DNA from: Chryseobacterium sp. POL2
Lineage (GTDB): Bacteria; Bacteroidota; Bacteroidia; Flavobacteriales; Weeksellaceae
Length of the DNA: 64,000 bases
Direction of reading: 5' to 3'
NCBI RefSeq assembly: GCF_011058315.1
Contig: NZ_CP049298.1
Span: 1,364,001 to 1,428,000, forward strand
Numbering within the stretch: the stretch's first letter is position 1; the number at the start of each line of letters is the position of its first letter. Both the position numbers and the translations under genes were made by a program. The notes below the pieces were generated by a model that saw only the letters and a program-made list of their open reading frames with translations, searched no databases and was not told the origin of the DNA. This document shows, piece after piece, positions 1-64,000 of this stretch.

Positions 1-957
1 ATAAGTACCTGGTGTAATAACATTAATAATAGGTATTCTCATCGTTTTTGTAGAAGATGTCCCTTGGATAAAACTCCCTCCTTGTAAGGTTGCTCCTGCA
101 CAATTAAAATTAAAAGGAACATAATACGGGACCGATGCAAGATCAAGATTACCACCACCTATAGTTGATCCTGCCACTGTTGTTGTTGCAATATGTGAAG
201 ATACACCATCATTAATATTGACTTTATAAAAATTAATATTAGTATTTGTCTCAGTACCTGAAACCAAATATATAAATCCATTTAAATAGGCAGCACCTCT
301 TGCATTTCCAATACTAGTAGCGTTACTTGCATTGGCTGTAGCATTGACAGTACCTACGGGACCCGAAATTTTTGAAACTTGAGTTGCTACTGTGGGTGTA
401 GCTAAATTTATTTTGTATAAATATCTTTCACTACCATTTGTAATGATACAATAAAAATTATTTTGATAATCAAAGAAGACATCGGTCGCAAAAGTTGTCC
501 CATTAGTCCAAGTAGTATCCCCAGTAATGGCACCAAGGTCTGCACTGGTAGGGTATGCTCTATACATTCGTTTTCCATCCATACCATATACAAAACCATA
601 ATAATTCCCTGGTACATTATTAGTTGTTAAACCTCCTAATGCTCCAAGTAAATTAAGACCTGTACCTGTGTTCTGGCCATTTTTATATAAAGTACTTACA
701 GATGCTGTATTAGCATGCATAAAAACCAAAGGATTAGGAGTTACCGTGTCATAACCTAAAGCTAAGCTACTTACCGCTGTTCCATTATTAGCATTAAAAT
801 AAGATGGTGTTGTTATCGCTGTTACAGCACCATTAGTGGTATTAACCTCGTACACACGGCCCGTACTTCCAGACGAAAGATACAATTTACTCGCATCTTG
901 CGAGAAAATTACTACCACGGAAAACAGCACAAGAAAAGCTGATAAATATTTTTTCAT
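1..957 (-). CDS. Secreted surface protein, C-terminus outside window
   Basis: The frame is open from the ATG at 957 to the window edge, giving 319 residues of a longer protein. The N-terminus is a signal peptide (MKKYLSAFLVLFSVVVIFSQ) and the mature part is rich in Gly, Asn, Thr and Tyr. Repeated short hydrophobic strands with YxxN and GxxY patterns suggest a beta-propeller-like secreted domain of the kind seen at the N-terminus of large flavobacterial surface proteins that end in a T9SS sorting domain. The sorting domain would lie beyond the left edge, so this export route is inferred. No enzyme motif is visible. Confidence 0.7.
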   Translation of the reverse strand, partial: MKKYLSAFLVLFSVVVIFSQDASKLYLSSGSTGRVYEVNTTNGAVTAITTPSYFNANNGTAVSSLALGYDTVTPNPLVFMHANTASVSTLYKNGQNTGTGLNLLGALGGLTTNNVPGNYYGFVYGMDGKRMYRAYPTSADLGAITGDTTWTNGTTFATDVFFDYQNNFYCIITNGSERYLYKINLATPTVATQVSKISGPVGTVNATANASNATSIGNARGAAYLNGFIYLVSGTETNTNINFYKVNINDGVSSHIATTTVAGSTIGGGNLDLASVPYYVPFNFNCAGATLQGGSFIQGTSSTKTMRIPIINVITPGTY

Positions 958-1039
958 ATTTCTCATTTAATAAATTTTTTAAAATTATAATAGGCCAAGA
1001 AAAAGAATAATCTCAGCAAAATTGTTTCTAAAAATTAAA

Positions 1040-1681
1040 TTAAATGGATGTAGGTGGTCTGGTAAAGTATTGTTCTCCAAAATAATGTAAGGACAGCAGA
1101 GGATTTTTGTAATTCTTATTGAATTCTTTTAGTACCAATATTTTACCAATATTAATACTAAAAATTTTGTATGTTGCGAGATTAAAAGAATGGCTGCTAC
1201 TAAACATCTCCGACTTCCTTGCTAGAATATTTTTAAATACTTCAGAGGAAGTAGGTGCTGTAAGTTGTAGATGAAGAGCTTTAGGCGTTTGTGGCAGGTT
1301 CTTTTTAACTAGTCTTTTAGCAACTAAGACTTTACTTTTAGTTTTCTGTGGATGCTGTTTATTTTTTTCTAAATAAACAATCTTTACATTTGAGAGGTTC
1401 TCAGCACCATAAATAATTGTACTATTAGAAACAGAAATTACAACTTTCTCAATATTAGACTTTCGATTTTCACTATGTTTTTGTTTAACTACATTTTTGT
1501 TAATAATAGTTATAGTTCTATCTTTTTTGTTTGTTATTCTAGAAGATAGATTATTAGTTTCTTCAAATCTTACTTGTCCATTAACAATAGAAATATTTAA
1601 AAAAAACAAGACAATAGCAAAAACTGTCTTATTCAAAACAATTTCTGATATCGGTTTAAAACTTGTAATTTTAAAGTACAT
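1040..1681 (-). CDS. Hypothetical secreted protein next to an IS end
   Basis: A 213-aa product. The ATG at 1681 is preferred because the nine extra residues of the longest frame are encoded by the IS terminal repeat that begins at 1682. A hydrophobic segment ending in NGQ at about residues 20-38 looks like a signal peptide preceded by an unusually long basic N-region. The rest is Lys/Asn-rich with no domain I recognise. The IS has replaced whatever lay immediately upstream, so the native promoter and possibly the true N-terminus are gone. Confidence 0.55.
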   Translation of the reverse strand: MYFKITSFKPISEIVLNKTVFAIVLFFLNISIVNGQVRFEETNNLSSRITNKKDRTITIINKNVVKQKHSENRKSNIEKVVISVSNSTIIYGAENLSNVKIVYLEKNKQHPQKTKSKVLVAKRLVKKNLPQTPKALHLQLTAPTSSEVFKNILARKSEMFSSSHSFNLATYKIFSINIGKILVLKEFNKNYKNPLLSLHYFGEQYFTRPPTSI

Positions 1682-2036
1682 TATAATACCCTCACAAAAC
1701 TGGACCAATATTTAAGTTGAAAAAGATTAACTTTAAACAAGTCTAGAATTATGAAAACAGGGAGACGCAAATTCGATTCTGCATTTAAGGCAAAAGTAGC
1801 CCTTGAAGCATTAAAAGAGAGAGAAACTCTACAACAATTAGCTCTAAAATATGAGTTACATCCCAATCAAATCTCACAGTGGAAGCAGGAGTTTATAGAA
1901 AAATCTGCTCAGGTTTTTGAAAGTAAAGTTCTTAAAGAAAGTAGTGATGAGAGTGTTTCGGAGCTTTATCAAAAAATTGGCAAGCTAGAGATGGAGAAAG
2001 AATTTCTAAAAAAAAACTTGAAACGCTTCGGACTAT
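1682..2036 (+). repeat. Left arm of a 355-bp inverted repeat
   Basis: This arm pairs base by base with 2833-3187: positions add up to 4869 at both ends, so no indel separates the arms. Each arm holds an IS3-family terminal sequence plus orfA. The spacer is 796 bp and contains the remaining orfB. Confidence 0.9.
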
Positions 2037-2074
2037 TTTGGGGTTTGTTGTTTATTCCTTGGTGTTTACGATAA
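1751..2074 (+). pseudogene. IS3-family OrfA, left copy, fused to unrelated tail
   Basis: Residues 1-95 equal the OrfA encoded at 2831-3118, an HTH protein (MKTGRRKFDSAFKAKVALEA) with a C-terminal leucine-rich helix. After residue 95 the native stop is lost and the frame continues into antisense orfB sequence for 12 residues. No OrfB follows on this strand, so it is a remnant. Confidence 0.8.
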
Positions 2075-2834
2075 TGGTATTTTTCTAGCCATTGTTTAAT
2101 TCCTAAATAAAGGTCTAAACCATTGTCTTTGGGATTGAGGTAAATGTATTGATATTTTAAAGTTCTCCAAAATCTTTCAATAAAAATATTGTCCAAAGCT
2201 CTTCCTTTACCATCCATTGAGATTTTTATACGCTCGTTTTTAAGGTAGTTTACATACTCATAACAGGTAAACTGCGAGCCTTGGTCGGAATTGATTATTT
2301 CAGGTTTCCATAAGTTGCTACCGCTTGTTGTACTACTTTTAAAGATTCCAAGGCCTCCAAACTATTACTCAATCCCCAACCAACGATGTATCGGCTATAC
2401 ACATCAATAATGGCTGTGAGATACATAAATCCGTTTTTCATGGGTAGGTAGGTGATGTCTATTTGCCAAACTTCATTGGGCTTGGTAATGTTCATCCCTC
2501 TCAATAAATAGGGATAAATATATTTATTTTTCCCTTTTTGAGTAAGCATACGACGAGGATAAATAGGCATTATCTCTGCTTTACGCATCAACCTACGGAC
2601 TCTTTCATAACTCATTTTCATACCACATTCCTCCAGCATACTCTGCATCGTGATAACTCCTGCGGTGGGTTCTTCGAGAATATGTTTATCCATAAGTTGC
2701 ATGGCTTCTAAATTCTCTTTACGCTCTGCTTTAGCTCGATAATAGAATCCTGAACGATTAATCTCCAAAAGGTCACACTGCTCTCGAATACTAAATTGAT
2801 CGTTTTTATCGATCAATAATCGCATATCTATCAT
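2037..2834 (-). pseudogene. IS3-family transposase OrfB, frameshifted and 3'-truncated
   Basis: This is an integrase-core (rve) DDE transposase. The frame starting at 2834 encodes an HTH_21-type region, then WQIDITYLPM with the first Asp, and ends early at 2295. The correct frame resumes with INSDQGSQFT (second Asp) and IFIERFWRTL (catalytic Glu). The break fits loss of one base in the T run at 2305-2307 (AAA where AAAA would restore Gly-Lys-Pro-Glu). The last residues and the 3' terminal repeat are missing because the frame runs into the inverted left copy at 2036. Confidence 0.85.
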
Positions 2835-3118
2835 AGTCCGAAGCGTTTCAAGTTTTTTTTTAGAAATTCTTTCTCCATCTCTAGCTTGCCAATTTTTTGA
2901 TAAAGCTCCGAAACACTCTCATCACTACTTTCTTTAAGAACTTTACTTTCAAAAACCTGAGCAGATTTTTCTATAAACTCCTGCTTCCACTGTGAGATTT
3001 GATTGGGATGTAACTCATATTTTAGAGCTAATTGTTGTAGAGTTTCTCTCTCTTTTAATGCTTCAAGGGCTACTTTTGCCTTAAATGCAGAATCGAATTT
3101 GCGTCTCCCTGTTTTCAT
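2831..3118 (-). CDS. IS3-family transposase OrfA (HTH protein)
   Basis: A 95-aa OrfA. Residues 1-50 form the transposase_8-type HTH that binds the terminal repeats, and residues 70-92 form a heptad-like helix. Its stop overlaps the orfB start by 4 bp (ATGA), which fits translational coupling or frameshifting in IS3-family elements. The frame is intact, but its partner OrfB is broken. Confidence 0.85.
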   Translation of the reverse strand: MKTGRRKFDSAFKAKVALEALKERETLQQLALKYELHPNQISQWKQEFIEKSAQVFESKVLKESSDESVSELYQKIGKLEMEKEFLKKNLKRFGL

Positions 3119-3187
3119 AATTCTAGACTTGTTTAAAGTTAATCTTTTTCAACTTAAATATTGGTCCAGTTTTGTGAGGGTATTATA
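2833..3187 (-). repeat. Right arm of a 355-bp inverted repeat
   Basis: Reverse complement of 1682-2036. The divergence point lies exactly at the orfA stop / orfB start overlap, where the left copy is interrupted. Confidence 0.9.
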
Positions 3188-4181
3188 CATATGATTTCTG
3201 TTTATCTTGATAAACAATATTAGCCACCGCGGTTGTGTTCTTTTTCTTAATAGAATCTGTCAGTTTCGTATATTTATTAAGATAATAAACTTGCTTATCA
3301 ATTTCATTTTTATCTTCATAGATGCGTGCTATTTCGGGGTATAGCAATTCCAGCAGTTCTGGGTTTTTATATTGTTGTGCATACTTTTCAGCCTTTTTAA
3401 AATGATAAAGACTACGATCTAGATAATCTTTTGAATTTTTTTCATAATCGAAGATATACTCTGCTTTTCTCTTATGATAATGTATCAAATCAAAAAGATT
3501 ATCTATTTTATCGATATATTTCTCTTGAACTTTCAGATAATAATCAATTTGTTTGGGTTTTTTAGCATGAAAATAATAATGCGTTAAATATCCTGCTGAA
3601 GACACAATTATAATAGGCTTGGAGGCTTCCGTGTCGGGGAGTAGCAATGCTGTCTTCAATCTCTGATTTGAAAAATATTGTAAAGAGTCTTTATTATTTT
3701 GATATAAATTGATATACCTTGCATAATAATAGGTTTCCATAAACCTTCTTTTTCCAATATCTTCGATTTTGGGTATTAGTTTAAAGTTTTCATCCAATTT
3801 TTTTTTTGCCTTTGTATGAAGCTGAAGATGGCTAAGCATTGACACTTCCATCGCATTCGCTTTTGTCAAATAAAAATAATCTTGAATGTCATTGGAAAGC
3901 TTTTTGGTTTCGTCCAGATATTGTTCTACATCATCATAATTTCTACTATTAATTTTAAAAGCTATCTTTCGTAACAAAGCTTCTATTTGTCCTTTTTTAT
4001 AATTGATTTGTTTTGATTGATAATACAACTCTGTACAGACAGCCTCAATTTTGTCGACATTTTGAGCATTTGTTGTCGCAATTGTATTTTGAATGCTATC
4101 AATCTGTTTTTCTGACCATTGTTTTTGTGAATAAAAAACAATGCTGTAAAACACAAAAAAAACCATATAAATTTTCCTCAT
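3183..4181 (-). pseudogene. TPR regulator, 3' end removed by the IS
   Basis: A 332-aa remnant. A signal-like N-terminus (MRKIYMVFFVFYSIVFYSQ) is followed by degenerate TPR-type helical repeats (for example around residues 230-310). The frame ends within five codons of entering the IS end at 3187. The neighbour upstream on the same strand, three bases away, has the same layout and continues with a transmembrane helix and a DNA-binding domain. I infer that both were present here and were lost, leaving a periplasmic sensor half without its output. Confidence 0.7.
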
Positions 4182-4184
4182 AAA

Positions 4185-5597
4185 TTATAGTTTAGAAATC
4201 CAAACATATATGTTTTCGTTTTGATTTATCTCAAGTGCTTTTCGAATGCGATATTTTCTCCCCTCAACAGATCTTATGGAAACATTTTTAATAACCGCTA
4301 TTTGCTTAGTTGTAAAATTAAGCTTCATCAAAGCACAGACTTCCAGACCCATAGGTTTTAAAAGTGGATTTACTTTCAGTAGTTTATCTTCAAAACTGGG
4401 AAATACATTTTTAAAATTGGCATAGAATAATGGATTATTATCATGTGTTAAACTTGTTAATTCTGTAATAGATATTGGCGTGACTATATCTAAAAACTTT
4501 TTTTCGATTTCAATATGTATTGGTTTTGGTTTTCTAAAGGTTTTTCTTCGTTTAATCACAAAAATCAGCACAATCAATAAAATAACAACAATTAAAACAC
4601 TTTTACTTTGCAAAAAATTTTGGCTTTCGTGACTTTGAAATTGGCTAATTCTGTCAATTTGGGCATGGGTAAGATATATTAAACTATCACTTATCGTGTT
4701 TCCATTTTTTAGATAATAGATGTGCTTTTTCAAATCATCTTTAGCCTTATAATACACAGCTAAATCATTATAAACCTTTATTTTTAAAATATCATAATTA
4801 ATTTCTGATGCCAGAGAATCTGCTTTTTTATATAATTCTAAAGATAGCATTTCATTATTTTGTAGAAAAGCAATTTTTGCTTGGAGAAAAAGGTAATCCG
4901 CAGTTTGATATACACTTTTAATATTTTGTGAAATACTCATTAAATGCTTCTCTGCAGCTTCTGGTTGCTTTTCAGACAAGTGAAATTCAGCTATATGCAA
5001 AATTCCATCTGTCTTATAAAAAGCTTTATTCTGCGAAGTTTCGTTAATCTCAGAAGCTGTTGCAATAGCTTTGTTTAAATAATAAAAAACCGAATCTTTC
5101 TTATGCTGAAATTGGTAATATTTGGCTAAATAAATACAATTATTATAATCTAATATTTTCCGTTGTTCTTTATCTTTTAAAAACTTACTAAACTCAATAC
5201 TTTTGTTTATATTTTTTTTCGCTTCTTCGTGAAAACCTGAATAAATCAATGCGCCTGCGATATAATTTTTTAAATGTGCTAACGATTGATAATCATTTAT
5301 TTTATAAGCTATTCTTTTAGCATCTTCAGCTTTTACAATTATTTGATAAAATTTTTTCTGCAACACAAAGGAATTACTCAATAATAAGACAGCATCTATT
5401 TGGGCTTTTTCGTGACTTACTTCCTTAGCTAAATAGTATAGATCCGTTAGCTCTGCATCTCTATTTGTAAAACTATTTCTTGAATATTCTTTTCTATACA
5501 AAGCAATGCCCTGATCAATTTGTTTGACCATGTCATAATCTGTAGAAAATAGATGGGCATAAATTAAAATAAAATTTAAGAAAATAAATTTCTTCAT
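4185..5597 (-). CDS. TPR protein with membrane helix and LuxR-like C-terminal HTH
   Basis: A 470-aa protein. An N-terminal signal/anchor (residues 1-18) precedes TPR-like helices to about residue 310, a transmembrane helix (SVLIVVILLIVLIFVIK, about 330-346) and a C-terminal winged HTH (about 395-465) containing NFTTKQIAVIKNVSIRSVEG, the pattern of LuxR/GerE recognition helices. This architecture is typical of flavobacterial one-component membrane regulators: a periplasmic TPR sensor joined to a cytoplasmic DNA-binding domain. Ligand and targets are unknown. The paralogue downstream is cut by the IS. Confidence 0.7.
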   Translation of the reverse strand: MKKFIFLNFILIYAHLFSTDYDMVKQIDQGIALYRKEYSRNSFTNRDAELTDLYYLAKEVSHEKAQIDAVLLLSNSFVLQKKFYQIIVKAEDAKRIAYKINDYQSLAHLKNYIAGALIYSGFHEEAKKNINKSIEFSKFLKDKEQRKILDYNNCIYLAKYYQFQHKKDSVFYYLNKAIATASEINETSQNKAFYKTDGILHIAEFHLSEKQPEAAEKHLMSISQNIKSVYQTADYLFLQAKIAFLQNNEMLSLELYKKADSLASEINYDILKIKVYNDLAVYYKAKDDLKKHIYYLKNGNTISDSLIYLTHAQIDRISQFQSHESQNFLQSKSVLIVVILLIVLIFVIKRRKTFRKPKPIHIEIEKKFLDIVTPISITELTSLTHDNNPLFYANFKNVFPSFEDKLLKVNPLLKPMGLEVCALMKLNFTTKQIAVIKNVSIRSVEGRKYRIRKALEINQNENIYVWISKL

Positions 5598-5848
5598 AAA
5601 TTGGCAAATTTTATGACTACAAAGCTATTATTTTTATTCATTTAATTTAAATATTACATTATTAAATTAAATCTGCTAATATATATAGTTTTTTAACAAA
5701 AAAAACATCATTAATAATACTTTAAAATTATTTATTAATAAAGTAAACACAACAGTCTTCTGATTCTGTTTGAGGGTATGCTGTCAAACACAAAGCGATT
5801 GGGATAAGCAGACCAACTTGGTAATTGTATTGTAAACTATTGCAACTT

Positions 5849-6121
5849 AACAGAACTCGAAAATCATACAAAAAAGTAAAAAAGAAAATTTCTGTAAGAG
5901 CTGATTTCCCAAATCAGGTTTGGCACATGGATGTGAGTGTATACAAAACTTAAGATGGCATAAAATATTACATTTACAGTATTGTTGATAATTTTTCAAG
6001 AAAAATATTGGCATTCGATTTTTCTACTGAACTTTCTGAAAAAACACGAATTGAAAGTTTAAAATCAGCTGTTGATTTTTTGCATCAGCAACAAAATATA
6101 GAATTAAGTGAGACTAAATAA
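5849..6121 (+). pseudogene. Relic of an rve-type transposase
   Basis: The frame translates to a transposase integrase-core fragment: FPNQVWHMDVSVYKT, a TAA stop at 5951-5953, then DGIKYYIYSIVDNFSRKI and about 45 further residues. The sequence around the first catalytic Asp (WHMDVS) is intact, but the second Asp and the Glu are missing. A C-to-T change in a CAA codon would explain the internal stop. There is no start and no terminal repeat. The rest of 5598-6146 is AT-rich with no other supported feature. Confidence 0.7.
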
Positions 6122-6146
6122 TTTCAAAAAAATAATCAAAAAAAAA

Positions 6147-7704
6147 GAGGCTGTCTCAAAAAGGCAGTCTCTTTTCTTATTTATTATAAGATTTTATTTT
6201 TTGAGGGGTTACATTTTTAAAATCTTGAAAAAAGAGAGAAAAAAGTTAAAAAAAGCAGTCTGTTTTAGGCTGCTTTTGCCATTTTCTTTAGATTGTGAGC
6301 AATAACAAGTATGCCGATTTCTACCTCGACTTTGTTTTTTCCTCGAAGCATGAAACGTTTAAAATTTTTGTTGTGTTTGAGTTCTGCAAAAACCGGCTCT
6401 ACATCATGACACCGTTGTTTCCTGAGTTTGATGCCTTTCTTGGTTTGGAGAAGCTTGAATGTTTTTTCTCTGATTCTTGCCAATTTGGGATTGCTTTGTG
6501 AAGTGGTTATTTGTCCCGATTTTTGGTCTTTTCTGAAATAATTATATTTAACATAAGCCTTTATTTTCTTTGATTGTAGAAGATTATAATTTTCTTCCGA
6601 GCCATAACCTGCATCGGCAACAAGTTCTTTGGGAACTTTGTCATAGCTTTCTTCAAAGCCTTTTAGGTGAGATTCTAAGGTTTTGGTGTCGGTTGGATTG
6701 GGGTGAATGGAATAATGCAAAATAAATTGATTATTAGTAGAAATCTGTAGATTGTAAGCGGGTTTGAGTTGCCCGTTTCGCATGTAATCCTCCTTCATTC
6801 TCATAAAAGTAGCATCTGTATCTGTCTTGGAATAGGAATTTCTGTGCTCTAATATTTCTTGCTGTTTTTTGTATTTTTCTAAATTCGTAGCCCAGTTTTT
6901 CTTTGCATAATTCAGCTTTTGACGAATCTTTGAAGGTATTTTTTTTATTCTTCAAAACCTCATTAATCTTCTCAATAGTTTGAGTTACCTTTTCTGCATC
7001 TACTTCCTTAAAATCTAGAGTTTCTGGGTTTTGAAGTTCATTTTTTGCCACTTCTTCTGCGTAGTTCCAAAGTTCTTCAAGTTGCTCTGCAATCCTTGAT
7101 TTATGCTTTTTGATGGCTCTTCCCCACACGAAAGTATAACGATTGGCATTAGCTTCTATCTTGGTTCCGTCCACAATAGTGGTTGCCAAACTCACCAAAC
7201 CTTCCTTCTCCAAAAGCAAAACAATTTGAGTGAAAATGGATTTAATTTCACTTTTTAACCTCTCACTACGAAACCTGTTTAATGTATTATGATCGGGACG
7301 GCTCATCCCAGAAAGCCACATGAAATGAATGTTTTCTTTCAAGGCTTGTTCCATTTTACGGCTCGAGTACATATTACTTAAGTAGGCATAAACTAAAAGT
7401 TTCAATAGAATTTTAGGATGGTAACACGAAGTTCCACCTGGTTTATAATTTTTGATTAATGTTTTAATATCCAAGCCATCAATAATACTGGAAACTATTC
7501 TCACCGGATGCTTTTTATCGATCAACCCCGATAAATTGGGTGGAAAAAGCAAATTTTCTTCGGGGTTGTAAGCTTTAAAGACTGCCTTTGATTTAATTGA
7601 CACACAGCCAATTAATCAATTTGCATCAATTAGGAAAGCTTTCGCTTTCCTTTTTTTATGAAAAACATAAAAAAAAAGCTGCCTCACTTTTGAGACAGCT
7701 TCTC
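6147..7704 (-). mobile_element. IS1182-family insertion sequence
   Basis: The ends are imperfect inverted repeats: GAGGCTGTCTCAAAA at 6147 and, on the other strand, GAAGCTGTCTCAAAAG ending near 7703. One transposase gene on the minus strand fills the element. No target duplication is apparent. The right end overlaps or touches the 21-bp att repeat at 7703-7723, so the IS inserted at, or formed, the boundary of the genomic island. Confidence 0.8.
6265..7603 (-). pseudogene. IS1182-family transposase, split by a 1-nt shift in an A8 run
   Basis: The 5' frame (GTG at 7603, 289 aa) holds the N-terminal DUF772-type region with GMSRPDHNTLNRFRSERL and IVDGTKIEANANRYTF. The 3' frame (ending 6265) holds the DDE_Tnp_1-type end with ADAGYGSEENY and the conserved QRCHDVEPVFAELKHNKNFK block. 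The frames join if the eight-T run at 6939-6946 (A8 on the coding strand) had seven bases. The intact protein would be about 446 aa, within the family range. Either this is decay, or polymerase slippage on A8 restores the frame in part of the transcripts. Confidence 0.85.
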
Positions 7705-7723
7705 TCGTGGTTTCTCCAGGAAT
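7703..7723 (+). repeat. attL: 21-bp copy of the tRNA-Phe 3' end
   Basis: Identical to 30691-30711, including CTCG followed by the tRNA 3' acceptor and T-arm bases. Sequence beyond AGGAAT differs from the tRNA, so this is a duplicated crossover region and not a second tRNA gene. Confidence 0.85.
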
Positions 7724-7879
7724 ATATATTTTTCATCTTACGGCTTTATTACAGGAGCTTTCATAAGATTGATTTTGTTAGGTAACCGAATATTCCACCT
7801 CGGAAATTTGAACAATTATTGTCAAATCGTATTAAGCAAATATATGAATTTCAGAGGAGTTATACAAATTTTGAATAGG

Positions 7880-8083
7880 TCAATCTCTTATCATTTCCGT
7901 AACTTTTTCTTCATCAATTCCGGCATAATTACAAAATTCTGAAACTGTCAGAAACTGATGCTCTTTCTTATTTAATTCCTGCATAATTCTACGGATAAGA
8001 TTACGGCTGTATCGCTCACTACGTCCTGTGATTCTCTGAACATCTTTCGGGTAAATACAAAGTCTCTGCATTCTCTTTTTCAT
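7880..8083 (-). CDS. Small conserved HTH-like protein of mobile elements
   Basis: A 67-aa basic protein. The pattern YPKDVQRITGRSERYSRNLI followed by LTVSEFCNYAGIDEEKVTEMI resembles a small two-part helical protein often encoded near Bacteroidota mobile DNA. The first half has an HTH character (DVQxITGRSERY), so DNA binding is plausible but not shown. It stands alone just inside attL, divergent from the cassette that begins at 8324. Confidence 0.6.
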   Translation of the reverse strand: MKKRMQRLCIYPKDVQRITGRSERYSRNLIRRIMQELNKKEHQFLTVSEFCNYAGIDEEKVTEMIRD

Positions 8084-8323
8084 ACTCTATCCATACTTTT
8101 GGCTGGGAGTTGCTATACTGATTCTGCGGTGACTATACAAATGTAAAATATTTCTTTTTCTTCCCCAAACCGAAACTTCTTACCAATTCGGTAAAATAGG
8201 TCTGTATTGGCACGTGAACTTGTATTGAATCTGCATTTTATGAAATTTTGTCTTGTGAATTCACGAGGTTTGAGCGGATGCACCTATGAACATCCGGAAA
8301 TCAATCTAATAAAAAGTAAGACA

Positions 8324-9079
8324 ATGGCAAGACAAAGAAGTATTATCAAACTGGACGGAACGATTGGAGGTATTACCTTCTATAAGTCCAAAGACGGCTA
8401 TTTAGCCAGAGAAAAAGGAGGAATCCCTGCAGAGAGAATAAGAACCGATCCCGCTTTTCAAAGAACCCGGGAAAACGGTGCGGAGTTCGGACGTGCAGGA
8501 AAAGCCGGGAAAGTTCTGCGAAATTCTATCCGACAGCTTTTGCAAAATATCAATGACAGCAAAATGGTAAGCCGGCTGACCAAAGAAATGGTCAAAGTCA
8601 TTCAAATGGATGCTACCAACCCAAGAGGTCAAAGAAATGTTATTGATGGCGAAGCGGAGCTTTTAATCGGTTTTGATTTCAATGCTAATGGAAAATTGGG
8701 AAATACTATTTATGCTCCCTGGACAAGTGCATTAGACAGAGCAACAGGTGAAGCCGGTGTAACTTTCGATCCTTTTATTCCGGCGAATATGATTGCAGCT
8801 CCGGGAGGAACGACTCATTTCAAATTGACCGCTGCAGCAATGGAAATCGATTTTGAGAATGAAAGCTATATTGCTCCAACAGGGGAAACAATTATTTATC
8901 CTTGGGACAATACCTTAACGGCTGCGATTGATATTCCTTTGCAACTGACTGCAGATTCTACAAAACCGCTATTTTTAGCTTTGGGTGTGGAATTTTATCA
9001 GGAAGTAAATAGCGAAAAGTATTCATTGAAAAATGGAGCTTTTAACGCTTTGAAACTCATTGATGTGGTTGGATTGTAA
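8324..9079 (+). CDS. Uncharacterised protein, first gene of a four-gene cassette
   Basis: A 251-aa product from the ATG at 8324, preferred over an upstream TTG because all recognisable sequence (MARQRSIIKLDGTIGGITFY) starts here and a purine-rich AAAAAGTAAG precedes it. There is no signal peptide. The N-terminal 60 residues are strongly basic with short conserved-looking motifs (GGITFYKSKDGYLAREKGG, NGAEFGRAGKAGK), and the C-terminal half is beta-rich. I do not recognise a family function. The next genes (DUF5675 and two small membrane proteins) follow within 25 bp each and suggest a phage-derived or secretion/lysis role. Confidence 0.65.
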   Translation: MARQRSIIKLDGTIGGITFYKSKDGYLAREKGGIPAERIRTDPAFQRTRENGAEFGRAGKAGKVLRNSIRQLLQNINDSKMVSRLTKEMVKVIQMDATNPRGQRNVIDGEAELLIGFDFNANGKLGNTIYAPWTSALDRATGEAGVTFDPFIPANMIAAPGGTTHFKLTAAAMEIDFENESYIAPTGETIIYPWDNTLTAAIDIPLQLTADSTKPLFLALGVEFYQEVNSEKYSLKNGAFNALKLIDVVGL

Positions 9080-9091
9080 TCTGTTTTAATT

Positions 9092-9487
9092 ATGAAACTG
9101 GTATTACAAAGACAGTATTTTTCTTCAGGAACTAATGGAATTTTATTTTTTAATGGTAAGGAAATCTGTAAAACGATTGAACTGTTCTGGAAAGATAACC
9201 AAAGAAGAATCTCCTGCATTCCTGAAGGAATATACAAAGTCAGAAAGCGTTTCAGTCCAAAATTCAAATGGCATCTGGAAGTGATGAATGTAAAAAACAG
9301 GGATTATATTTTATTCCATCCTGCCAATGATGCTTTGAAGGAGCTGAATGGATGTATTGCTCCGGTATCGGAATTAACCGGAGAAGGAAAAGGAATCCGC
9401 TCGCGGATTGCCTTTGAACGATTGAAAGAAATCGTTTTTCCATACCTGGAAAAAGGTTTTGTGATTGAGTTAATCATTAAAAGTTAG
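9092..9487 (+). CDS. DUF5675 family protein
   Basis: A 131-aa protein matching DUF5675 in length and pattern: a short N-terminal strand with CKTIELFWKDNQRRISCIPEG (the SCIPxGxY block), then FHPANDALKELNGCIAPV and a C-terminal helix. DUF5675 proteins occur in phages and phage-like islands, and a cell-wall-related activity has been suggested but is not established. The gene lies 12 bp after the first cassette gene and 3 bp before the next, so the four are probably one operon. Confidence 0.75.
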   Translation: MKLVLQRQYFSSGTNGILFFNGKEICKTIELFWKDNQRRISCIPEGIYKVRKRFSPKFKWHLEVMNVKNRDYILFHPANDALKELNGCIAPVSELTGEGKGIRSRIAFERLKEIVFPYLEKGFVIELIIKS

Positions 9488-9490
9488 TCA

Positions 9491-9703
9491 ATGAAAAAAG
9501 TAATAGAAAGAATCCAGGAACCGACTCCGAAATTCTTTAAGATGATAAGAAATATTGGTTTGGCTCTGACAGCTGTCAGTGGAGTTATTGCAACAGCTCC
9601 GGTTTCGCTTCCAGCGTTTGTAATAACTGTTGCGGGATATTTGGCAGTTGCTGGCGGAATTGCTTCAGCAATTAGCCAGACGGCTGTTTATCGGGATAAT
9701 TAA
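9491..9703 (+). CDS. Small membrane protein, holin-like
   Basis: A 70-aa protein with a charged N-terminus and two predicted membrane helices (about residues 22-42 and 46-64) rich in Ala, Gly and Val. Size, helix number and position after a DUF5675 gene resemble phage holins, but there is no family-specific motif. It starts 3 bp after the DUF5675 stop. Confidence 0.6.
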   Translation: MKKVIERIQEPTPKFFKMIRNIGLALTAVSGVIATAPVSLPAFVITVAGYLAVAGGIASAISQTAVYRDN

Positions 9704-9724
9704 TTCATTTTAAGCCATATTATT

Positions 9725-9916
9725 ATGAATTACGTGGATAACTCAACAAAAGTAAGTACGGCATTTGGAATGATGTTAACTATATTTGTCAATATCCAGA
9801 CCGAAGACCTAATCAAGACAGTTTTATTGGCTGCAGTTGGTGGAGTTTCGAGTTTTATGGCAACCTTACTAGTCAAATTTCTTATCAGAAACATAAAAAG
9901 CAAGTTCCAGAAATAA
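9725..9916 (+). CDS. Second small membrane protein, holin-like
   Basis: A 63-aa protein with two hydrophobic stretches (about residues 10-26 and 31-52) and a basic C-terminus (RNIKSKFQK). It is the last gene of the cassette, followed 25 bp later by a terminator. A pair of small membrane proteins could act as holin and antiholin or as pore subunits; this is inference from size and order only. Confidence 0.6.
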   Translation: MNYVDNSTKVSTAFGMMLTIFVNIQTEDLIKTVLLAAVGGVSSFMATLLVKFLIRNIKSKFQK

Positions 9917-9941
9917 AAGTTGTGGTGACTTTGGAACAAAT

Positions 9942-9975
9942 GAGCCTCTCAAAGATTTGAGAGGCTCTTGTTTTT
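9942..9975. terminator. Bidirectional terminator
   Basis: A perfect 12-bp stem (GAGCCTCTCAAA / TTTGAGAGGCTC) with a 2-nt loop is followed by a T-rich tract. It lies between the convergent cassette and the DUF6943 gene and can serve both. Confidence 0.85.
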
Positions 9976-9987
9976 GACAATATGAGA

Positions 9988-10413
9988 TTAAATTTTGTAA
10001 TAGTATTTCTGTACGAGAATACCACGAAGCTCTGAAAGTTGTTTCAATTGTTTGGAATAATGTTGTTCGAGTTGATAGACTGCTTTGATGTCCTGCAGTA
10101 TTTTTCCGTTTTGTTCCATTTTGGAAAAGCTTGGAATAATCCAATTTTGAAGAACTTTTTTGAGTTCTGAAAGTCGAAGCATATCAATTACACTTCCGCA
10201 GAGATACGGATGGAAAAATCCGTTTTTCCAAAGGGTGTAAAATATCCAGTACAGGTTTTCTTTTTCGGTTTCGTTCCTGCAATATAGGATAAAACAATTC
10301 GGGCAAGGTTCAAAAAGTGGTTTTCCTGCGTTTTTTCCTCTTGATAAAATGAAAATTGAATTTTCAGGCGTTCCTTTTTCGGAATTGTACGTGCGTACTT
10401 TGAAATTGAGCAT
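9988..10413 (-). CDS. DUF6943 family protein
   Basis: A 141-aa product from the ATG at 10413; the longer frame adds an unrelated basic stretch. It shows the features I associate with DUF6943: an N-terminal FKVRTYNSEKG, FILSRGKNAGKPLFEPCPNC, then a Trp/Phe-rich helix with FFHPYLCGSVIDMLRL and a coiled-coil-like C-terminus. Two cysteines (PCPNCF) form a CxxC and a third lies nearby, so metal binding is possible. These proteins are common in Bacteroidota mobile elements. The function is unknown. Confidence 0.65.
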   Translation of the reverse strand: MLNFKVRTYNSEKGTPENSIFILSRGKNAGKPLFEPCPNCFILYCRNETEKENLYWIFYTLWKNGFFHPYLCGSVIDMLRLSELKKVLQNWIIPSFSKMEQNGKILQDIKAVYQLEQHYSKQLKQLSELRGILVQKYYYKI

Positions 10414-10842
10414 AGTTTTCGATTTAAAAATTGATGCTCCGCCGAAATATTTTGAAAAGAAAACCAAGAAAAAACCGAAAAAAAAGAAAAAAAGAAAGCC
10501 GATTGAAAGGGGGCGTGGCGTTCTGTCAAGGTTTTTTGGAAAAAATTTTTGCGTATATTTTATACGAAAAAATCTTTTCCCAAAAACACGAAGTGCTTGA
10601 CCTTTATAGAACTTAGCGGCTGGATTCAGGAAGCCCCCTAACTTGCTTTGCTTTTTTTATTTTTTGACAGCACAACTTCTTACAGAATTTCTAAGTATGG
10701 AAATTAGGGTAGACAAGTCCGCACAAAAAGATGCTTCTCAAAATGGTCAATAAACCATAAATATTTTTTGATAACAAACCGTGACAAGTCGCTGGAAAGA
10801 TAGCTGTATGACGATAGGAATACTGCTATGTGCGTGAGTGAA

Positions 10843-10905
10843 AGTGGCTGTATAGCGGAACTATTTTTATTTTTCTCCCAAAAATAGTTCCGCTATATAG
10901 CTACT
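10843..10905. repeat. Long inverted repeat (26-bp arms, inner 18 bp perfect)
   Basis: Arms 10843-10868 and 10880-10905; the inner 18 bp (TATAGCGGAACTATTTTT) pair perfectly around an 11-nt loop and the outer part has two mismatches. No T tract follows, so it is not a standard terminator. Confidence 0.8.
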
Positions 10906-11030
10906 GTAACGATTGGCAAAAGACCAAACGTGTGCATCTTTTTTGTGCATCCTATGAAGATGGGTGGGTGGGAAAAAGCGTTGGCAAGGCGTGGGAGCAA
11001 AAGGGCTTTGCCCGTTGCAAGGAAAGCATT

Positions 11031-11139
11031 TAACATAATCCCAAGTTATAGGCACCAAATGGCATTTGCACGGAGCGGAGCTTTGCGGAGTGGAGGGCAA
11101 CGTTTCGTAGCTGCCGTGCGTATAACTTTGATTATGTTA
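11031..11139. repeat. Imperfect inverted repeat enclosing a GC-rich core
   Basis: TAACATAATCCCAAGTTATA at 11031-11050 pairs with TATAACTTTGATTATGTTA at 11121-11139, with one unpaired base and one mismatch. Flanking GCAAG and CTTGC extend the symmetry. The roughly 70-nt core is GC-rich. It could be a small non-autonomous element or a recombination/mobilization site. Confidence 0.6.
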
Positions 11140-11165
11140 CTTGCTGCGGAAAAGCGGTGATACTT

Positions 11166-12635
11166 TTACTTATAGTTAATATTCAAATAACCGGTTTTCA
11201 AAAACTCAATTGTTTCTTCAGAAGCATATCTTTTAAGTAGTATTTTGTTATTTAAAAGCTCATTATATAAGGTAGTAATTTCTTGAATATTCAGATTTTT
11301 ATTTTTATATTCGTATGTAAGAATATGTATTTCAGAGTTATATAAATGGAATTTGGTTATCTGTTGTGATTCTGAAATAGCCCATTCAGAATCAATGAAA
11401 ATTATATTATCTAAAAGATTTTTTAATTTATTGACTATCAGTTCTTCATCAACATAAGAGACATAATAATGAAGTATATAATTTGCATAGTCTGTCAATA
11501 AAATATTATTTAAATAAAATTTTTCATCCTGATATAATTCTTTCAAAAACCTTTCATATTGGTTAAATATTGATGTGAAGAATGTTTTTGCTTTTTCATC
11601 ATTTGCATAATTACTGAATTGGTCTTTCAGAAAATCTCTATTTTCCAGATTATTACTATACTTATCAAATACAAAGCATTCAGAAATTATTGCTGTTATT
11701 TTATCGTCTTCAGTTTCAGTTAAAGAAATTCCCAAAGCTGAATTATACAATTTACTTCTACTAAAGTACTTAATACTCTGTTTAAAAAAATCAAAATTAT
11801 CGTTGTTTATCCTAATCAAAACATCTTTAACAATTCTTATTTCTTCATCTGAAATGACAGATCTTTTATTTTCTTTCTTCGTTAATTGCCGAACAATTTC
11901 AAAATTTATCCATTTATTGAAAAAGGACGATTCATTAGATATTTTTATTAATTCATCAAAATTGAAACTTTGTAAATAGAAAATAATATTACTTATATTT
12001 TGTTGCTTGGATAAGATTTCGATAAAGATTGGAAAATTGATTTCATATAAAAACTTGATTAAATTTTCTAATAAGTAATTAAAATGAAATCCTCTATTAC
12101 TACCTCTTTCAATAGCTTCAATAAGATTGTATACTTTTTCTATATTATTTTGAGAGTATCCCTCCGTATAAGCCGAAAATTTCATTTTTTCATTAATTGG
12201 AGCTTCGGGCAAAGCTTTAATATCTAATATAGCTTTAGTAAGAAGTTCCTTAATTTTCTCACAAATGGAGTGTATATTGAAATCTCCATTTTCAATAAAT
12301 TTATCTATATTAATTTGTAGATAACAATTAATGCTTAAAAATAATAGTATGGATTTTACATCTGCATCTAAAATTCCTTTTTCAAAATAACGACGAGCCG
12401 TATATATTAAGTTAGCTACTTTTTTTATATTTTCTTCTTCACTTTCTTGGTAATATAAGGCATTATTAACGCTGTTTCGGATATCTCTGTCAATTTTAGA
12501 TATTTCTTGATTTCCTTGTTCCAAAATTTCATCTATTGAAAATCTACCTAATTCAGAGATAATCACATCTAATTCCTTGTAAATTGATGGATTTTTATAT
12601 AAAAAAGCTTTTGTTATTATTTCGGATATTTCCAT
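11166..12635 (-). CDS. Uncharacterised 489-aa helical protein, last gene of defence operon
   Basis: The ATG at 12635 (MEISEIITKAFLYKN) is preferred; an upstream ATG at 12668 would lengthen the overlap with the preceding gene. The product is rich in Ile, Asn, Lys and Glu and looks alpha-helical throughout, with no signal peptide, membrane helix or catalytic motif that I recognise. It overlaps the VPA1262-like gene by 19 bp, which implies translational coupling and probably a shared complex. It is intact while the genes just upstream are interrupted. Confidence 0.6.
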   Translation of the reverse strand: MEISEIITKAFLYKNPSIYKELDVIISELGRFSIDEILEQGNQEISKIDRDIRNSVNNALYYQESEEENIKKVANLIYTARRYFEKGILDADVKSILLFLSINCYLQINIDKFIENGDFNIHSICEKIKELLTKAILDIKALPEAPINEKMKFSAYTEGYSQNNIEKVYNLIEAIERGSNRGFHFNYLLENLIKFLYEINFPIFIEILSKQQNISNIIFYLQSFNFDELIKISNESSFFNKWINFEIVRQLTKKENKRSVISDEEIRIVKDVLIRINNDNFDFFKQSIKYFSRSKLYNSALGISLTETEDDKITAIISECFVFDKYSNNLENRDFLKDQFSNYANDEKAKTFFTSIFNQYERFLKELYQDEKFYLNNILLTDYANYILHYYVSYVDEELIVNKLKNLLDNIIFIDSEWAISESQQITKFHLYNSEIHILTYEYKNKNLNIQEITTLYNELLNNKILLKRYASEETIEFLKTGYLNINYK

Positions 12636-14194
12636 ACTATACAGTCTTGATGGTTTAACTTTTCCCATAAATCGTTGAAAGCATCAACAACAGGTTGCGG
12701 ATGAGAAACTTCCTGCAATATATGATGACTCTTGCCATAAGAATTCAGAGAAGTACCTAAAGAATAAACTTTAGCTTTTCTTGTTTTGCTGCTCGGAAAT
12801 ATCAAAAATCTATCGTGAAAATCCCAGCCAAATTTAGTGTGCTGAATTCTAAATTCAAGATTTAATCCGTAATTATTGTGGTTAGTATTATCAAGAGCCA
12901 ACTTATTCTTTTGGATATAGTCATTTACCGATGTAATATCATCTTCATCAAATTCATTTATATAAACTTTTTTTACTTTTCTGTCAAAAGAACCTATAGC
13001 TTTGAGCTCAACACCTGCTGTGGATGAAAAATACAGCGTTTTTAGTATATCTTCAGCTGTTAAATACGGATCCTATAGGAATACTCCATTTTCATCATTT
13101 TGCTTAATCAGCTTTCTGATATCTTCCAAAGCTTTATCTGAATCTATTTCAATATATTGTTTGAAAGAAAGGGTTTCTTCCAATCTGCGTTTTTCACTAT
13201 CATAAAGATTATTAGCTATCTGAGTGGTATAGCTTTGTGATTTTTCTTTTGAAGTCTGACTATCTGAACTTACAACTTCAACTTGCTGAGGATTTCCTTT
13301 AATTTCAAAAATTCGTGGTTCAGGATTTACAATATTCATTTGAAGCCTAAAATCACGAAAATATGTACCTATGGATGAGTACAGTAATAAACTAGGTTCT
13401 TTTCTCCATATTTTTATATGATTCATTCCGTCTAAATTACCTACTTTTAGTATTTGAGTATCCATTTTATTATAATTCTCAATAACTGATGCCAAATAAT
13501 TCCTATCAAATTCAGATTCTGCCTGTATCAGACAATCCGGCAATTCCTCAAGCTGATTATGCCAAGTGAATTTTAAATCAATTCCGTCCCAAGAAGAAAG
13601 TGCTGTAGAGTCTATTTCCAATATTGTTACGGGAAATTGAAAAATAAAATTGCCTATTCTATCTCTTGCTACTGATAAATCAATCGGAACAACCTTCTTT
13701 ATATCTTCACATATTGTATTAAACTTCTTTAGTTTTTCAATATTCAATAAATCATCTAAGGAATTTTTATTCTCATCAAAAAATTCAATTATGTATGAAC
13801 CATTATGATAATTATTTTTTAGAATATGATTTAATCTAATTCCTTCATTAGCTGTAATAAATTGTTTGGAAATATATTTCAGCTCCGAAGCATTGTAATT
13901 GGATTCTATAGAAGTCCAGCAATTTTTGTTTTTCAAATTTTTAAGCTTAGCTTCTGTTTCATCTAGTGTCAGCCAAAACCTTTTAATTCCAATAAAACTA
14001 TCTTCGTTTACTTTTATTCGTTCTCCCAATAATTTTTCATTTATTTCGCTATAAGGTTTTTCTTCTAAAACTAATAGCGTGAACAGATTATATATTCTCT
14101 TGCTTTTCTTATTGAAAAGAAAAATCTCTGTAACTTCACAGCATTGATAAAAACCCATAATACCTTTTTTCAATAATGAATCCCATTCTTCCAT
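12617..14194 (-). pseudogene. VPA1262-like protein with PLD-type C-terminus, amber codon at 13073
   Basis: A single frame of 526 codons broken once, by TAG at 13073-13075 after residue 373. Translation resumes in the same frame with DPYLTAEDILKTLYFSST and ends with GWDFHDRFLIFP and VYSLGTSLNSYGKSHHILQE. That HDRF...SLGTS..GK pattern is a PLD-superfamily active-site variant, and the whole resembles VPA1262-family proteins of defence islands (my recollection, moderate confidence). FLYDPYLT would be the natural reading, so Tyr to stop is likely. The C-terminal PLD-like part is lost unless the stop is suppressed. Confidence 0.6.
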
Positions 14195-14201
14195 AAAAAA
14201 A

Positions 14202-16995
14202 TTAATTATAACCTATCTTGAAAAACACTGATGCTATTTTGCTGTTCGATGTTTTCTTAAGATAATCCTTCAAATATTCGTGCAACTTTTTTGATTTACT
14301 CATTTGCTTGAAAAAAAAGCGTGTTTTATAAAGTGTAATCCAATTTGGATCAAATTCTGTATAATCAAACACCTCCATTCCTAAAAGCCATTTATAATAC
14401 CCATTAATTTGTTTCAATTTTTTTATGGTACTTTCTCCGATTTCCATCTCAAATTTGAATGCTAAATTGAGTAATTCATTTAAATGTGGTAAAACCGGAT
14501 CTTCTTGCCCACCAAATGCAGCCTTAAATGACCTATAATTTTCAAGAGGAGGCTGGAAATTATCAAGATGTTCTTGTAAAATTTTATTATCAAAATCGAT
14601 AATGTCAAGCAAGGTTGCTAGATAAAAAACTTCAAAGGAAAATTTTTGTTTTAAAGAATTAATAATTTCATTTTTTATAATATTTTTCTTTTGTTTATTT
14701 GTCTTTTCATATAAAGAAACTAGGGCATCTACTCCGTGATTATTACCACAATGATTACATTTATTTAAAGCCATATTCAACAGTAAATAAAATTGTGTAT
14801 CTGAAATTTCTATCAGAGAATCTTTCTTAAAACAATCTATCAGCTGTTCCAAATAAGAAACGGAATGCCATTTTTTACTTGTAACAAAATAATTAAAGTA
14901 ATCTAATAGTACTTTATGAAATACTAATCTTCTTTTCCTCTGAATGAAAAATAATATTGATTCAATGTTATGCCAAGCCAATATATTCTCTTTTTTTATA
15001 AGATTCAAAGCCTTGATAGCTAGTTTATTTATTGTAGCAGAATCCAAATCCAAAAAAGAACATAGAGTCATAATATTATCAAAATAAGTATTCAGTTCTC
15101 TGTGTAAAAAATCATTATTTTCATCAGTTTTCCGAGTAATTTCTCCTTGATTATTATGTCTAAATAAATTAGTGGCGATTTGAAGTATATGCTTTTGCCC
15201 ATCTTGATTTTCAGATAACTTCAGATTATTAATTTTATATCGCTTAATATGTTGTTTTATTGAATCTTTTTTTGAATGGAAAATTATATTACTGATCCAA
15301 TAATTATCTATACTACAAATTCTTCCTCCCCTGATCTGGTTCTAATGCATATGACGCTAATATACCTTCCAATGTTGAATCAAAAAGTTTAGTGAAATGG
15401 TCATATTCATCACAAATAATATAATTCTCTTTTATGAATTGTTGAAGTTTGGCAAATTCGTTAATTAGAGACCATATTTTGCTATTGGAACTCCAACCTC
15501 CTCTTAACTGCATATTATAGTGTTCTATAATACTATTTGAAAGCTCTGTGATTTTTTGAAATGCCCAATTGAAATAAGATTCATCTACTAAAAATTCAGC
15601 AAAATTATAATCAATATGTCCTTTTACCTGTAAAGCTATTTCATATAAATCTATTTCATTCAGCTCATCTGAAAGTTTTTCATTTAAAGAATAATTTCTA
15701 AAAATATTTTTTAGAAGTGGTGCTATATTTTTCAAATTGTAATTAGCAATGAGATAAATGAAAAATTCTTTATTTTGAATGGCAGAAGGCAATATTTCTT
15801 TATATAAACAAATAGCAGAAGAAAGATTTCCAAGCTTATAATGATAATAGGCCATTTTGAGCCTTTCTCTGTTATCAATAGATTTACATTTTTCGAGATT
15901 TTCTAAAGCTTTATAAAAATTAAATTTTTCATAATTGCATTTATAGCAATCACATTTTATATTGGAATGATATTCAATTTCTACCTCTTCTCGTGATGTA
16001 TGCTCATCTAAGTAGTAGATTATGTTTCTTCTTAAATTCCTTAAAGATTCACGTGTTTTCTTTTCATAATCTCTGATTCCTTTAACTTCCACCGGTTCTT
16101 TAAAAATAATTTTACCATTCTTCTGTATTTTTACATTTTTGAAAAAATGAACTAATTCAGCATTAACGTTTGAAAGCCGGAATAAATCAGAATAAACTTT
16201 TGATTTTTTTGACGTGGAGAATGGATATAAATTTCTCAATATATTTAATGGAATATAACCTAACTCTTTATACGTATCATTAAATATTCTATCCAATGCA
16301 TCTAATACATTATTTGACAAACTGGATTCAAAACTAAATTTTGAATTGGGTAAAATCTTATAAGATAAGATTTGCTGTCTCTGAAAATTATATGAATTTA
16401 TTTCATTAAAAAAATCAGCAATATTTTTTATGTAAATAATATTTACTTCCTTGAACCTATTACTTAAAGAAGAATGCAATTTTTTATCTTCTCCGCTTTC
16501 GTGCCCAAAATCAGTATGATTAAAAGATATGAAGAATAAGCTTGGAATATTATAGTTTGTACAATAAATTGCTGCACTTCCTATTATTTCCCAGTCGTTT
16601 ATACTTTTTGTTTTGTTATGAAAAGGAGCCTGTCTTTGTTTTAGCCTCTCAAAACTTTCATTTTTTATTCCTTCAGGAGTGTTAATTTTTATTCCATTTT
16701 CTAATATCTTATCAATTGAAGAAAGCTGTTCTTCTAAATGTTGTCTTGGATTATTAAAAAGAACCGGAAGGTTTTCAGAATTTGAAGGATTTTTGTTTAT
16801 AAAATTTAATTTCCGTTCAATATCTTTTCTCCATTTAATTTTATGTCGTTCCCATTCTTCAATTATATTATTATGCACCAAAAGACTTATTTCTCCTTGA
16901 TCAATTAAGTTCTTTAAGTGTGTAATATATTTGCTATACGAATTATGGTCTATCAAATGTCTAAGAGAACAAGTATCAATTAATACATACTTCAT
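14202..16995 (-). pseudogene. Large PIN-domain protein (about 930 aa), one frameshift near 15330
   Basis: The N-terminus is a PIN-like nuclease of the DUF4935 type: D7 (LIDTCSLRHL), E46/E47 (IIEEWERHK), D134 (NDWEIIGSAA) and D162 (NHTDFG) supply the acidic site. A CDCYKC motif follows near residue 345, then TPR-like helices. The first frame stops at 15313. The frame one base over is open without a stop from there to 14202, so one extra base, most simply in the C4 run at 15328-15331, splits a single gene. Its end lies 7 bp from the VPA1262-like gene. PIN domains cut RNA or DNA; the helical part probably senses or scaffolds. Confidence 0.7.
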
Positions 16996-17083
16996 ATGGA
17001 ATCATTATTTTTTATATAATTTACAGAATATAAGTATTATCATAATTTTGATAATGTTATTTGCTAAGGAAAAGTTGTGTTCA

Positions 17084-17713
17084 TTAAGATAGCCAACTAT
17101 TTATATACAAGAATTGATCAATTTCATCATTCATTAAAGCATAGGTAAAATAGTGGAGTGGATTTAGAAAGTATAAAAAACTTCTGATAATATCTTTATG
17201 GCTGTATTCTTCTATCAAAGAAAAATTTGAATAATATTCTAAAAAATTTCTATCATAATGCGCTACAGATTTATTTCTAATTTTAGGCATTATTTTGTCG
17301 TAATCAAATTCATCCTTGAAATCTGCCAATTCTCTGTTTAGCATATCAAAGAAAGTATGAAAAAACTCTTCATAATCCTTTTTTACTGTCTTATAGATTT
17401 CTCCTTTAAATTTATAATAGGTATTAATTGTCTCGTAAGCAATCAAATATGCAATTTTAATGTTATAATAATTTTCCCATTCAGATTTAGATCTCTGAAG
17501 GTTTCTATAAACACAGAGCCAATCTATATAACTGGTCGTTACAAAACAAAAAAACTCAACTTTGAGTTTATGAGCTTTTGCCAAATTCTTTACATCATCA
17601 TTATCATTTTTTTAAAATAATTCAGTTTGTGCAATTTCATCAGTACATTTTTTGAGCTCAACCTCATAATGAGAAATTTTTTCATCTACTTCTTTAAAAG
17701 TCATTATCTTCAT
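17084..17713 (-). pseudogene. HEPN-like protein, in-frame TAA at codon 34
   Basis: From the ATG at 17713 the frame encodes 33 residues, a TAA at 17612-17614, then continues in the same frame for 175 residues. Reading CAA for TAA gives one protein of 209 aa. The pattern RNKSVAHYD (R146 to H152 of the restored protein) is the R-x5-H signature of HEPN RNase toxins and AbiU2-like proteins, within an all-helical fold. It starts 6 bp after the PLD gene. A shorter product starting at TTG 17584 would keep the HEPN core, so residual activity is possible. Confidence 0.55.
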
Positions 17714-17719
17714 TATCAA

Positions 17720-18658
17720 TTATTTTTTTGTCTTTGCGATTTCAGGTTTTAGGAGTTTAAAGAATTCATTTAATCCTTTGAAATATCCTTCCAAAAATTC
17801 TTTACTATTTTGGTCAAAATCCCAAATTTTGTGTTTAGTGTAAGAATACAATTTTGGGGAGAATTTATGTGATGTCCAAAACATTCTAAAACAATCTATA
17901 ATTCGATAATCATATTGATAACTATTTGTTTTTAATCGCTCATAAATATTTAAAGTCCTACTTTCATCAAAATTAAGTTCTATTGAAATTCTATTGTTTT
18001 CAATAATTAGATGAACATTATCAACGAAATCATCGCATCGGCATAACCATTCTTCTCCATCTTGAAAAACAATGAATTTTTTATTCTTTGAAAATGTATT
18101 TAACAAATCACATCTATCAAAAGCAAAATCTTTATTAGATTTAATAATAGATATATCAAATTTATTTGTTTTTGTCTTAAAACTTTCTTTTTCAAAATCA
18201 GAGCTACTTAAAATACTTCCAATTTCTTCAATTGCATCTTGAAAAATACTGTCATCATCTTTCCCTTTTTTATAATCATTCCAACCGTTTGCTTCGTCAT
18301 CTGTTCTTCGAAATAAAACACCCATCTCTCTGTTGTGCTTTTGCGAATACTCATAAAGATTCATAGAAGTTACCAATAGATATTTCTCGTTATAAAGACA
18401 CTTACTGTGTAAATTTGAATGAAATAATAAGTTTAAATTTTCAATCTCATCAAATTTTTCACGTTCTTTCTTTGATAATTCTCCTTCTTTATAAATCAAA
18501 GTGATTTCTACGCTCCTTTTCTCTGCTTGTTTTAGAAGGTTAAATATTTTATCTGAAATTTTTATATAAGGACTTATGATAATTAATTCTTTTTCTGACG
18601 TTTCAATTATTTTAGGAATCCATTCCAATAATTTTTCTTTGTTGAGAAATTCAGCCAT
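17720..18658 (-). CDS. Phospholipase D-like nuclease-family protein
   Basis: A 312-aa protein whose N-terminal 115 residues form one PLD domain: ELIIISPYIKIS, then H84-S-K86 (NLHSKCLYNEKYLLVTSMN) with N100 and E111 at the expected spacing. A single HxK per chain means a dimer would be needed for a full active site. The C-terminal 200 residues are not recognised. PLD nucleases of this type occur in restriction and abortive-infection loci. The gene sits between AbiEii (22 bp away) and the HEPN-like gene (6 bp away). Confidence 0.7.
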   Translation of the reverse strand: MAEFLNKEKLLEWIPKIIETSEKELIIISPYIKISDKIFNLLKQAEKRSVEITLIYKEGELSKKEREKFDEIENLNLLFHSNLHSKCLYNEKYLLVTSMNLYEYSQKHNREMGVLFRRTDDEANGWNDYKKGKDDDSIFQDAIEEIGSILSSSDFEKESFKTKTNKFDISIIKSNKDFAFDRCDLLNTFSKNKKFIVFQDGEEWLCRCDDFVDNVHLIIENNRISIELNFDESRTLNIYERLKTNSYQYDYRIIDCFRMFWTSHKFSPKLYSYTKHKIWDFDQNSKEFLEGYFKGLNEFFKLLKPEIAKTKK

Positions 18659-18680
18659 ATTATTCTTTTGGTTTTATATC

Positions 18681-19694
18681 TTACGGTTTTCCGTAATCCA
18701 CAGTTTTTAGTTTTTCATTCAATTTTTTAATCCGCTTCATCAATTCTTCAAAATCCAAAGATTCTCCGTAAAACATATTTTCCTGCATTGTTTTGTAGTC
18801 TTGTTCCCAAAGTGAAATAACTTCATCCGGCGGAATAATATTCAATGTTTTAGGTGTATGTAAATCATAAGAGATTCCTCTTAGTGGTGTATATTTCTTT
18901 CGATGCTCTACAATGGTTTCAAATAACTCTTTATTTTCTAAAGCTTCTTTACCATACGGATGATCCATCAGCCTTTCCAAATCATATAAATGCCTGGTCA
19001 TTCTCAAATGGCGAATCTTATCTTTGGGCTTCAAAAATTCTTCGTGCAGAAGAAGTATTTTTTCCAAAAATGTTCTTGTAGGTATAACTACCGAAACATC
19101 AAATGGTTTTATTGCGAACTTCTGTTCCGGGAACACACTTCCAATAATAGATTCAATTGGTCTGGATTCTGCGGGTTCCATTAAGGAACGAGAGCCAATT
19201 TCTATCAAAACTCTCTGTGGCAAATAGTCTCCCTGCTCTACAATAGACTGGTATTGTAATTCTATAGTGTGCGGATCGCTGGTATCATCAATTTCATTAT
19301 TGGTTACCAATTCATATTCTTCATCCGGAATTCCAAGTTCTTTCAACTGAATTTTTAATTCATTAAAAAAATCTGTTATGATAAATTTCCCAGATGCCTT
19401 TCTTAATTTTTTGATTTGTGTCTTTGATAATTCGCCATCGAATCCTAAAAATTTCCGGTCAATAGCTAAATCAATATCTTCGGAAAACCTGTCAATTAAA
19501 TGATATGCTTTACTCAAGGATGTCCCACCTTTGAATACGAAATGTTCTGCAAATCTTGATGAAAAAACCGCTTTGAGTACCATTGTTACCCACCAATCTT
19601 TTTCCACAGCTTGAACCGGCAAGCCTAAACGATTGTTAACCTGCTCTAAAATTTCTATCCTTCTCTTTTTCGATAGTTTTAACCACTCATTCAT
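18681..19694 (-). CDS. abiEii: AbiEii-type nucleotidyltransferase toxin
   Basis: A 337-aa protein of the AbiEii/AbiGii nucleotidyltransferase family. The GGTSLSK motif at 56-62 and SEDIDLAI at 71-78 (D73 and D75 as metal ligands) are intact, followed by the family's helical C-terminus with RHLYDLERLMDH. AbiEii is the toxin of type IV toxin-antitoxin pairs and acts as an abortive-infection effector, probably by modifying tRNA. It starts 5 bp after the AbiEi stop, the usual order antitoxin then toxin. Confidence 0.85.
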   Translation of the reverse strand: MNEWLKLSKKRRIEILEQVNNRLGLPVQAVEKDWWVTMVLKAVFSSRFAEHFVFKGGTSLSKAYHLIDRFSEDIDLAIDRKFLGFDGELSKTQIKKLRKASGKFIITDFFNELKIQLKELGIPDEEYELVTNNEIDDTSDPHTIELQYQSIVEQGDYLPQRVLIEIGSRSLMEPAESRPIESIIGSVFPEQKFAIKPFDVSVVIPTRTFLEKILLLHEEFLKPKDKIRHLRMTRHLYDLERLMDHPYGKEALENKELFETIVEHRKKYTPLRGISYDLHTPKTLNIIPPDEVISLWEQDYKTMQENMFYGESLDFEELMKRIKKLNEKLKTVDYGKP

Positions 19695-19699
19695 TTGCT

Positions 19700-20296
19700 T
19701 TAATTATTTAAGGATAAAACTTCATTTCGCACCCAAACCGGAGCATTTAAAATTTCTTCTTTTAAAATTTCTACCGGAACTTTCTCCAATGCCTGATTGA
19801 TTTTTGGTTTAACTTCGTCCGTAATATTCTCTTTTCCTAATTCCTTCAAACCCTGTACAATATTGGACAGGACTTTATTTTTTATTGCCAAATTCTTAGG
19901 AGCTGTTTTCTTAAAAGTAATTGTTCTTTTCCCCACTTTGATTTTACGGGGAGCACCGTCTGTAAGATAAATTACATTCATAGGGATTTGAGTAGATATT
20001 CCCAATTGCTGTAAAGCATAAATGCCTGTAGGAATAATCCGTATTTTATCTCTTTTCGCAATTGCTTCGGCTATACTTTCTGTAGATGGATACAATATCC
20101 CTAATTCTTTATCAATTTTGGGATAGAGGTATATGCCGTGTGCTAATCTTACTAGAAGTTGTTTTTTTTCTAAACGTAGCAATACCTTTTTCACGTTTTC
20201 GGCAGTACCAAACTCCGCAAAATCTGAAACAAAAATTATCGCTCCTTTTTTTAAATTTAATATCTTATCTTCTAGCTGACTATGAATAGATTGCAT
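19700..20296 (-). CDS. abiEi: AbiEi-type antitoxin (DUF6088 family)
   Basis: A 198-aa protein. The N-terminal winged HTH (residues 15-60: FVSDFAEFGTAENVKKVLLR, then LVRLAHGIYLYPK) and the following AbiEi-type domain (ESIAEAIAKRDKIRIIPTG) match DUF6088/AbiEi antitoxins, which repress their own promoter. It is the first gene of the minus-strand defence operon. Two 29-bp palindromes lie upstream at 20317 and 20440 and are good operator candidates. Confidence 0.8.
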   Translation of the reverse strand: MQSIHSQLEDKILNLKKGAIIFVSDFAEFGTAENVKKVLLRLEKKQLLVRLAHGIYLYPKIDKELGILYPSTESIAEAIAKRDKIRIIPTGIYALQQLGISTQIPMNVIYLTDGAPRKIKVGKRTITFKKTAPKNLAIKNKVLSNIVQGLKELGKENITDEVKPKINQALEKVPVEILKEEILNAPVWVRNEVLSLNN

Positions 20297-20316
20297 TATT
20301 AAAAATACTTATTATT

Positions 20317-20345
20317 TGTCCCAAATTTAGTGAAAATTTGGGACA
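20317..20345. promoter_or_regulatory. Operator-like palindrome 1 upstream of abiEi
   Basis: A 29-bp perfect inverted repeat: TGTCCCAAATTT, 5-nt spacer, AAATTTGGGACA. It lies 20 bp upstream of the abiEi start and has the same ends and length as the palindrome at 20440. Confidence 0.6.
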
Positions 20346-20439
20346 GTATTTTATTGTTTAATGAAAATAATATTTTCTTGATAAACTTAAATTTCAATAA
20401 TAAACCTAATTGGTTTATTAACCAAATTCAGGTTTATTC

Positions 20440-20468
20440 TGTCCCAAAAATTTACTATAATTGGGACA
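20440..20468. promoter_or_regulatory. Operator-like palindrome 2 upstream of abiEi
   Basis: TGTCCCAA, 13-nt spacer, TTGGGACA: 29 bp, the same outer half-sites as palindrome 1 and 123 bp away. Paired identical sites suggest cooperative binding by AbiEi. Confidence 0.55.
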
Positions 20469-20471
20469 AAA

Positions 20472-20512
20472 CATTTGCGATATGCTACACATTTTGTAGC
20501 ATATCGCAAATG
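20472..20512. repeat. Perfect 18-bp inverted repeat with 5-nt loop
   Basis: CATTTGCGATATGCTACA pairs with its exact complement at 20495-20512. It follows the dnaC-like gene on the minus strand but has no T tract. It could end that transcript, or be a site used by the replication module. Confidence 0.75.
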
Positions 20513-20557
20513 AAATATGATCGTATAAACTCCGTTGTAACTCCGAAGAAGCTCCGT

Positions 20558-21199
20558 TCATTTTCTTTTATCATCTGAAGATTCTTCATACCCAAACAAA
20601 TTAAACATTTCACGCATTCTTGAACGCAAACGATTGCCGTATTGGGATTCTATCTCTCCCGCAGACAAGTTTGTTGTAAGGTGTGTTATCAAGTCTTTTT
20701 CTTTGAATAAATCGTAGCGAGTTAAAAGAATCTCTGCCATAACGTTACAGTCGTTGCCGAAATATTTGGATGAGGTTTCTGTTCCTAAATCGTCAAAGCA
20801 AAGATATCTTGGTTTTTGCTGATTATTATACGGAATTCCGTTTGAGTATTTTTCTAATATTTCGTAGCCTTCCCGCATAAATTCTGAAACAATATGACGG
20901 GTTGATACAATCCCGTATTTTGCTGCAGGGAAATTGCAGTATCTCAAGATTTTGAATAGTGTTGTTTTTCCGCATCCGATAGGACCAGATAATAAAATTC
21001 CTTTGTTGAGGTCAAAGTTCATTTCTTTTGCTACCAAATCATCTTTCAACATCCAGGCAATCAAGGCGAAAATAATTCCTTTTTCGGATTCTGAAATAAC
21101 ATATTCTTTGCCGATAAATTTTGATGCTTTCTTTCGGAACCAAGGAATGATTTTGTTATAATCATAACGGCTCTCGATAGCTTTTTCCGGTAGTTGCAT
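20558..21199 (-). CDS. DnaC/IstB-like ATPase (helicase loader)
   Basis: A 213-aa P-loop ATPase: Walker A GPIGCGKTT at 72-80, Walker B CFDDLG at 134-139, sensor I TTNLS near 175, and an arginine-rich RLRSRMREMF near the C-terminus. The domain is that of DnaC/DnaI loaders that place the replicative helicase on DNA. The gene overlaps the upstream winged-helix gene by 38 bp, which fits a two-gene replication or maintenance unit of the island. Confidence 0.8.
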   Translation of the reverse strand: MQLPEKAIESRYDYNKIIPWFRKKASKFIGKEYVISESEKGIIFALIAWMLKDDLVAKEMNFDLNKGILLSGPIGCGKTTLFKILRYCNFPAAKYGIVSTRHIVSEFMREGYEILEKYSNGIPYNNQQKPRYLCFDDLGTETSSKYFGNDCNVMAEILLTRYDLFKEKDLITHLTTNLSAGEIESQYGNRLRSRMREMFNLFGYEESSDDKRK

Positions 21200-22001
21200 T
21201 GAGATTGGTATTTTTTGTTGTGGTGAGATTCTTCTCTACGCTCTGAATGACAGATGAAGAACTAAATTTTTTGGAATTCAAGAGCCAGTTTCTTGCGGCT
21301 GCCTGCCAGTTTTTCATTTTGGATTTTCCGCCTACCAGCCAACCGTTACTCTCGTAATGATTGAAAAATTTTTCAGCTTCTTCTAATGATGCTTCTTTTT
21401 CTGCGAAATACATTTGGATTTCGGGAATGTGTGGCGGGCAGAAATTAGTTGTCGGTTGATGGTTGTTTGTTGATAGAGACTCTTCATTGGGCTGCTCTTC
21501 TTCATTAGGAATGACAAAACCTTGTTCAAATAATGAATTACTTTCGGGTGGGGTTACAATAGTTTTATTGTTTGATATGTTTGTATTGTTTATAGAAGGT
21601 ATTAATGCTTGTCTATTAGATGTATCGTTTTTGATATGGTGCTGGTCTAATGCTTGTTCGGAGGTTGTTTGTTTTTTGTTATGCTTCTTATTCAAATTCT
21701 TAACATCTGAATTTTCAAAGTTGTAGAGATTTACCAAGCTGCCTTTGTATGGATTGAAAGAGGGAATGTATTCGATATAACCAAAATTCTGTAATTCTTT
21801 GATGCATTTGTGATAAGTCCCAAATGCTGATATTTTGCTTAACCTCATCATTTCGTTTCGGGAAATGCTGATAGGGTTCTGAAAATGATTTAGATTCCAA
21901 AACTGAAACAATGCAAGATACAAACTGATATGTGTCGGATTCAGGCGTTCGTCCAGTTGGATCTTGTCATAAAAACCTGTAAGATGTCGAATATAGTTCA
22001 T
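21162..22001 (-). CDS. Replication-module winged-helix protein (DnaD/DnaT-like layout)
   Basis: A 279-aa protein. Residues 1-95 form a winged helix (ISRNEMMRLSKISAFGTYHKCIKELQNFGYIEY), followed by a polar Asn/Thr/Gln-rich linker (about 100-180) and a C-terminal block (QMYFAEKEASLEEAEKFFNH ... WQAAARNWL) seen in Bacteroidota mobile-element proteins encoded beside DnaC-like loaders. It probably recruits the loader to DNA, but this is inferred from gene order. Confidence 0.65.
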   Translation of the reverse strand: MNYIRHLTGFYDKIQLDERLNPTHISLYLALFQFWNLNHFQNPISISRNEMMRLSKISAFGTYHKCIKELQNFGYIEYIPSFNPYKGSLVNLYNFENSDVKNLNKKHNKKQTTSEQALDQHHIKNDTSNRQALIPSINNTNISNNKTIVTPPESNSLFEQGFVIPNEEEQPNEESLSTNNHQPTTNFCPPHIPEIQMYFAEKEASLEEAEKFFNHYESNGWLVGGKSKMKNWQAAARNWLLNSKKFSSSSVIQSVEKNLTTTKNTNLNATTGKSYREPL

Positions 22002-22007
22002 AACAAG

Positions 22008-22265
22008 CTATTTTTGATTCAACATTTTTTCTATGTCTTGATAGTTGTAATACAATGTGCCTCCAACTCTGGAATAACGAAGTGTGCCATTTACACGAAG
22101 GTTTTGTAATGTTCCAGAGGAAATTTTCAAAAGTTCTTTGACTTCTGAGGAACGAAGCCATAATTTCTGCTCCGAAGTTTTGATGTGAAACAGATTTTTA
22201 ATCTCTTCCAATAATTCATCTTTGAATTCCTGAAGGTCTTCTTTGGTAATAATGCTTACTGCCAT
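22008..22265 (-). CDS. HTH protein (MerR/excisionase-like)
   Basis: An 85-aa protein. A leading helix (residues 5-30) is followed by an HTH_17-type domain: KLWLRSSEVKELLKISSGTL and VNGTLRYSRVGGTLYYNYQD. Such proteins sit next to replication or excision genes in Bacteroidota integrative elements and act as excisionases or regulators. Its stop is 6 bp from the winged-helix gene. A palindrome lies 58 bp upstream of its start. Confidence 0.75.
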   Translation of the reverse strand: MAVSIITKEDLQEFKDELLEEIKNLFHIKTSEQKLWLRSSEVKELLKISSGTLQNLRVNGTLRYSRVGGTLYYNYQDIEKMLNQK

Positions 22266-22322
22266 AATTTTTTTATATTAAAGATTATGGTTTCAAAATT
22301 GTGTGTTTTGAATGGAACTTTT

Positions 22323-22350
22323 TCAGAAGGTTTACAGAAGTTCTGAAAGA
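22323..22350. promoter_or_regulatory. Palindrome upstream of the HTH gene
   Basis: TTTCAGAA, 12-nt spacer, TTCTGAAA. It lies between rteC and the HTH gene, where a regulator of the excision/replication genes would bind. Confidence 0.4.
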
Positions 22351-22381
22351 TTTTGGTTGAAAAAAGTATAAAATCTATTGT

Positions 22382-23230
22382 TTATGGCGTTTCGTCCACA
22401 TCATCCATTTTTCTGGTAAGGACTTCTTTCAGTAAATCCAGAAATTTTGTTCTTGCATTTTTTCTTTCGCGCAATTCGAGGAAACTTCTGTGGTATTGTC
22501 CAAGATCTATATTAAACATTTTCTCAAACAAATCTACTGTTGCATTGAGTTCTAATTGTCCGTGATTAAAGACTCCGGCAGCATTTAATGCATACAATAA
22601 TTCTATCAAAGAAACTTTTGTTCCCGTCCAATAAACTGCTGATTTTGGCAGAACTTCTGACTGACTTCTGTTTTCTTTTCTATCCAGATTGAACAGCTGG
22701 TCTTCCAAGTATACCTGAATAAGATCGTTTGCGAGAATCTTTGCCACTTTAAAATCGTGAGAAGTACAAAAATCCAAATCGGCTTCGAAATAGAAACTGT
22801 CTAAACTCTGCTTAATATCAAATGTTCCCCGCAAAAAATATTTGTAGTCCAGATAGGTGCTTCCTGTTCTGTAATATTTGTAGAAATCCAAATTATTATC
22901 AAAAAAACGCTTAAGCTTTGTCAACTCATTGTTATAATATTTTTTTACAATACGTAGTCCTCCGTACGGTTTTTTAGTTTCAATTTTATAAATGGTGTTA
23001 TAGTATATTCTTTTGGAGGTAAATTGTGGTTTGACCTCTTTAAAAAACGAAATTTCTTCCTGCTGCGATCTGAAATTGTATTTTGAAACAAGCTTTTTTA
23101 GTTTACCTATGGATTCTATACAAATTTCTAATGCCTTCTCACTTTTATACACCATATTGTCGGTTTCCAAATCTATAAAATGGAGCTGTTCGATAAGATT
23201 TTGCAATAATGTATTTGTACGGTTTATCAT
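22382..23230 (-). CDS. rteC: RteC-family regulator
   Basis: A 282-aa protein from the ATG at 23230; the longer frame reads through the terminator of the upstream gene. The family blocks are clear: KKYYNNELTKLKRFFDNNLD, YYRTGSTYLDYKYFLRGTFD, DSFYFEADLDFCTSHDFKVA and a C-terminal FLELRERKNARTKFLD. In CTnDOT, RteC activates excision functions downstream of RteA/RteB. No RteA/B genes are present here, so input must come from elsewhere. It lies just upstream of the HTH and replication genes, as expected for a controller of excision. Confidence 0.8.
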   Translation of the reverse strand: MINRTNTLLQNLIEQLHFIDLETDNMVYKSEKALEICIESIGKLKKLVSKYNFRSQQEEISFFKEVKPQFTSKRIYYNTIYKIETKKPYGGLRIVKKYYNNELTKLKRFFDNNLDFYKYYRTGSTYLDYKYFLRGTFDIKQSLDSFYFEADLDFCTSHDFKVAKILANDLIQVYLEDQLFNLDRKENRSQSEVLPKSAVYWTGTKVSLIELLYALNAAGVFNHGQLELNATVDLFEKMFNIDLGQYHRSFLELRERKNARTKFLDLLKEVLTRKMDDVDETP

Positions 23231-23242
23231 TTTTACTTTATT

Positions 23243-23266
23243 AAAAAAGGAGGCTTTTCGCCTCCT
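23243..23266 (-). terminator. Terminator of the HTH gene at 23271
   Basis: On the minus strand AGGAGGC and GCCTCCT form a 7-bp GC-rich stem followed by a run of T. It separates rteC from the upstream three-gene group. Confidence 0.85.
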
Positions 23267-23270
23267 CATA

Positions 23271-23594
23271 TTACACAACAAACATCTTCTTCCACTTTGC
23301 CACCGTATTTCTACTCAGACTAAAATGAATCGCTAACTGGCTATTATTAAGTTTGTGTTTTTTCTGATAATCTAATATCTTCAAAATATCAGACTTGCCA
23401 TAAGAGCGATGTTTTTGGCTGTATAATTCGGTTTCTTTATCAACCCCAAAGATTTGTTTATTAATTTTGATAATGTCTATTGATGTAAGATTACCTTTTT
23501 GCAACAACGGAAGGCAATCTTCTATTTTTTGTGGAAATTTATATTCAAGAATGTCAGCAAATATCCGTTTGTAATCAATATTTATATTTTTCAT
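23271..23594 (-). CDS. HTH protein, third gene of a small HTH operon
   Basis: A 107-aa protein. The C-terminal 45 residues (KSDILKILDYQKKHKLNNSQ ... FSLSRNTVAKWKKMF) form an HTH of the transposase/Trp-repressor-like kind. The N-terminal half is helical and unrecognised. It starts 9 bp after the preceding gene and ends at a strong terminator. These small HTH genes lie downstream of the secreted proteins at 24-27 kb and may be co-transcribed with them. Confidence 0.6.
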   Translation of the reverse strand: MKNINIDYKRIFADILEYKFPQKIEDCLPLLQKGNLTSIDIIKINKQIFGVDKETELYSQKHRSYGKSDILKILDYQKKHKLNNSQLAIHFSLSRNTVAKWKKMFVV

Positions 23595-23603
23595 TATGAT
23601 TAT

Positions 23604-23933
23604 TTAATTTGAATCTTTTTCGGGGAAATGGTTTTTTATTTTGGTTATAAGATTGGATACCAGATACCCGCGGTTGTTGTCATTGTTTTGATAGAAAATA
23701 TTTCTCACTGCAAAACCAAAAACATATTCCGTAATTGTAATATCTGTTACTTTTTCGTTTTCTATCATAAAAGCAATCTCATCTTTTCATATTATTTTCC
23801 TAGAAAGAGAATAGAACAAAATATTGCTATCAGAAAATTGCAGAGGTTTTCCCAGTTTTCTATGGATATCTTCTACTGTTTTTCCCAGATATTCTTTTAG
23901 GTATTTTTGAAGTTTTTGTATTTGTCTATCCAT
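23604..23933 (-). pseudogene. Small hypothetical gene split by an in-frame TGA
   Basis: From the ATG at 23933 the frame runs 48 codons, hits TGA at 23787-23789, and continues in the same frame for 60 residues to TAA at 23604. Reading Trp (TGG) at the stop yields a 109-aa protein: KLQKYLKEYLGKTVEDIHRK, then ITITEYVFGFAVRNIFY. It overlaps the upstream HTH gene by 37 bp and ends 9 bp before the next start, so it was a normal operon member. No domain recognised. Confidence 0.6.
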
Positions 23934-24337
23934 TTGTAAAGAGTAGTTTTGGGAATACCGTATTGTTCGATCACTTGATTTTTGGTCATTTCTCCATTCT
24001 CCATCCGTTCCAGAATAAAATCTATGATTTCTTTGGTATAAATATTTTTACGAAATTGAGGCAATGCAGATTTTTTAGATTTTATTTTATCATTTTCTGT
24101 ACGTGCCGAAGGCGGGGCATATAAAATAAGATGCTGTGTATAAACCCTGAAAAAATCATAATCAAGAAGTTTGCTCCATTTTAGAAGCAGTTCCGTATCA
24201 AGACTTTTACTTTCATACATTTCAGAAATATGTTCTTCTGAACATTTTAGAAAATTACAAATACGGGATATTTCTATCCCGCTTTCTGTAACTTTGGTTT
24301 TCATCATTTGTCCAATATGGATGTCTTTGAAAATCAT
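23897..24337 (-). CDS. HTH protein with transposase-like C-terminal domain
   Basis: A 146-aa product from the ATG at 24337 (MIFKDIHIGQMMKTKVTESG); the longer frame runs back into the secreted-protein gene in another frame. Residues 1-75 resemble a Cro/C1-type or phage-repressor-like helical domain, and residues 105-146 an HTH (MTKNQVIEQYGIPKTTLYKW) like that of transposase OrfA proteins. No transposase core is attached. It is probably a regulator of the local operon. Confidence 0.6.
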   Translation of the reverse strand: MIFKDIHIGQMMKTKVTESGIEISRICNFLKCSEEHISEMYESKSLDTELLLKWSKLLDYDFFRVYTQHLILYAPPSARTENDKIKSKKSALPQFRKNIYTKEIIDFILERMENGEMTKNQVIEQYGIPKTTLYKWIDKYKNFKNT

Positions 24338-24356
24338 TGTTTTTTTTATGCCATTA

Positions 24357-25490
24357 CTAATTATGCAACTTTTTCCAAGTAGTACCGGCACAACCATAAA
24401 AACTTTGGGAAGCATCATGGTACACCATTGTTCCCGGTTTGGTACAAGAACCTCCTTCGGTTACAGTACCGGCTGTGTTGGTAGAGGAAATTTTTACAGC
24501 ACCAGCAACCTCTAATTTTTCTTGAGGATAATTAACTCCTATACCTAAAAAACCTATAGGAGTATTTGGGTTAACGGAACGAACTTCTCTACCAAAAATA
24601 AAATTACCAATGTTCATGGTGTAGTCTTCTTCAGCCATAGCTTGTGTTAATGCTGTGAAATAACCTATAGAAATAGTCCTATTTTGTGTTGTTACACCAT
24701 GGTTATCTGTATGACTTTTATTTCCTGCATGATATCCTATCGCTAAATTATATTGTCCAGAAATATTATTACTTAAACTCCCTGATCCTAGTCCTGTATT
24801 GAATCTTCCAGATTCATTATTTTGCATCGAATTACTTCCTATAGCCGTATTATTATTTCCTGTTTGATTATTCATTAAAGCATTATTCCCATATACTGAA
24901 TTAAAAGACCCTGTTGTGTTTAAAGTTAGCCCTCCACCAACAACCACGTTGTTTACTCCTGTAGTTGTTTCATTACCTCCATTAATAAAAACGTTGAAAT
25001 TACTAAAGCTAGTGAACGGAATTATAAATCTTCCTGTAGGTGTAATACGAAGGTGTTCCTTATTGTTTACTTTGAAAACCAAAGGTTGATTATCTGTTGT
25101 TCCAATAAAATGAGTTGCAGGGTTTGTACCTGCATTACCACCTAATTTCCAGTCGTTCGAAGCTTCTGTAGTAACCGCTACCCATCGGTTACTTGTCGTA
25201 TTCCAGTAATAATAACCGGGTGTTACCGCATTAGCACCGGTAACTGTTGCGGTGTTGAACACCGTAAGGGCATTTACTCTATTGGGAACAGTGGTGGTGT
25301 CTGTTGTGCCTGTAAGGGCTACACGTGGTAGCAAAACCCCTTTGTCTGTAGCCTCAACTTCTAATACCGCACCTGCATTCTTAGTGGTTGGGTTAGTACC
25401 TATTTTCTGAGATGTAACCTGTGCGTTTGCATTCAACCCAAGAATAATAAATCCGAGAATCGTTGCTGATATTATATATCTGTTTTTCAT
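24357..25490 (-). CDS. Secreted YadA-head-like repeat protein (377 aa)
   Basis: A signal peptide ends at about residue 23 (LGLNANAQ). The N-terminal region (NPTTKNAGAVLEVEATDKGV ... PGYYYWNTTSNRW) is shared with flavobacterial tail-fibre-like surface proteins. Residues 170-270 contain degenerate about 14-residue repeats (GNNALMNNQTGNNNTAIGSN) like left-handed beta-roll YadA heads. The end (TKPGTMVYHDASQSFYGCAG) is not a T9SS sorting domain. Paralogue of the 503-aa protein 28 bp upstream. Confidence 0.7.
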   Translation of the reverse strand: MKNRYIISATILGFIILGLNANAQVTSQKIGTNPTTKNAGAVLEVEATDKGVLLPRVALTGTTDTTTVPNRVNALTVFNTATVTGANAVTPGYYYWNTTSNRWVAVTTEASNDWKLGGNAGTNPATHFIGTTDNQPLVFKVNNKEHLRITPTGRFIIPFTSFSNFNVFINGGNETTTGVNNVVVGGGLTLNTTGSFNSVYGNNALMNNQTGNNNTAIGSNSMQNNESGRFNTGLGSGSLSNNISGQYNLAIGYHAGNKSHTDNHGVTTQNRTISIGYFTALTQAMAEEDYTMNIGNFIFGREVRSVNPNTPIGFLGIGVNYPQEKLEVAGAVKISSTNTAGTVTEGGSCTKPGTMVYHDASQSFYGCAGTTWKKLHN

Positions 25491-25518
25491 TTTTTTTAAA
25501 TTTTTTATTAAGCTTATT

Positions 25519-27030
25519 TTAGTCGATTAAATACCATGCTGTACCGTCGGACTGTATGCGAAGGGTACTATTCACATTAAGTGAAGTGATACTGGTAGTC
25601 TCAGAAACTTTGATTGCACGGCTAAATGTTACCGCATTTGCTGTTTCGTCTATTTTACGAATAACCAAGATACGCCCTGTATTGGTTGCCAGTGTTGGGT
25701 TTGGTAACGTAATCGCGAAACCAGCCGTTGTTGCATTTGCCAAAATGGTATAATCGGTTGCAGTAACGGTATGTGCTGCTGTTACTTTGGCTATCGCATT
25801 TACATTAGCTACCGCTTGTCTGTCAACAGTTTTTAGTACACCTGTTGCATCGGCTACTACCATTTTGTCGGTGGCTGTACCAGCTCTTAAACCTTGAATG
25901 CGAACCGGGTCTGAACTACTATCAGGAGCATTTACGTGCAAGCGATGTTCCGGATTATTAACGCCTACACCGATAAAACCTGCCGGAGCATTAGGATTTT
26001 GGCTGGTTAATGCTCTACCAAAAATCAAGTTCCCGATGTTCATCGTATTGTCTTGTCCTACCAGCGTGTTTGGTATTCCGGTATGATCACCAATATTGAT
26101 GGAATATGACTCTGTTGTAATCCCCTGACTCATGACACCTGGGTTTGGATTCGCAGAACCGGAATAGTGTCCTAACGCTATGTTTCGACTCCCGGTTGTA
26201 GCATTAGACAGTGCTGCATTACCTATTGCAGTATTTGCGATACCTGTTGTATTAAGAATTAAACTTCCGTTACCTATTGCCGTATTGTTACTACCCGTTG
26301 TAATGGCTTCCATACTGTAATTACCAACAGCTGTATTACGTAGACCAGAAACTATTTTATTCAAACTAAAGTTTCCGACTGCTGTATTCCAAGAACCTTC
26401 TGTGTTTGCAGGCATAGATTGGGTACCCAACGCTAAATTGTAGGAACCTGTTGTATTGGCTACTAATGCGGCTTGCCCCAAAGCGGTGTTTCTGGTTCCG
26501 GTCATGGTTTCATTACCACCTTCAACCAAAACATTGGCTAAGGCAGACGGATTAGAAAAATCTAATCTTCCGGCAGGTGTAATGCGTAGTTTTTCTGAGT
26601 TGTTGACTCTGAAAACCAAAGGCTGTTCGTCAGTAGTTCCTACAAAATTATTTGCTGGGTTAGTACCTGTGTTACCGGTAAGCTTCCAATCGTTACTAGA
26701 TACAGCCCTCCAAACTCCGGCTGTAGCGGTTGGTTGGTCGTAATAGTAATACCCCGGTGAAGTAACGTTAATGGTTTTTGTTGCTGGTGCTGTATCGGCT
26801 TCGGTAACATAAATTAATGTTCCGTTTTGTGCCTGAGTATAGACTGCATTTTTTGCACGTAGTTGGTCGCCTGTAATACGTGGAGCAATAATACCATCTG
26901 CAGCAGTAACAGTGGTTGCTTTTCCAGTTACATCAAGTGTAGCTTGTGGTGTTTCGGTATTAATACCTACCTGACTAAATGCAGTTGTGGATACAACCAA
27001 ACAGCCTAGAAGAATGTACTTATTTTTCAT
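25519..27030 (-). CDS. Secreted YadA-head-like repeat protein (503 aa)
   Basis: A signal peptide (MKNKYILLGCLVVSTTAFS) is followed by QVGINTETPQATLDVTGKAT, the usual opening of these flavobacterial proteins. Residues 185-290 hold GNxAL / NTAIGN repeats in a beta-roll pattern, and the C-terminal 130 residues form a second beta-rich domain. Export is by Sec; surface anchoring is not evident. It is first in its operon and diverges from the AraC-type regulator at 27373, a likely controller. Confidence 0.7.
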   Translation of the reverse strand: MKNKYILLGCLVVSTTAFSQVGINTETPQATLDVTGKATTVTAADGIIAPRITGDQLRAKNAVYTQAQNGTLIYVTEADTAPATKTINVTSPGYYYYDQPTATAGVWRAVSSNDWKLTGNTGTNPANNFVGTTDEQPLVFRVNNSEKLRITPAGRLDFSNPSALANVLVEGGNETMTGTRNTALGQAALVANTTGSYNLALGTQSMPANTEGSWNTAVGNFSLNKIVSGLRNTAVGNYSMEAITTGSNNTAIGNGSLILNTTGIANTAIGNAALSNATTGSRNIALGHYSGSANPNPGVMSQGITTESYSINIGDHTGIPNTLVGQDNTMNIGNLIFGRALTSQNPNAPAGFIGVGVNNPEHRLHVNAPDSSSDPVRIQGLRAGTATDKMVVADATGVLKTVDRQAVANVNAIAKVTAAHTVTATDYTILANATTAGFAITLPNPTLATNTGRILVIRKIDETANAVTFSRAIKVSETTSITSLNVNSTLRIQSDGTAWYLID

Positions 27031-27372
27031 TTTGTTAATTTATTATACAATTATATGTTATTGTACTATTTGTAAAACGGTATTGTTTTGCGAACAAAAG
27101 CTTCACTTATTTTTGAAATAAGTCTGTGCGAAAATACATTGAAAAGTTTTTGTACATGGGTTTTTGTGTAGCACAATTACAGAATTTTGTTAGTTTTTTT
27201 ATTGATTATTGCCGATTATTATATGCATGATAAACAGCTATTTATAGATGTGTTTTTATTGTTTTTGTTTAGAACAAAATATTCGATGATTGATGTTTTT
27301 GAAATGACTAGTTTTTACCCTTTGTTTTTATATTTTTGCAACGCAATAAAAAATAATTGCATTAAAATAACC

Positions 27373-28920
27373 ATGAATAAGATTTTATTATTGACGTTTT
27401 TGTTTTTGTATCCGTGTACATTGCATTGTCAAGCAGGGAAAGAATCCACGGATGAAGATTATGTTGTATTAAGAAATAAATATGTAAGAAATGAAAACAA
27501 TCTTTCTCCGTCCAGAATTTCGGCAATTGGAGATTCTTTGTACAGAAAATCCAATACGAATGTAAAAAGAGCAAATGCTTTACTAATTCAGATTATGGCA
27601 AGCAGCTCTCAAAAAGAAGCGGATAAATCCATTTTTTATGCACAAAAATTAGACTCTATAGCAGTTGTGGACAAAATGTATGATTACAGAATTAAAGCTA
27701 ACGGAGTTATGGCTTCTATGTACCGGCATCATGGTCTTTTTACAAAAAGCAATGAAAAATTAGATCTAATACTAGACTTGATTAAGAAAACTCATAAAGA
27801 GAATACTCCGCTATATTCAACAACATTACTGGAGTTGGGAACGAATTATTTTTCTGAAAAAAACTATAATAAAGCTAAATACTTTCTGCAGAAAAGTTTA
27901 ACGCATTTTAAGAAGGAAAATAATTACGAAGAAGTATTTTTTATACAAACAATTGGGGCTAAAATGATGCTTGGGAATACATACAGAGAGCTTAATCAAT
28001 TTGAAGAGGCTGAAGTTCAGTTTAAATCAGCCTTAAAACAATATGATAAATTCAGCCATAATAAAATATACAAGACCCAGATTCTGACAGGTTTAGGAAA
28101 AACCTATATTAAGCAGGGAAAATATGATTTGGCTTACACTCATCTTACTAAAGCAAAAGAATTAGCTAAAGATAGAAATGATAGTTATGAGATAAACGAA
28201 ATACAGAAAGCTTTTGAAGATTATTATACTAAAATTGACAAGCCAAAGTCTGCTGACAGCGTGAGAATTCATTTACTGGATGAAGCCGCACGAAATGAAA
28301 AGACAATCTTAAAAGTTGCAAATAAAGCTTTGACAGAAAATAAAATAAAAATTGAAGAACAATCTGATACAATTAGATGGGTAAGTGTTGTTGCTGCATT
28401 TTTTATTATAAGTACTATTGTATTTATTTTCATAAAAAGGAGAGAGAAAATAGTAAAAGAGATCCATTTTGTAGAAAGGATTAAAGAGATTGAAAAAAAT
28501 AGTGCAATTGAAGAAAACCAAAAAACATCTTTAGACAGAGCTAATAATTTAGATATTTCTTCGGGTAAGGAAGCAGAAATAGTGGAAGGATTGAATAAAT
28601 TTGAAAAACAAAATAAGTTTACAGATAATATTTCCTTAGCTTCTATGGCATCAATGCTTAATACAAACACTAAGTATTTGTCTTTCGTACTGGAAAAACA
28701 TCGCCAATCTACTTTTACAGACTATATTAACTATCAAAGGATTGACTATATTACAAAAAAACTATACAATGATCCCGATGCCAGAAAATTCAAGATAAGC
28801 TATCTCGCTGAACTTTGTGGTTTTTCATCACATAGCTATTTTGCAAAAGTTTTTAAAAAAGAAATGAAAATTTCGCCTTCCGAATTTATTGATAAACTGA
28901 ACGAAAGAGAGGTAAAATAG
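27373..28920 (+). CDS. TPR membrane regulator with AraC-type DNA-binding domain
   Basis: A 515-aa product from the ATG at 27373, which opens a signal-like segment (MNKILLLTFLFLYPCTLHCQ); the longer TTG-initiated frame is not credible. Periplasmic TPR repeats (about 60-310) are followed by a transmembrane helix (VSVVAAFFIISTIVFIFIK, about 337-355), a coiled coil, and a C-terminal HTH_18 domain (FTDYINYQRIDYITKKLYND; ISYLAELCGFSSHSYFAKVF). It is a one-component membrane sensor-regulator, probably acting on the divergent secreted-protein operon. Confidence 0.75.
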   Translation: MNKILLLTFLFLYPCTLHCQAGKESTDEDYVVLRNKYVRNENNLSPSRISAIGDSLYRKSNTNVKRANALLIQIMASSSQKEADKSIFYAQKLDSIAVVDKMYDYRIKANGVMASMYRHHGLFTKSNEKLDLILDLIKKTHKENTPLYSTTLLELGTNYFSEKNYNKAKYFLQKSLTHFKKENNYEEVFFIQTIGAKMMLGNTYRELNQFEEAEVQFKSALKQYDKFSHNKIYKTQILTGLGKTYIKQGKYDLAYTHLTKAKELAKDRNDSYEINEIQKAFEDYYTKIDKPKSADSVRIHLLDEAARNEKTILKVANKALTENKIKIEEQSDTIRWVSVVAAFFIISTIVFIFIKRREKIVKEIHFVERIKEIEKNSAIEENQKTSLDRANNLDISSGKEAEIVEGLNKFEKQNKFTDNISLASMASMLNTNTKYLSFVLEKHRQSTFTDYINYQRIDYITKKLYNDPDARKFKISYLAELCGFSSHSYFAKVFKKEMKISPSEFIDKLNEREVK

Positions 28921-29027
28921 TTTTCCGTTTTTCTTTAACGGATGAAGTCTTTACTGATTCAGATCATTATATGAAATTTTCATATAAAGACATTGTTCAT
29001 TTATTATGAACTTTCCTTAAATAATAA

Positions 29028-29204
29028 ACAAAAGATTTACCTCAATTAAAGAAACTAAATAAGTATATTCCACTTTTAATGGAAGCTACCGGACATAGTA
29101 CGGAACAGATGTTTCTACGATACATCAATCCTGTAGATAATGATAGAATTATGAGCCTCAGTAATTATTTTGACAAAATGTATGAGGAAAGGAAAGTAAG
29201 CTAA
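29028..29204 (+). pseudogene. C-terminal relic of another tyrosine recombinase
   Basis: Only the last 58 residues remain in frame: PLLMEATGHSTEQMFLRYIN carries the GH and active-site Tyr region of a phage-type integrase. It lacks a start and the R and HxxR motifs. It lies tail to tail with the intact integrase, overlapping its stop, and belongs to a different integrase lineage. Confidence 0.7.
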
Positions 29205-30448
29205 ACTGATTGTTGTTTTTCTAAATGATTGTTGCTTGATAAAAGCTTTTGTTTTAAAAGCATCATATCTGTACTTACTTTTTTGTCCAAAATCTTCGCA
29301 TAATGCTGAGTGGTCTTTATGCTTTTATGACCGAGCATTTTGCTGACGCTTTCCATTGACACATTGTTTCCCAAAGTAACAGAAGTAGCAAAGGTATGAC
29401 GGGCAACGTGAAATGTCAGTTTTTTATCAATTTCGCAATTTTCAGCAATGGTTTTGAGATATTCGTTTACTTTCTGATTGGTGTACACAGGAAGTAATTT
29501 TCCGGATTGCAATACCGAAGGATGGTTTTCGTATTTTTTTATGATTTCTTCAGCAATTGGAAGGAGAGGGACATTGGAAGATGTTCCCGTTTTCTGGCGA
29601 TTGGTCATAATCCACAAACTGCCGTCTATGCCTGTTGTGATGTGATTATTGGTCAAGTTATAAATGTCAATATATGCCAAACCTGTATAACAACTGAAAA
29701 TAAAAATATCCCGCACAAGGTTTAATCCTTTTCCCGCGAAATCTTTGGTTCTGATCGTTTCTATTTCGTCTTCTGTAAGAAAGTTTACCGTAACTTCATT
29801 ATACCGACCTTTGTAGTACATTACCATATCTTTTTCAATCCAATTATTCTGATAGCATATTTTGAGAATTTTAGCAAGTCCTTTGCTATGTTTGACTGCA
29901 GAGTTATTTCCGCATTTCCCTTCAGTTCGTAAGAAGAAATCAAAGTCATTCAAAAAAGACGGCTCAATCTTCACCAGATTAATATCTGACTTTTTGTAAA
30001 ATTTCCATAAAAATAGTTTCAAATGGGATAAGCAGGTATTAAAGTTCTTTAATGTTGCGGGAGCGTATTCTTTCCCCAAAAGTTTTTTCATACGATCATT
30101 ATGATCCTGAAAAACAGGTATCAGATAACGCTCTGTTTCTTTATTCCCCGATAATATGTTTTTGATATCAGTAGCATCAAATGGTTCGCCTGACAAAAGA
30201 AGGCTGTTTTCGATTTCCAGCACTTTGGATTGTAATACATCGAAATGCTTATTAATAATCCGTACCTCTTCGGAATTGCCCTTTAAACGGCTTAGCTCTG
30301 AACTCCATTTACTAATATCGACATCTTTACCTGTGGAAAATTCTGCACGTTTCCCGTTTACTGTGATTCTCAAATAAACCGGGACACGGGAATTAGATTT
30401 TGCTTTGGATTTTTTGGCATAGAATAATACCGAAACTCTGGCATTCAT
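29201..30448 (-). CDS. Tyrosine recombinase / island integrase (IntDOT-like)
   Basis: A 415-aa protein with an Arm-DNA-binding domain (1-95), a core-binding SAM-like domain (105-205) and a catalytic domain. K286, H347, R350, H374 and Y383 are visible (RQKTGT, HVARHTF, LGHKSIKTTQHYAK). The position of the first catalytic Arg carries Ala (TGLAYID), as in IntDOT-type enzymes that lack Arg I. The gene lies 243 bp from the tRNA-Phe att site and is the obvious integrase of the 23-kb island. Confidence 0.88.
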   Translation of the reverse strand: MNARVSVLFYAKKSKAKSNSRVPVYLRITVNGKRAEFSTGKDVDISKWSSELSRLKGNSEEVRIINKHFDVLQSKVLEIENSLLLSGEPFDATDIKNILSGNKETERYLIPVFQDHNDRMKKLLGKEYAPATLKNFNTCLSHLKLFLWKFYKKSDINLVKIEPSFLNDFDFFLRTEGKCGNNSAVKHSKGLAKILKICYQNNWIEKDMVMYYKGRYNEVTVNFLTEDEIETIRTKDFAGKGLNLVRDIFIFSCYTGLAYIDIYNLTNNHITTGIDGSLWIMTNRQKTGTSSNVPLLPIAEEIIKKYENHPSVLQSGKLLPVYTNQKVNEYLKTIAENCEIDKKLTFHVARHTFATSVTLGNNVSMESVSKMLGHKSIKTTQHYAKILDKKVSTDMMLLKQKLLSSNNHLEKQQSV

Positions 30449-30640
30449 AGTGGTGACTTTATAGGTTAAAATTAATTTCCGGTAACCTGCTAATCAAGAT
30501 GTTCAAATCTGCTACACCTTTATTAACAAGCCTTTTGGAAAAATTCGGTTACCTAAAAAGTTTGAAAATGATGAGGTCACCTAAAAGGTCACCTTTAATT
30601 TGAGAATAATTGGTTCTTTCTGAAAATCTCTAAAAATAAA

Positions 30641-30670
30641 AACCCCTCAGAATCTGCGATTTGAGGGGTT
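30641..30670 (-). terminator. Terminator downstream of the tRNA-Phe pair
   Basis: AACCCCTCA and TGAGGGGTT form a stem with an A/T-rich tail on the minus strand. It lies inside the island side of attR, so the island supplies the terminator for the tRNA transcript. Confidence 0.75.
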
Positions 30671-30690
30671 TTGTTAGAAATTGTTTAATT

Positions 30691-30711
30691 TCTCGTGGTT
30701 TCTCCAGGAAT
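30691..30711 (+). repeat. attR: 21-bp repeat covering the tRNA-Phe 3' end
   Basis: Same 21 bases as 7703-7723. It covers the last 16 nt of the tRNA gene plus 5 downstream bases, a standard integration target of tyrosine recombinases. Confidence 0.85.
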
Positions 30712-30768
30712 CGAACCAGGGACACATGGATTTTCAATCCATTGCTCTACCAACTGAGCTAAGAAACC
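30696..30768 (-). tRNA. tRNA-Phe (GAA), att site copy
   Basis: A 73-nt cloverleaf: acceptor GGTTTCT/AGAAACC, D arm with AGCTCAGTTGGTAGAGC, anticodon loop TTGAAAA (GAA) and T arm CCTGGTTCGATTCCTGG. CCA is not encoded. The island is integrated at its 3' end without damaging it. Confidence 0.95.
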
Positions 30769-30812
30769 TTTTGGTTTAAAAAACAAGCCTCAATAAGAGG
30801 CTCTGAAATTTG

Positions 30813-30885
30813 TGGTTTCTCCAGGAATCGAACCAGGGACACATGGATTTTCAATCCATTGCTCTACCAACTGAGCTAAGAAACC
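30813..30885 (-). tRNA. tRNA-Phe (GAA), second copy
   Basis: Identical in sequence to the first copy and 44 bp upstream of it on the same strand. The two are probably co-transcribed. Bases beyond the 3' end (GTGG preceded by TT) lack the CTCG of the att repeat. Confidence 0.95.
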
Positions 30886-30982
30886 GCCTTTCAAACAATA
30901 ATATTTATTGTTTTTAGTGGTGCAAAAGTAGGAAGAATTAATATACAATACAAGACATTCTTTACTTTTTCTTAAAATATTT

Positions 30983-32833
30983 TTAAACTGATTGATTTTC
31001 AGATGAATTATTTTCTTGTTCTTTTCTTATCTGCTCACTCATTTCTTCTAATACTGGCCGAATAGTATCTTCGGGAAGGTCACTTATTCTGAGATACATC
31101 AATCCATCAATCGCATCATTGAAATTAGGATCAACATTGAAGGCAATAACTTTTGCGTTTTGTTTAATATATTTTTTAATTAAAACTGGCAGACGAAGTT
31201 CTGGTTCTAGGTCGTCAATAATTTTGTCTAATTTATTAACATCAGAATCCATATCGCCAAAGAACAAAGCTTTGTCACGTTCTTTCAGGATAACTTTATA
31301 ATCATTTTTCGGATGAACGTATTGCGCGACAGCAGAATCATAATAATGCGAACGCATGAACTCAATCATCAAGGATTTTGAAAATTCTGAAAATTTGTTG
31401 CTAATACTAACGCCACCCATCAAAAATTTGTGTTCTGGATTTCTCAAACAAACATGGATAATGCCTCGCCAAAGCAAAAATAAAGGAAATGGCTTTTGCT
31501 GATATTCTGTCGAAATATAAGCGCGGCCCATCTCGATAACCTTTCGGAAGAATGGCTGCAACTCTTGGTCATACTCAAATAACGAACTGGTGTAGAAACC
31601 ATCTATTCCGTACTTTTTCATCACCTCAACTCCCAAAGCCATACGATAAGCACCGACTAATTTTTGGTTGGCATTATCCCATAAAAACAAGTGATGGTAA
31701 TGTTTATCATACTCATCCAAGTCAAATGGTAGATTGGTCCCCTCGCCTATTTTGCGGAAAGTCAACTCGCGTTGACGACCAATTTCGCGCATGATGTTAG
31801 GGATCTCCTCATATTTCGTAAAAAACATATCGTAATCGCTGTAAGAGAACAAATGTTTTTTATCATCTTTTTTCAACAATTCGATTTCTGCCAAAATATC
31901 TTCTTTTGGCGTTTCTTCAATGATATTCTGAACGATATTTTGCTGTTTGCTCAAAGGTAACTTCAACGACAGATTCGGGATCATCAAAGTTTCTGCTATG
32001 CTTTTTCTTTTTTCATAATAAGATTTTAGCATGTAGACTTTTTTCTTCAGATAATCACCAAGTTCTTCAATATTTTCCTGCTCATCCATTTGTTTTACAG
32101 AAATAGCTTTACCGATTCTGATCCTTATTGGGTTATCTCGTTTTTTCATCATTTCGGAAGGCAACATCAACGTTTGCAAATCTGGATGAAGCTTCGCAAG
32201 ATTGTAAAAAATTCGACTATTACGGGCATGGAAATACATGGGTACAACGGGTACTTTTGCTTTTTTGATAAGCTTTAGCGCTGGCGATTCCCAAACTTTG
32301 TCCATCACCTCGTTATATTCATTATTCTTGTTAGAAACTTCGCCAGCTGGAAAGATTCCGATACAGCCGCCTTCCTGCAAATGCTTCAAGGTTTCGCGCA
32401 TACCAGAACTGCTGTTGTAGGCTTCTTTGCGACCTTCGAATGGATTAACAGAAACAACATAAGGCGCCATAGGCTTTATCTTCTCAAGAAGAAAATTTCC
32501 CATCACCTTGAAATCTGGACGAATTGCCGAAAGGATTTTGCACATCAAAACGCCATCTATCGCACCCAAAGGATGATTGGAAACCAAAATAAATGGTCCT
32601 GTTTTAGGAATTTTCGCCAAGTCTTCTTCGAAAACGACATATTTCAAATCCAATTCTTTAACAAATCCAGAAAAGAAATCTTGACCTTCTTTGTCTTTCA
32701 GTTTATCATACAGCTTATTAACCTCGTTGATTTTGGTCAAACGAAGTACAGACGAAGCAATAGGATTTTTTAAAAAACCAAATTTGTTAAGACCTGCGAC
32801 TTTTATTAAATCTTCTTTCGATATTAAACTCAT
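30983..32833 (-). CDS. olsF: OlsF-like bifunctional acyltransferase (aminolipid synthesis)
   Basis: A 616-aa fusion. The N-terminal half is a PlsC/LPLAT-type O-acyltransferase (SNHPLGAIDGV and FPAGEVSNK motifs, about residues 85-190). The C-terminal half (about 340-570) is an OlsB-type N-acyltransferase of the GNAT superfamily (LVGAYRMALG, EMGRAYISTEYQ). OlsF, described in Serratia and in Flavobacterium, makes ornithine lipid by N- then O-acylation in one protein; in Bacteroides the two parts are separate (GlsB/GlsA) and act on glycine. The amino-acid substrate here is not decided by sequence. It lies 1 bp after the aspartate kinase gene. Confidence 0.75.
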   Translation of the reverse strand: MSLISKEDLIKVAGLNKFGFLKNPIASSVLRLTKINEVNKLYDKLKDKEGQDFFSGFVKELDLKYVVFEEDLAKIPKTGPFILVSNHPLGAIDGVLMCKILSAIRPDFKVMGNFLLEKIKPMAPYVVSVNPFEGRKEAYNSSSGMRETLKHLQEGGCIGIFPAGEVSNKNNEYNEVMDKVWESPALKLIKKAKVPVVPMYFHARNSRIFYNLAKLHPDLQTLMLPSEMMKKRDNPIRIRIGKAISVKQMDEQENIEELGDYLKKKVYMLKSYYEKRKSIAETLMIPNLSLKLPLSKQQNIVQNIIEETPKEDILAEIELLKKDDKKHLFSYSDYDMFFTKYEEIPNIMREIGRQRELTFRKIGEGTNLPFDLDEYDKHYHHLFLWDNANQKLVGAYRMALGVEVMKKYGIDGFYTSSLFEYDQELQPFFRKVIEMGRAYISTEYQQKPFPLFLLWRGIIHVCLRNPEHKFLMGGVSISNKFSEFSKSLMIEFMRSHYYDSAVAQYVHPKNDYKVILKERDKALFFGDMDSDVNKLDKIIDDLEPELRLPVLIKKYIKQNAKVIAFNVDPNFNDAIDGLMYLRISDLPEDTIRPVLEEMSEQIRKEQENNSSENQSV

Positions 32834-32834
32834 G

Positions 32835-34073
32835 TTATTGGATTACCATTTGTAAAGTATTCTTGGACAATTGTTCCAATAGCACTTTTTGATCTTTATA
32901 AAATTTTTCTACCTCTTCAATATTAACATTACGCACCGTGAAAAGCGATACGTTTTGTATTAATTGGGTTTGGAAATTAGCATGTAAGTCTTGGACAAAC
33001 TCAGCAATATGCCCGAATTTATCTTCCAAACACAATTCTAGCGAGATGGCAGAATTTTGCATCAAGGATACTTTGATATTATATTTTAAAAGTAGCGAAA
33101 AAATTTCTTTCAAATGATCTTCTGCAATAAAAGAAAAATCTCTTGTATCTACCATTAAATAATTTTGATTTTTTTTCAGAATATACGATTCCAGATACTG
33201 GTTGTCATCAGCATTGCCAATTTTGGTTCCTGGCATCGAAGGATCCAAGAAAGATTTTACAAAAAAAGGAATATCTTTCTGCTTCAGCGGTTGCAAGGTT
33301 TTTGGGTGAATTACCGATGCGCCGTAATAAGCCATCTCAATCGCTTCTTCGTAAGAAATGCTGCTTAACAATTCAACATCATCAAAAATTCTTGGATCGC
33401 CCGTCATCACACCAGGTACGTCTTTCCAGATTGTCATTTCTGACGCATCAAAACCATAAGCGAAAATCGCCGCGGTATAATCCGAACCTTCGCGGCCTAA
33501 AGTCACTGTAAAGTTATGTTCGTCTGAAGCTATAAAACCTTGTGTCACATAATTCTTTGAAGCATCCAATTTTTTAATATTCTCTTGTGTACCTTTCCAG
33601 TTAACAACACCTTCCCGATAGGTATTATCGGTTTTGATATAATCTCGTGCGTCCAACCAAACATTTCCGAACTGCGACTCGTTAAGAAATTCGCTAACAA
33701 TTTTTGAAGAAATCATTTCGCCACAACTTACCACCTGGTCATACACGAAGTTATAATTCGGCGATTTGTTTCTTCTTAAAAAAGAGTCGATATCATCAAA
33801 AAACAAATTAATCTCAGCATAGACGGGATGTTCCTCGGGAAAAAGTCCTTTGGCAATATCGATATGAAATTGTTTTATTTCTTCTATTTCTTGTTGGTAG
33901 TCTTTCTTCGCGAAATAATCTGCCACCACCATTTCTAAGGCATTGGTGGTTTTTCCCATCGCCGAAACTACCATTAAACAATTTTTAAAACCCTGGTTAT
34001 CAAGCACCAAAGCCACATTTTTTACACTCTCTGCATCTTTTACCGATGCGCCACCAAATTTGAATACTTTCAC
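32835..34073 (-). CDS. lysC: Aspartate kinase
   Basis: A 412-aa monofunctional aspartokinase: KVFKFGGASVKD at the N-terminus, VVSAMGKTTNALE, VTLGREGSDYTAAIFA, and two C-terminal ACT domains (from about 295) for feedback regulation. It phosphorylates aspartate in the first step of the Lys/Thr/Met/diaminopimelate pathway. GTG at 34073 is chosen as start; the TTG of the longer frame coincides with a -7 element (CAAAAATA on the plus strand at 34113-34120), so the extension would not be transcribed. Confidence 0.85.
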   Translation of the reverse strand: MKVFKFGGASVKDAESVKNVALVLDNQGFKNCLMVVSAMGKTTNALEMVVADYFAKKDYQQEIEEIKQFHIDIAKGLFPEEHPVYAEINLFFDDIDSFLRRNKSPNYNFVYDQVVSCGEMISSKIVSEFLNESQFGNVWLDARDYIKTDNTYREGVVNWKGTQENIKKLDASKNYVTQGFIASDEHNFTVTLGREGSDYTAAIFAYGFDASEMTIWKDVPGVMTGDPRIFDDVELLSSISYEEAIEMAYYGASVIHPKTLQPLKQKDIPFFVKSFLDPSMPGTKIGNADDNQYLESYILKKNQNYLMVDTRDFSFIAEDHLKEIFSLLLKYNIKVSLMQNSAISLELCLEDKFGHIAEFVQDLHANFQTQLIQNVSLFTVRNVNIEEVEKFYKDQKVLLEQLSKNTLQMVIQ

Positions 34074-34429
34074 TTTACAAAGCTTTATTCTGAATATATT
34101 ATTTTCAAACCCCAAAAATATTAATAATGACTGACTTAATAAAAAAACTTGTTAACAAATATTAACTTTATGAGAAATAAATTTTAAAATCCCATTATAA
34201 TCATTTACCAAAGCGCATTATAAAAAATGAGAATTTTAATAACGCCAATGTCGGCATCTACATTTGGAATCATTAAAAACAAATCCAAAAAACATACTTA
34301 TCATCAAAAAAAATTAAATTAATTTAAAATAAAATCAATAAAATCAACAAATTTCCTTAACTTTAAAAGAGTTTAGATTAATCAAAAAAAATCCATTAAA
34401 TTTGGTCAATTTTCTAATAAATACTAAAA

Positions 34430-35449
34430 ATGAGTAAAGAACCATTACAAACCCTAGGCGAATTTATCATTGAGAAACAAGATGACTTCAAATATTCTTC
34501 GGGTGAGTTATCGAGACTTTTGAGCTGTATCCGTATGGCTTCAAAATTGGTCAACAGAGAAGTTAACAAAGCCGGAATCGCTGATATTATCGGCATTGCA
34601 GGCAACGAAAATATACAAGGCGAACAACAACAAAAATTGGATGTTTTGGCTAATGAAATTTTCATTACAGCGCTTTCGCAACGCGAAGTGGTTTGTGGTA
34701 TCGCATCGGAAGAGAACGATGATTTCATAGAAATCACTTGCAAAGGCAATGCGCATCTTAGCAAATATGTTGTATTAATCGATCCTTTGGACGGTTCTTC
34801 AAACATTGACGTTAACGTATCGGTAGGTACTATTTTTTCAATCTATAGAAGAATTACAAATCCTGGCGATCCTGTGGAACTGAAGGACTTTTTACAAAAA
34901 GGATCCAAACAAATTGCAGCAGGTTATGTCGTGTATGGTTCATCAACGATGATTGTCTATACAACAGGCAACGGCGTTAACGGATTTACACTAGACCCAG
35001 CAATCGGAACTTACTATTTGTCTCACAAAGATGTTAAGATTCCTACAAGCGGAAAAATATATTCTATTAACGAAGGTAACTATATCAAATTTCCACAAGG
35101 GGTAAAAGACTACATCAAATATTGCCAGGAAGAAGAAGCTGACAGACCTTATACATCGCGTTACATAGGATCTTTGGTATCAGACTTTCATAGAAATATG
35201 CTGAAAGGTGGCATCTACATCTACCCTTCTACATCGCAATCTCCAAAAGGAAAACTAAGACTATTGTACGAATGCAACCCAATGGCCATGTTGGCAGAAC
35301 AAGCTGGCGGAAAAGCAAGCGACGGCTTCAAAAGAATTTTAGATATAGAACCGACAGAACTTCACCAGCGTGTGCCTTTCTTTTGTGGAAGCGCCGCTAT
35401 GGTGACAAAAGCAGAAGAATTCATGTCTAAAGCAGTTGACAAAAATTAA
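34430..35449 (+). CDS. fbp: Fructose-1,6-bisphosphatase, class I
   Basis: A 339-aa protein with the class I hallmark [20 protein letters not shown] (metal-binding D-P-L-D-G-S), a GIASEEND acidic site before it and the C-terminal [19 protein letters not shown] substrate-binding block. It performs the irreversible gluconeogenic step in the cytoplasm. A TAAATTTG element at 34397 is a plausible -7 box. The menC-like gene overlaps its 3' end by 14 bp, so the two are co-transcribed. Confidence 0.92.
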
Positions 35450-36461
35450 GATATTGAAAACAGCAAGTTTCGAAAAATATACTTTAAACTTCAAACGCCC
35501 GAGTGGAACATCTCGCGGCGTTTTGAATATTAAAGAAACCTATTTCATTCGCATTTCCGAAGATGGAAAAACAGGAATCGGCGAAGCCAATCTTTTCAAA
35601 GGATTAAGCTTTGACGACGACGACGATTACGAAGAAGCTTTAACATGGGCTTGTCAGAATGTACATCTTGGGTTGCCACATCTTCGCGAAGAAATGATCA
35701 ATCACCCTTCCATTATTTTCGGTTTAGAACAAGCCTTTCTCAATCTGGAACATGGCGACAATCTGTATTTTCCAAGCGATTTTACAGAAGCTAAAGATTC
35801 TATTCAAATTAATGGTTTAATATGGATGGGCGGAATCGATTTCATGAAGGAGCAAATTGAGGAAAAGCTCAAACAAAATTTCCATTGTATCAAATTAAAA
35901 ATCGGTGTCGATTGGGACCATGAAAAACAAGTCATTGCCGAACTCCGAAAAAAATACCCTAAGGATATTTTGGAACTCCGTGTTGATGCCAACGGTGCTT
36001 TCTCTCCGGAAAAGGCGAAATCTGTTTTGGAAGAATTAGCAGACTTACAAATTCACTCTATCGAACAACCAATCGAAGCTGGCAACTGGAAAGCGATGGC
36101 ACAACTTTGTGCCGAAACACCTACGCCAATTGCTTTGGACGAAGAACTTATCGGCATGCTCAACCGTGATTCCAAAATCGAATTATTAAAAGAAATTCAG
36201 CCGCAGTACATCATCTTAAAACCAACTTTGGTTGGTGGATTTTCTGGAAGCGACGAATGGATAGAACTGGCCGAACAACAACATATCGGTTGGTGGATTA
36301 CTTCAGCTTTAGAAAGTAATGTCGGCCTCAACGCCATTGCACAATATACTTATCCAAAACACAATCCGATGCCACAAGGTCTTGGCACAGGTGGACTTTT
36401 CACCAATAACACAGCGTCTTGTCTGGAACTAAAAGGCGAACAACTTTGGTTTAAAAACTAA
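35436..36461 (+). CDS. menC: o-Succinylbenzoate synthase (enolase superfamily)
   Basis: A 341-aa enolase-superfamily enzyme. The acid/base Lys is in [10 protein letters not shown], metal ligands are in [18 protein letters not shown] and ALDEEL, and the second catalytic Lys is in [10 protein letters not shown], with [18 protein letters not shown] near the C-terminus. This pattern is that of menaquinone-pathway MenC in flavobacteria; a dipeptide epimerase is the alternative. Translation starts at a TTG inside the fbp 3' end, pointing to coupling. Its 3' end overlaps the convergent DUF6702 gene by 4 bp. Confidence 0.8.
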
Positions 36462-36961
36462 AATTGCTGATACAAATAACGGTTCGGGAAAGTGAGTTTT
36501 TCACTTTTTCGTTTTCCGTTTACGATGATGTGGACAATATTCATCTGGTCATCAAACAAATTATACAACATGCTAATCGAGGTTTCTACTTTTTTGGGAT
36601 GTTCCACAACGGCAGATTCCAGATACACATCAACACTCTCGCTATCTTCTTCGAAACCTAGATAATTAATTTTCACAAATTGGTTATTGACTTTCAGTTT
36701 GACATATTCGGCGCAATAATTTTTCATTGCCTCATCTATTGCAGCCTTCACTTTTGCATCTTGAAATTTCAGATTTTTAGGGTATTTTTTATTAAGCGCA
36801 TTTTCCATATCGTCTAAAAAGAATTTTCCCGAAATCTCAAAGGTCTTGGTTTTTTGATTATAATTAAATTCCAACGAGCCAACATGATAAGGGTGTACAT
36901 TTTCTTTGAACGAAGAAAGCATAAAAAAAACAAACAGCAAAAAGAATATCACCTTTCTCAA
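36458..36961 (-). CDS. DUF6702 family protein
   Basis: A 167-aa protein with an N-terminal hydrophobic signal (residues 1-17) and HPYHVGSLEFNYNQKTKTFE, then a FFLDDMENALNKKY block, as in DUF6702 proteins that accompany M1 peptidase and HupE genes in flavobacteria. It is probably periplasmic. The function is unknown. It is convergent with menC and divergent from the HupE gene. Confidence 0.75.
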   Translation of the reverse strand: MRKVIFFLLFVFFMLSSFKENVHPYHVGSLEFNYNQKTKTFEISGKFFLDDMENALNKKYPKNLKFQDAKVKAAIDEAMKNYCAEYVKLKVNNQFVKINYLGFEEDSESVDVYLESAVVEHPKKVETSISMLYNLFDDQMNIVHIIVNGKRKSEKLTFPNRYLYQQF

Positions 36962-37062
36962 AAGTCTTAGTATTAAAGTGTTTATACAGATCTTTTTAGT
37001 TTCAAAAAACTTTTCAAATTTAATTAAAATTTGTATTATCGCATTTGCTAAAAATTAAAACT

Positions 37063-37641
37063 ATGCAGGATTTTTTATTTTATCTAAAACTCGGCTGGGA
37101 ACACATTATTTCTCTCGACGCTTTGGACCATCAACTTTTTATACTAGCCTTGGTTGCAGTATATTCTTTTAATGATTGGAAAAAAATATTAATTCTTGTA
37201 ACAGCCTTTACAATAGGCCATTCGGTGACATTAGCATTAAGTGTTTTCAATATGTTAAAAATCCCTTCCAATTGGGTAGAATTTTTAATTCCGTTGACCA
37301 TCACGATTACGGCCTTGGATAATATTCTGATGAGAAACAAACAAAAAAGCCTTATGACGATGAATTATTATCTGGCTTTATTTTTTGGATTAATCCACGG
37401 AATGGGTTTTGCAAACACCGCGCGAATGATGTTAGCAAAAGAGCAAAGTATTTTTGTGCCGCTTTTAGGCTTTAATATTGGTTTAGAACTTGGTCAAATT
37501 GTCGTTGTTTTTGCAATTTTAATCATTCTTTTTATATTATTAAACATCTTTAAAGTCAACAGAAAAGATTGGATTATGTTTGTTTCTTCAGGCGTTTTTG
37601 CTTTGGCTTTAAAAATAACTTTAGAAAGAATTCCGTTTTAG
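37063..37641 (+). CDS. HupE/UreJ family membrane protein
   Basis: A 192-aa protein from the ATG at 37063. It opens with LKLGWEHIISLDALDHQLFI, the family's W-x-H-I and D-H-x-L-F signature, and has six or so membrane helices with GHSVTLALS and FGLIHGMGFA motifs. HupE/UreJ proteins are metal (nickel or cobalt) permease-like. No hydrogenase or urease is nearby, so the substrate is open. Confidence 0.78.
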   Translation: MQDFLFYLKLGWEHIISLDALDHQLFILALVAVYSFNDWKKILILVTAFTIGHSVTLALSVFNMLKIPSNWVEFLIPLTITITALDNILMRNKQKSLMTMNYYLALFFGLIHGMGFANTARMMLAKEQSIFVPLLGFNIGLELGQIVVVFAILIILFILLNIFKVNRKDWIMFVSSGVFALALKITLERIPF

Positions 37642-37706
37642 ACTAATAAAAATGTAACTTTTTCATAACTTCGTTACACTAATCTTATTCATAATCTTCA
37701 TTCGAA

Positions 37707-40082
37707 ATGAAATTAAAAATATCAGCAATCGCTATTAGCTGTTCTGCATTAGTATTTGCGCAGAACATTCAAAACAATCCAGGAAGCAATCATGGAAACA
37801 AATTTGAACAATTAGGCACGATTCTTCCAACACCTAATTCTTATAGAGCTGCTTCTGGAGCGCCTGGACATGCCTATTGGCAGAACCGTGCAGATTATGA
37901 CATTTCGGCATATTTGGATGAAGACAAACGCAATCTACGTGGTGTAGAAACTGTAACCTACCACAACAATTCGCCAGACACTTTGGATTACATCTGGTTG
38001 CAATTGGATGAAAATCAACAATCAAGCGTTAAAAATGCGAATTATCAATTTTCATCAAAGCTTCCAACAACGATAACAAGTGACAACTTAAAAACCACCG
38101 ACCTTCCTGCCAAAGACAATTCTTACGGGGTTAATTTAACGAAAGTTACAGATGCATCAGGCAAAAACCTTAGTTATGTGGTTAACAAAACCATGATGCG
38201 AATTGACCTTCCAAAAGCTATAAAAAAAGGCGAAACATTTACATTTAAAATCGAATGGAATTATAATATCCCCAACCGAATCCAACTTGGCGGTCGTGGA
38301 GGTTATGAGTTTTTCCCTGAAGATGGCAACGACTTATACACCATCACGCAATGGTTCCCACGACTTTGCGTCTATAGCGATTTCCAAGGTTGGCAGAACC
38401 ACCAATTCACTGGGCGTGGAGAATTTGCTTTGGTGTTCGGGAATTATAAAGTAAGTATTAATGTTCCTGCGGATCATATTGTTGGCGCAACTGGCGAAGG
38501 AAAAAACTTCGACAAAGTTCTAACATCTGCACAATTTGCAAGATATCAACAAGCGAAAACCGCGAAAGAACCCATTGAAATTGTCACTTTAGAGGAAGCT
38601 AAAAAAGCTGAAAAATCTAAATCCAAAGAACGTAAAACTTGGATTTTTGAAGCCAAAGATGTGCGTGATTTTGCTTGGACATCGTCACGAAAATTTGTTT
38701 GGGACGGGATGAATGTCAACATTCCAGAAAACAACAACAATGTAATGGCCATGAGTCTTTATGGCAAAGAAGCCTATGGACTTTACCGAAAATATTCGAC
38801 AAAAGCGGTAGCGCATACCATCAAAACTTATTCAGAATTTACGGTGCCATATCCGTATCCTGTAGCGCAATCTGTAGAAGCTGCCAATGGTATGGAATAT
38901 CCGATGATTTGTTTCAATTACGGAAGAACCGAGAAAGACGGCACGTATTCTGAAGCGATAAAAAACGGCATGATTGGCGTAATTATCCATGAAGTGGGGC
39001 ACAATTTTTTTCCAATGATTATCAACTCCGACGAAAGACAATGGAGCTGGATGGATGAAGGGCTGAACACTTTTGTACAGTTTTTAACAGAAACAAAATG
39101 GGATAACAAGTTCCCTTCTAGACGTGGTCCAGCAGACAAAATTGTTGATTATATGAAATTGCCAAAAGATCAACTAGAACCGATTATGAGCAACTCCGAA
39201 AACATTGTTCAGTTTGGCCCAAATGCATATTCTAAACCAGCGACAGGACTTAATATTCTTCGCGAAACTGTTATGGGACGCGATTTATTCGATCAAGCTT
39301 TCAAAACTTACTCCAAGCGTTGGGCATTTCGTCATCCAGAACCTGCAGATTTTTTCAGAACCATGGAAGATGCTAGTGGAGAAGATTTGGATTGGTTTTG
39401 GAGAGGTTGGTTTTACAGCACAGATCCTGTTGACATTGCTTTATCAAAAGTTTCTTTAGCGAAACCAAATTTCGATGCAAAACCAAATTCTAGACAAATT
39501 AATTATAAAATAGATCCACCCGCAGAAGATGACATTAATGACATTTCTAAAGTAAGAGCGCGTGAGCAAAAAACAAAATTTTATGTTGATGAGGACAAAG
39601 ATCTGCAAGATTTCTATTACCGCTATGCAAGAGGTCAGGAAAAAATAGACACCAACAAAACCTATTCTTTCACCGAAGATTATTTTGACAGCTTATCAAA
39701 AGATGAACAAAATAAATTCAAAAACATACAAGCCTACCAATTGGATTTTGAAAATAAAGGAGGTATGGTGATGCCTATTATTTTAGAATTTACTTTTGAA
39801 GATGGATCAAAACTAGAGGACCATATCCCAGCACAAATCTGGCGACATAACGAACAGAAGGTTTCTAAAATCTATTATTTTGATAAAAGATTAAAATCTG
39901 TACAACTAGATCCACGCAAACAAACTGCCGATATCGACATCTCTAACAATTATTGGTCAACAACGGACAATGCTTTGCCAGAAAGCAAGTTCCAAGTTTT
40001 CAAACAAAAACAACAAGGCGCCGTGCGCGGTGCTTCTAATGGACAGCTTAATCCAATGCAGGCATCCGGAAAAAGTAAATAA
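37707..40082 (+). CDS. M1-family metallopeptidase, secreted
   Basis: A 791-aa protein with a signal peptide (MKLKISAIAISCSALVFAQ). The zinc site is H428-E-V-G-H, with the third ligand E in WSWMDEGLN 18 residues on. The upstream GMEYP motif is the M1 substrate-binding element (AMEN/GxMEN position). A long C-terminal region (about 600-791) lacks a T9SS sorting domain. The enzyme removes N-terminal residues from peptides, probably in the periplasm. Confidence 0.85.
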   Translation: MKLKISAIAISCSALVFAQNIQNNPGSNHGNKFEQLGTILPTPNSYRAASGAPGHAYWQNRADYDISAYLDEDKRNLRGVETVTYHNNSPDTLDYIWLQLDENQQSSVKNANYQFSSKLPTTITSDNLKTTDLPAKDNSYGVNLTKVTDASGKNLSYVVNKTMMRIDLPKAIKKGETFTFKIEWNYNIPNRIQLGGRGGYEFFPEDGNDLYTITQWFPRLCVYSDFQGWQNHQFTGRGEFALVFGNYKVSINVPADHIVGATGEGKNFDKVLTSAQFARYQQAKTAKEPIEIVTLEEAKKAEKSKSKERKTWIFEAKDVRDFAWTSSRKFVWDGMNVNIPENNNNVMAMSLYGKEAYGLYRKYSTKAVAHTIKTYSEFTVPYPYPVAQSVEAANGMEYPMICFNYGRTEKDGTYSEAIKNGMIGVIIHEVGHNFFPMIINSDERQWSWMDEGLNTFVQFLTETKWDNKFPSRRGPADKIVDYMKLPKDQLEPIMSNSENIVQFGPNAYSKPATGLNILRETVMGRDLFDQAFKTYSKRWAFRHPEPADFFRTMEDASGEDLDWFWRGWFYSTDPVDIALSKVSLAKPNFDAKPNSRQINYKIDPPAEDDINDISKVRAREQKTKFYVDEDKDLQDFYYRYARGQEKIDTNKTYSFTEDYFDSLSKDEQNKFKNIQAYQLDFENKGGMVMPIILEFTFEDGSKLEDHIPAQIWRHNEQKVSKIYYFDKRLKSVQLDPRKQTADIDISNNYWSTTDNALPESKFQVFKQKQQGAVRGASNGQLNPMQASGKSK

Positions 40083-40096
40083 TATTGTCGACCTTC

Positions 40097-40153
40097 AAAA
40101 GAGGTTTTGTCCTAAAAATGTAAAAAGTAAGTTTAGCACAAAATCTCTTTTTT
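40097..40153 (+). terminator. Terminator of the M1 peptidase gene
   Basis: AAAAGAGGTTTTGT pairs with ACAAAATCTCTTTT (one G-T pair) across a 27-nt loop and is followed by T residues. The rest of the interval to groES (40154-40427) has no gene. Confidence 0.55.
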
Positions 40154-40427
40154 CGGCCTTGTTAATAAACATTAATTTTTAATAACAATTTTATTATCAA
40201 TAACTTTCCCCATGTCAAACCCATTTGCCCCGCAATAAAATCCGAATTAATTCGTGAAAATTAGATAAAAACAGCTTCCCTCATTATTCTTTTTCTGCCA
40301 AAATTTCACATTTTTATTTTTCTTCTGCCAATATTTATCCAAGAACCCTAGACAAAGCACCAAGAACCAAGATGGCACATTCTTGGAGAATAAGAGAATA
40401 GATAAAAATTAAAAAATAAATATAATT

Positions 40428-40706
40428 ATGTCAGTTAATTTCAAACCACTTTCAGATAGAGTTCTTGTTGAGCCTATCGCTGCAGAAACTAAGACTGCTT
40501 CAGGAATCATTATCCCAGACACAGCTAAAGAAAAACCACAAGAAGGTACCGTAGTTGCTGTTGGAGCTGGAAAAAAAGACGAACCTATGACGGTAAAAGT
40601 TGGAGACAAAGTACTTTATGGAAAATATTCTGGTCAAGAATTAAAATTAGATGGCAAAGATTTCTTAATCGTTAGAGAAGCTGACCTTTTAGGAATTATT
40701 GGTTAA
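40428..40706 (+). CDS. groES: GroES co-chaperonin
   Basis: A 92-aa Cpn10: [20 protein letters not shown], the mobile loop ([17 protein letters not shown]) and the C-terminal [15 protein letters not shown] are all present. It forms the heptameric lid of GroEL. Unusually, a four-helix-bundle gene separates it from groEL. Confidence 0.97.
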
Positions 40707-40729
40707 TTGCTATAGACAATAGGCAATAG

Positions 40730-40745
40730 GCATTAAGCTATAAGC
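40730..40745 (+). repeat. Left inverted repeat flanking the four-helix-bundle gene
   Basis: GCATTAAGCTATAAGC, matching 15 of 16 bases with the reverse complement of 41118-41133. Just upstream is a short tandem of CAATAGG units (40718-40730). Confidence 0.7.
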
Positions 40746-40746
40746 A

Positions 40747-41103
40747 ATGAGAGATTTCAGAAAATATGATGTTTGGCAACTAAATCATGAGTTTGTTTTA
40801 GAAATTTACAAAATCACCAATGACTTTCCCAAAGAAGAATTATATAATCTTACATCTCAATTACGAAGAGCTAGTGCTTCAATTCCAACAAATATAAGTG
40901 AAGGTTGTGGACGAAATTCAGATAAAGAATTTAATCATTTCCTAAACATTGCTTTAGGTTCAGCTTCTGAAACTGAATATTTAATTATTCTTTCAAAAGA
41001 TTTAGACTTAATTGATAATTCAACAGCTTCAAATCTTTTAGAAAAATTAAATCATTTCAAAAGAAAATTATATAAATTAAAAGAAAAATTAAACTCGCAT
41101 TAA
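40747..41103 (+). CDS. Four-helix-bundle protein (23S rRNA-IVS / S23 family)
   Basis: A 118-aa protein with the S23 family pattern: FRKYDVWQLNHEFVLEIYKI, FPKEELYNLTSQLRRASASI, NISEGCGRNSDKEFNHFLNI and ALGSASETEYLI. The family is known from ORFs in 23S rRNA intervening sequences and is related to the Avd protein of diversity-generating retroelements; its biochemical role is not established. Here it is inserted in groES-groEL, with inverted repeats on both sides and no reverse transcriptase near. It begins 40 bp after groES. Confidence 0.85.
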   Translation: MRDFRKYDVWQLNHEFVLEIYKITNDFPKEELYNLTSQLRRASASIPTNISEGCGRNSDKEFNHFLNIALGSASETEYLIILSKDLDLIDNSTASNLLEKLNHFKRKLYKLKEKLNSH

Positions 41104-41117
41104 GAATATAGCCGAAA

Positions 41118-41133
41118 GCTTATCGCTTAATGC
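41118..41133 (-). repeat. Right inverted repeat flanking the four-helix-bundle gene
   Basis: GCTTATCGCTTAATGC; its reverse complement equals the left repeat except at one base. It lies 14 bp after the gene and 16 bp before the groEL start. Confidence 0.7.
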
Positions 41134-41137
41134 TTAA

Positions 41138-42775
<1,638 letters not shown>

Positions 42776-42800
42776 GCATCTTTGATGCCCAAAATAAAAA

Positions 42801-42828
42801 CCGTTCAGAAATTCTGAACGGTTTTTTT
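42801..42828 (+). terminator. groEL terminator
   Basis: CCGTTCAGA and TCTGAACGG form a 9-bp stem with a 3-nt loop and a seven-T tail. Confidence 0.92.
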
Positions 42829-42881
42829 ATTATTCCTATGTCCCGTCCTGAAATAGCGATACAAAAAAAATAATCGTTATT

Positions 42882-43310
42882 ATGGAAGAAAGAAACAATT
42901 ATGTCAAACGCACTCAGCGCGATTACAGTATGTCTTTTAAGTTGAACGTTGTAAAAGAAATCGAGTCTGGAGAACTCTCTACCACTGTTGCTTGCCGAAA
43001 ATATGGCATCCAAGCTCGAAGCACAGTTGTGAGTTGGCTCAGAAAATTTGGTACCTTTGATTGGGAGAACCAAACGCCTTCGAATATGCCAAAGTCACCA
43101 GAACAAAAGATCATGGAGCTTGAAGCCCAAGTAAAGCTTTTGCAAAAGCAGAAGGCTTTCCTTGAGAAACAGGCTTATGTGGCTGATAAAAAAGCCATTA
43201 TTTTCGATATGATGATTAACCTTGCCGAAGAGGAATATCAAATTGATATACGAAAAAACTCACCACCCGAACTATCGACTCTTTCCGAAAGGAACAAAAA
43301 GAAACCATAA
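42882..43310 (+). CDS. IS3-family OrfA
   Basis: A 142-aa HTH protein: residues 10-65 (YSMSFKLNVVKEIESGELST, KYGIQARSTVVSWLRKFG) bind the terminal repeats; residues 75-100 form a leucine-zipper-like helix. The sequence after the heptamer at 43253 is the non-shifted tail of OrfA alone. Confidence 0.9.
   Translation: MEERNNYVKRTQRDYSMSFKLNVVKEIESGELSTTVACRKYGIQARSTVVSWLRKFGTFDWENQTPSNMPKSPEQKIMELEAQVKLLQKQKAFLEKQAYVADKKAIIFDMMINLAEEEYQIDIRKNSPPELSTLSERNKKKP
43253..43259 (+). promoter_or_regulatory. -1 frameshift heptamer A AAA AAC
   Basis: In the orfA frame the codons read CGA AAA AAC, the canonical X XXY YYZ slippery site. Slipping back one base leads straight into the orfB frame (ctc acc acc cga), giving one OrfAB protein of about 429 aa. 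Confidence 0.8.
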
Positions 43311-43324
43311 GTTTCTCCTGTGAA

Positions 43325-44170
43325 TTGTTCGGGGTGGACCGACAGGTTTATTATCGTCATTTAAAGCGAAGAGCAAAGCGGCAGCAAAGTGCACAGCAGG
43401 TTGTGGATTGGGTTGGAGAAATAAGGATTGTCCATCCCAAAATGGGTGGAAAAAAATTATATTTTCTTTTGAAAGAGAAACTTGAAATCTTAAAGATTGG
43501 CAGAGACAAATTCTTTGATATCCTAAGAGCTAACCATTTGTTAATCATCCCTAAAAGATGTTATCACAAAACAACCAATTCGTATCATCGTTTTAAGAAA
43601 CATAAAAATTTAATTAAAGATTATCAATGCAGAAAACCAAATAATGTATGGGTGTCGGATATCACCTACTTGGGAAACAGAGAAAATCCTGCCTATTTAA
43701 GCTTGATAACCGATGCTTATTCTAAGAAAATCGTAGGCTTTGACGTGTCGGATTCTTTGGCTACAGCATCTTGTTTAAATGCTCTAAAAATGGCATTGAA
43801 AAAAGAAAACCCGAAGAGTCTTATTCATCACTCAGACAGAGGATTACAATATTGTTCCGATGATTATCAAAAGTTATTAAAAAAGCATAAAATACGTTGT
43901 AGTATGACACAAGAATCAGATCCTTATGAGAATGCCATAGCCGAAAGAATTAATGGAATTTTAAAACAAGAGTATGATATTGATAAATCTAATGTAGATT
44001 TGAATACAAGAAAGATTTTGGTCAAACAAACCGTAAAGGTCTATAATGAGTTACGACCGCATTTGTCAAACTATTATTTAACACCGATGCAAATACACCA
44101 GCAACAAGATTTAATACCAAAATCGTACAAAAAGAAAAACAGTACAAATACGAATATATGTACTGTTTAA
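43325..44170 (+). CDS. IS3-family transposase OrfB (DDE), made as OrfAB
   Basis: The catalytic triad is visible: D in WVSDITYLG, D in IHHSDRGLQYCS and E in NAIAERINGILK. An HTH_21-like region precedes the core. There is no convincing independent start (the frame opens at a TTG), so production depends on the -1 shift from orfA. The element appears functional. Confidence 0.9.
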   Translation: MFGVDRQVYYRHLKRRAKRQQSAQQVVDWVGEIRIVHPKMGGKKLYFLLKEKLEILKIGRDKFFDILRANHLLIIPKRCYHKTTNSYHRFKKHKNLIKDYQCRKPNNVWVSDITYLGNRENPAYLSLITDAYSKKIVGFDVSDSLATASCLNALKMALKKENPKSLIHHSDRGLQYCSDDYQKLLKKHKIRCSMTQESDPYENAIAERINGILKQEYDIDKSNVDLNTRKILVKQTVKVYNELRPHLSNYYLTPMQIHQQQDLIPKSYKKKNSTNTNICTV

Positions 44171-44351
44171 AATAAAATTTTATTGGTCTAATCCTGTATC
44201 ATTTTTTCAGGACGTTACACTAATTCAAAAGCAAGTAAAACAAAATACAATTTCAACAACAACTAAAGCTTACATTTAAAAAAATCATAACATATTCAAA
44301 CTTAGTTAACAAATTATTTATAAATATTATTAACTTTATAAAATAATTACA

Positions 44352-44367
44352 TACCCCAAATTCGGTA
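44352..44367. promoter_or_regulatory. NarL-type 7-2-7 site upstream of the response regulator
   Basis: TACCCCA-AA-TTCGGTA: two inverted heptamers of the TACYYMT kind with a 2-bp gap, 46 bp before the regulator start. The same layout occurs upstream of the ferredoxin gene at 49115. Confidence 0.5.
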
Positions 44368-44413
44368 TTTTATATGTCATAATTTTTTATAATTTTTGTA
44401 TAAACTAATAACC

Positions 44414-45046
44414 ATGAAAATCCAAGTTGCTATTGTCGAAGACGATAAGAACTATAATAACACGCTTAAAAAGCTGATTAATTATAATGAGCAAATGTGT
44501 TGTGTCGGGCAGTTTTTTTCGGGCAAAGCAGCTCTGGATAATCTGGTAACACTCAAGCCTGAAATCGTACTCATGGATCTTCAACTCTATGATTCTTGGG
44601 GGACCGACATTATTAGGGATTTAAAAATTCAAGATTCCAAAATACAATTTATCATTTGTACCAATTATGAAGACGACGAAAAAGTTTTTGACGCGCTTCG
44701 TTCTGGCGCTGTTGGTTATTTAATAAAAGGCGAAAGTTTAGAAAATATAACCCAAGCTATTATTACGGCATACAATGGCGGCAGTCCTATGAGTAACAAT
44801 ATTGCCAAAAAAGTATTGCTCCATTTTCAACATCAGGAACAAGATCAACAATTGGTAGACGAATTAACACCTACCGAAAAATACACTCTCAATGGCTTGG
44901 CAGAAGGGCTTCAGTACAAAGAAATTGCCGCTAACAAAGGTATTTCTCCTGAAACCGTAAAAAAACACGTTGCCAGTATCTATCGTAAACTAAATGTCAA
45001 CAACAAAGTTGAAGCACTTAATAAACTGAATTATAACAAATATTAA
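44414..45046 (+). CDS. NarL/FixJ-family response regulator
   Basis: A 210-aa protein from the ATG at 44414. The receiver domain (1-120) has the acidic pair E9/D10/D11, phospho-acceptor D55 (VLMDLQ), Thr in IICTNYEDD and Lys in GYLIKGES. The C-terminal LuxR HTH (about 145-205: LTPTEKYTLNGLAEGLQYKE, SPETVKKHVASIYRKL) is complete. Its partner is very likely the histidine kinase three genes on. A palindromic 7-2-7 site upstream suggests autoregulation. Confidence 0.88.
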   Translation: MKIQVAIVEDDKNYNNTLKKLINYNEQMCCVGQFFSGKAALDNLVTLKPEIVLMDLQLYDSWGTDIIRDLKIQDSKIQFIICTNYEDDEKVFDALRSGAVGYLIKGESLENITQAIITAYNGGSPMSNNIAKKVLLHFQHQEQDQQLVDELTPTEKYTLNGLAEGLQYKEIAANKGISPETVKKHVASIYRKLNVNNKVEALNKLNYNKY

Positions 45047-45060
45047 AAACATAACAAACC

Positions 45061-45672
45061 ATGAATCAGGATCAAGAACCACCAAACATATCAGGACCGA
45101 TTCCTCAGGATAAAGCCTTTGAAATGATGAAAAATTTCGAAGATGCTTTTGGTGGGGACATTCTTATTGGCAAAACTTTTAAAATAAGTTATACTTTATT
45201 ACAAGGTTTAATTAGCCAAAGAAAAGATTTGGTTTTACGATTTGCACAAGTTGACAAAGAACTCAATCTACTTTTTATTGATGAAAATACAAAAACCAAA
45301 TTACTAATCGATCCCCATGTTGCAGCAGAAGTTGACAGTACTGTAACCGATGCGATGCGAAATAACTTCAACGATGCTAGCAAAGGATTAAGACCGAAGT
45401 TTGATAACTACATCACAAGAATGTTTGACGACGGCACAACGCACGAGAACACGCGACAAATCACCATAACTTATGAAAATAATTTTGACGCCTTTGATCC
45501 TCAAAAATATACAGGAATAATTTTGCAAATGGCTATTGACAGCAATACAACTGATAGAGATAGATTACACAAATTAACTTTTGTAATGCATTTTGAACCC
45601 AAAGCGGCTTCTCCTACAAAAGTAGTCTATTACGATTTCATGCAGTTATGTCCGCCTGGTCAGTGTTTCTAA
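45061..45672 (+). CDS. Uncharacterised protein of the two-component operon
   Basis: A 203-aa protein without a signal peptide or membrane helix. It is an alpha/beta mixture with FKISYTLLQGLISQRKDLVL and a Cys-containing end (FMQLCPPGQCF). I do not recognise it. It follows the response regulator by 14 bp and its stop touches the start of the membrane-protein gene, so it is part of the signalling operon. Confidence 0.6.
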   Translation: MNQDQEPPNISGPIPQDKAFEMMKNFEDAFGGDILIGKTFKISYTLLQGLISQRKDLVLRFAQVDKELNLLFIDENTKTKLLIDPHVAAEVDSTVTDAMRNNFNDASKGLRPKFDNYITRMFDDGTTHENTRQITITYENNFDAFDPQKYTGIILQMAIDSNTTDRDRLHKLTFVMHFEPKAASPTKVVYYDFMQLCPPGQCF

Positions 45673-46257
45673 ATGACTGTACTATATATTTATTTAGTTA
45701 TTGTTCTATTATGTTTTGCTTCTTCTATTATCAACAAAGAAGCAAAACATAATTTTCTATGGCTTTATTTTGCTTCGGTTTTTACATGTGAGATACTCAA
45801 TATATTAAAGATTTTACCTTACATGGTATATGTCCTTACAATGCCTATTTATATATTATTCTTTATTTATTATTTTAGTTCAGAAGAAAAAAACAAAATA
45901 ATAAGTTGGATACTCGCGATAGGAACACTTATTACAAGTACACTCTACTATAAAAAAGATGTCAATTATCAAATCATACTAAGCGTTAATATGAGCTTTG
46001 TCTATATTTTTCTAAGCTTACGATGGTTTTTTCTACAACTGCAACATACAGATCTGATTCCTATTTTTAAAAAACAAAAATTTTGGGTGTCAACCAGTCT
46101 TCTTTTTTTCGGAATCGTCTTTATATTCCGGATGGTTCCTGTCAATATTTTTGATGTCGTTGATAAAGATTTTTTAATGGCGATCAATAAAAGTTTTCAT
46201 TATGCCGTAATTATATCTTATCTTTTATTTTTAAAAGCAACAACTTGTAAAGCATGA
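45673..46257 (+). CDS. Six-helix membrane protein, possible sensor partner
   Basis: A 194-aa protein made almost entirely of about six hydrophobic helices. It starts directly at the base after the previous stop and overlaps the kinase start by 4 bp (ATGA). The kinase has only one membrane helix, so this protein may serve as a separate sensory or anchoring subunit; this is inferred from gene order. Confidence 0.65.
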   Translation: MTVLYIYLVIVLLCFASSIINKEAKHNFLWLYFASVFTCEILNILKILPYMVYVLTMPIYILFFIYYFSSEEKNKIISWILAIGTLITSTLYYKKDVNYQIILSVNMSFVYIFLSLRWFFLQLQHTDLIPIFKKQKFWVSTSLLFFGIVFIFRMVPVNIFDVVDKDFLMAINKSFHYAVIISYLLFLKATTCKA

Positions 46258-47057
46258 TTCTAGCCGTTCCTTATGAAGTAAAATTAACTTTTGCATTTGC
46301 TGTTGTGCTTTTGCTGCTTTTTATTGGCTTTCTCATCTTCGTCGTTTTACTTTATAACAAGAACCAAATCAATCATATTAAAGAAAACCAAATTAAAGAT
46401 ATTGAACATAAAAACCTTATTCTCCAAAAAGAAATAGAAAAACAAAAATCCTTACAATCCGAAAGAGAAAGGATTTCGCATGACATGCACGATGATATAG
46501 GCGCGGGACTTTCTGCCATTAAATTGCAATCCGAAATCCTCAAACACAACATCGATAACAAAAGTATTAGCAAAACAGAAATCGATGAACTTATCCGGAT
46601 TTCTGAAGAGATTAATCTTTCTATGCGGGAAATATTATGGTCTCTTAATTCTTCAAACGATAATCTGCGCCGCATGATTGACTATTGCCAAAACTATGTG
46701 GACAGTTATTTATCCAAAACAGATATTGAGTTTTCATATTCCCAAAACATTGAAAATCCGGACAAAATAGTGAGCGCCGAGATACGTCGCAATGTGTTAT
46801 TAATTATAAAAGAAGCCTGCCACAATATCGTAAAACACAGCCAGGCAACCCATGTTAGTTTTGATGTTAAAGAAAATCAAAATGACATTGCAATTACAAT
46901 TCAAGACAATGGAATCGGCATACAGCAAGAACGCGTGGATGGCTACGGACTAACAACCATGAAATCTCGAGCAGAAAGTATCGGCGGTGATTTTGAAATC
47001 TGTAAAGAGTCCAAAGGCACCAAAATTAATATCAGCATAAAACTAGACCACGAATAA
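46254..47057 (+). CDS. Sensor histidine kinase (HisKA_3 type)
   Basis: A 267-aa kinase. One N-terminal membrane helix (about 12-34) and a coiled coil lead to the dimerization box ERERISHDMHDDIGAGLSAI with the phospho-acceptor His, then a HATPase domain (IIKEACHNIVKHSQATHVSF N box, DNGIGI G1, GYGLTTMKSRAES G2). The family pairs with NarL/LuxR regulators, matching the regulator at 44414. Confidence 0.88.
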   Translation: MILAVPYEVKLTFAFAVVLLLLFIGFLIFVVLLYNKNQINHIKENQIKDIEHKNLILQKEIEKQKSLQSERERISHDMHDDIGAGLSAIKLQSEILKHNIDNKSISKTEIDELIRISEEINLSMREILWSLNSSNDNLRRMIDYCQNYVDSYLSKTDIEFSYSQNIENPDKIVSAEIRRNVLLIIKEACHNIVKHSQATHVSFDVKENQNDIAITIQDNGIGIQQERVDGYGLTTMKSRAESIGGDFEICKESKGTKINISIKLDHE

Positions 47058-47058
47058 T

Positions 47059-47090
47059 AAAGGCTAGAACTTCTAAAGCCTTTGGTTTTT
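47059..47090 (+). terminator. Terminator of the two-component operon
   Basis: AAAGGCT and AGCCTTT form a 7-bp stem with an 11-nt loop followed by GGTTTTT. Confidence 0.7.
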
Positions 47091-47261
47091 CTTACATTCC
47101 TGCTTATATATAAATTCTACCATGCTTACATTATAACTTAAGTTGGGCACACCAAATTAAATTAACACTTGACAACTTCGTGTGTAAATATTTAAATAAA
47201 CTTAAATATGAATTGCTTTTAATTAAATTTTATATTTACAAAACCTAAACTTACTATTAAA

Positions 47262-48701
47262 ATGAAAAAATGTTTACCATTATTAGCAGCATTCTTTTTT
47301 TCGAATGCTGTTGTAGCACAAGAAAGTCAAGCTTTCCATGCAACAATGGACGGAAAAAGTGCTATTGAACTTCAAAAACTATTTCCCAGCGAAGTTGAAA
47401 TTTTAAAGACAACCGACAATCAATCGGCCGTTTTCTTAACCGAAAAAGCCGCGCAACATCTTCACAAAAATATTCTGACACATGGTCCTGGTTATGTTTA
47501 TCAACAAGATGCAGAAACAGCCTTGGACGTTTTATCAAAAAAAACAGATAACAACCAAAAGCTTCTTAATCTTACAATAACTGAAAACGATTGGGTTAAT
47601 CATAGTATTTCTAAAGTAAATGCCGAGAATATTAAAAATCATATCATGACTTTGCAGGCTTATGGCACACGTCGTCACGATAATCCCAAAGGGAAACAGG
47701 CGGCACTTGACCTAAAGACAAAATGGGAAAATATGATAACCGCTTCTGGACGCACAGACATTAGCGTTTCCATCTTTAACCACAATGCAACACCAATGCC
47801 TTCTGTAATTTTGAAAATTAACGGCGCCACAACGCCTAACCAATCGGTTATTATTGGTGGACATTTGGATTCGATTTCTTTTTCTGGACAAGCGCCTGGC
47901 GCAGACGATAATGCTTCTGGAATAGCCAGTATTACTGAAATGTTGCGCGTATTACTTGACATTAATTTCAAACCTCAAAGAACGATTGAAATCATGGCTT
48001 ATTCTGCTGAAGAAGTTGGATTGGTGGGATCAAAAGATATTGCACAAAAGTATGCTTCTGAAAACAAAGACGTGTTGGCGTATGTGCAATTCGACATGAC
48101 CAATTATAAAGGATCGGCAAAAGACGTGTATTTAACAACCGATTCTTATAATAGCAATGATCTCAATTTGTTTTTAGTAGAGTTGATGGAACATTATAAC
48201 AAAACGGGCGCACATACATTCACTTACGGCAATACGATTTGTAACTATGGTTGCTCGGACCATTTTAGCTGGGCACAAAAAGGCTACAATGCCGCGTTCC
48301 CTTTTGAAGCGAGTTTTGATGACTCTAATCCGTACATCCATTCTTCGCAAGATCTAATTTCTGTTAGCGGAAGCACAGCAACACATGCTGCAAAATTCGC
48401 AAAATTAGGTTTAGAATTTTTAATAGAAGCGGCAAAATCCAGCCAAGCTTATATGGCTGTACAAACTACTAAAACTAATGATTTTAAAGTTGTTGTTGAT
48501 AAGAAAATTTTAAAACTTATCAATTTTAAAACCGACATTACATCTATTAAAATAATAGATGCTTCTGGGAAAATTGTAAAAGAGGTTGTTAATCCAAAAT
48601 CAGATTTTATTTCTTTAGAACATTTAAAAGAAGCCTATTATCTCTGTGTTATCGAAGATAATAATGGAAAAATAAGTACTACAAAATTTATTAATCAATA
48701 A
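47262..48701 (+). CDS. M28-family aminopeptidase with T9SS sorting domain
   Basis: A 479-aa protein. The signal peptide ends near residue 19. The two-zinc site is visible: H in GGHLDS, D in GADDNASG, catalytic E and ligand E in SAEEVGL, D in QFDMTNY, H in CSDHFSWA. The last about 70 residues (IKIIDASGKIVKEVVNPKSD ... KISTTKFINQ) are a type A sorting domain, so the enzyme is exported through T9SS and anchored or released at the surface. Confidence 0.88.
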   Translation: MKKCLPLLAAFFFSNAVVAQESQAFHATMDGKSAIELQKLFPSEVEILKTTDNQSAVFLTEKAAQHLHKNILTHGPGYVYQQDAETALDVLSKKTDNNQKLLNLTITENDWVNHSISKVNAENIKNHIMTLQAYGTRRHDNPKGKQAALDLKTKWENMITASGRTDISVSIFNHNATPMPSVILKINGATTPNQSVIIGGHLDSISFSGQAPGADDNASGIASITEMLRVLLDINFKPQRTIEIMAYSAEEVGLVGSKDIAQKYASENKDVLAYVQFDMTNYKGSAKDVYLTTDSYNSNDLNLFLVELMEHYNKTGAHTFTYGNTICNYGCSDHFSWAQKGYNAAFPFEASFDDSNPYIHSSQDLISVSGSTATHAAKFAKLGLEFLIEAAKSSQAYMAVQTTKTNDFKVVVDKKILKLINFKTDITSIKIIDASGKIVKEVVNPKSDFISLEHLKEAYYLCVIEDNNGKISTTKFINQ

Positions 48702-48704
48702 AAA

Positions 48705-48732
48705 AGTCCCAGAAAGTTAACTTTCTGGGGCT
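48705..48732. terminator. Bidirectional terminator overlapping the ferredoxin stop
   Basis: AGTCCCAGAAAGTT pairs with AACTTTCTGGGGCT. It lies between the convergent peptidase and ferredoxin genes; the last codons and stop of the ferredoxin gene lie in the stem. Confidence 0.8.
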
Positions 48733-49049
48733 AATTCTATCACAAGACCTTCTAGTTCATCGGTTGCGGGAATTTGGCAACTAAGACGGCTATTGGGTTT
48801 TACATTGTAAGCTTCATCCAGCATCGCTTCTTCGTCCACTTGCATTTCTGGTAAAGCAAGGTTTTCGCTTAACACATAACATTGGCAAGATGCACACATC
48901 GCCAAACCGCCACAGATACCGATTGTTCCTTCTGGAACCAACTCGTACGCGCGAATAACCTCCATAAGACTCATCGCCATATCGGTAGGCGCTGCAACAT
49001 CATGAGAAACGCCTTCTCTATCTATGATTGTAATATTTACATCAGACAT
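48717..49049 (-). CDS. [2Fe-2S] ferredoxin, adrenodoxin-like
   Basis: A 110-aa ferredoxin. C46-x5-C52-x2-C55 (ICGGLAMCASCQCYV) and C91 (RLSCQIPAT) ligate the cluster; C57 is an extra cysteine. It is a soluble electron carrier. The neighbour 265 bp upstream on the same strand is a thioredoxin-reductase-like flavoprotein, a plausible reductase for it. A NarL-type palindrome lies 66-81 bp upstream of the start. Confidence 0.88.
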   Translation of the reverse strand: MSDVNITIIDREGVSHDVAAPTDMAMSLMEVIRAYELVPEGTIGICGGLAMCASCQCYVLSENLALPEMQVDEEAMLDEAYNVKPNSRLSCQIPATDELEGLVIELAPES

Positions 49050-49114
49050 TTTTTAATCTTTTTACAAATTTAATAAATATTAGTGGTAAAGAAAATTTCG
49101 ATTGAGAATAAAAA

Positions 49115-49130
49115 TACCTAGAACTCGGTA
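49115..49130. promoter_or_regulatory. NarL-type 7-2-7 site upstream of the ferredoxin gene
   Basis: TACCTAG-AA-CTCGGTA, inverted heptamers with the same gap and the same AA centre as the site at 44352. A TAAATTTG -7 element on the minus strand (49065-49072) lies downstream, without a clear TTTG at -33, as expected for an activated promoter. Confidence 0.45.
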
Positions 49131-49260
49131 TATTTTATCATTTAATATAACTTAAATTTGATGTAAGAAAATGTTTGACAACATATTTTTATAGTCCTCA
49201 GTTAGAATAACCATGAATTCTTAAATCATATTTCACAGTTTTATTATTTAAATTTATCAC

Positions 49261-49292
49261 TAAAAAAAGCCTAAGTCAAAAACTTAGGCTTT
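49261..49292 (-). terminator. Terminator of the flavoprotein gene
   Basis: AAAGCCTAAGT and ACTTAGGCTTT form an 11-bp stem with a 5-nt loop and a T tract on the minus strand. Confidence 0.85.
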
Positions 49293-49314
49293 ATGTATAT
49301 ATTTTAAAAACTGA

Positions 49315-50367
49315 TTAATCTATTGATTTCACAACGGCTTTTTCAGCTTCTTTTCTTGTTCCATCAAAACCATCAATTCCTGATACTGTCGTATATTTAA
49401 GAACAAACTTCTTACCTGGATTAAGTCTGTTATAAACACTTTGACACATCAAGGTCGCCTCGTGGAAACCACAAAGAATCAACTTCAATTTCCCAGGATA
49501 GGTATTGATATCGCCGATGGCGTAGATACCATCAATATTGGTTTGGTAATCCAATGCGTTGTTAACTTTAATTGCATTTTTTTCAATGTCTAAGCCCCAA
49601 CTTCCTAAAGGTCCCAACTTCGGCGTTAACCCGAACAATGGAATTAAATAATCGGTTTCAATAACGGATGTTTCACCATCTTTAGTAACTTCAATAGCGG
49701 TTAACTTCTCCTCACCTAGCAATCCTGTGACTTCGGCTGGAGTTATAAGATTAATTTTTCCCGCTTTTTTAAGTGCTGATACTTTTTCAACAGAATCTAG
49801 AGCACCACGGAATTCGTTTCTTCTGTGAATTAAGGTAACATCCGAAGCAACCTCTGCCAAGAAGATCGACCAGTCCAATGCAGAATCTCCTCCTCCTGCG
49901 ATAACGACTTTTTGGTCGCGGAACATTTCTGGATTTCTCACGAAATATTCAACGCCATTTTCTTCAAATTTATCAAGATTTTCCAACTCAGGTTTACGAG
50001 GATCGAAACTTCCAAGTCCTCCAGCAATAGCAATTGCTTTACCTTTGATCTTGGTTCCTCGATTGGTTGTTACAATAAAATCACCTTCTTCCGTCTTCTC
50101 ATAAGTCATTGCTTTTTCTGACAAAGAAAACTGGGGCTCGAATTGTTTGATTTGTTCCATCAAATTATCAACAAGAACGCCGGCATCTACACTAGGAAAA
50201 CCAGGAATGTCAAAGATTGGTTTTTTGGGATAAAGCTCCGTTAATTGTCCGCCAGGTTGTGGCAAAGCATCAATAAGATGACATCTTAACTTTAATAATC
50301 CTGCTTCGAATACCGCAAATAATCCTGTTGGACCTGCGCCTATAATAATAATATCTGTTTCGAACAT
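49315..50367 (-). CDS. Ferredoxin-NADP+ reductase-like flavoprotein (TrxB-type)
   Basis: A 350-aa protein from the ATG at 50367; the longer frame adds residues without homology. FAD binding: IIIIGAGPTGLFAVFEAGL; NADPH binding: VVIAGGGDSALDWSIFLA; and the C-terminal GIYAIGDINTYPGKL. It lacks the CxxC of thioredoxin reductase (SALD occupies the region), which is the mark of TrxB-like ferredoxin-NADP reductases. The nearby ferredoxin is a probable partner. Confidence 0.85.
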   Translation of the reverse strand: MFETDIIIIGAGPTGLFAVFEAGLLKLRCHLIDALPQPGGQLTELYPKKPIFDIPGFPSVDAGVLVDNLMEQIKQFEPQFSLSEKAMTYEKTEEGDFIVTTNRGTKIKGKAIAIAGGLGSFDPRKPELENLDKFEENGVEYFVRNPEMFRDQKVVIAGGGDSALDWSIFLAEVASDVTLIHRRNEFRGALDSVEKVSALKKAGKINLITPAEVTGLLGEEKLTAIEVTKDGETSVIETDYLIPLFGLTPKLGPLGSWGLDIEKNAIKVNNALDYQTNIDGIYAIGDINTYPGKLKLILCGFHEATLMCQSVYNRLNPGKKFVLKYTTVSGIDGFDGTRKEAEKAVVKSID

Positions 50368-50460
50368 TGTATAAAAATTTTCTGTATGCAAAGCTAAACA
50401 TTTCAAGTACATTTAGCTTGATAGTCAATAATGATATTGATTAGTTTTATTTAATTTTAA

Positions 50461-51666
50461 TTAATTATTACGCTGAATAAGAGCCATATAAAAGCCATCA
50501 TAACCTTGGCTCGGCATTATCTTTTCTTCTTTTACCAAAGAATAATTCGGATTTTTTGTCAAAAATTTTTCAACCTGAAGATTATTTTCTGATGGCAAAA
50601 TAGAACAGGTCGCATAGATTAACTGTCCTCCTACTTTTATCATTTTAGAATAATCTTGAAGAATTTGTTCTTGCTCACCTTTGATTCTATCGATAAAATC
50701 TTGGTCAATTTTCCATTTGGAATCTGGATTTCTTTTCAAAACCCCAAGTCCAGAACATGGCGCATCAATTAACAGACGATCCGCTTTATCGTGCAATCTT
50801 TTGATAACTTTAGAATCCGAAATAAAACGAGGTTCAATATTATGCGCACCAGCACGTTTTGCACGACGCTTAAGCTCTGCCAACTTCCATTCGAAAATAT
50901 CAAGCGCAATAATTTGGCCTTTATTCTTCATCAAAGCGGCTAAATGCAGCGTTTTTCCTCCTGCGCCAGCACAAGCATCTACGACGCGCATACCTTCTTT
51001 AACGCCCAATAACTCACCAATTAACTGCGATGAAGCATCCTGAACTTCGAACAAGCCATCTTTAAAAGCAGATGTTAAAAATACATTTTTCTTCTCCTCC
51101 AACTGTACAGCATCTGGATAACCATTGATGGTGAATGCTTCGACCTGTTCGTCTTTAAGATCGGCAACCAATTCTTTAGGTGTTGTTTTCAACGTATTGG
51201 CACGCAAAACAGTTGGTGCTTGTTCGTTAAGTGCCAGCATTTCTTTTTCCCATTTTGGTCCCAACTCTTTCTCCAAAGTTTCTGCTAACCAATCTGGAAT
51301 CGAATATTCTATTGCTTTTGTCGGCAAATAACCTTTTTTAAGTTTGGTTAAAATATCTGCAATTTTTACACCGTCAAATTCTTCAAACTTCTTATAATGG
51401 GTTTTGCTCCAAAGCAGATAAGCTAGGATTAGTTTGTAAACATTATTCGGTTTAACACCTTCTCCCATATAATATTCGAGGCGTTTTTTCCAACGGATAA
51501 TGTTGTAGAAAATCTCCGATACAACTTGTCTGTCCTGGCTTCCCCATTTTCTATTGGCTTTCAAAAGTCTTTCGATAACTTTATCAGCATATTTTTTCTC
51601 CTGAAAAAATGTTTCTTGTAAAGCGTCGTGGATGCCGATAAGAAGATTGCGATGTATTAATTCCAT
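50461..51666 (-). CDS. RsmB/NOP-family RNA m5C methyltransferase
   Basis: A 401-aa protein. The N-terminal NusB-like part (1-130) precedes the SAM domain: VVDACAGAGGKTLHLAALM (motif I), LIDAPCSGLGVLKRNPD (motif IV with one catalytic Cys) and IYATCSILPSENN (motif VI, second Cys). It methylates cytosine in rRNA, probably 16S C967, though the exact site is not given by sequence. Confidence 0.85.
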   Translation of the reverse strand: MELIHRNLLIGIHDALQETFFQEKKYADKVIERLLKANRKWGSQDRQVVSEIFYNIIRWKKRLEYYMGEGVKPNNVYKLILAYLLWSKTHYKKFEEFDGVKIADILTKLKKGYLPTKAIEYSIPDWLAETLEKELGPKWEKEMLALNEQAPTVLRANTLKTTPKELVADLKDEQVEAFTINGYPDAVQLEEKKNVFLTSAFKDGLFEVQDASSQLIGELLGVKEGMRVVDACAGAGGKTLHLAALMKNKGQIIALDIFEWKLAELKRRAKRAGAHNIEPRFISDSKVIKRLHDKADRLLIDAPCSGLGVLKRNPDSKWKIDQDFIDRIKGEQEQILQDYSKMIKVGGQLIYATCSILPSENNLQVEKFLTKNPNYSLVKEEKIMPSQGYDGFYMALIQRNN

Positions 51667-51711
51667 AAAGTAAAGCTTCTAATAATAAAGAAGTGTGCAA
51701 ATTTACGAAAA

Positions 51712-51743
51712 ATAAAAAAGTTCAGAAATTAATTCTGAACTTT
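51712..51743 (-). terminator. Terminator overlapping the 3' end of the HNH-like gene
   Basis: AAAGTTCAGAA and TTCTGAACTTT form an 11-bp stem with a T-rich tail on the minus strand; the stop of the gene at 51729 lies inside the stem loop. Confidence 0.8.
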
Positions 51744-52568
51744 GGATATTTCGTTTTGCTTGGTTTTATTTTTGGGCAAAAGGCTCACTTCTACATCACT
51801 CCAATTTTCTCCCGTTTTGATGCGGTGTATTTGCATATCAGAAACGCCAAATCTTCTCGCCAATCTTGCCATAGGCTCGCCTTTTTGCAATTTCATTTTG
51901 ATGAAAACAACATCGCTGTACGATAACTTGGCATGATCTCTATGTTTTTTTTCTTTACGTTCTAATTTGAGATTATGTTCTATCCATTTCGGGCTTTTCA
52001 AGCCATGTTCCACAACTTCTTCTTTTGTAGCCCATGCGAGATTTTCTGCTCTATTGTCTTTTTTATCAAAATTTTTATGAATAACAAATTTCTTAGTTTC
52101 TGGTTGATCATTTTCTACAAACAATTCGGCAACAGCTTTGTGCACCAAAACATGAAAATATTTGGCGCGTTTCTTATTAATCTTTGCGCGTTCTTTGGAA
52201 AGTTTTTTTAACAATTTATCTAAAGCTTCTTTTTTAGAAAATAGTTTTCTCTCAATTTTTCGACTTTCATCGTAAATGGTGGATTTTTTCTTTAGTGAAG
52301 CATTCAAAACTTTAATTTCTGCACGAAGCTCATCGACTTCTTTTTGAAAATCAGATAAAGCTGCAGCAGAAACTTCATCCATTTCTGCCAATCTTTTGAA
52401 ACGGATAATTGGATAGCCTTCTTGTAAGCCGCCATTTATAATTCTGCCTTGGGGACAATTTACACTATAAGATTTGACTTCTCCATAAACAGAAAATTCG
52501 AGTTTTGTATTCTCATCCTGAGATTCATCGTTTGGATATACTTTCCAAATTACATTAGTTCTCTCCAC
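51729..52568 (-). CDS. NUMOD4/HNH-like protein with coiled coil and HTH
   Basis: A 279-aa protein. A NUMOD4-like N-terminus (IWKVYPNDESQDENTKLEFS, VYGEVKSYS) is followed by a charged coiled coil (about 85-135), an HNH-like segment (VHKAVAELFVENDQPETKKF, IHKNFDKKDNRAENLAWAT) and a C-terminal HTH (MARLARRFGVSDMQIHRIKT). The layout is that of homing-endonuclease relatives, but it stands as a single backbone gene, so a domesticated DNA-binding role is possible. The HNH residues look only partly conserved. Confidence 0.65.
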   Translation of the reverse strand: MERTNVIWKVYPNDESQDENTKLEFSVYGEVKSYSVNCPQGRIINGGLQEGYPIIRFKRLAEMDEVSAAALSDFQKEVDELRAEIKVLNASLKKKSTIYDESRKIERKLFSKKEALDKLLKKLSKERAKINKKRAKYFHVLVHKAVAELFVENDQPETKKFVIHKNFDKKDNRAENLAWATKEEVVEHGLKSPKWIEHNLKLERKEKKHRDHAKLSYSDVVFIKMKLQKGEPMARLARRFGVSDMQIHRIKTGENWSDVEVSLLPKNKTKQNEISKVQN

Positions 52569-52826
52569 ATTAATTACATTTTGAACAAAAATAGGAATTC
52601 AGATCAAATAAAGTCCAAATAGAGACTTAAAAACATGATTTATTAACATATTTTATAGAATTCATTCGGTCTTGGCATGGTATTTAATAAAATTGATGCC
52701 TAACAACTTAGGCTAAGACAATCTACTAATCAAGCTAAACAAAAAATTAACGCAGAAGGTATTGGTGAGATTTTTTTACCAAAACAGCGTTTACTGTTAA
52801 TTTATTGTTAATTACGTTTTGACATT

Positions 52827-52856
52827 TTTGTTAAATATAATAATTTAATAATTTTG
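52827..52856 (+). promoter_or_regulatory. Bacteroidota promoter and possible operator of the efflux operon
   Basis: TTTG (52827-52830), 18 bp, TAATTTTG (52849-52856) matches the -33/-7 consensus. TTTGACA (52818-52824) and TGTCAAA (52855-52861) form inverted half-sites around it and may be the TetR operator. Confidence 0.6.
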
Positions 52857-52882
52857 TCAAACTTTTTTGTTAAAACCTAGAA

Positions 52883-53479
52883 ATGAGTCAAGAAATCAAA
52901 AAGGATGACACCGAAGCAATAATCCGAAGAACCGCTAAAAAATTATTTTTTGGTGAAGGAAAATTCAATGCTACAACGCAAGAAATAGCTGATGCTGCAG
53001 GTGTTAACCGTACTTTAATCAATTATTATTTCCGTTCAAGAGACAATTTGTTTAATTCAGTTTTTGAAGAAGCCCTTAAAAAGGAGAAGGAAAAATCAGA
53101 ATTTATTCTTAACTCTGAGATGACTTTCAAAGAAAAATTAAGTTTTTTCATCGAAGATTCTATGAACAAAGCGATGCAGTATCCATATTTGGAAATCTAT
53201 ATTGTAACACAAATGAACCAAGGTTGTGTCTACAACAAGCCGGAAAACTATGACGAGATCATGTTAAAATTAGGCGATGAGTTGGAGAACGAAATAAAAA
53301 TTGGGAATGTTAAACCAATTTCGGTGCAACAATTCTTACTCAATTTAGCATCTTTAGTTTCTTTTCCTACTTGCATGCGTCCTTTGCTAAAGGAAACCAT
53401 GAAGTTAGATGATGAGGCGTTCGACAATCTTCTAAAAGAGCGAAAAGAAATCATCCTCAATACTTTATTTTTAAATTAA
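52883..53479 (+). CDS. TetR-family repressor of the efflux operon
   Basis: A 198-aa protein. The N-terminal TetR HTH (about 12-58: ATTQEIADAAGVNRTLINYY FR) is followed by an all-helical ligand domain. It is first in the operon before TolC-, MFP- and RND-type genes, 23 bp apart, so it probably represses the operon including itself and responds to an exported compound. Confidence 0.85.
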   Translation: MSQEIKKDDTEAIIRRTAKKLFFGEGKFNATTQEIADAAGVNRTLINYYFRSRDNLFNSVFEEALKKEKEKSEFILNSEMTFKEKLSFFIEDSMNKAMQYPYLEIYIVTQMNQGCVYNKPENYDEIMLKLGDELENEIKIGNVKPISVQQFLLNLASLVSFPTCMRPLLKETMKLDDEAFDNLLKERKEIILNTLFLN

Positions 53480-53502
53480 GAAAAACGTAGAATTTATATA
53501 TT

Positions 53503-54849
53503 ATGAAACATTACACTAATTACAAAGCGAAAGCCATATTATCTGGCGCGCTATTAGTGTTCGGTATGTTTTCTGGTATTGCCCAAGAGTCGGTTTCCTT
53601 ATCGGAAGCCATTCAGAAAGCTTTACAAAACAAAGCCGAAGCCAAGAAAGCTGCTTTGCAAGTGCAAAAAGCAGAGTACAAAATCGACGAAGCGAGAGCG
53701 GGCGCACTTCCACAAGTGAAAGTTGGCGGAAACCTCACCTACAACCCAGTCATCCAACAGTCTGTTTTACAGATGGGCGACCAAACTTTGGTTGTTAAAA
53801 TGGGACAACCCTGGACTTCCAACATCGCAGCAACAGTTAACCAAGCGCTGTTTGACCAAAAAGTTTTTATTGGTCTAAAAGCAGCAAAATCAACTAGAGA
53901 ATTTTATGTTCTTAATGCCCAGTTGACGAATGAGCAGATTATTGCCAATGTGGCTACCGCATACTACAACGTCTTTATTCAAGAAGAAAATCTTAGAACT
54001 CTAGAAGCCAGCTACAACAACACAGAAAAGGTACGAAACATTATAAAAAGTCTTGTTGATAATGGTCTGGCAAAACAGATCGACCTGGACAGAACCAATG
54101 TACAGTTAACCAACATCGCTTCTAACAAGCAAAGAGTAATTAATGGCGTTGAATTATCAAAAAACGCACTTAAATTCTACATGGGAGTTCCTATGGAAAC
54201 CGCTATTGTTTTAGAAGAAAAATCAATTGAGCCAAAGCCAGAACTTATAGAAACATTAGCCAATATGGATAATCGTTCTGAAGTTAAAGTTTTGGAAAAA
54301 CAAAAAGAGTTATTACAATATAATAAAAAAGCGACACAAGCGGCACTTTACCCAACGGTAGGACTACAAGGTCAATATGGTTGGTATGGTATGGGAACAA
54401 AATTTCCATTGACCAATGGTACATCAAACGGTGTTAACTGGAGCGACTTTGCATCTGTTGGGCTTAATGTCAACATCCCCATCTTCACAGGTGGAGCTAC
54501 GAAAGCCAGAATACAGCAAGCTGAAATCGACATTCAGGATGTAGAACAGGATATCGAAAATACCAAACAAAGTTTAAATCTAGATTACAAAAACTCTGTT
54601 ACTAATATCGAAAATGCTTTAATCAACCTTAATAGCATGAAAGATAATGTGGACTTAGCTGAGAAAGTTCAGAAAAATACACAGTCTAATTACCAATATG
54701 GTTTGGCAAATCTAACCGAGCTTTTGGACTCAGAAAATGCTTTAACACAAGCGAGACAAAACTATGCTAATGCATTATTGGATTATAAACAAGCCGAAAT
54801 TCAGTTAATCAAAGCTAAAGGAGAACTTAATACCTTAACACAACCATAA
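53503..54849 (+). CDS. TolC-family outer-membrane efflux protein
   Basis: A 448-aa protein with a signal peptide ending near SGIAQ (residue 27) and two OEP repeats with long helices (VSLSEAIQKALQNKAEAKKA; ANVATAYYNVFIQEENLRTL; LNLDYKNSVTNIENALINLN). It forms the outer-membrane channel for the adaptor and RND pump encoded next. Confidence 0.9.
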   Translation: MKHYTNYKAKAILSGALLVFGMFSGIAQESVSLSEAIQKALQNKAEAKKAALQVQKAEYKIDEARAGALPQVKVGGNLTYNPVIQQSVLQMGDQTLVVKMGQPWTSNIAATVNQALFDQKVFIGLKAAKSTREFYVLNAQLTNEQIIANVATAYYNVFIQEENLRTLEASYNNTEKVRNIIKSLVDNGLAKQIDLDRTNVQLTNIASNKQRVINGVELSKNALKFYMGVPMETAIVLEEKSIEPKPELIETLANMDNRSEVKVLEKQKELLQYNKKATQAALYPTVGLQGQYGWYGMGTKFPLTNGTSNGVNWSDFASVGLNVNIPIFTGGATKARIQQAEIDIQDVEQDIENTKQSLNLDYKNSVTNIENALINLNSMKDNVDLAEKVQKNTQSNYQYGLANLTELLDSENALTQARQNYANALLDYKQAEIQLIKAKGELNTLTQP

Positions 54850-54868
54850 TAAATAAACGATTCAGAAA

Positions 54869-55930
54869 ATGAAAAAAACTCTTATATATATCATTGTAGC
54901 AGCGGTTCTTGTAGGATTGTTCGTGTACAAAATTACCACCAACAAAGAAGAACAAACGGCTAAAGTAGCTGAAGTTGCTAAACAAGTTGACAAAATTAAT
55001 GTAAATGTTATAACAGCATCTAGATCAGACATTAATACAGATTATTCTGCCAACGGAACTTTTATTCCTAAAGCTGAGACTAATCTTTCTTCGGAAATTG
55101 CTGGTCGTGTGGTAAGTGTTTTGGTAAAAGAAGGTTCTAGAGTTGGCGCTGGACAAGTGGTTGCAACCATCAAAAAAGATGCAATCGAAGTAGACATGAC
55201 ACAAGCGCAAAACAATTTGCAAAACGCTATTATTGATAATCAACGTTACGAAAATGCTTACAAAACAGGTGGTGTAACAAAACAACAAGTTGATAACTCT
55301 AGACTACAACTTAAAAATGCACAGGCTGCAGTACGTGCACAAGGCGTGCGAGTTAACGATGCGACAGTCCGTGCAGGTATCAGCGGAACAATTAACAAAA
55401 GAATGATTGAGCCTGGTGCTGTAGTTTCTCCAGGAACACCAATGTTCGAAATCGTAAATATTAACACGCTTAAACTTTCTGTTTTAGTAGACGAAAGTCA
55501 GGTTGGAAAAATTCAGTTAGGGCAAATCGTAAATATTAATGTTAATGTTTTACCAGAAGAATCTTTCGCAGGTAAAATTACATTTATCGCCCCAAAAAGT
55601 GATGCGTCGCTTAACTTCCCAGTAGAAATCGAAGTTGCAAATAATGGGCAGCTAAAAGCAGGTATGTACGCTACAGCTATCTTCAAAACCAACCACGGTG
55701 CCGCTACTCAAAATATGTTAACAGTTCCTGCTGAAGCTTTCGTAAATGGAGTAAGTTCTGGACAATTATTTATCGTGAACAATGGCGTTGCTAAAATGGT
55801 AAAAGTAACTACCGGAAAAGTGTACGGTGATAAAGTACAAATCCTTTCAGGTCTTAATGGTGGCGAACAAGTAATTACCAGTGGGCAAATTAACCTAAAC
55901 GAAGGATCAAAAGTCAATATTGTAAAGTAA
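54869..55930 (+). CDS. RND efflux periplasmic adaptor (MFP family)
   Basis: A 353-aa protein with an N-terminal membrane anchor (residues 4-20), the lipoyl-like AGRVVSVLVKEGSRVGAGQV block, a short helical hairpin and beta-barrel segments (GISGTINKRMIEPGAVVSPG; GKITFIAPKSDASLNFPVEI). It bridges the pump and the TolC-like channel. The gap to the previous gene is 19 bp. Confidence 0.9.
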   Translation: MKKTLIYIIVAAVLVGLFVYKITTNKEEQTAKVAEVAKQVDKINVNVITASRSDINTDYSANGTFIPKAETNLSSEIAGRVVSVLVKEGSRVGAGQVVATIKKDAIEVDMTQAQNNLQNAIIDNQRYENAYKTGGVTKQQVDNSRLQLKNAQAAVRAQGVRVNDATVRAGISGTINKRMIEPGAVVSPGTPMFEIVNINTLKLSVLVDESQVGKIQLGQIVNINVNVLPEESFAGKITFIAPKSDASLNFPVEIEVANNGQLKAGMYATAIFKTNHGAATQNMLTVPAEAFVNGVSSGQLFIVNNGVAKMVKVTTGKVYGDKVQILSGLNGGEQVITSGQINLNEGSKVNIVK

Positions 55931-55938
55931 GTTAGAAC

Positions 55939-58900
55939 ATGAAGTTAGCAGAAATATCGATCAAAAGACCAACTTTAGTAATTGTACTTTTTACATTACT
56001 AACCTTGGGCGGATTGCTGAGTTATTCCATGATGGGATACGAGCTTATCCCAAAATTTGAAACCAATATGGTAACCATTTCTACGGTTTATCCTGGAGCT
56101 TCACCAAGTGAGGTGGAAACTTCGGTAACCCGAAAAATTGAAGATGCCGTTGGTTCCCTAGAAAACGTAAAAAAAGTAGAAGCATCTTCGTATGAAAGTT
56201 TATCGGTAATTATGGTTCAGTTGAATACTGGTGCCGATGTAGATTTCGCATTGAATGATGCCCAACGTAAAGTAAATGCCATCCTTTCTGAACTTCCTGA
56301 TGATGCGGATGCGCCATCACTTAACAAATTCTCGCTAGACGATATGCCAATTATGACATTGAGTATCTCCAGTGAAAAACTAAACTCGAAAGAACTTTAC
56401 GATCTTTTAGATAAAAAAATTGAGCCTACCTTTTCTCGTGTAAATGGTGTGGCACAAATTGACCTTGTTGGTGGACAAGAAAGAGAAATTCAAGTCAATA
56501 TTGATGAGAAAAAATTGCAAGGCTACGGACTGTCAATTGGACAAGTTCAGCAGGCTATTTTATCCTCCAATTTGGATTTCCCAACGGGTAATGTTAAAAC
56601 AAGAACGTCAAAATCTACCATTAGATTAGCGGGTAAATACAAGTCTATTGAAGAAATGAGAAACCTAGTTATCGCGGATAACAATGGTGCTCAGGTTCGT
56701 TTGTCAGACATTGCAACTGTATTCGATACAACTCAGGATATAGAAAAATTGGCGCGTTACAACCAACTTTCAACCATATTAATTCAGGTTAAAAAACAAT
56801 CTGATGCCAATGCGGTAGCGGTTTCGGAGAGTATTCAGAAAACCATGCAGGAAGTGGAAAAAAACTACGCAGCACAAGGTATTAAACTGAATATTGTAAA
56901 CGACTCAACAGAGTTTACACTAGCTGCAGCCGATCACGTAATCTTCGACTTGTTCTTGGCGATTATCTTGGTAGCAGTGGTGATGTTGTTATTCTTACAC
57001 TCTATTCGTAACGCATTTATCGTAATGGTAGCCATTCCGATGTCGTTAATTGCAGCTTTCATTGGTATGAACTTAATGGGTTATACCCTAAACTTGATGT
57101 CGTTACTAGGGCTTTCGCTCGTGGTTGGTATCTTGGTGGATGACGCGATTGTGGTGTTAGAAAACATTTACCGTCACATGGAGATGGGTAAATCTAAAAT
57201 TAGAGCCGCTTATGATGGTGCTTCAGAAATTGGATTTACAGTAACAGCAATTACATTGGTAATTGTGGTGGTGTTCTTACCAATTGCGATGAGTACAGGT
57301 TTGGTAGCTAACATCTTGGCGCAATTCTGTGTTACGGTAGTTATTGCCACTTTATTATCATTATTGGCTTCATTTACCATTATTCCTTGGTTGTCATCAA
57401 GATATGGTAAACTAGAACATTTAACAGGTAAAAACGCTTTCCAAAAATTCATCCTTTGGTTCGAAAAACAATTGGATGTATTCACACACTGGATTTCTGG
57501 TATTTTGGAATGGTGTCTTAAAACCACTTTAAGAAGAGTAACTACAGTTATTGTAACATTCTTACTATTACTTTCATCGTTTAGTTTAGTAGGTTTAGGA
57601 TTTATCGGTGGTGAATTCTTCCCGAAATTGGATAAAGGTGAATTCTTGGTTCAAATGGAATTGCCGAAAGATGCTTCTATTGAAAAAACCAACCAAGTCA
57701 CTTTGGAAGTTGAAAGATTCTTGAGAGAATATCCAGAAGTGGTAAACATGATTACAACTGTTGGACAACAATCTGGAGGAATGGGTGCCGCTCAATCTAC
57801 AGCCTATCAATCGGAAGTTCACGTTATATTAACCGACAAGTCTGAAAGATCCGAAAGTACAGATATCTTATCTGCAAAAATTAAAAGAGATCTTGAGGAG
57901 AAATTCACAGGAGTAGAATTTAAAACGGCACCAATGGGTATTATGGGGGCGGAAAGAGCGCCAATTGAAATGGTGGTAACCGCTCCAGATGTAGAAACAG
58001 CAACTAAAGAAGCGGAAAGAATTTTAGCTTTATTGAAAAAAGTTCCTGGCGCTATTGGTTCCGAACTTTCTACAGATACAGGTAACCCTGAAATCCGTGT
58101 GAACATGGATCGTGACAAAATGGCTTCGCTAGGTCTTAACCTTTCTAGTGTTGGGCAAGCGATGCAAACAGCTTTCAATGGTAATACAGATGGTAAATTC
58201 CGTGCTGGTGAATACGAATACGATATCAATATTAGATTTGCTGATGAAAGTAGAAAATCTATTGAGGATGTTAGAAATTTAATTTTCATTAATACAAAAG
58301 GAGAACAAGTAAGACTTAGTCAATTTGCTGATGTAGAAATGAGTTCTGGACCGAGTTTGTTACAACGTCGTGACAAATCTCCAGCGGTGAAAGTTCAGTC
58401 AAAAGTAGTAGGTCGTCCTTCGGGAGATGTTGCTAACGAATGGGCTGCTATGTTCATGGATAATGAGAAAACAAAACCTGCAGGTGTAGATTACATTTGG
58501 GGTGGAGATATGGAAAATCAATCCGAAGGTTTCGGTACTTTAGGGATTTCATTATTAGCAGCGATTATCTTGGTATACTTGGTAATGGTTTCTTTATACG
58601 ACTCGTTTGTATATCCGTTCGTGGTATTATTCTCAATTCCATTGGCGTTAATTGGGGTAATGGTCATCCTTGCCCTAACAGGAAATTCTTTGAATATCTT
58701 CACCATGTTGGGTATGATTATGTTGATTGGTCTCGTTGCAAAAAACGCGATTATGATTGTCGATTTTGCTAATATGAGAAAAGCAGCCGGTGCTAACACA
58801 CACGATGCCTTAATCCAAGCGAACCACGCACGTCTTCGTCCTATTTTGATGACCACCATTGCCATGATTTTTGGTATGATTCCAATTGCATTGGCAAAAG

Positions 58901-59127
58901 GTGCGGGTGCTGAGATGAACAACGGTCTTGCATGGGTAATTATCGGTGGTTTGACCTCATCGTTATTCCTAACCTTGATTATCGTACCAGTGGTGTATTC
59001 ATTATTTGATTCGGTACTAAGAAAATTCGGAAAAGAAGAAAAAATCGATTACGAAGCCGAAATGAAAGCCGACTATGAACACAGAGAACTGAGTGATGAT
59101 GGTTTTACACCAAAACATGTCAATTAA
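55939..59127 (+). CDS. RND efflux pump (HAE1/AcrB-like)
   Basis: A 1062-aa permease of full length, with 12 membrane helices and two periplasmic halves. Visible marks: ISIKRPTLVIVLFTLLTLGG at the start, GILVDDAIVVLENIYRH in TM4 (proton-relay Asp pair) and GLVAKNAIMIVDFANMRKAA in TM10. Together with the MFP and TolC-like genes it forms a tripartite exporter, probably for lipophilic compounds. The start is 8 bp after the adaptor gene. Confidence 0.93.
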   Translation: MKLAEISIKRPTLVIVLFTLLTLGGLLSYSMMGYELIPKFETNMVTISTVYPGASPSEVETSVTRKIEDAVGSLENVKKVEASSYESLSVIMVQLNTGADVDFALNDAQRKVNAILSELPDDADAPSLNKFSLDDMPIMTLSISSEKLNSKELYDLLDKKIEPTFSRVNGVAQIDLVGGQEREIQVNIDEKKLQGYGLSIGQVQQAILSSNLDFPTGNVKTRTSKSTIRLAGKYKSIEEMRNLVIADNNGAQVRLSDIATVFDTTQDIEKLARYNQLSTILIQVKKQSDANAVAVSESIQKTMQEVEKNYAAQGIKLNIVNDSTEFTLAAADHVIFDLFLAIILVAVVMLLFLHSIRNAFIVMVAIPMSLIAAFIGMNLMGYTLNLMSLLGLSLVVGILVDDAIVVLENIYRHMEMGKSKIRAAYDGASEIGFTVTAITLVIVVVFLPIAMSTGLVANILAQFCVTVVIATLLSLLASFTIIPWLSSRYGKLEHLTGKNAFQKFILWFEKQLDVFTHWISGILEWCLKTTLRRVTTVIVTFLLLLSSFSLVGLGFIGGEFFPKLDKGEFLVQMELPKDASIEKTNQVTLEVERFLREYPEVVNMITTVGQQSGGMGAAQSTAYQSEVHVILTDKSERSESTDILSAKIKRDLEEKFTGVEFKTAPMGIMGAERAPIEMVVTAPDVETATKEAERILALLKKVPGAIGSELSTDTGNPEIRVNMDRDKMASLGLNLSSVGQAMQTAFNGNTDGKFRAGEYEYDINIRFADESRKSIEDVRNLIFINTKGEQVRLSQFADVEMSSGPSLLQRRDKSPAVKVQSKVVGRPSGDVANEWAAMFMDNEKTKPAGVDYIWGGDMENQSEGFGTLGISLLAAIILVYLVMVSLYDSFVYPFVVLFSIPLALIGVMVILALTGNSLNIFTMLGMIMLIGLVAKNAIMIVDFANMRKAAGANTHDALIQANHARLRPILMTTIAMIFGMIPIALAKGAGAEMNNGLAWVIIGGLTSSLFLTLIIVPVVYSLFDSVLRKFGKEEKIDYEAEMKADYEHRELSDDGFTPKHVN

Positions 59128-59158
59128 ATTTATTAATCAATTATATTTTTAACCTTAG

Positions 59159-59190
59159 ATCCCGCTGGCTTTTGTCAGTGGGATTTTTTA
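59159..59190 (+). terminator. Terminator of the efflux operon
   Basis: ATCCCGCTG and CAGTGGGAT form a 9-bp stem (one G-T pair), followed by six T. Confidence 0.88.
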
Positions 59191-59710
59191 TTGAGAAACT
59201 GTCGCGAAGTTTTTAATTAAATATGAAACCAAAGATTAAACATAAGCCGTTGTGCATTTTGAAGCAAAAAAAATTCACTGATAATCAGTAGTATTTCATT
59301 CTTTTAGTATTATTTATATAAACAAAGTGTCTTTGTTTATCTTTAAAAGGACTTTACTGAACAAAACTTTGTTTTCCATTACGATAATTTAAACACAAAG
59401 CAAGACAAGAATTATTCAATACCATAATGAAAATAATTATAAACAAAGGCATTACATATATTCACCAAATACAATGAGTTAAAATGTACAATAGGTTAAA
59501 CATAATTAAATCTCTAATACCCATCATTTAGATTTCTCATTTCACTTTGTTTCATTCGAAATGGCAATCTTGAGACAAGCTGTTCTAAAGTCTAAAAGCA
59601 TTAGGTTTTGTCATTCCGACAAAGCTAGTATTATTACTGATATCGGATATTTGTAATAAGCAATCGAATATTATAAATGAGGCATATATAATGTTAATAA
59701 TATGCAAACA
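59191..59710. other. Gene-free AT-rich interval
   Basis: About 520 bp between two terminators. I see no open frame of note, no tRNA and no strong palindrome. Confidence 0.6.
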
Positions 59711-59742
59711 CAAAAAAAGCCGATTTCGAAAGAAATCGGCTT
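59711..59742 (-). terminator. Terminator of the first GEVED protein gene
   Basis: AAGCCGATTTC and GAAATCGGCTT form an 11-bp stem with a 4-nt loop and a T run on the minus strand. Confidence 0.9.
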
Positions 59743-59767
59743 CATTTTATTAAAATTAATTTAAATA

Positions 59768-61345
59768 TTAATCTTTAATTACTTTTGTAGTGGATACTGA
59801 ACCGTCGTTTGATTTAATAGTTACTAAATAAACGCCCTTCTTAAGATCACCTAATTGTAATTCTTCAGCAGCTGCTAAAGTTTTAACTGTTCTTCCTGAA
59901 ATATCTGAAACAATAATAGAAGATACATTCTTAACATCTGAAAGTTTTAATACATCTTTGAATGGGTTAGGATATACAGATGCTTTCAGTTTGTTAACAT
60001 CTGATACTGCTAATTCACCATAAGCAATCATATAATCTTCTGCCTGACCATTACCCATTTCGCTACAAGCTGTTGCTAGAGCTGGGTGCATAGTTGTAGA
60101 AGCACCTGACATGAAGTTATATTTAACTCTCATTGTTTTGTAACCAGGTGTTACTCCTGCAGGGATTGCAATATTACCATTTAATATAACAGGGTTATTG
60201 GTCGTACCTGAAGTTTGTACTTTTGTTGCGATCGTGTTGAAGTAAGATTCTCCAGCATCGTTAAAGTCACCATCGTTATTCCAGTCGATAAATACTGTAG
60301 TTGCCCATCCGTTAGCTGCGTTACCATTCGTTACACCTTGTACTTTGATAGGTAAAGTTGTAGCTGAAGTTGGTACAGGGATAACAATATTTCTGAAATC
60401 TTCATATGGTGTAACGGATCCTGGTGTAGCAGAAGACGTATTCGTAATACCAGAGAAAGTCATCGAAGAAATCGGGAATACATTCGTTGGTTGATTACTT
60501 GTTAATGGTCCACATACACCAACTGTTGCGTTAGTCATAAATGAAATTTCTTGACAACCTGTAGCTTCTCCAACTGGGTTAACAGGCACTACTTTAGCAT
60601 AATATGTTGTATTAGCCGCCAAAGATACGTTAATAGACGTAGATGAAGCTGAAATAGTCTCGTTGTAAATATTTGATCCACCAGGTGTTGTCCCTACTGT
60701 AACTTTATAGCTTGCAGTATTTGTACTTGCGTTCCATTTGATAGTATTAGTTCCTGAAGAAACTGTAGATCCTGCAGTTGGTGAAATAAATGTTGTACAG
60801 TTAGGTACAGTAGTCGCTACCTCTTGAACAATTTTTATATCATCTACAAAGAAGTTTCCAGTTCCTGAAGTTCTTTGCACCCAAACTCCTACTGCGTTAA
60901 CAGCATCTGGTGCTAAAACACCTGAAGGGATTGTTGCTGTTACAGTTGTACATGATGTTAATGCATCTGTCGTTAAAGTAATTGGATCCCCAACATAGTT
61001 GATATTCCAAAGACCACTATCTGGATCTTCAACAAAATAAGCCAAACGAGCTGTTCCTACTAGGCCTGCAGCTTTTTTGTATTTAATGCTTAATGTTGCG
61101 CCCATACCGTTACTGATCTGTCCTGTAGCATCTAACTGCACCATCCAACCCGTACTTGCTTGTGAAGGCGACAAAGCTAATTGTCCACCAAAACTACCAG
61201 CACAAGCCGCTGCACCTGTTACAGTACCACCACCGAATTGGCCATAGTAACCATCTTCTGTATCTTCAAAAGTTCCTGTAAAATTGTATTGAGCATTTGC
61301 CCCAATACCTAATGCCAAAAGGCAAGGGAATAGAATTTTCTTCAT
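59768..61345 (-). CDS. T9SS-secreted protein with fibronectin-like and GEVED domains (525 aa)
   Basis: A signal peptide (to about residue 18, GANAQ) precedes a jelly-roll-like domain (about 20-170, TGTFEDTEDGYYGQFGGG), an Fn3-like domain (about 180-275), a GEVED domain (about 335-445: VFIDWNNDGDFNDAGESYF, GNGQAEDYMI) and a type A sorting domain (about 455-525: VYPNPFKDVLKLSDVKNVSS). It is exported by T9SS and likely displayed on the surface as an adhesin or carbohydrate-binding protein. Paralogue of the next gene. Confidence 0.85.
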   Translation of the reverse strand: MKKILFPCLLALGIGANAQYNFTGTFEDTEDGYYGQFGGGTVTGAAACAGSFGGQLALSPSQASTGWMVQLDATGQISNGMGATLSIKYKKAAGLVGTARLAYFVEDPDSGLWNINYVGDPITLTTDALTSCTTVTATIPSGVLAPDAVNAVGVWVQRTSGTGNFFVDDIKIVQEVATTVPNCTTFISPTAGSTVSSGTNTIKWNASTNTASYKVTVGTTPGGSNIYNETISASSTSINVSLAANTTYYAKVVPVNPVGEATGCQEISFMTNATVGVCGPLTSNQPTNVFPISSMTFSGITNTSSATPGSVTPYEDFRNIVIPVPTSATTLPIKVQGVTNGNAANGWATTVFIDWNNDGDFNDAGESYFNTIATKVQTSGTTNNPVILNGNIAIPAGVTPGYKTMRVKYNFMSGASTTMHPALATACSEMGNGQAEDYMIAYGELAVSDVNKLKASVYPNPFKDVLKLSDVKNVSSIIVSDISGRTVKTLAAAEELQLGDLKKGVYLVTIKSNDGSVSTTKVIKD

Positions 61346-61370
61346 ATTAATAATTTATTTTTCAGTTCAA

Positions 61371-61402
61371 CAAATCTAAATATTTAATTCTATTTAAGCA
61401 AA
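61371..61402 (-). promoter_or_regulatory. Promoter of the 525-aa GEVED protein gene
   Basis: On the minus strand TTTG (61402-61399), 20 bp, TAGATTTG (61378-61371), matching the Bacteroidota -33/-7 consensus. Expected leader about 20 nt. Confidence 0.7.
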
Positions 61403-61520
61403 TTTTAAAAACAAATAGTTCCATAAACTTAAAACTAATCTTTTTTAAGTACCGATTTCACAATCGTATAAATAAAAAAAATATATCAATCTTATCCATT
61501 TTAATTGAACTATTTGATAA

Positions 61521-61551
61521 AAAAAAACACCATACATTTCTGTATGGTGTT
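61521..61551 (-). terminator. Terminator of the second GEVED protein gene
   Basis: AACACCATACA and TGTATGGTGTT form an 11-bp stem with a 4-nt loop and a T run on the minus strand. Confidence 0.9.
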
Positions 61552-61572
61552 ATCATTAATATGGATAAAAAG

Positions 61573-63066
61573 TTATTCTTTAATCACTTTAGTTGATTTA
61601 ACTTCTCCGTTTGCATATTTAATCGTTACAATATATACGCCTTTGTTAAGTGTTGACAAGTTAAGCTCTGTTGCAGGCTTCATGTCAGCTACTGTTCTTC
61701 CTGAAAGATCAGAAACGATAACAGATGTAGCATCTTTAACTTCCGAAATTCTTAATACATCTTTAAATGGATTAGGATATACAGATACATTAGACTTGTT
61801 GATATCAGACACTGCAGCCGTTGGTTCTTTTATTAAAATTGTATAATCCTCAACTTGCCCGTACTGTGTAGATCCACAAGCTGGTCCTTCTACACTAAAA
61901 TTCATTCTTACACGCATACGTGTATTACCTAAAACTGCGTTAGTTGGGATAGTGATATTACCTGTAGCTGTCGCTGTACTTGATAATGATGTTTTTTCGT
62001 TGTCTGAGAAAACACCGTCATTATTATAATCAATCCACACAGCCGTTTTATCTGAATCAAACTGACTAATTGTTACAGAAATTGGGTAAGCCGCTCCTCT
62101 ATTAACAGTTCCAAGAACGCCTGCCGTATTAGTAAAATCCTCATAACCAGCCGTTGATGTAGAACTATTATCAATACCTGCAAAAACTACTTTAGAAATC
62201 TTTTCATATTGTGTACTTGTTGCACCTGCAGCACAATAAGCTTTAGTAGAGTTAGTAGTGAATGTTACCTCTTGACATCCAACTGCATCTCCAACTGCAT
62301 TCGAAGGAACTATTTTAGCATAATATGTCTTGTTAACTTCTAATGGTACATACTGGGAAGTTATAGAACCTGCAACAGTTTGGTTGTATGCGTCGTTACC
62401 TCCAGGAGTTGTTCCAATAGATATTTTAAAATTAGTAGCTCCAGATACTGCGTTCCATTTCATTTCATAACCTCCTGCATTAACTTCAGCTCCAGCTGTA
62501 GGCGCAGTAATTGTGGTACATGTCGGTACGCTAGTTACTACCTCTTGTTTAATATCTATATCGTCAACAAAAATATTACCACTACCCGAAGTTCTCACAT
62601 AAAACGCTCCAAAGCCAACAATTTGTCCTGGCATAATTGTTCCTGCAGGAATTGTTCTTGTAGCAGTTGTACAAGTTGTTGTCGCCCCAGAAGTCAAAGA
62701 AATTGCTGCTCCCACAGGTACAACACTCCATTGATCAGAATCTTCATTATAAACGAAGTAAGCAACATACAAACTCCCAACAGCACCAGCCGCCTTTTTG
62801 TAACTGATTTTAAGATCAACTTTTTGACCGTTAGTAATTTGTCCTGTTTCCTCCATCATAACCATCCATCCCGTTTGCGATACTGATGCACTTGTTGCGA
62901 GCTGCCCTCCATACGTTCCTGTACAAGCAGCTGCAGTAGTAATAGTTCCTCCACCAAATTGTGCATAGTAACCATCTGCCGCATCTTCAAAAGTCCCGGT
63001 AAAATTAAATTGTGCATTTGCTACAAAACCTAATCCTAGCAATGCCGAAAATAAAATTTTCTTCAT
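61573..63066 (-). CDS. T9SS-secreted protein with fibronectin-like and GEVED domains (497 aa)
   Basis: From the ATG at 63066; the extra 52 residues of the longest frame lie upstream of a clear promoter and are not expressed. The order is the same as in its paralogue: signal peptide (FVANAQ), jelly-roll-like domain (TGTFEDAADGYYAQFGGG), Fn3-like domain, GEVED domain (VWIDYNNDGVFSDNEKT; YGQVEDYTI) and type A sorting domain (VSVYPNPFKDVLRISEVKDA). The two genes are a tandem duplication, each with its own promoter and terminator. Confidence 0.85.
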   Translation of the reverse strand: MKKILFSALLGLGFVANAQFNFTGTFEDAADGYYAQFGGGTITTAAACTGTYGGQLATSASVSQTGWMVMMEETGQITNGQKVDLKISYKKAAGAVGSLYVAYFVYNEDSDQWSVVPVGAAISLTSGATTTCTTATRTIPAGTIMPGQIVGFGAFYVRTSGSGNIFVDDIDIKQEVVTSVPTCTTITAPTAGAEVNAGGYEMKWNAVSGATNFKISIGTTPGGNDAYNQTVAGSITSQYVPLEVNKTYYAKIVPSNAVGDAVGCQEVTFTTNSTKAYCAAGATSTQYEKISKVVFAGIDNSSTSTAGYEDFTNTAGVLGTVNRGAAYPISVTISQFDSDKTAVWIDYNNDGVFSDNEKTSLSSTATATGNITIPTNAVLGNTRMRVRMNFSVEGPACGSTQYGQVEDYTILIKEPTAAVSDINKSNVSVYPNPFKDVLRISEVKDATSVIVSDLSGRTVADMKPATELNLSTLNKGVYIVTIKYANGEVKSTKVIKE

Positions 63067-63091
63067 AATTATTAAATTGTTTAATGAACGC

Positions 63092-63122
63092 CAAAAATAG
63101 ACAATAAGTAGCATTTTGCAAA
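63092..63122 (-). promoter_or_regulatory. Promoter of the 497-aa GEVED protein gene
   Basis: On the minus strand TTTG (63122-63119), 19 bp, TATTTTTG (63099-63092). It supports the ATG at 63066 as start. Confidence 0.7.
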
Positions 63123-63345
63123 TTTTAACAATCAATAAATAAATAAAAAATAATAAAACCCCAATAACAACACTATAAACAGGCATTTTAATAAAAATTA
63201 AAAAAATATTAAATATTATCAAATTCTTAATACTTTAAAATATATAGTTGATATATCTTAAAAATAGAGCTGTTACAGAAAAAAAATCTATCTCGGGTTT
63301 GTCTAGAAAAAACCACTATTCCCTAAAAAAGACAACAAAACCAAT

Positions 63346-63502
63346 GTCGCGTGAGGGATCGCCGTGGAAATCCTTATGCATGACGCGAGGCGGCGGAGCG
63401 TAGCGGAGCCGTCCGAGGGTCATGCATAAGATTGAAACAAAGAGCCCGACCACAAGATTTTCGACTTGGAAATAGCCTTGGAAAATCTTGTGGGCACGCC
63501 CA
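63346..63502. repeat. Structured intergenic GC-rich element with two stems
   Basis: Two perfect inverted repeats: CTTATGCATGAC (63373-63384 with 63419-63430) enclosing a GCGGCGGAGCGTAGCGGAGC-like core, and CCACAAGATTTTC (63450-63462 with 63481-63493). Outer bases GCGTGAGGG and GGGCACGCCC frame it. From memory, similar elements recur between genes in Chryseobacterium-like genomes. It follows the dnaE stop on the minus strand. Confidence 0.6.
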
Positions 63503-63523
63503 AAAAAATTTAGTTAAAAATAT

Positions 63524-64000
63524 TTAGTTTAGGAAAACTTCGTAGTTGTTAACATCGTGTACTATGCTGAGCAATTCATCGTTGATCTTGATGCGATGTT
63601 GCATGGATACCAATTCGATAACGCTGTTATCTTCAGGGTTTTTGACAAAGAAGCTTAGTTTTTGATCACCATAATCGTGTCCCAAAAATGAGTTTTTGAA
63701 AAAGTTAATATCCGAAGGGCGCAAACTATCCAGACTAACCACCACCGACATACTTTTTGCAAACTTGTCAAAAGCTTCTTTAAGTTCAATAACATCGTTA
63801 ACATTGACAAATACACGACCGTCTTTAACTTGCGCAAATTTGATTTTCAAAATGACAAATCGCTGAACTTCCAATTTTTCTTTCAGTTTCATATAATCGC
63901 GATCGCCCAACCGAAAAGAGTAAGAGCCTGTATAATCCTCCAAGGTTACAAACGCAACTTTCTCACCACTTTTGAAGCCATCCTGCACACGATATTCTGT
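63524..64000 (-). CDS. dnaE: DNA polymerase III subunit alpha, C-terminal end
   Basis: The frame is open to the window edge (159 residues seen; the start lies beyond 64000). It shows the OB-fold region of bacterial DnaE (EYRVQDGFKSGEKVAFVTLE, DYTGSYSFRLGDRDYMKLKE, LKIKFAQVKDGRVFVNVNDV) and the C-terminal IELVSMQHRIKINDELL. DnaE is the replicative polymerase. Confidence 0.8.
   Translation of the reverse strand, partial: TEYRVQDGFKSGEKVAFVTLEDYTGSYSFRLGDRDYMKLKEKLEVQRFVILKIKFAQVKDGRVFVNVNDVIELKEAFDKFAKSMSVVVSLDSLRPSDINFFKNSFLGHDYGDQKLSFFVKNPEDNSVIELVSMQHRIKINDELLSIVHDVNNYEVFLN

Follow-up and report, generated by a model that had tools for sequence, protein, structure and literature searches.

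We have identified an insert between groES and groEL of Chryseobacterium sp. POL2 that is likely a mobile cassette resembling an intervening sequence (IVS), carried in an mRNA and not in 23S rRNA. It is one copy of a unit made of left heptamers, an S23 gene and complementary right heptamers. At most of the about 270 loci at which we surveyed the layout, gene and repeats go together as a unit built in the same way; the loci come from Bacteroidota and further phyla, from plasmids of cyanobacteria and from phage contigs. A selfish-looking insert sits inside an operon that is commonly regarded as fixed. The S23-heptamer unit ties together the function of the S23/IVP protein, the origin of the 23S rRNA IVS and that of bacterial heptamer repeats.

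Structure of the insert and predicted pairing of its arms

The window is the whole stretch of 64,000 nucleotides analysed here, and its host genome is a single contig of 3.24 Mb. All features of the locus are on the plus strand. The insert occupies 40707-41149 (443 nt), with groES as the host gene on its 5' side (40428-40706, stop codon 40704-40706; PF00166 Cpn10, 115.6 bits) and groEL on its 3' side (41150-42775; PF00118 Cpn60_TCP1, 254.8 bits). At 40747-41103, in sense to groES-groEL, lies an intact S23/23S rRNA IVP gene of 118 aa, which matches PF05635 at 133.8 bits (cut-off 33.8) and TIGR02436 at 132.7 bits (cut-off 24). Together with the Cpn10 and Cpn60 matches on either side, these scores confirm the S23-family gene that a sequence-only reading of the window had placed in the groES-groEL gap. 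PF05635 is the sole Pfam match of the only protein that the cassette encodes, and no Y1 (RAYT) transposase is found between the repeats.

Each flank of the gene is an array of five degenerate heptamers. The left (5') arm (40707-40746) follows the register GCNNTAR, with GCTATAG at 40709-40715, ACAATAG at 40716-40722, GCAATAG at 40723-40729, GCATTAA at 40730-40736 and GCTATAA at 40737-40743; a blind lag-7 scan picked up this array independently at 40710-40745. The right (3') arm (41104-41149) is complementary to the left one and follows the register YTANNGC, with ATATAGC at 41106-41112, CGAAAGC at 41113-41119, TTATCGC at 41120-41126, TTAATGC at 41127-41133 and TTAACGC at 41134-41140. The outer ends of the arrays fall just past the groES stop codon and about 10 bases short of the groEL start. 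The near-identical 16-bp inverted repeats of the sequence-only reading were correctly positioned: the left copy, GCATTAAGCTATAAGC (40730-40745), and the right copy, GCTTATCGCTTAATGC (41118-41133), are complementary at 15 of 16 positions and are nested in a 39-nt inverted repeat with 72% complementarity. That reading had not recognized that both flanks are heptamer arrays, that the genome has eight S23 loci or that the repeats mark the two ends of an element of general occurrence.

The duplex of the two flanks as RNA was predicted at -26.6 kcal/mol versus -9.5 +/- 2.8 kcal/mol for shuffled flanks, and none of 2000 shuffles was as low. In the predicted minimum free energy fold of the 443-nt insert the arms are paired (18.6 expected arm-to-arm pairs) with the S23 ORF in the loop, in agreement with the earlier proposal that the transcript could fold the insert into a stem. 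The flank complementarity score of the groESL S23 gene was 39, against a 99th percentile of 37.7 for 396 control genes from 464 kb of the same genome, and the eight S23 genes of the genome averaged 34.6 versus 22.3 for the controls (P 0.0006). A chance inverted repeat in AT-rich DNA was ruled out by the shuffles and the control genes. An Rfam scan of 40000-43000 returned no family match, whether to a group I or group II intron or to any other described RNA; group II introns, riboswitches and other Rfam RNAs were rejected as candidates, with no match at the window or in 20 S23 loci of other groups.

Two further features of the window were recorded. Directly 3' of groEL, at 42882-44170, is a two-ORF transposase pair with HTH_Tnp_1 and rve domains that is IS3-like. 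In the gap at 30449-30982, between codirectional minus-strand genes, a direct repeat stands out very strongly (score 149, z 54.7).

Gene and arms as a recurring unit

All eight PF05635 loci of the host genome lie in spacers between codirectional protein-coding genes. From the translations of the neighbours we take the sites to be groESL, sufB-C, sufC-D, carA-B, two fatty-acid genes, the metH region, capsule genes and an efflux operon. The suf operon (2001898-2006459 of the host genome; L005 and L007) carries two distantly related S23 genes in the adjoining spacers sufB-C and sufC-D. The copy at 2443568-2443879 (L003), like that at L093, adjoins a metH that is apparently split into two ORFs, and the L003 copy has an in-frame TGA. 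S23 genes occur in 103 of 120 genomes of the host family, at up to 17 copies, and in 116 of 148 genomes of a phylum sample. With neighbouring genes called by simple ORF rules, 107 of the 110 family S23 genes for which both neighbours were visible were codirectional with both, versus 57% of gene triples in the host genome, and the median spacings to the neighbours were 40 and 22 bp (n=110). The recurrent sites in the family include, by our own naming of the genes, fadB-A, groESL, carAB, fadA-acyl-CoA dehydrogenase, gmk-nadD and purC-purF. An independent case of one such site is published for Flavobacterium columnare, where the order gmk, four helix bundle protein, nadD is given without remark (PMC5524665).

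Arms were scored in the 90 nt 5' and 110 nt 3' of the S23 gene at 112 family loci. Flank complementarity was 34.4 within a locus versus 21.6 across loci, and the best of 5000 permuted means was 23.8; direct similarity of the flanks was much weaker (24.0 within versus 20.5 across loci). Complementarity within loci was found again in the phylum sample, in IMG/VR viral contigs and in named genomes of Bacteroidota, Chloroflexi, Poribacteria, Planctomycetes, Verrucomicrobia, Acidobacteria and Proteobacteria. Since loci were chosen by profile score and overlap in ancestry, the permutation P values are optimistic; the control genes and the swapping of arms within a site are the safer tests. The flanks have a marked period of 7: tetramers recurred at 0.03-0.11 at lags 7, 14 and 21, whereas other lags gave no more than about 0.03, and values in the S23 coding sequence and in the neighbouring genes were about 0.01. 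A heptamer array was present on at least one side of 83, 66, 91 and 90% of the loci in four sets, with 4-5% expected by chance per flank.

The heptamer word varies between loci, yet the two arms of any one locus match, and a single flank sequence common to all S23 genes was ruled out. The sequence-only reading had called for a search for other copies with the same type of flank: the inverted heptamer layout proved to be general, while the word itself is specific to the locus. In swaps of arms between copies of one site and one word class, own arms paired better than swapped ones at groESL (P 0.002), fadBA (P <0.0002), carAB (P 0.011), fadA-acd (P 0.003) and moxR (P 0.04). Pairing, and not just the word, is therefore kept as the sequence changes, and the swaps show the two arms of the cassette to co-vary in sequence.

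Arrays without a gene are found genome-wide in the host genome (G000) and in a second genome, G079, where by extrapolation they outnumber the S23 genes. Sampled stretches held 10 lag-7 arrays in 464 kb of the host genome and 11 in 400 kb of G079, versus one in 800 kb of S23-free genomes and one in 200 kb of ten other S23-rich genomes. Two genomes thus hold most of the arrays; a tight genome-wide link between the numbers of S23 genes and heptamer arrays was not established, and the association is only suggestive. One gene-less array of the host genome (L407:19488-19520, near 1,499,500) has the same AAGC word class and lies beside an apparent tRNA gene end.

Outside the family, twelve S23 genes were plasmid-borne, all of them cyanobacterial and mostly with clear inverted heptamer arms, as where GTAGGGA arrays are answered by TCCCTAC arrays. 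Their sites include nrdB/nrdA, cas6/cas4 and cas10/cmr3 spacers, and at least two of the plasmid loci are antisense to their neighbours. Three of these plasmid loci (L458, L462 and L465) have heptamer-flanked S23 cassettes within CRISPR operons (cas6-cas4, cas10-cmr3). In the ten viral contigs examined, S23 was mostly antisense to phage structural genes. Antisense genes lie among tape measure, tail and capsid genes at L249, L253, L255, L256, L259, L268, L273, L276 and L278, in contrast to the host family with its strictly sense orientation. A tblastn search with the window S23 protein gave no match in annotated phage records; relatives do occur in IMG/VR contigs.

Presence, transfer and movement of the cassette

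An S23 gene is found at groES-groEL in 20 of 97 genomes, from 13 genera of the host family plus one of another family of the order; named records of four Flavobacterium species also have it there. Presence is patchy and differs within genera. The genus mate of the window genome has GTACAAT-type arms without a gene at this site. Alignment of the junctions, as the sequence-only reading had recommended, found the insert missing from most relatives and variable within genera; a gene in all relatives, with flanks unlike those of other S23 genes, was not the pattern observed. Some spacers show decay: L058 has a truncated S23 gene between arms, L048 and L307 have the right arm only, resembling the right arm of L308, and the genus designated g24 has mismatched arm classes. 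Among gene-less groES-groEL spacers, inverted words were significant in 23 of 60 from S23-positive genomes versus none of 16 from S23-free genomes, in which these spacers are short and plain (Fisher P 0.0014, an optimistic value as the S23-free genomes come from seven genera, with seven genomes from one genus). In six genomes (G059, G081, G097, G107, G111 and G115) several partial copies of the 3' end of groEL lie close to the gene itself, in the same contig and orientation, a pattern that repeated insertions duplicating this end might leave.

The groES-groEL S23 copies form one group (99/96; 91/87 in another tree). Holding together the copies of one host genus was rejected for g21 (AU P 3e-45) and likewise for g27 (1.5e-4), both of which have two separate groESL S23 lineages. 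The copy in the window falls into a group with those from Flavobacterium, which belong to another family (92/89). At L050 and L051, from two genera, the S23 gene is 99% identical versus about 90% for groES and groEL. These trees and identities show lateral transfer of the S23 cassette at groESL. In this recent transfer the likeness is also unusually high over several hundred bases at the start of groEL, so that recombination between homologous flanks may suffice to explain it; the pair could not be used to define the insertion border, because the transferred tract extends into groEL. Judged from these sequences, movement between species at groESL looks more like a transfer that included adjoining groEL sequence than like proven transposition.

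In the S23 tree, copies cluster mainly according to operon site, so jumps to new sites are rare. A purC-purF copy (L077) nests among the fadB-A copies, and L091 and L111 nest among the carAB copies, in each case with the same heptamer words. On alignment of the moved copies, similarity begins and stops at the outer arm ends. Tree and alignment together show that gene and both arms moved as one between operons elsewhere in the family. Pairs of copies at different sites had a flank-word score of 77 where their proteins were more than 65% alike, versus about 41 for the rest; over all different-site pairs the correlation between word and protein similarity was weak (Spearman 0.04), the signal being confined to close relatives. 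No direct target-site duplication was seen at the moved copies L077 and L111, which were compared without their exact empty sites. An RVT_1 search of the host genome found no reverse transcriptase, and mobility driven by such an enzyme was ruled out there. As neither target-site duplication nor transposase nor reverse transcriptase was found, mobility is deduced from comparison.

The encoded protein

The AlphaFold model of the window S23 protein is a four-helix bundle (pLDDT 96) with a TM score of 0.93 to 2gsc in Foldseek and about 0.8 to 2rld, which bears out the fold expected from the sequence-only reading. Foldseek also matched it to Avd of diversity-generating retroelements (DGRs), namely that of the Bordetella phage DGR, both alone (4dwl) and within the DGR ribonucleoprotein 8ube (TM about 0.8), at 8% identity and a weak E value (0.1); the Avd profile NF033474 scored 16.8 bits, below its cut-off of 80. 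Avd binds the DGR RNA and reverse transcriptase, and the likeness in fold suggests that S23 may bind nucleic acid. To our knowledge, no catalytic motif or activity is known for S23. Residues that are invariant among 36 sequences of many phyla include E31, Q38, R41, S45, N49, E52, G53, S72 and E75. S23 is described as a homopentamer (PMC4990558, citing a Xanthomonas structure), and the model is folded like these S23 pentamers. At groESL the dN/dS of the gene has a median of 0.23 (range 0.04-0.42); these ratios show purifying selection and thus imply that the protein is made and kept.

Discussion

Complementary arms, patchy presence, joint movement of gene and arms and likeness to the Coxiella IVS all support the sequence-only reading's proposal of an IVS-like mobile cassette in a protein-coding operon. 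In the polycistronic mRNA the arms would pair and hold the S23 ORF in a loop, on the model of the 23S rRNA IVS, and by the same analogy RNase III may excise the cassette or at any rate split the groES message from that of groEL. The cassette would be tolerated because the spacer RNA is dispensable. The insert may also affect groEL expression, as the sequence-only reading proposed. Given its distant fold likeness to Avd, S23 probably binds an arm of its own element, either paired or single-stranded and as RNA or hairpin DNA, and helps the element to persist or move. At any one site, recombination in the conserved genes on either side would probably account for spread between species; jumps to new operons would be rarer, and loss of the gene would leave arms alone. 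Several findings weigh against the mRNA cassette, among them the missing signatures of transposition, the rarity of jumps to new sites and the L050/L051 transfer, for which homologous recombination suffices. In addition, the density of heptamer arrays in long stretches tracks the presence of S23 only loosely, and the antisense genes of viral contigs and plasmid loci misfit any model in which S23 always needs a host operon for its expression. Expression from a host operon therefore cannot be a general requirement; the arms can pair on either strand.

The arms might instead belong to the host, as slippage-prone hairpin spacers that control the processing of operon messages, with S23 an ordinary resident gene such as an RNA-binding operon regulator. 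Many gene-less spacers do contain inverted word arrays, those between groES and groEL of more than 20 relatives among them, and G000 and G079 have such arrays genome-wide; S23 copies in the same operon are mostly each other's relatives, and selection maintains the protein. We nevertheless consider this explanation unlikely, as gene and arms move jointly to unrelated operons with similarity stopping at the outer arm ends, S23-free genomes have short, plain groES-groEL spacers, no other such array was found among the 33 gaps of the window, and the layout is common to viral contigs, cyanobacterial plasmids, many phyla and the Coxiella rRNA IVS (PMC4990558). That the gene is a domesticated groESL regulator, passed down vertically since an ancestor of the family with many losses along the way, is very unlikely. 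The single grouping of the groES-groEL copies and the conservation of the protein by selection would fit such a history, but g21 and g27 each have two groESL lineages, the window copy groups with those of another family, and the copies in two genera are 99% identical next to groES and groEL genes at about 90%.

Compatible with the cassette in mRNA is the proposal that S23 itself generates or keeps up the repeats. Acting in trans on DNA that is single-stranded or forms hairpins, it would have heptamers copied from arm to arm, and the gene-less arrays would be non-autonomous relatives comparable to those of REP/RAYT systems. It would account for arms that co-vary within sites, for gene-less arrays that outnumber S23 genes by extrapolation in two sampled genomes, for one array in 800 kb of S23-free genomes against 21 in 864 kb of G000 and G079, and for the presence of S23 in Xanthomonas and Nostoc, in which a heptamer excess has gone unexplained (PMC4692102). 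We hold it to be somewhat doubtful, in view of the ten other S23-rich genomes with only one array in 200 kb, the lack of a known catalytic motif in S23, and gene-less arms that can be deletion remnants, such as the lone right arms of L048 and L307 and the truncated gene of L058. More broadly, S23 and its inverted heptamer arrays could constitute a mobile-element class of their own, in many phyla, plasmids and phages, of which the rRNA IVS would be merely the rRNA form and which, with S23 copying or maintaining arms in trans, would be the source of the unexplained heptamers of Bacteroidota, cyanobacteria and xanthomonads. We put this idea forward tentatively, with somewhat less than even confidence.

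Relation to known systems

In REP/RAYT systems, one gene lies between inverted repeats and many gene-less repeat copies are present in the genome. The S23 cassette shares the gene flanked by inverted repeats and the gene-less copies, and differs in having no Y1 transposase domain and in a repeat word that changes by locus. With Avd of DGRs it shares a fold (TM about 0.8 to 4dwl and to Avd in 8ube); it differs in sequence (8% identity, NF033474 below cut-off) and in a host genome without reverse transcriptase. Intergenic heptamers have been reported without explanation as GGGNATC in Xanthomonas and Nostoc and as TAACTGA in Beggiatoaceae, cyanobacteria and some Bacteroidetes (PMC4692102, PMC4679880). 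They are likewise tandem, degenerate and intergenic, and Xanthomonas and Nostoc also encode S23 proteins; in those reports, however, the repeats are treated alone, with no mention of S23, and an inverted layout around a gene is not given as a rule. In the open-access PMC literature we found no paper that links S23, heptamers and operons, and the operon form of the cassette is apparently undescribed there; a description elsewhere is possible.

The closest parallels are in the 23S rRNA IVS of Coxiella, Leptospira and Brucella, which have an S23 ORF between complementary, stem-forming ends and a similar overall length of about 430-440 bp. The window insert differs in its location, a spacer of a protein-coding operon instead of helix 45 of 23S rRNA. 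In the Coxiella IVS, a 28-bp terminal stem is cut by RNase III and three GACAGAT heptamers precede the S23 ORF (PMC4990558), in keeping with the earlier statement that 23S rRNA IVS with pairing ends carry this protein family. Its ORF is decaying, whereas that of the window is intact and under purifying selection; for the window cassette, excision by RNase III would be a prediction by analogy. Both have tandem heptamers just 5' of the S23 start, five in the window (40709-40743), and the 5' heptamers of the Coxiella IVS look like a hallmark of S23 elements.
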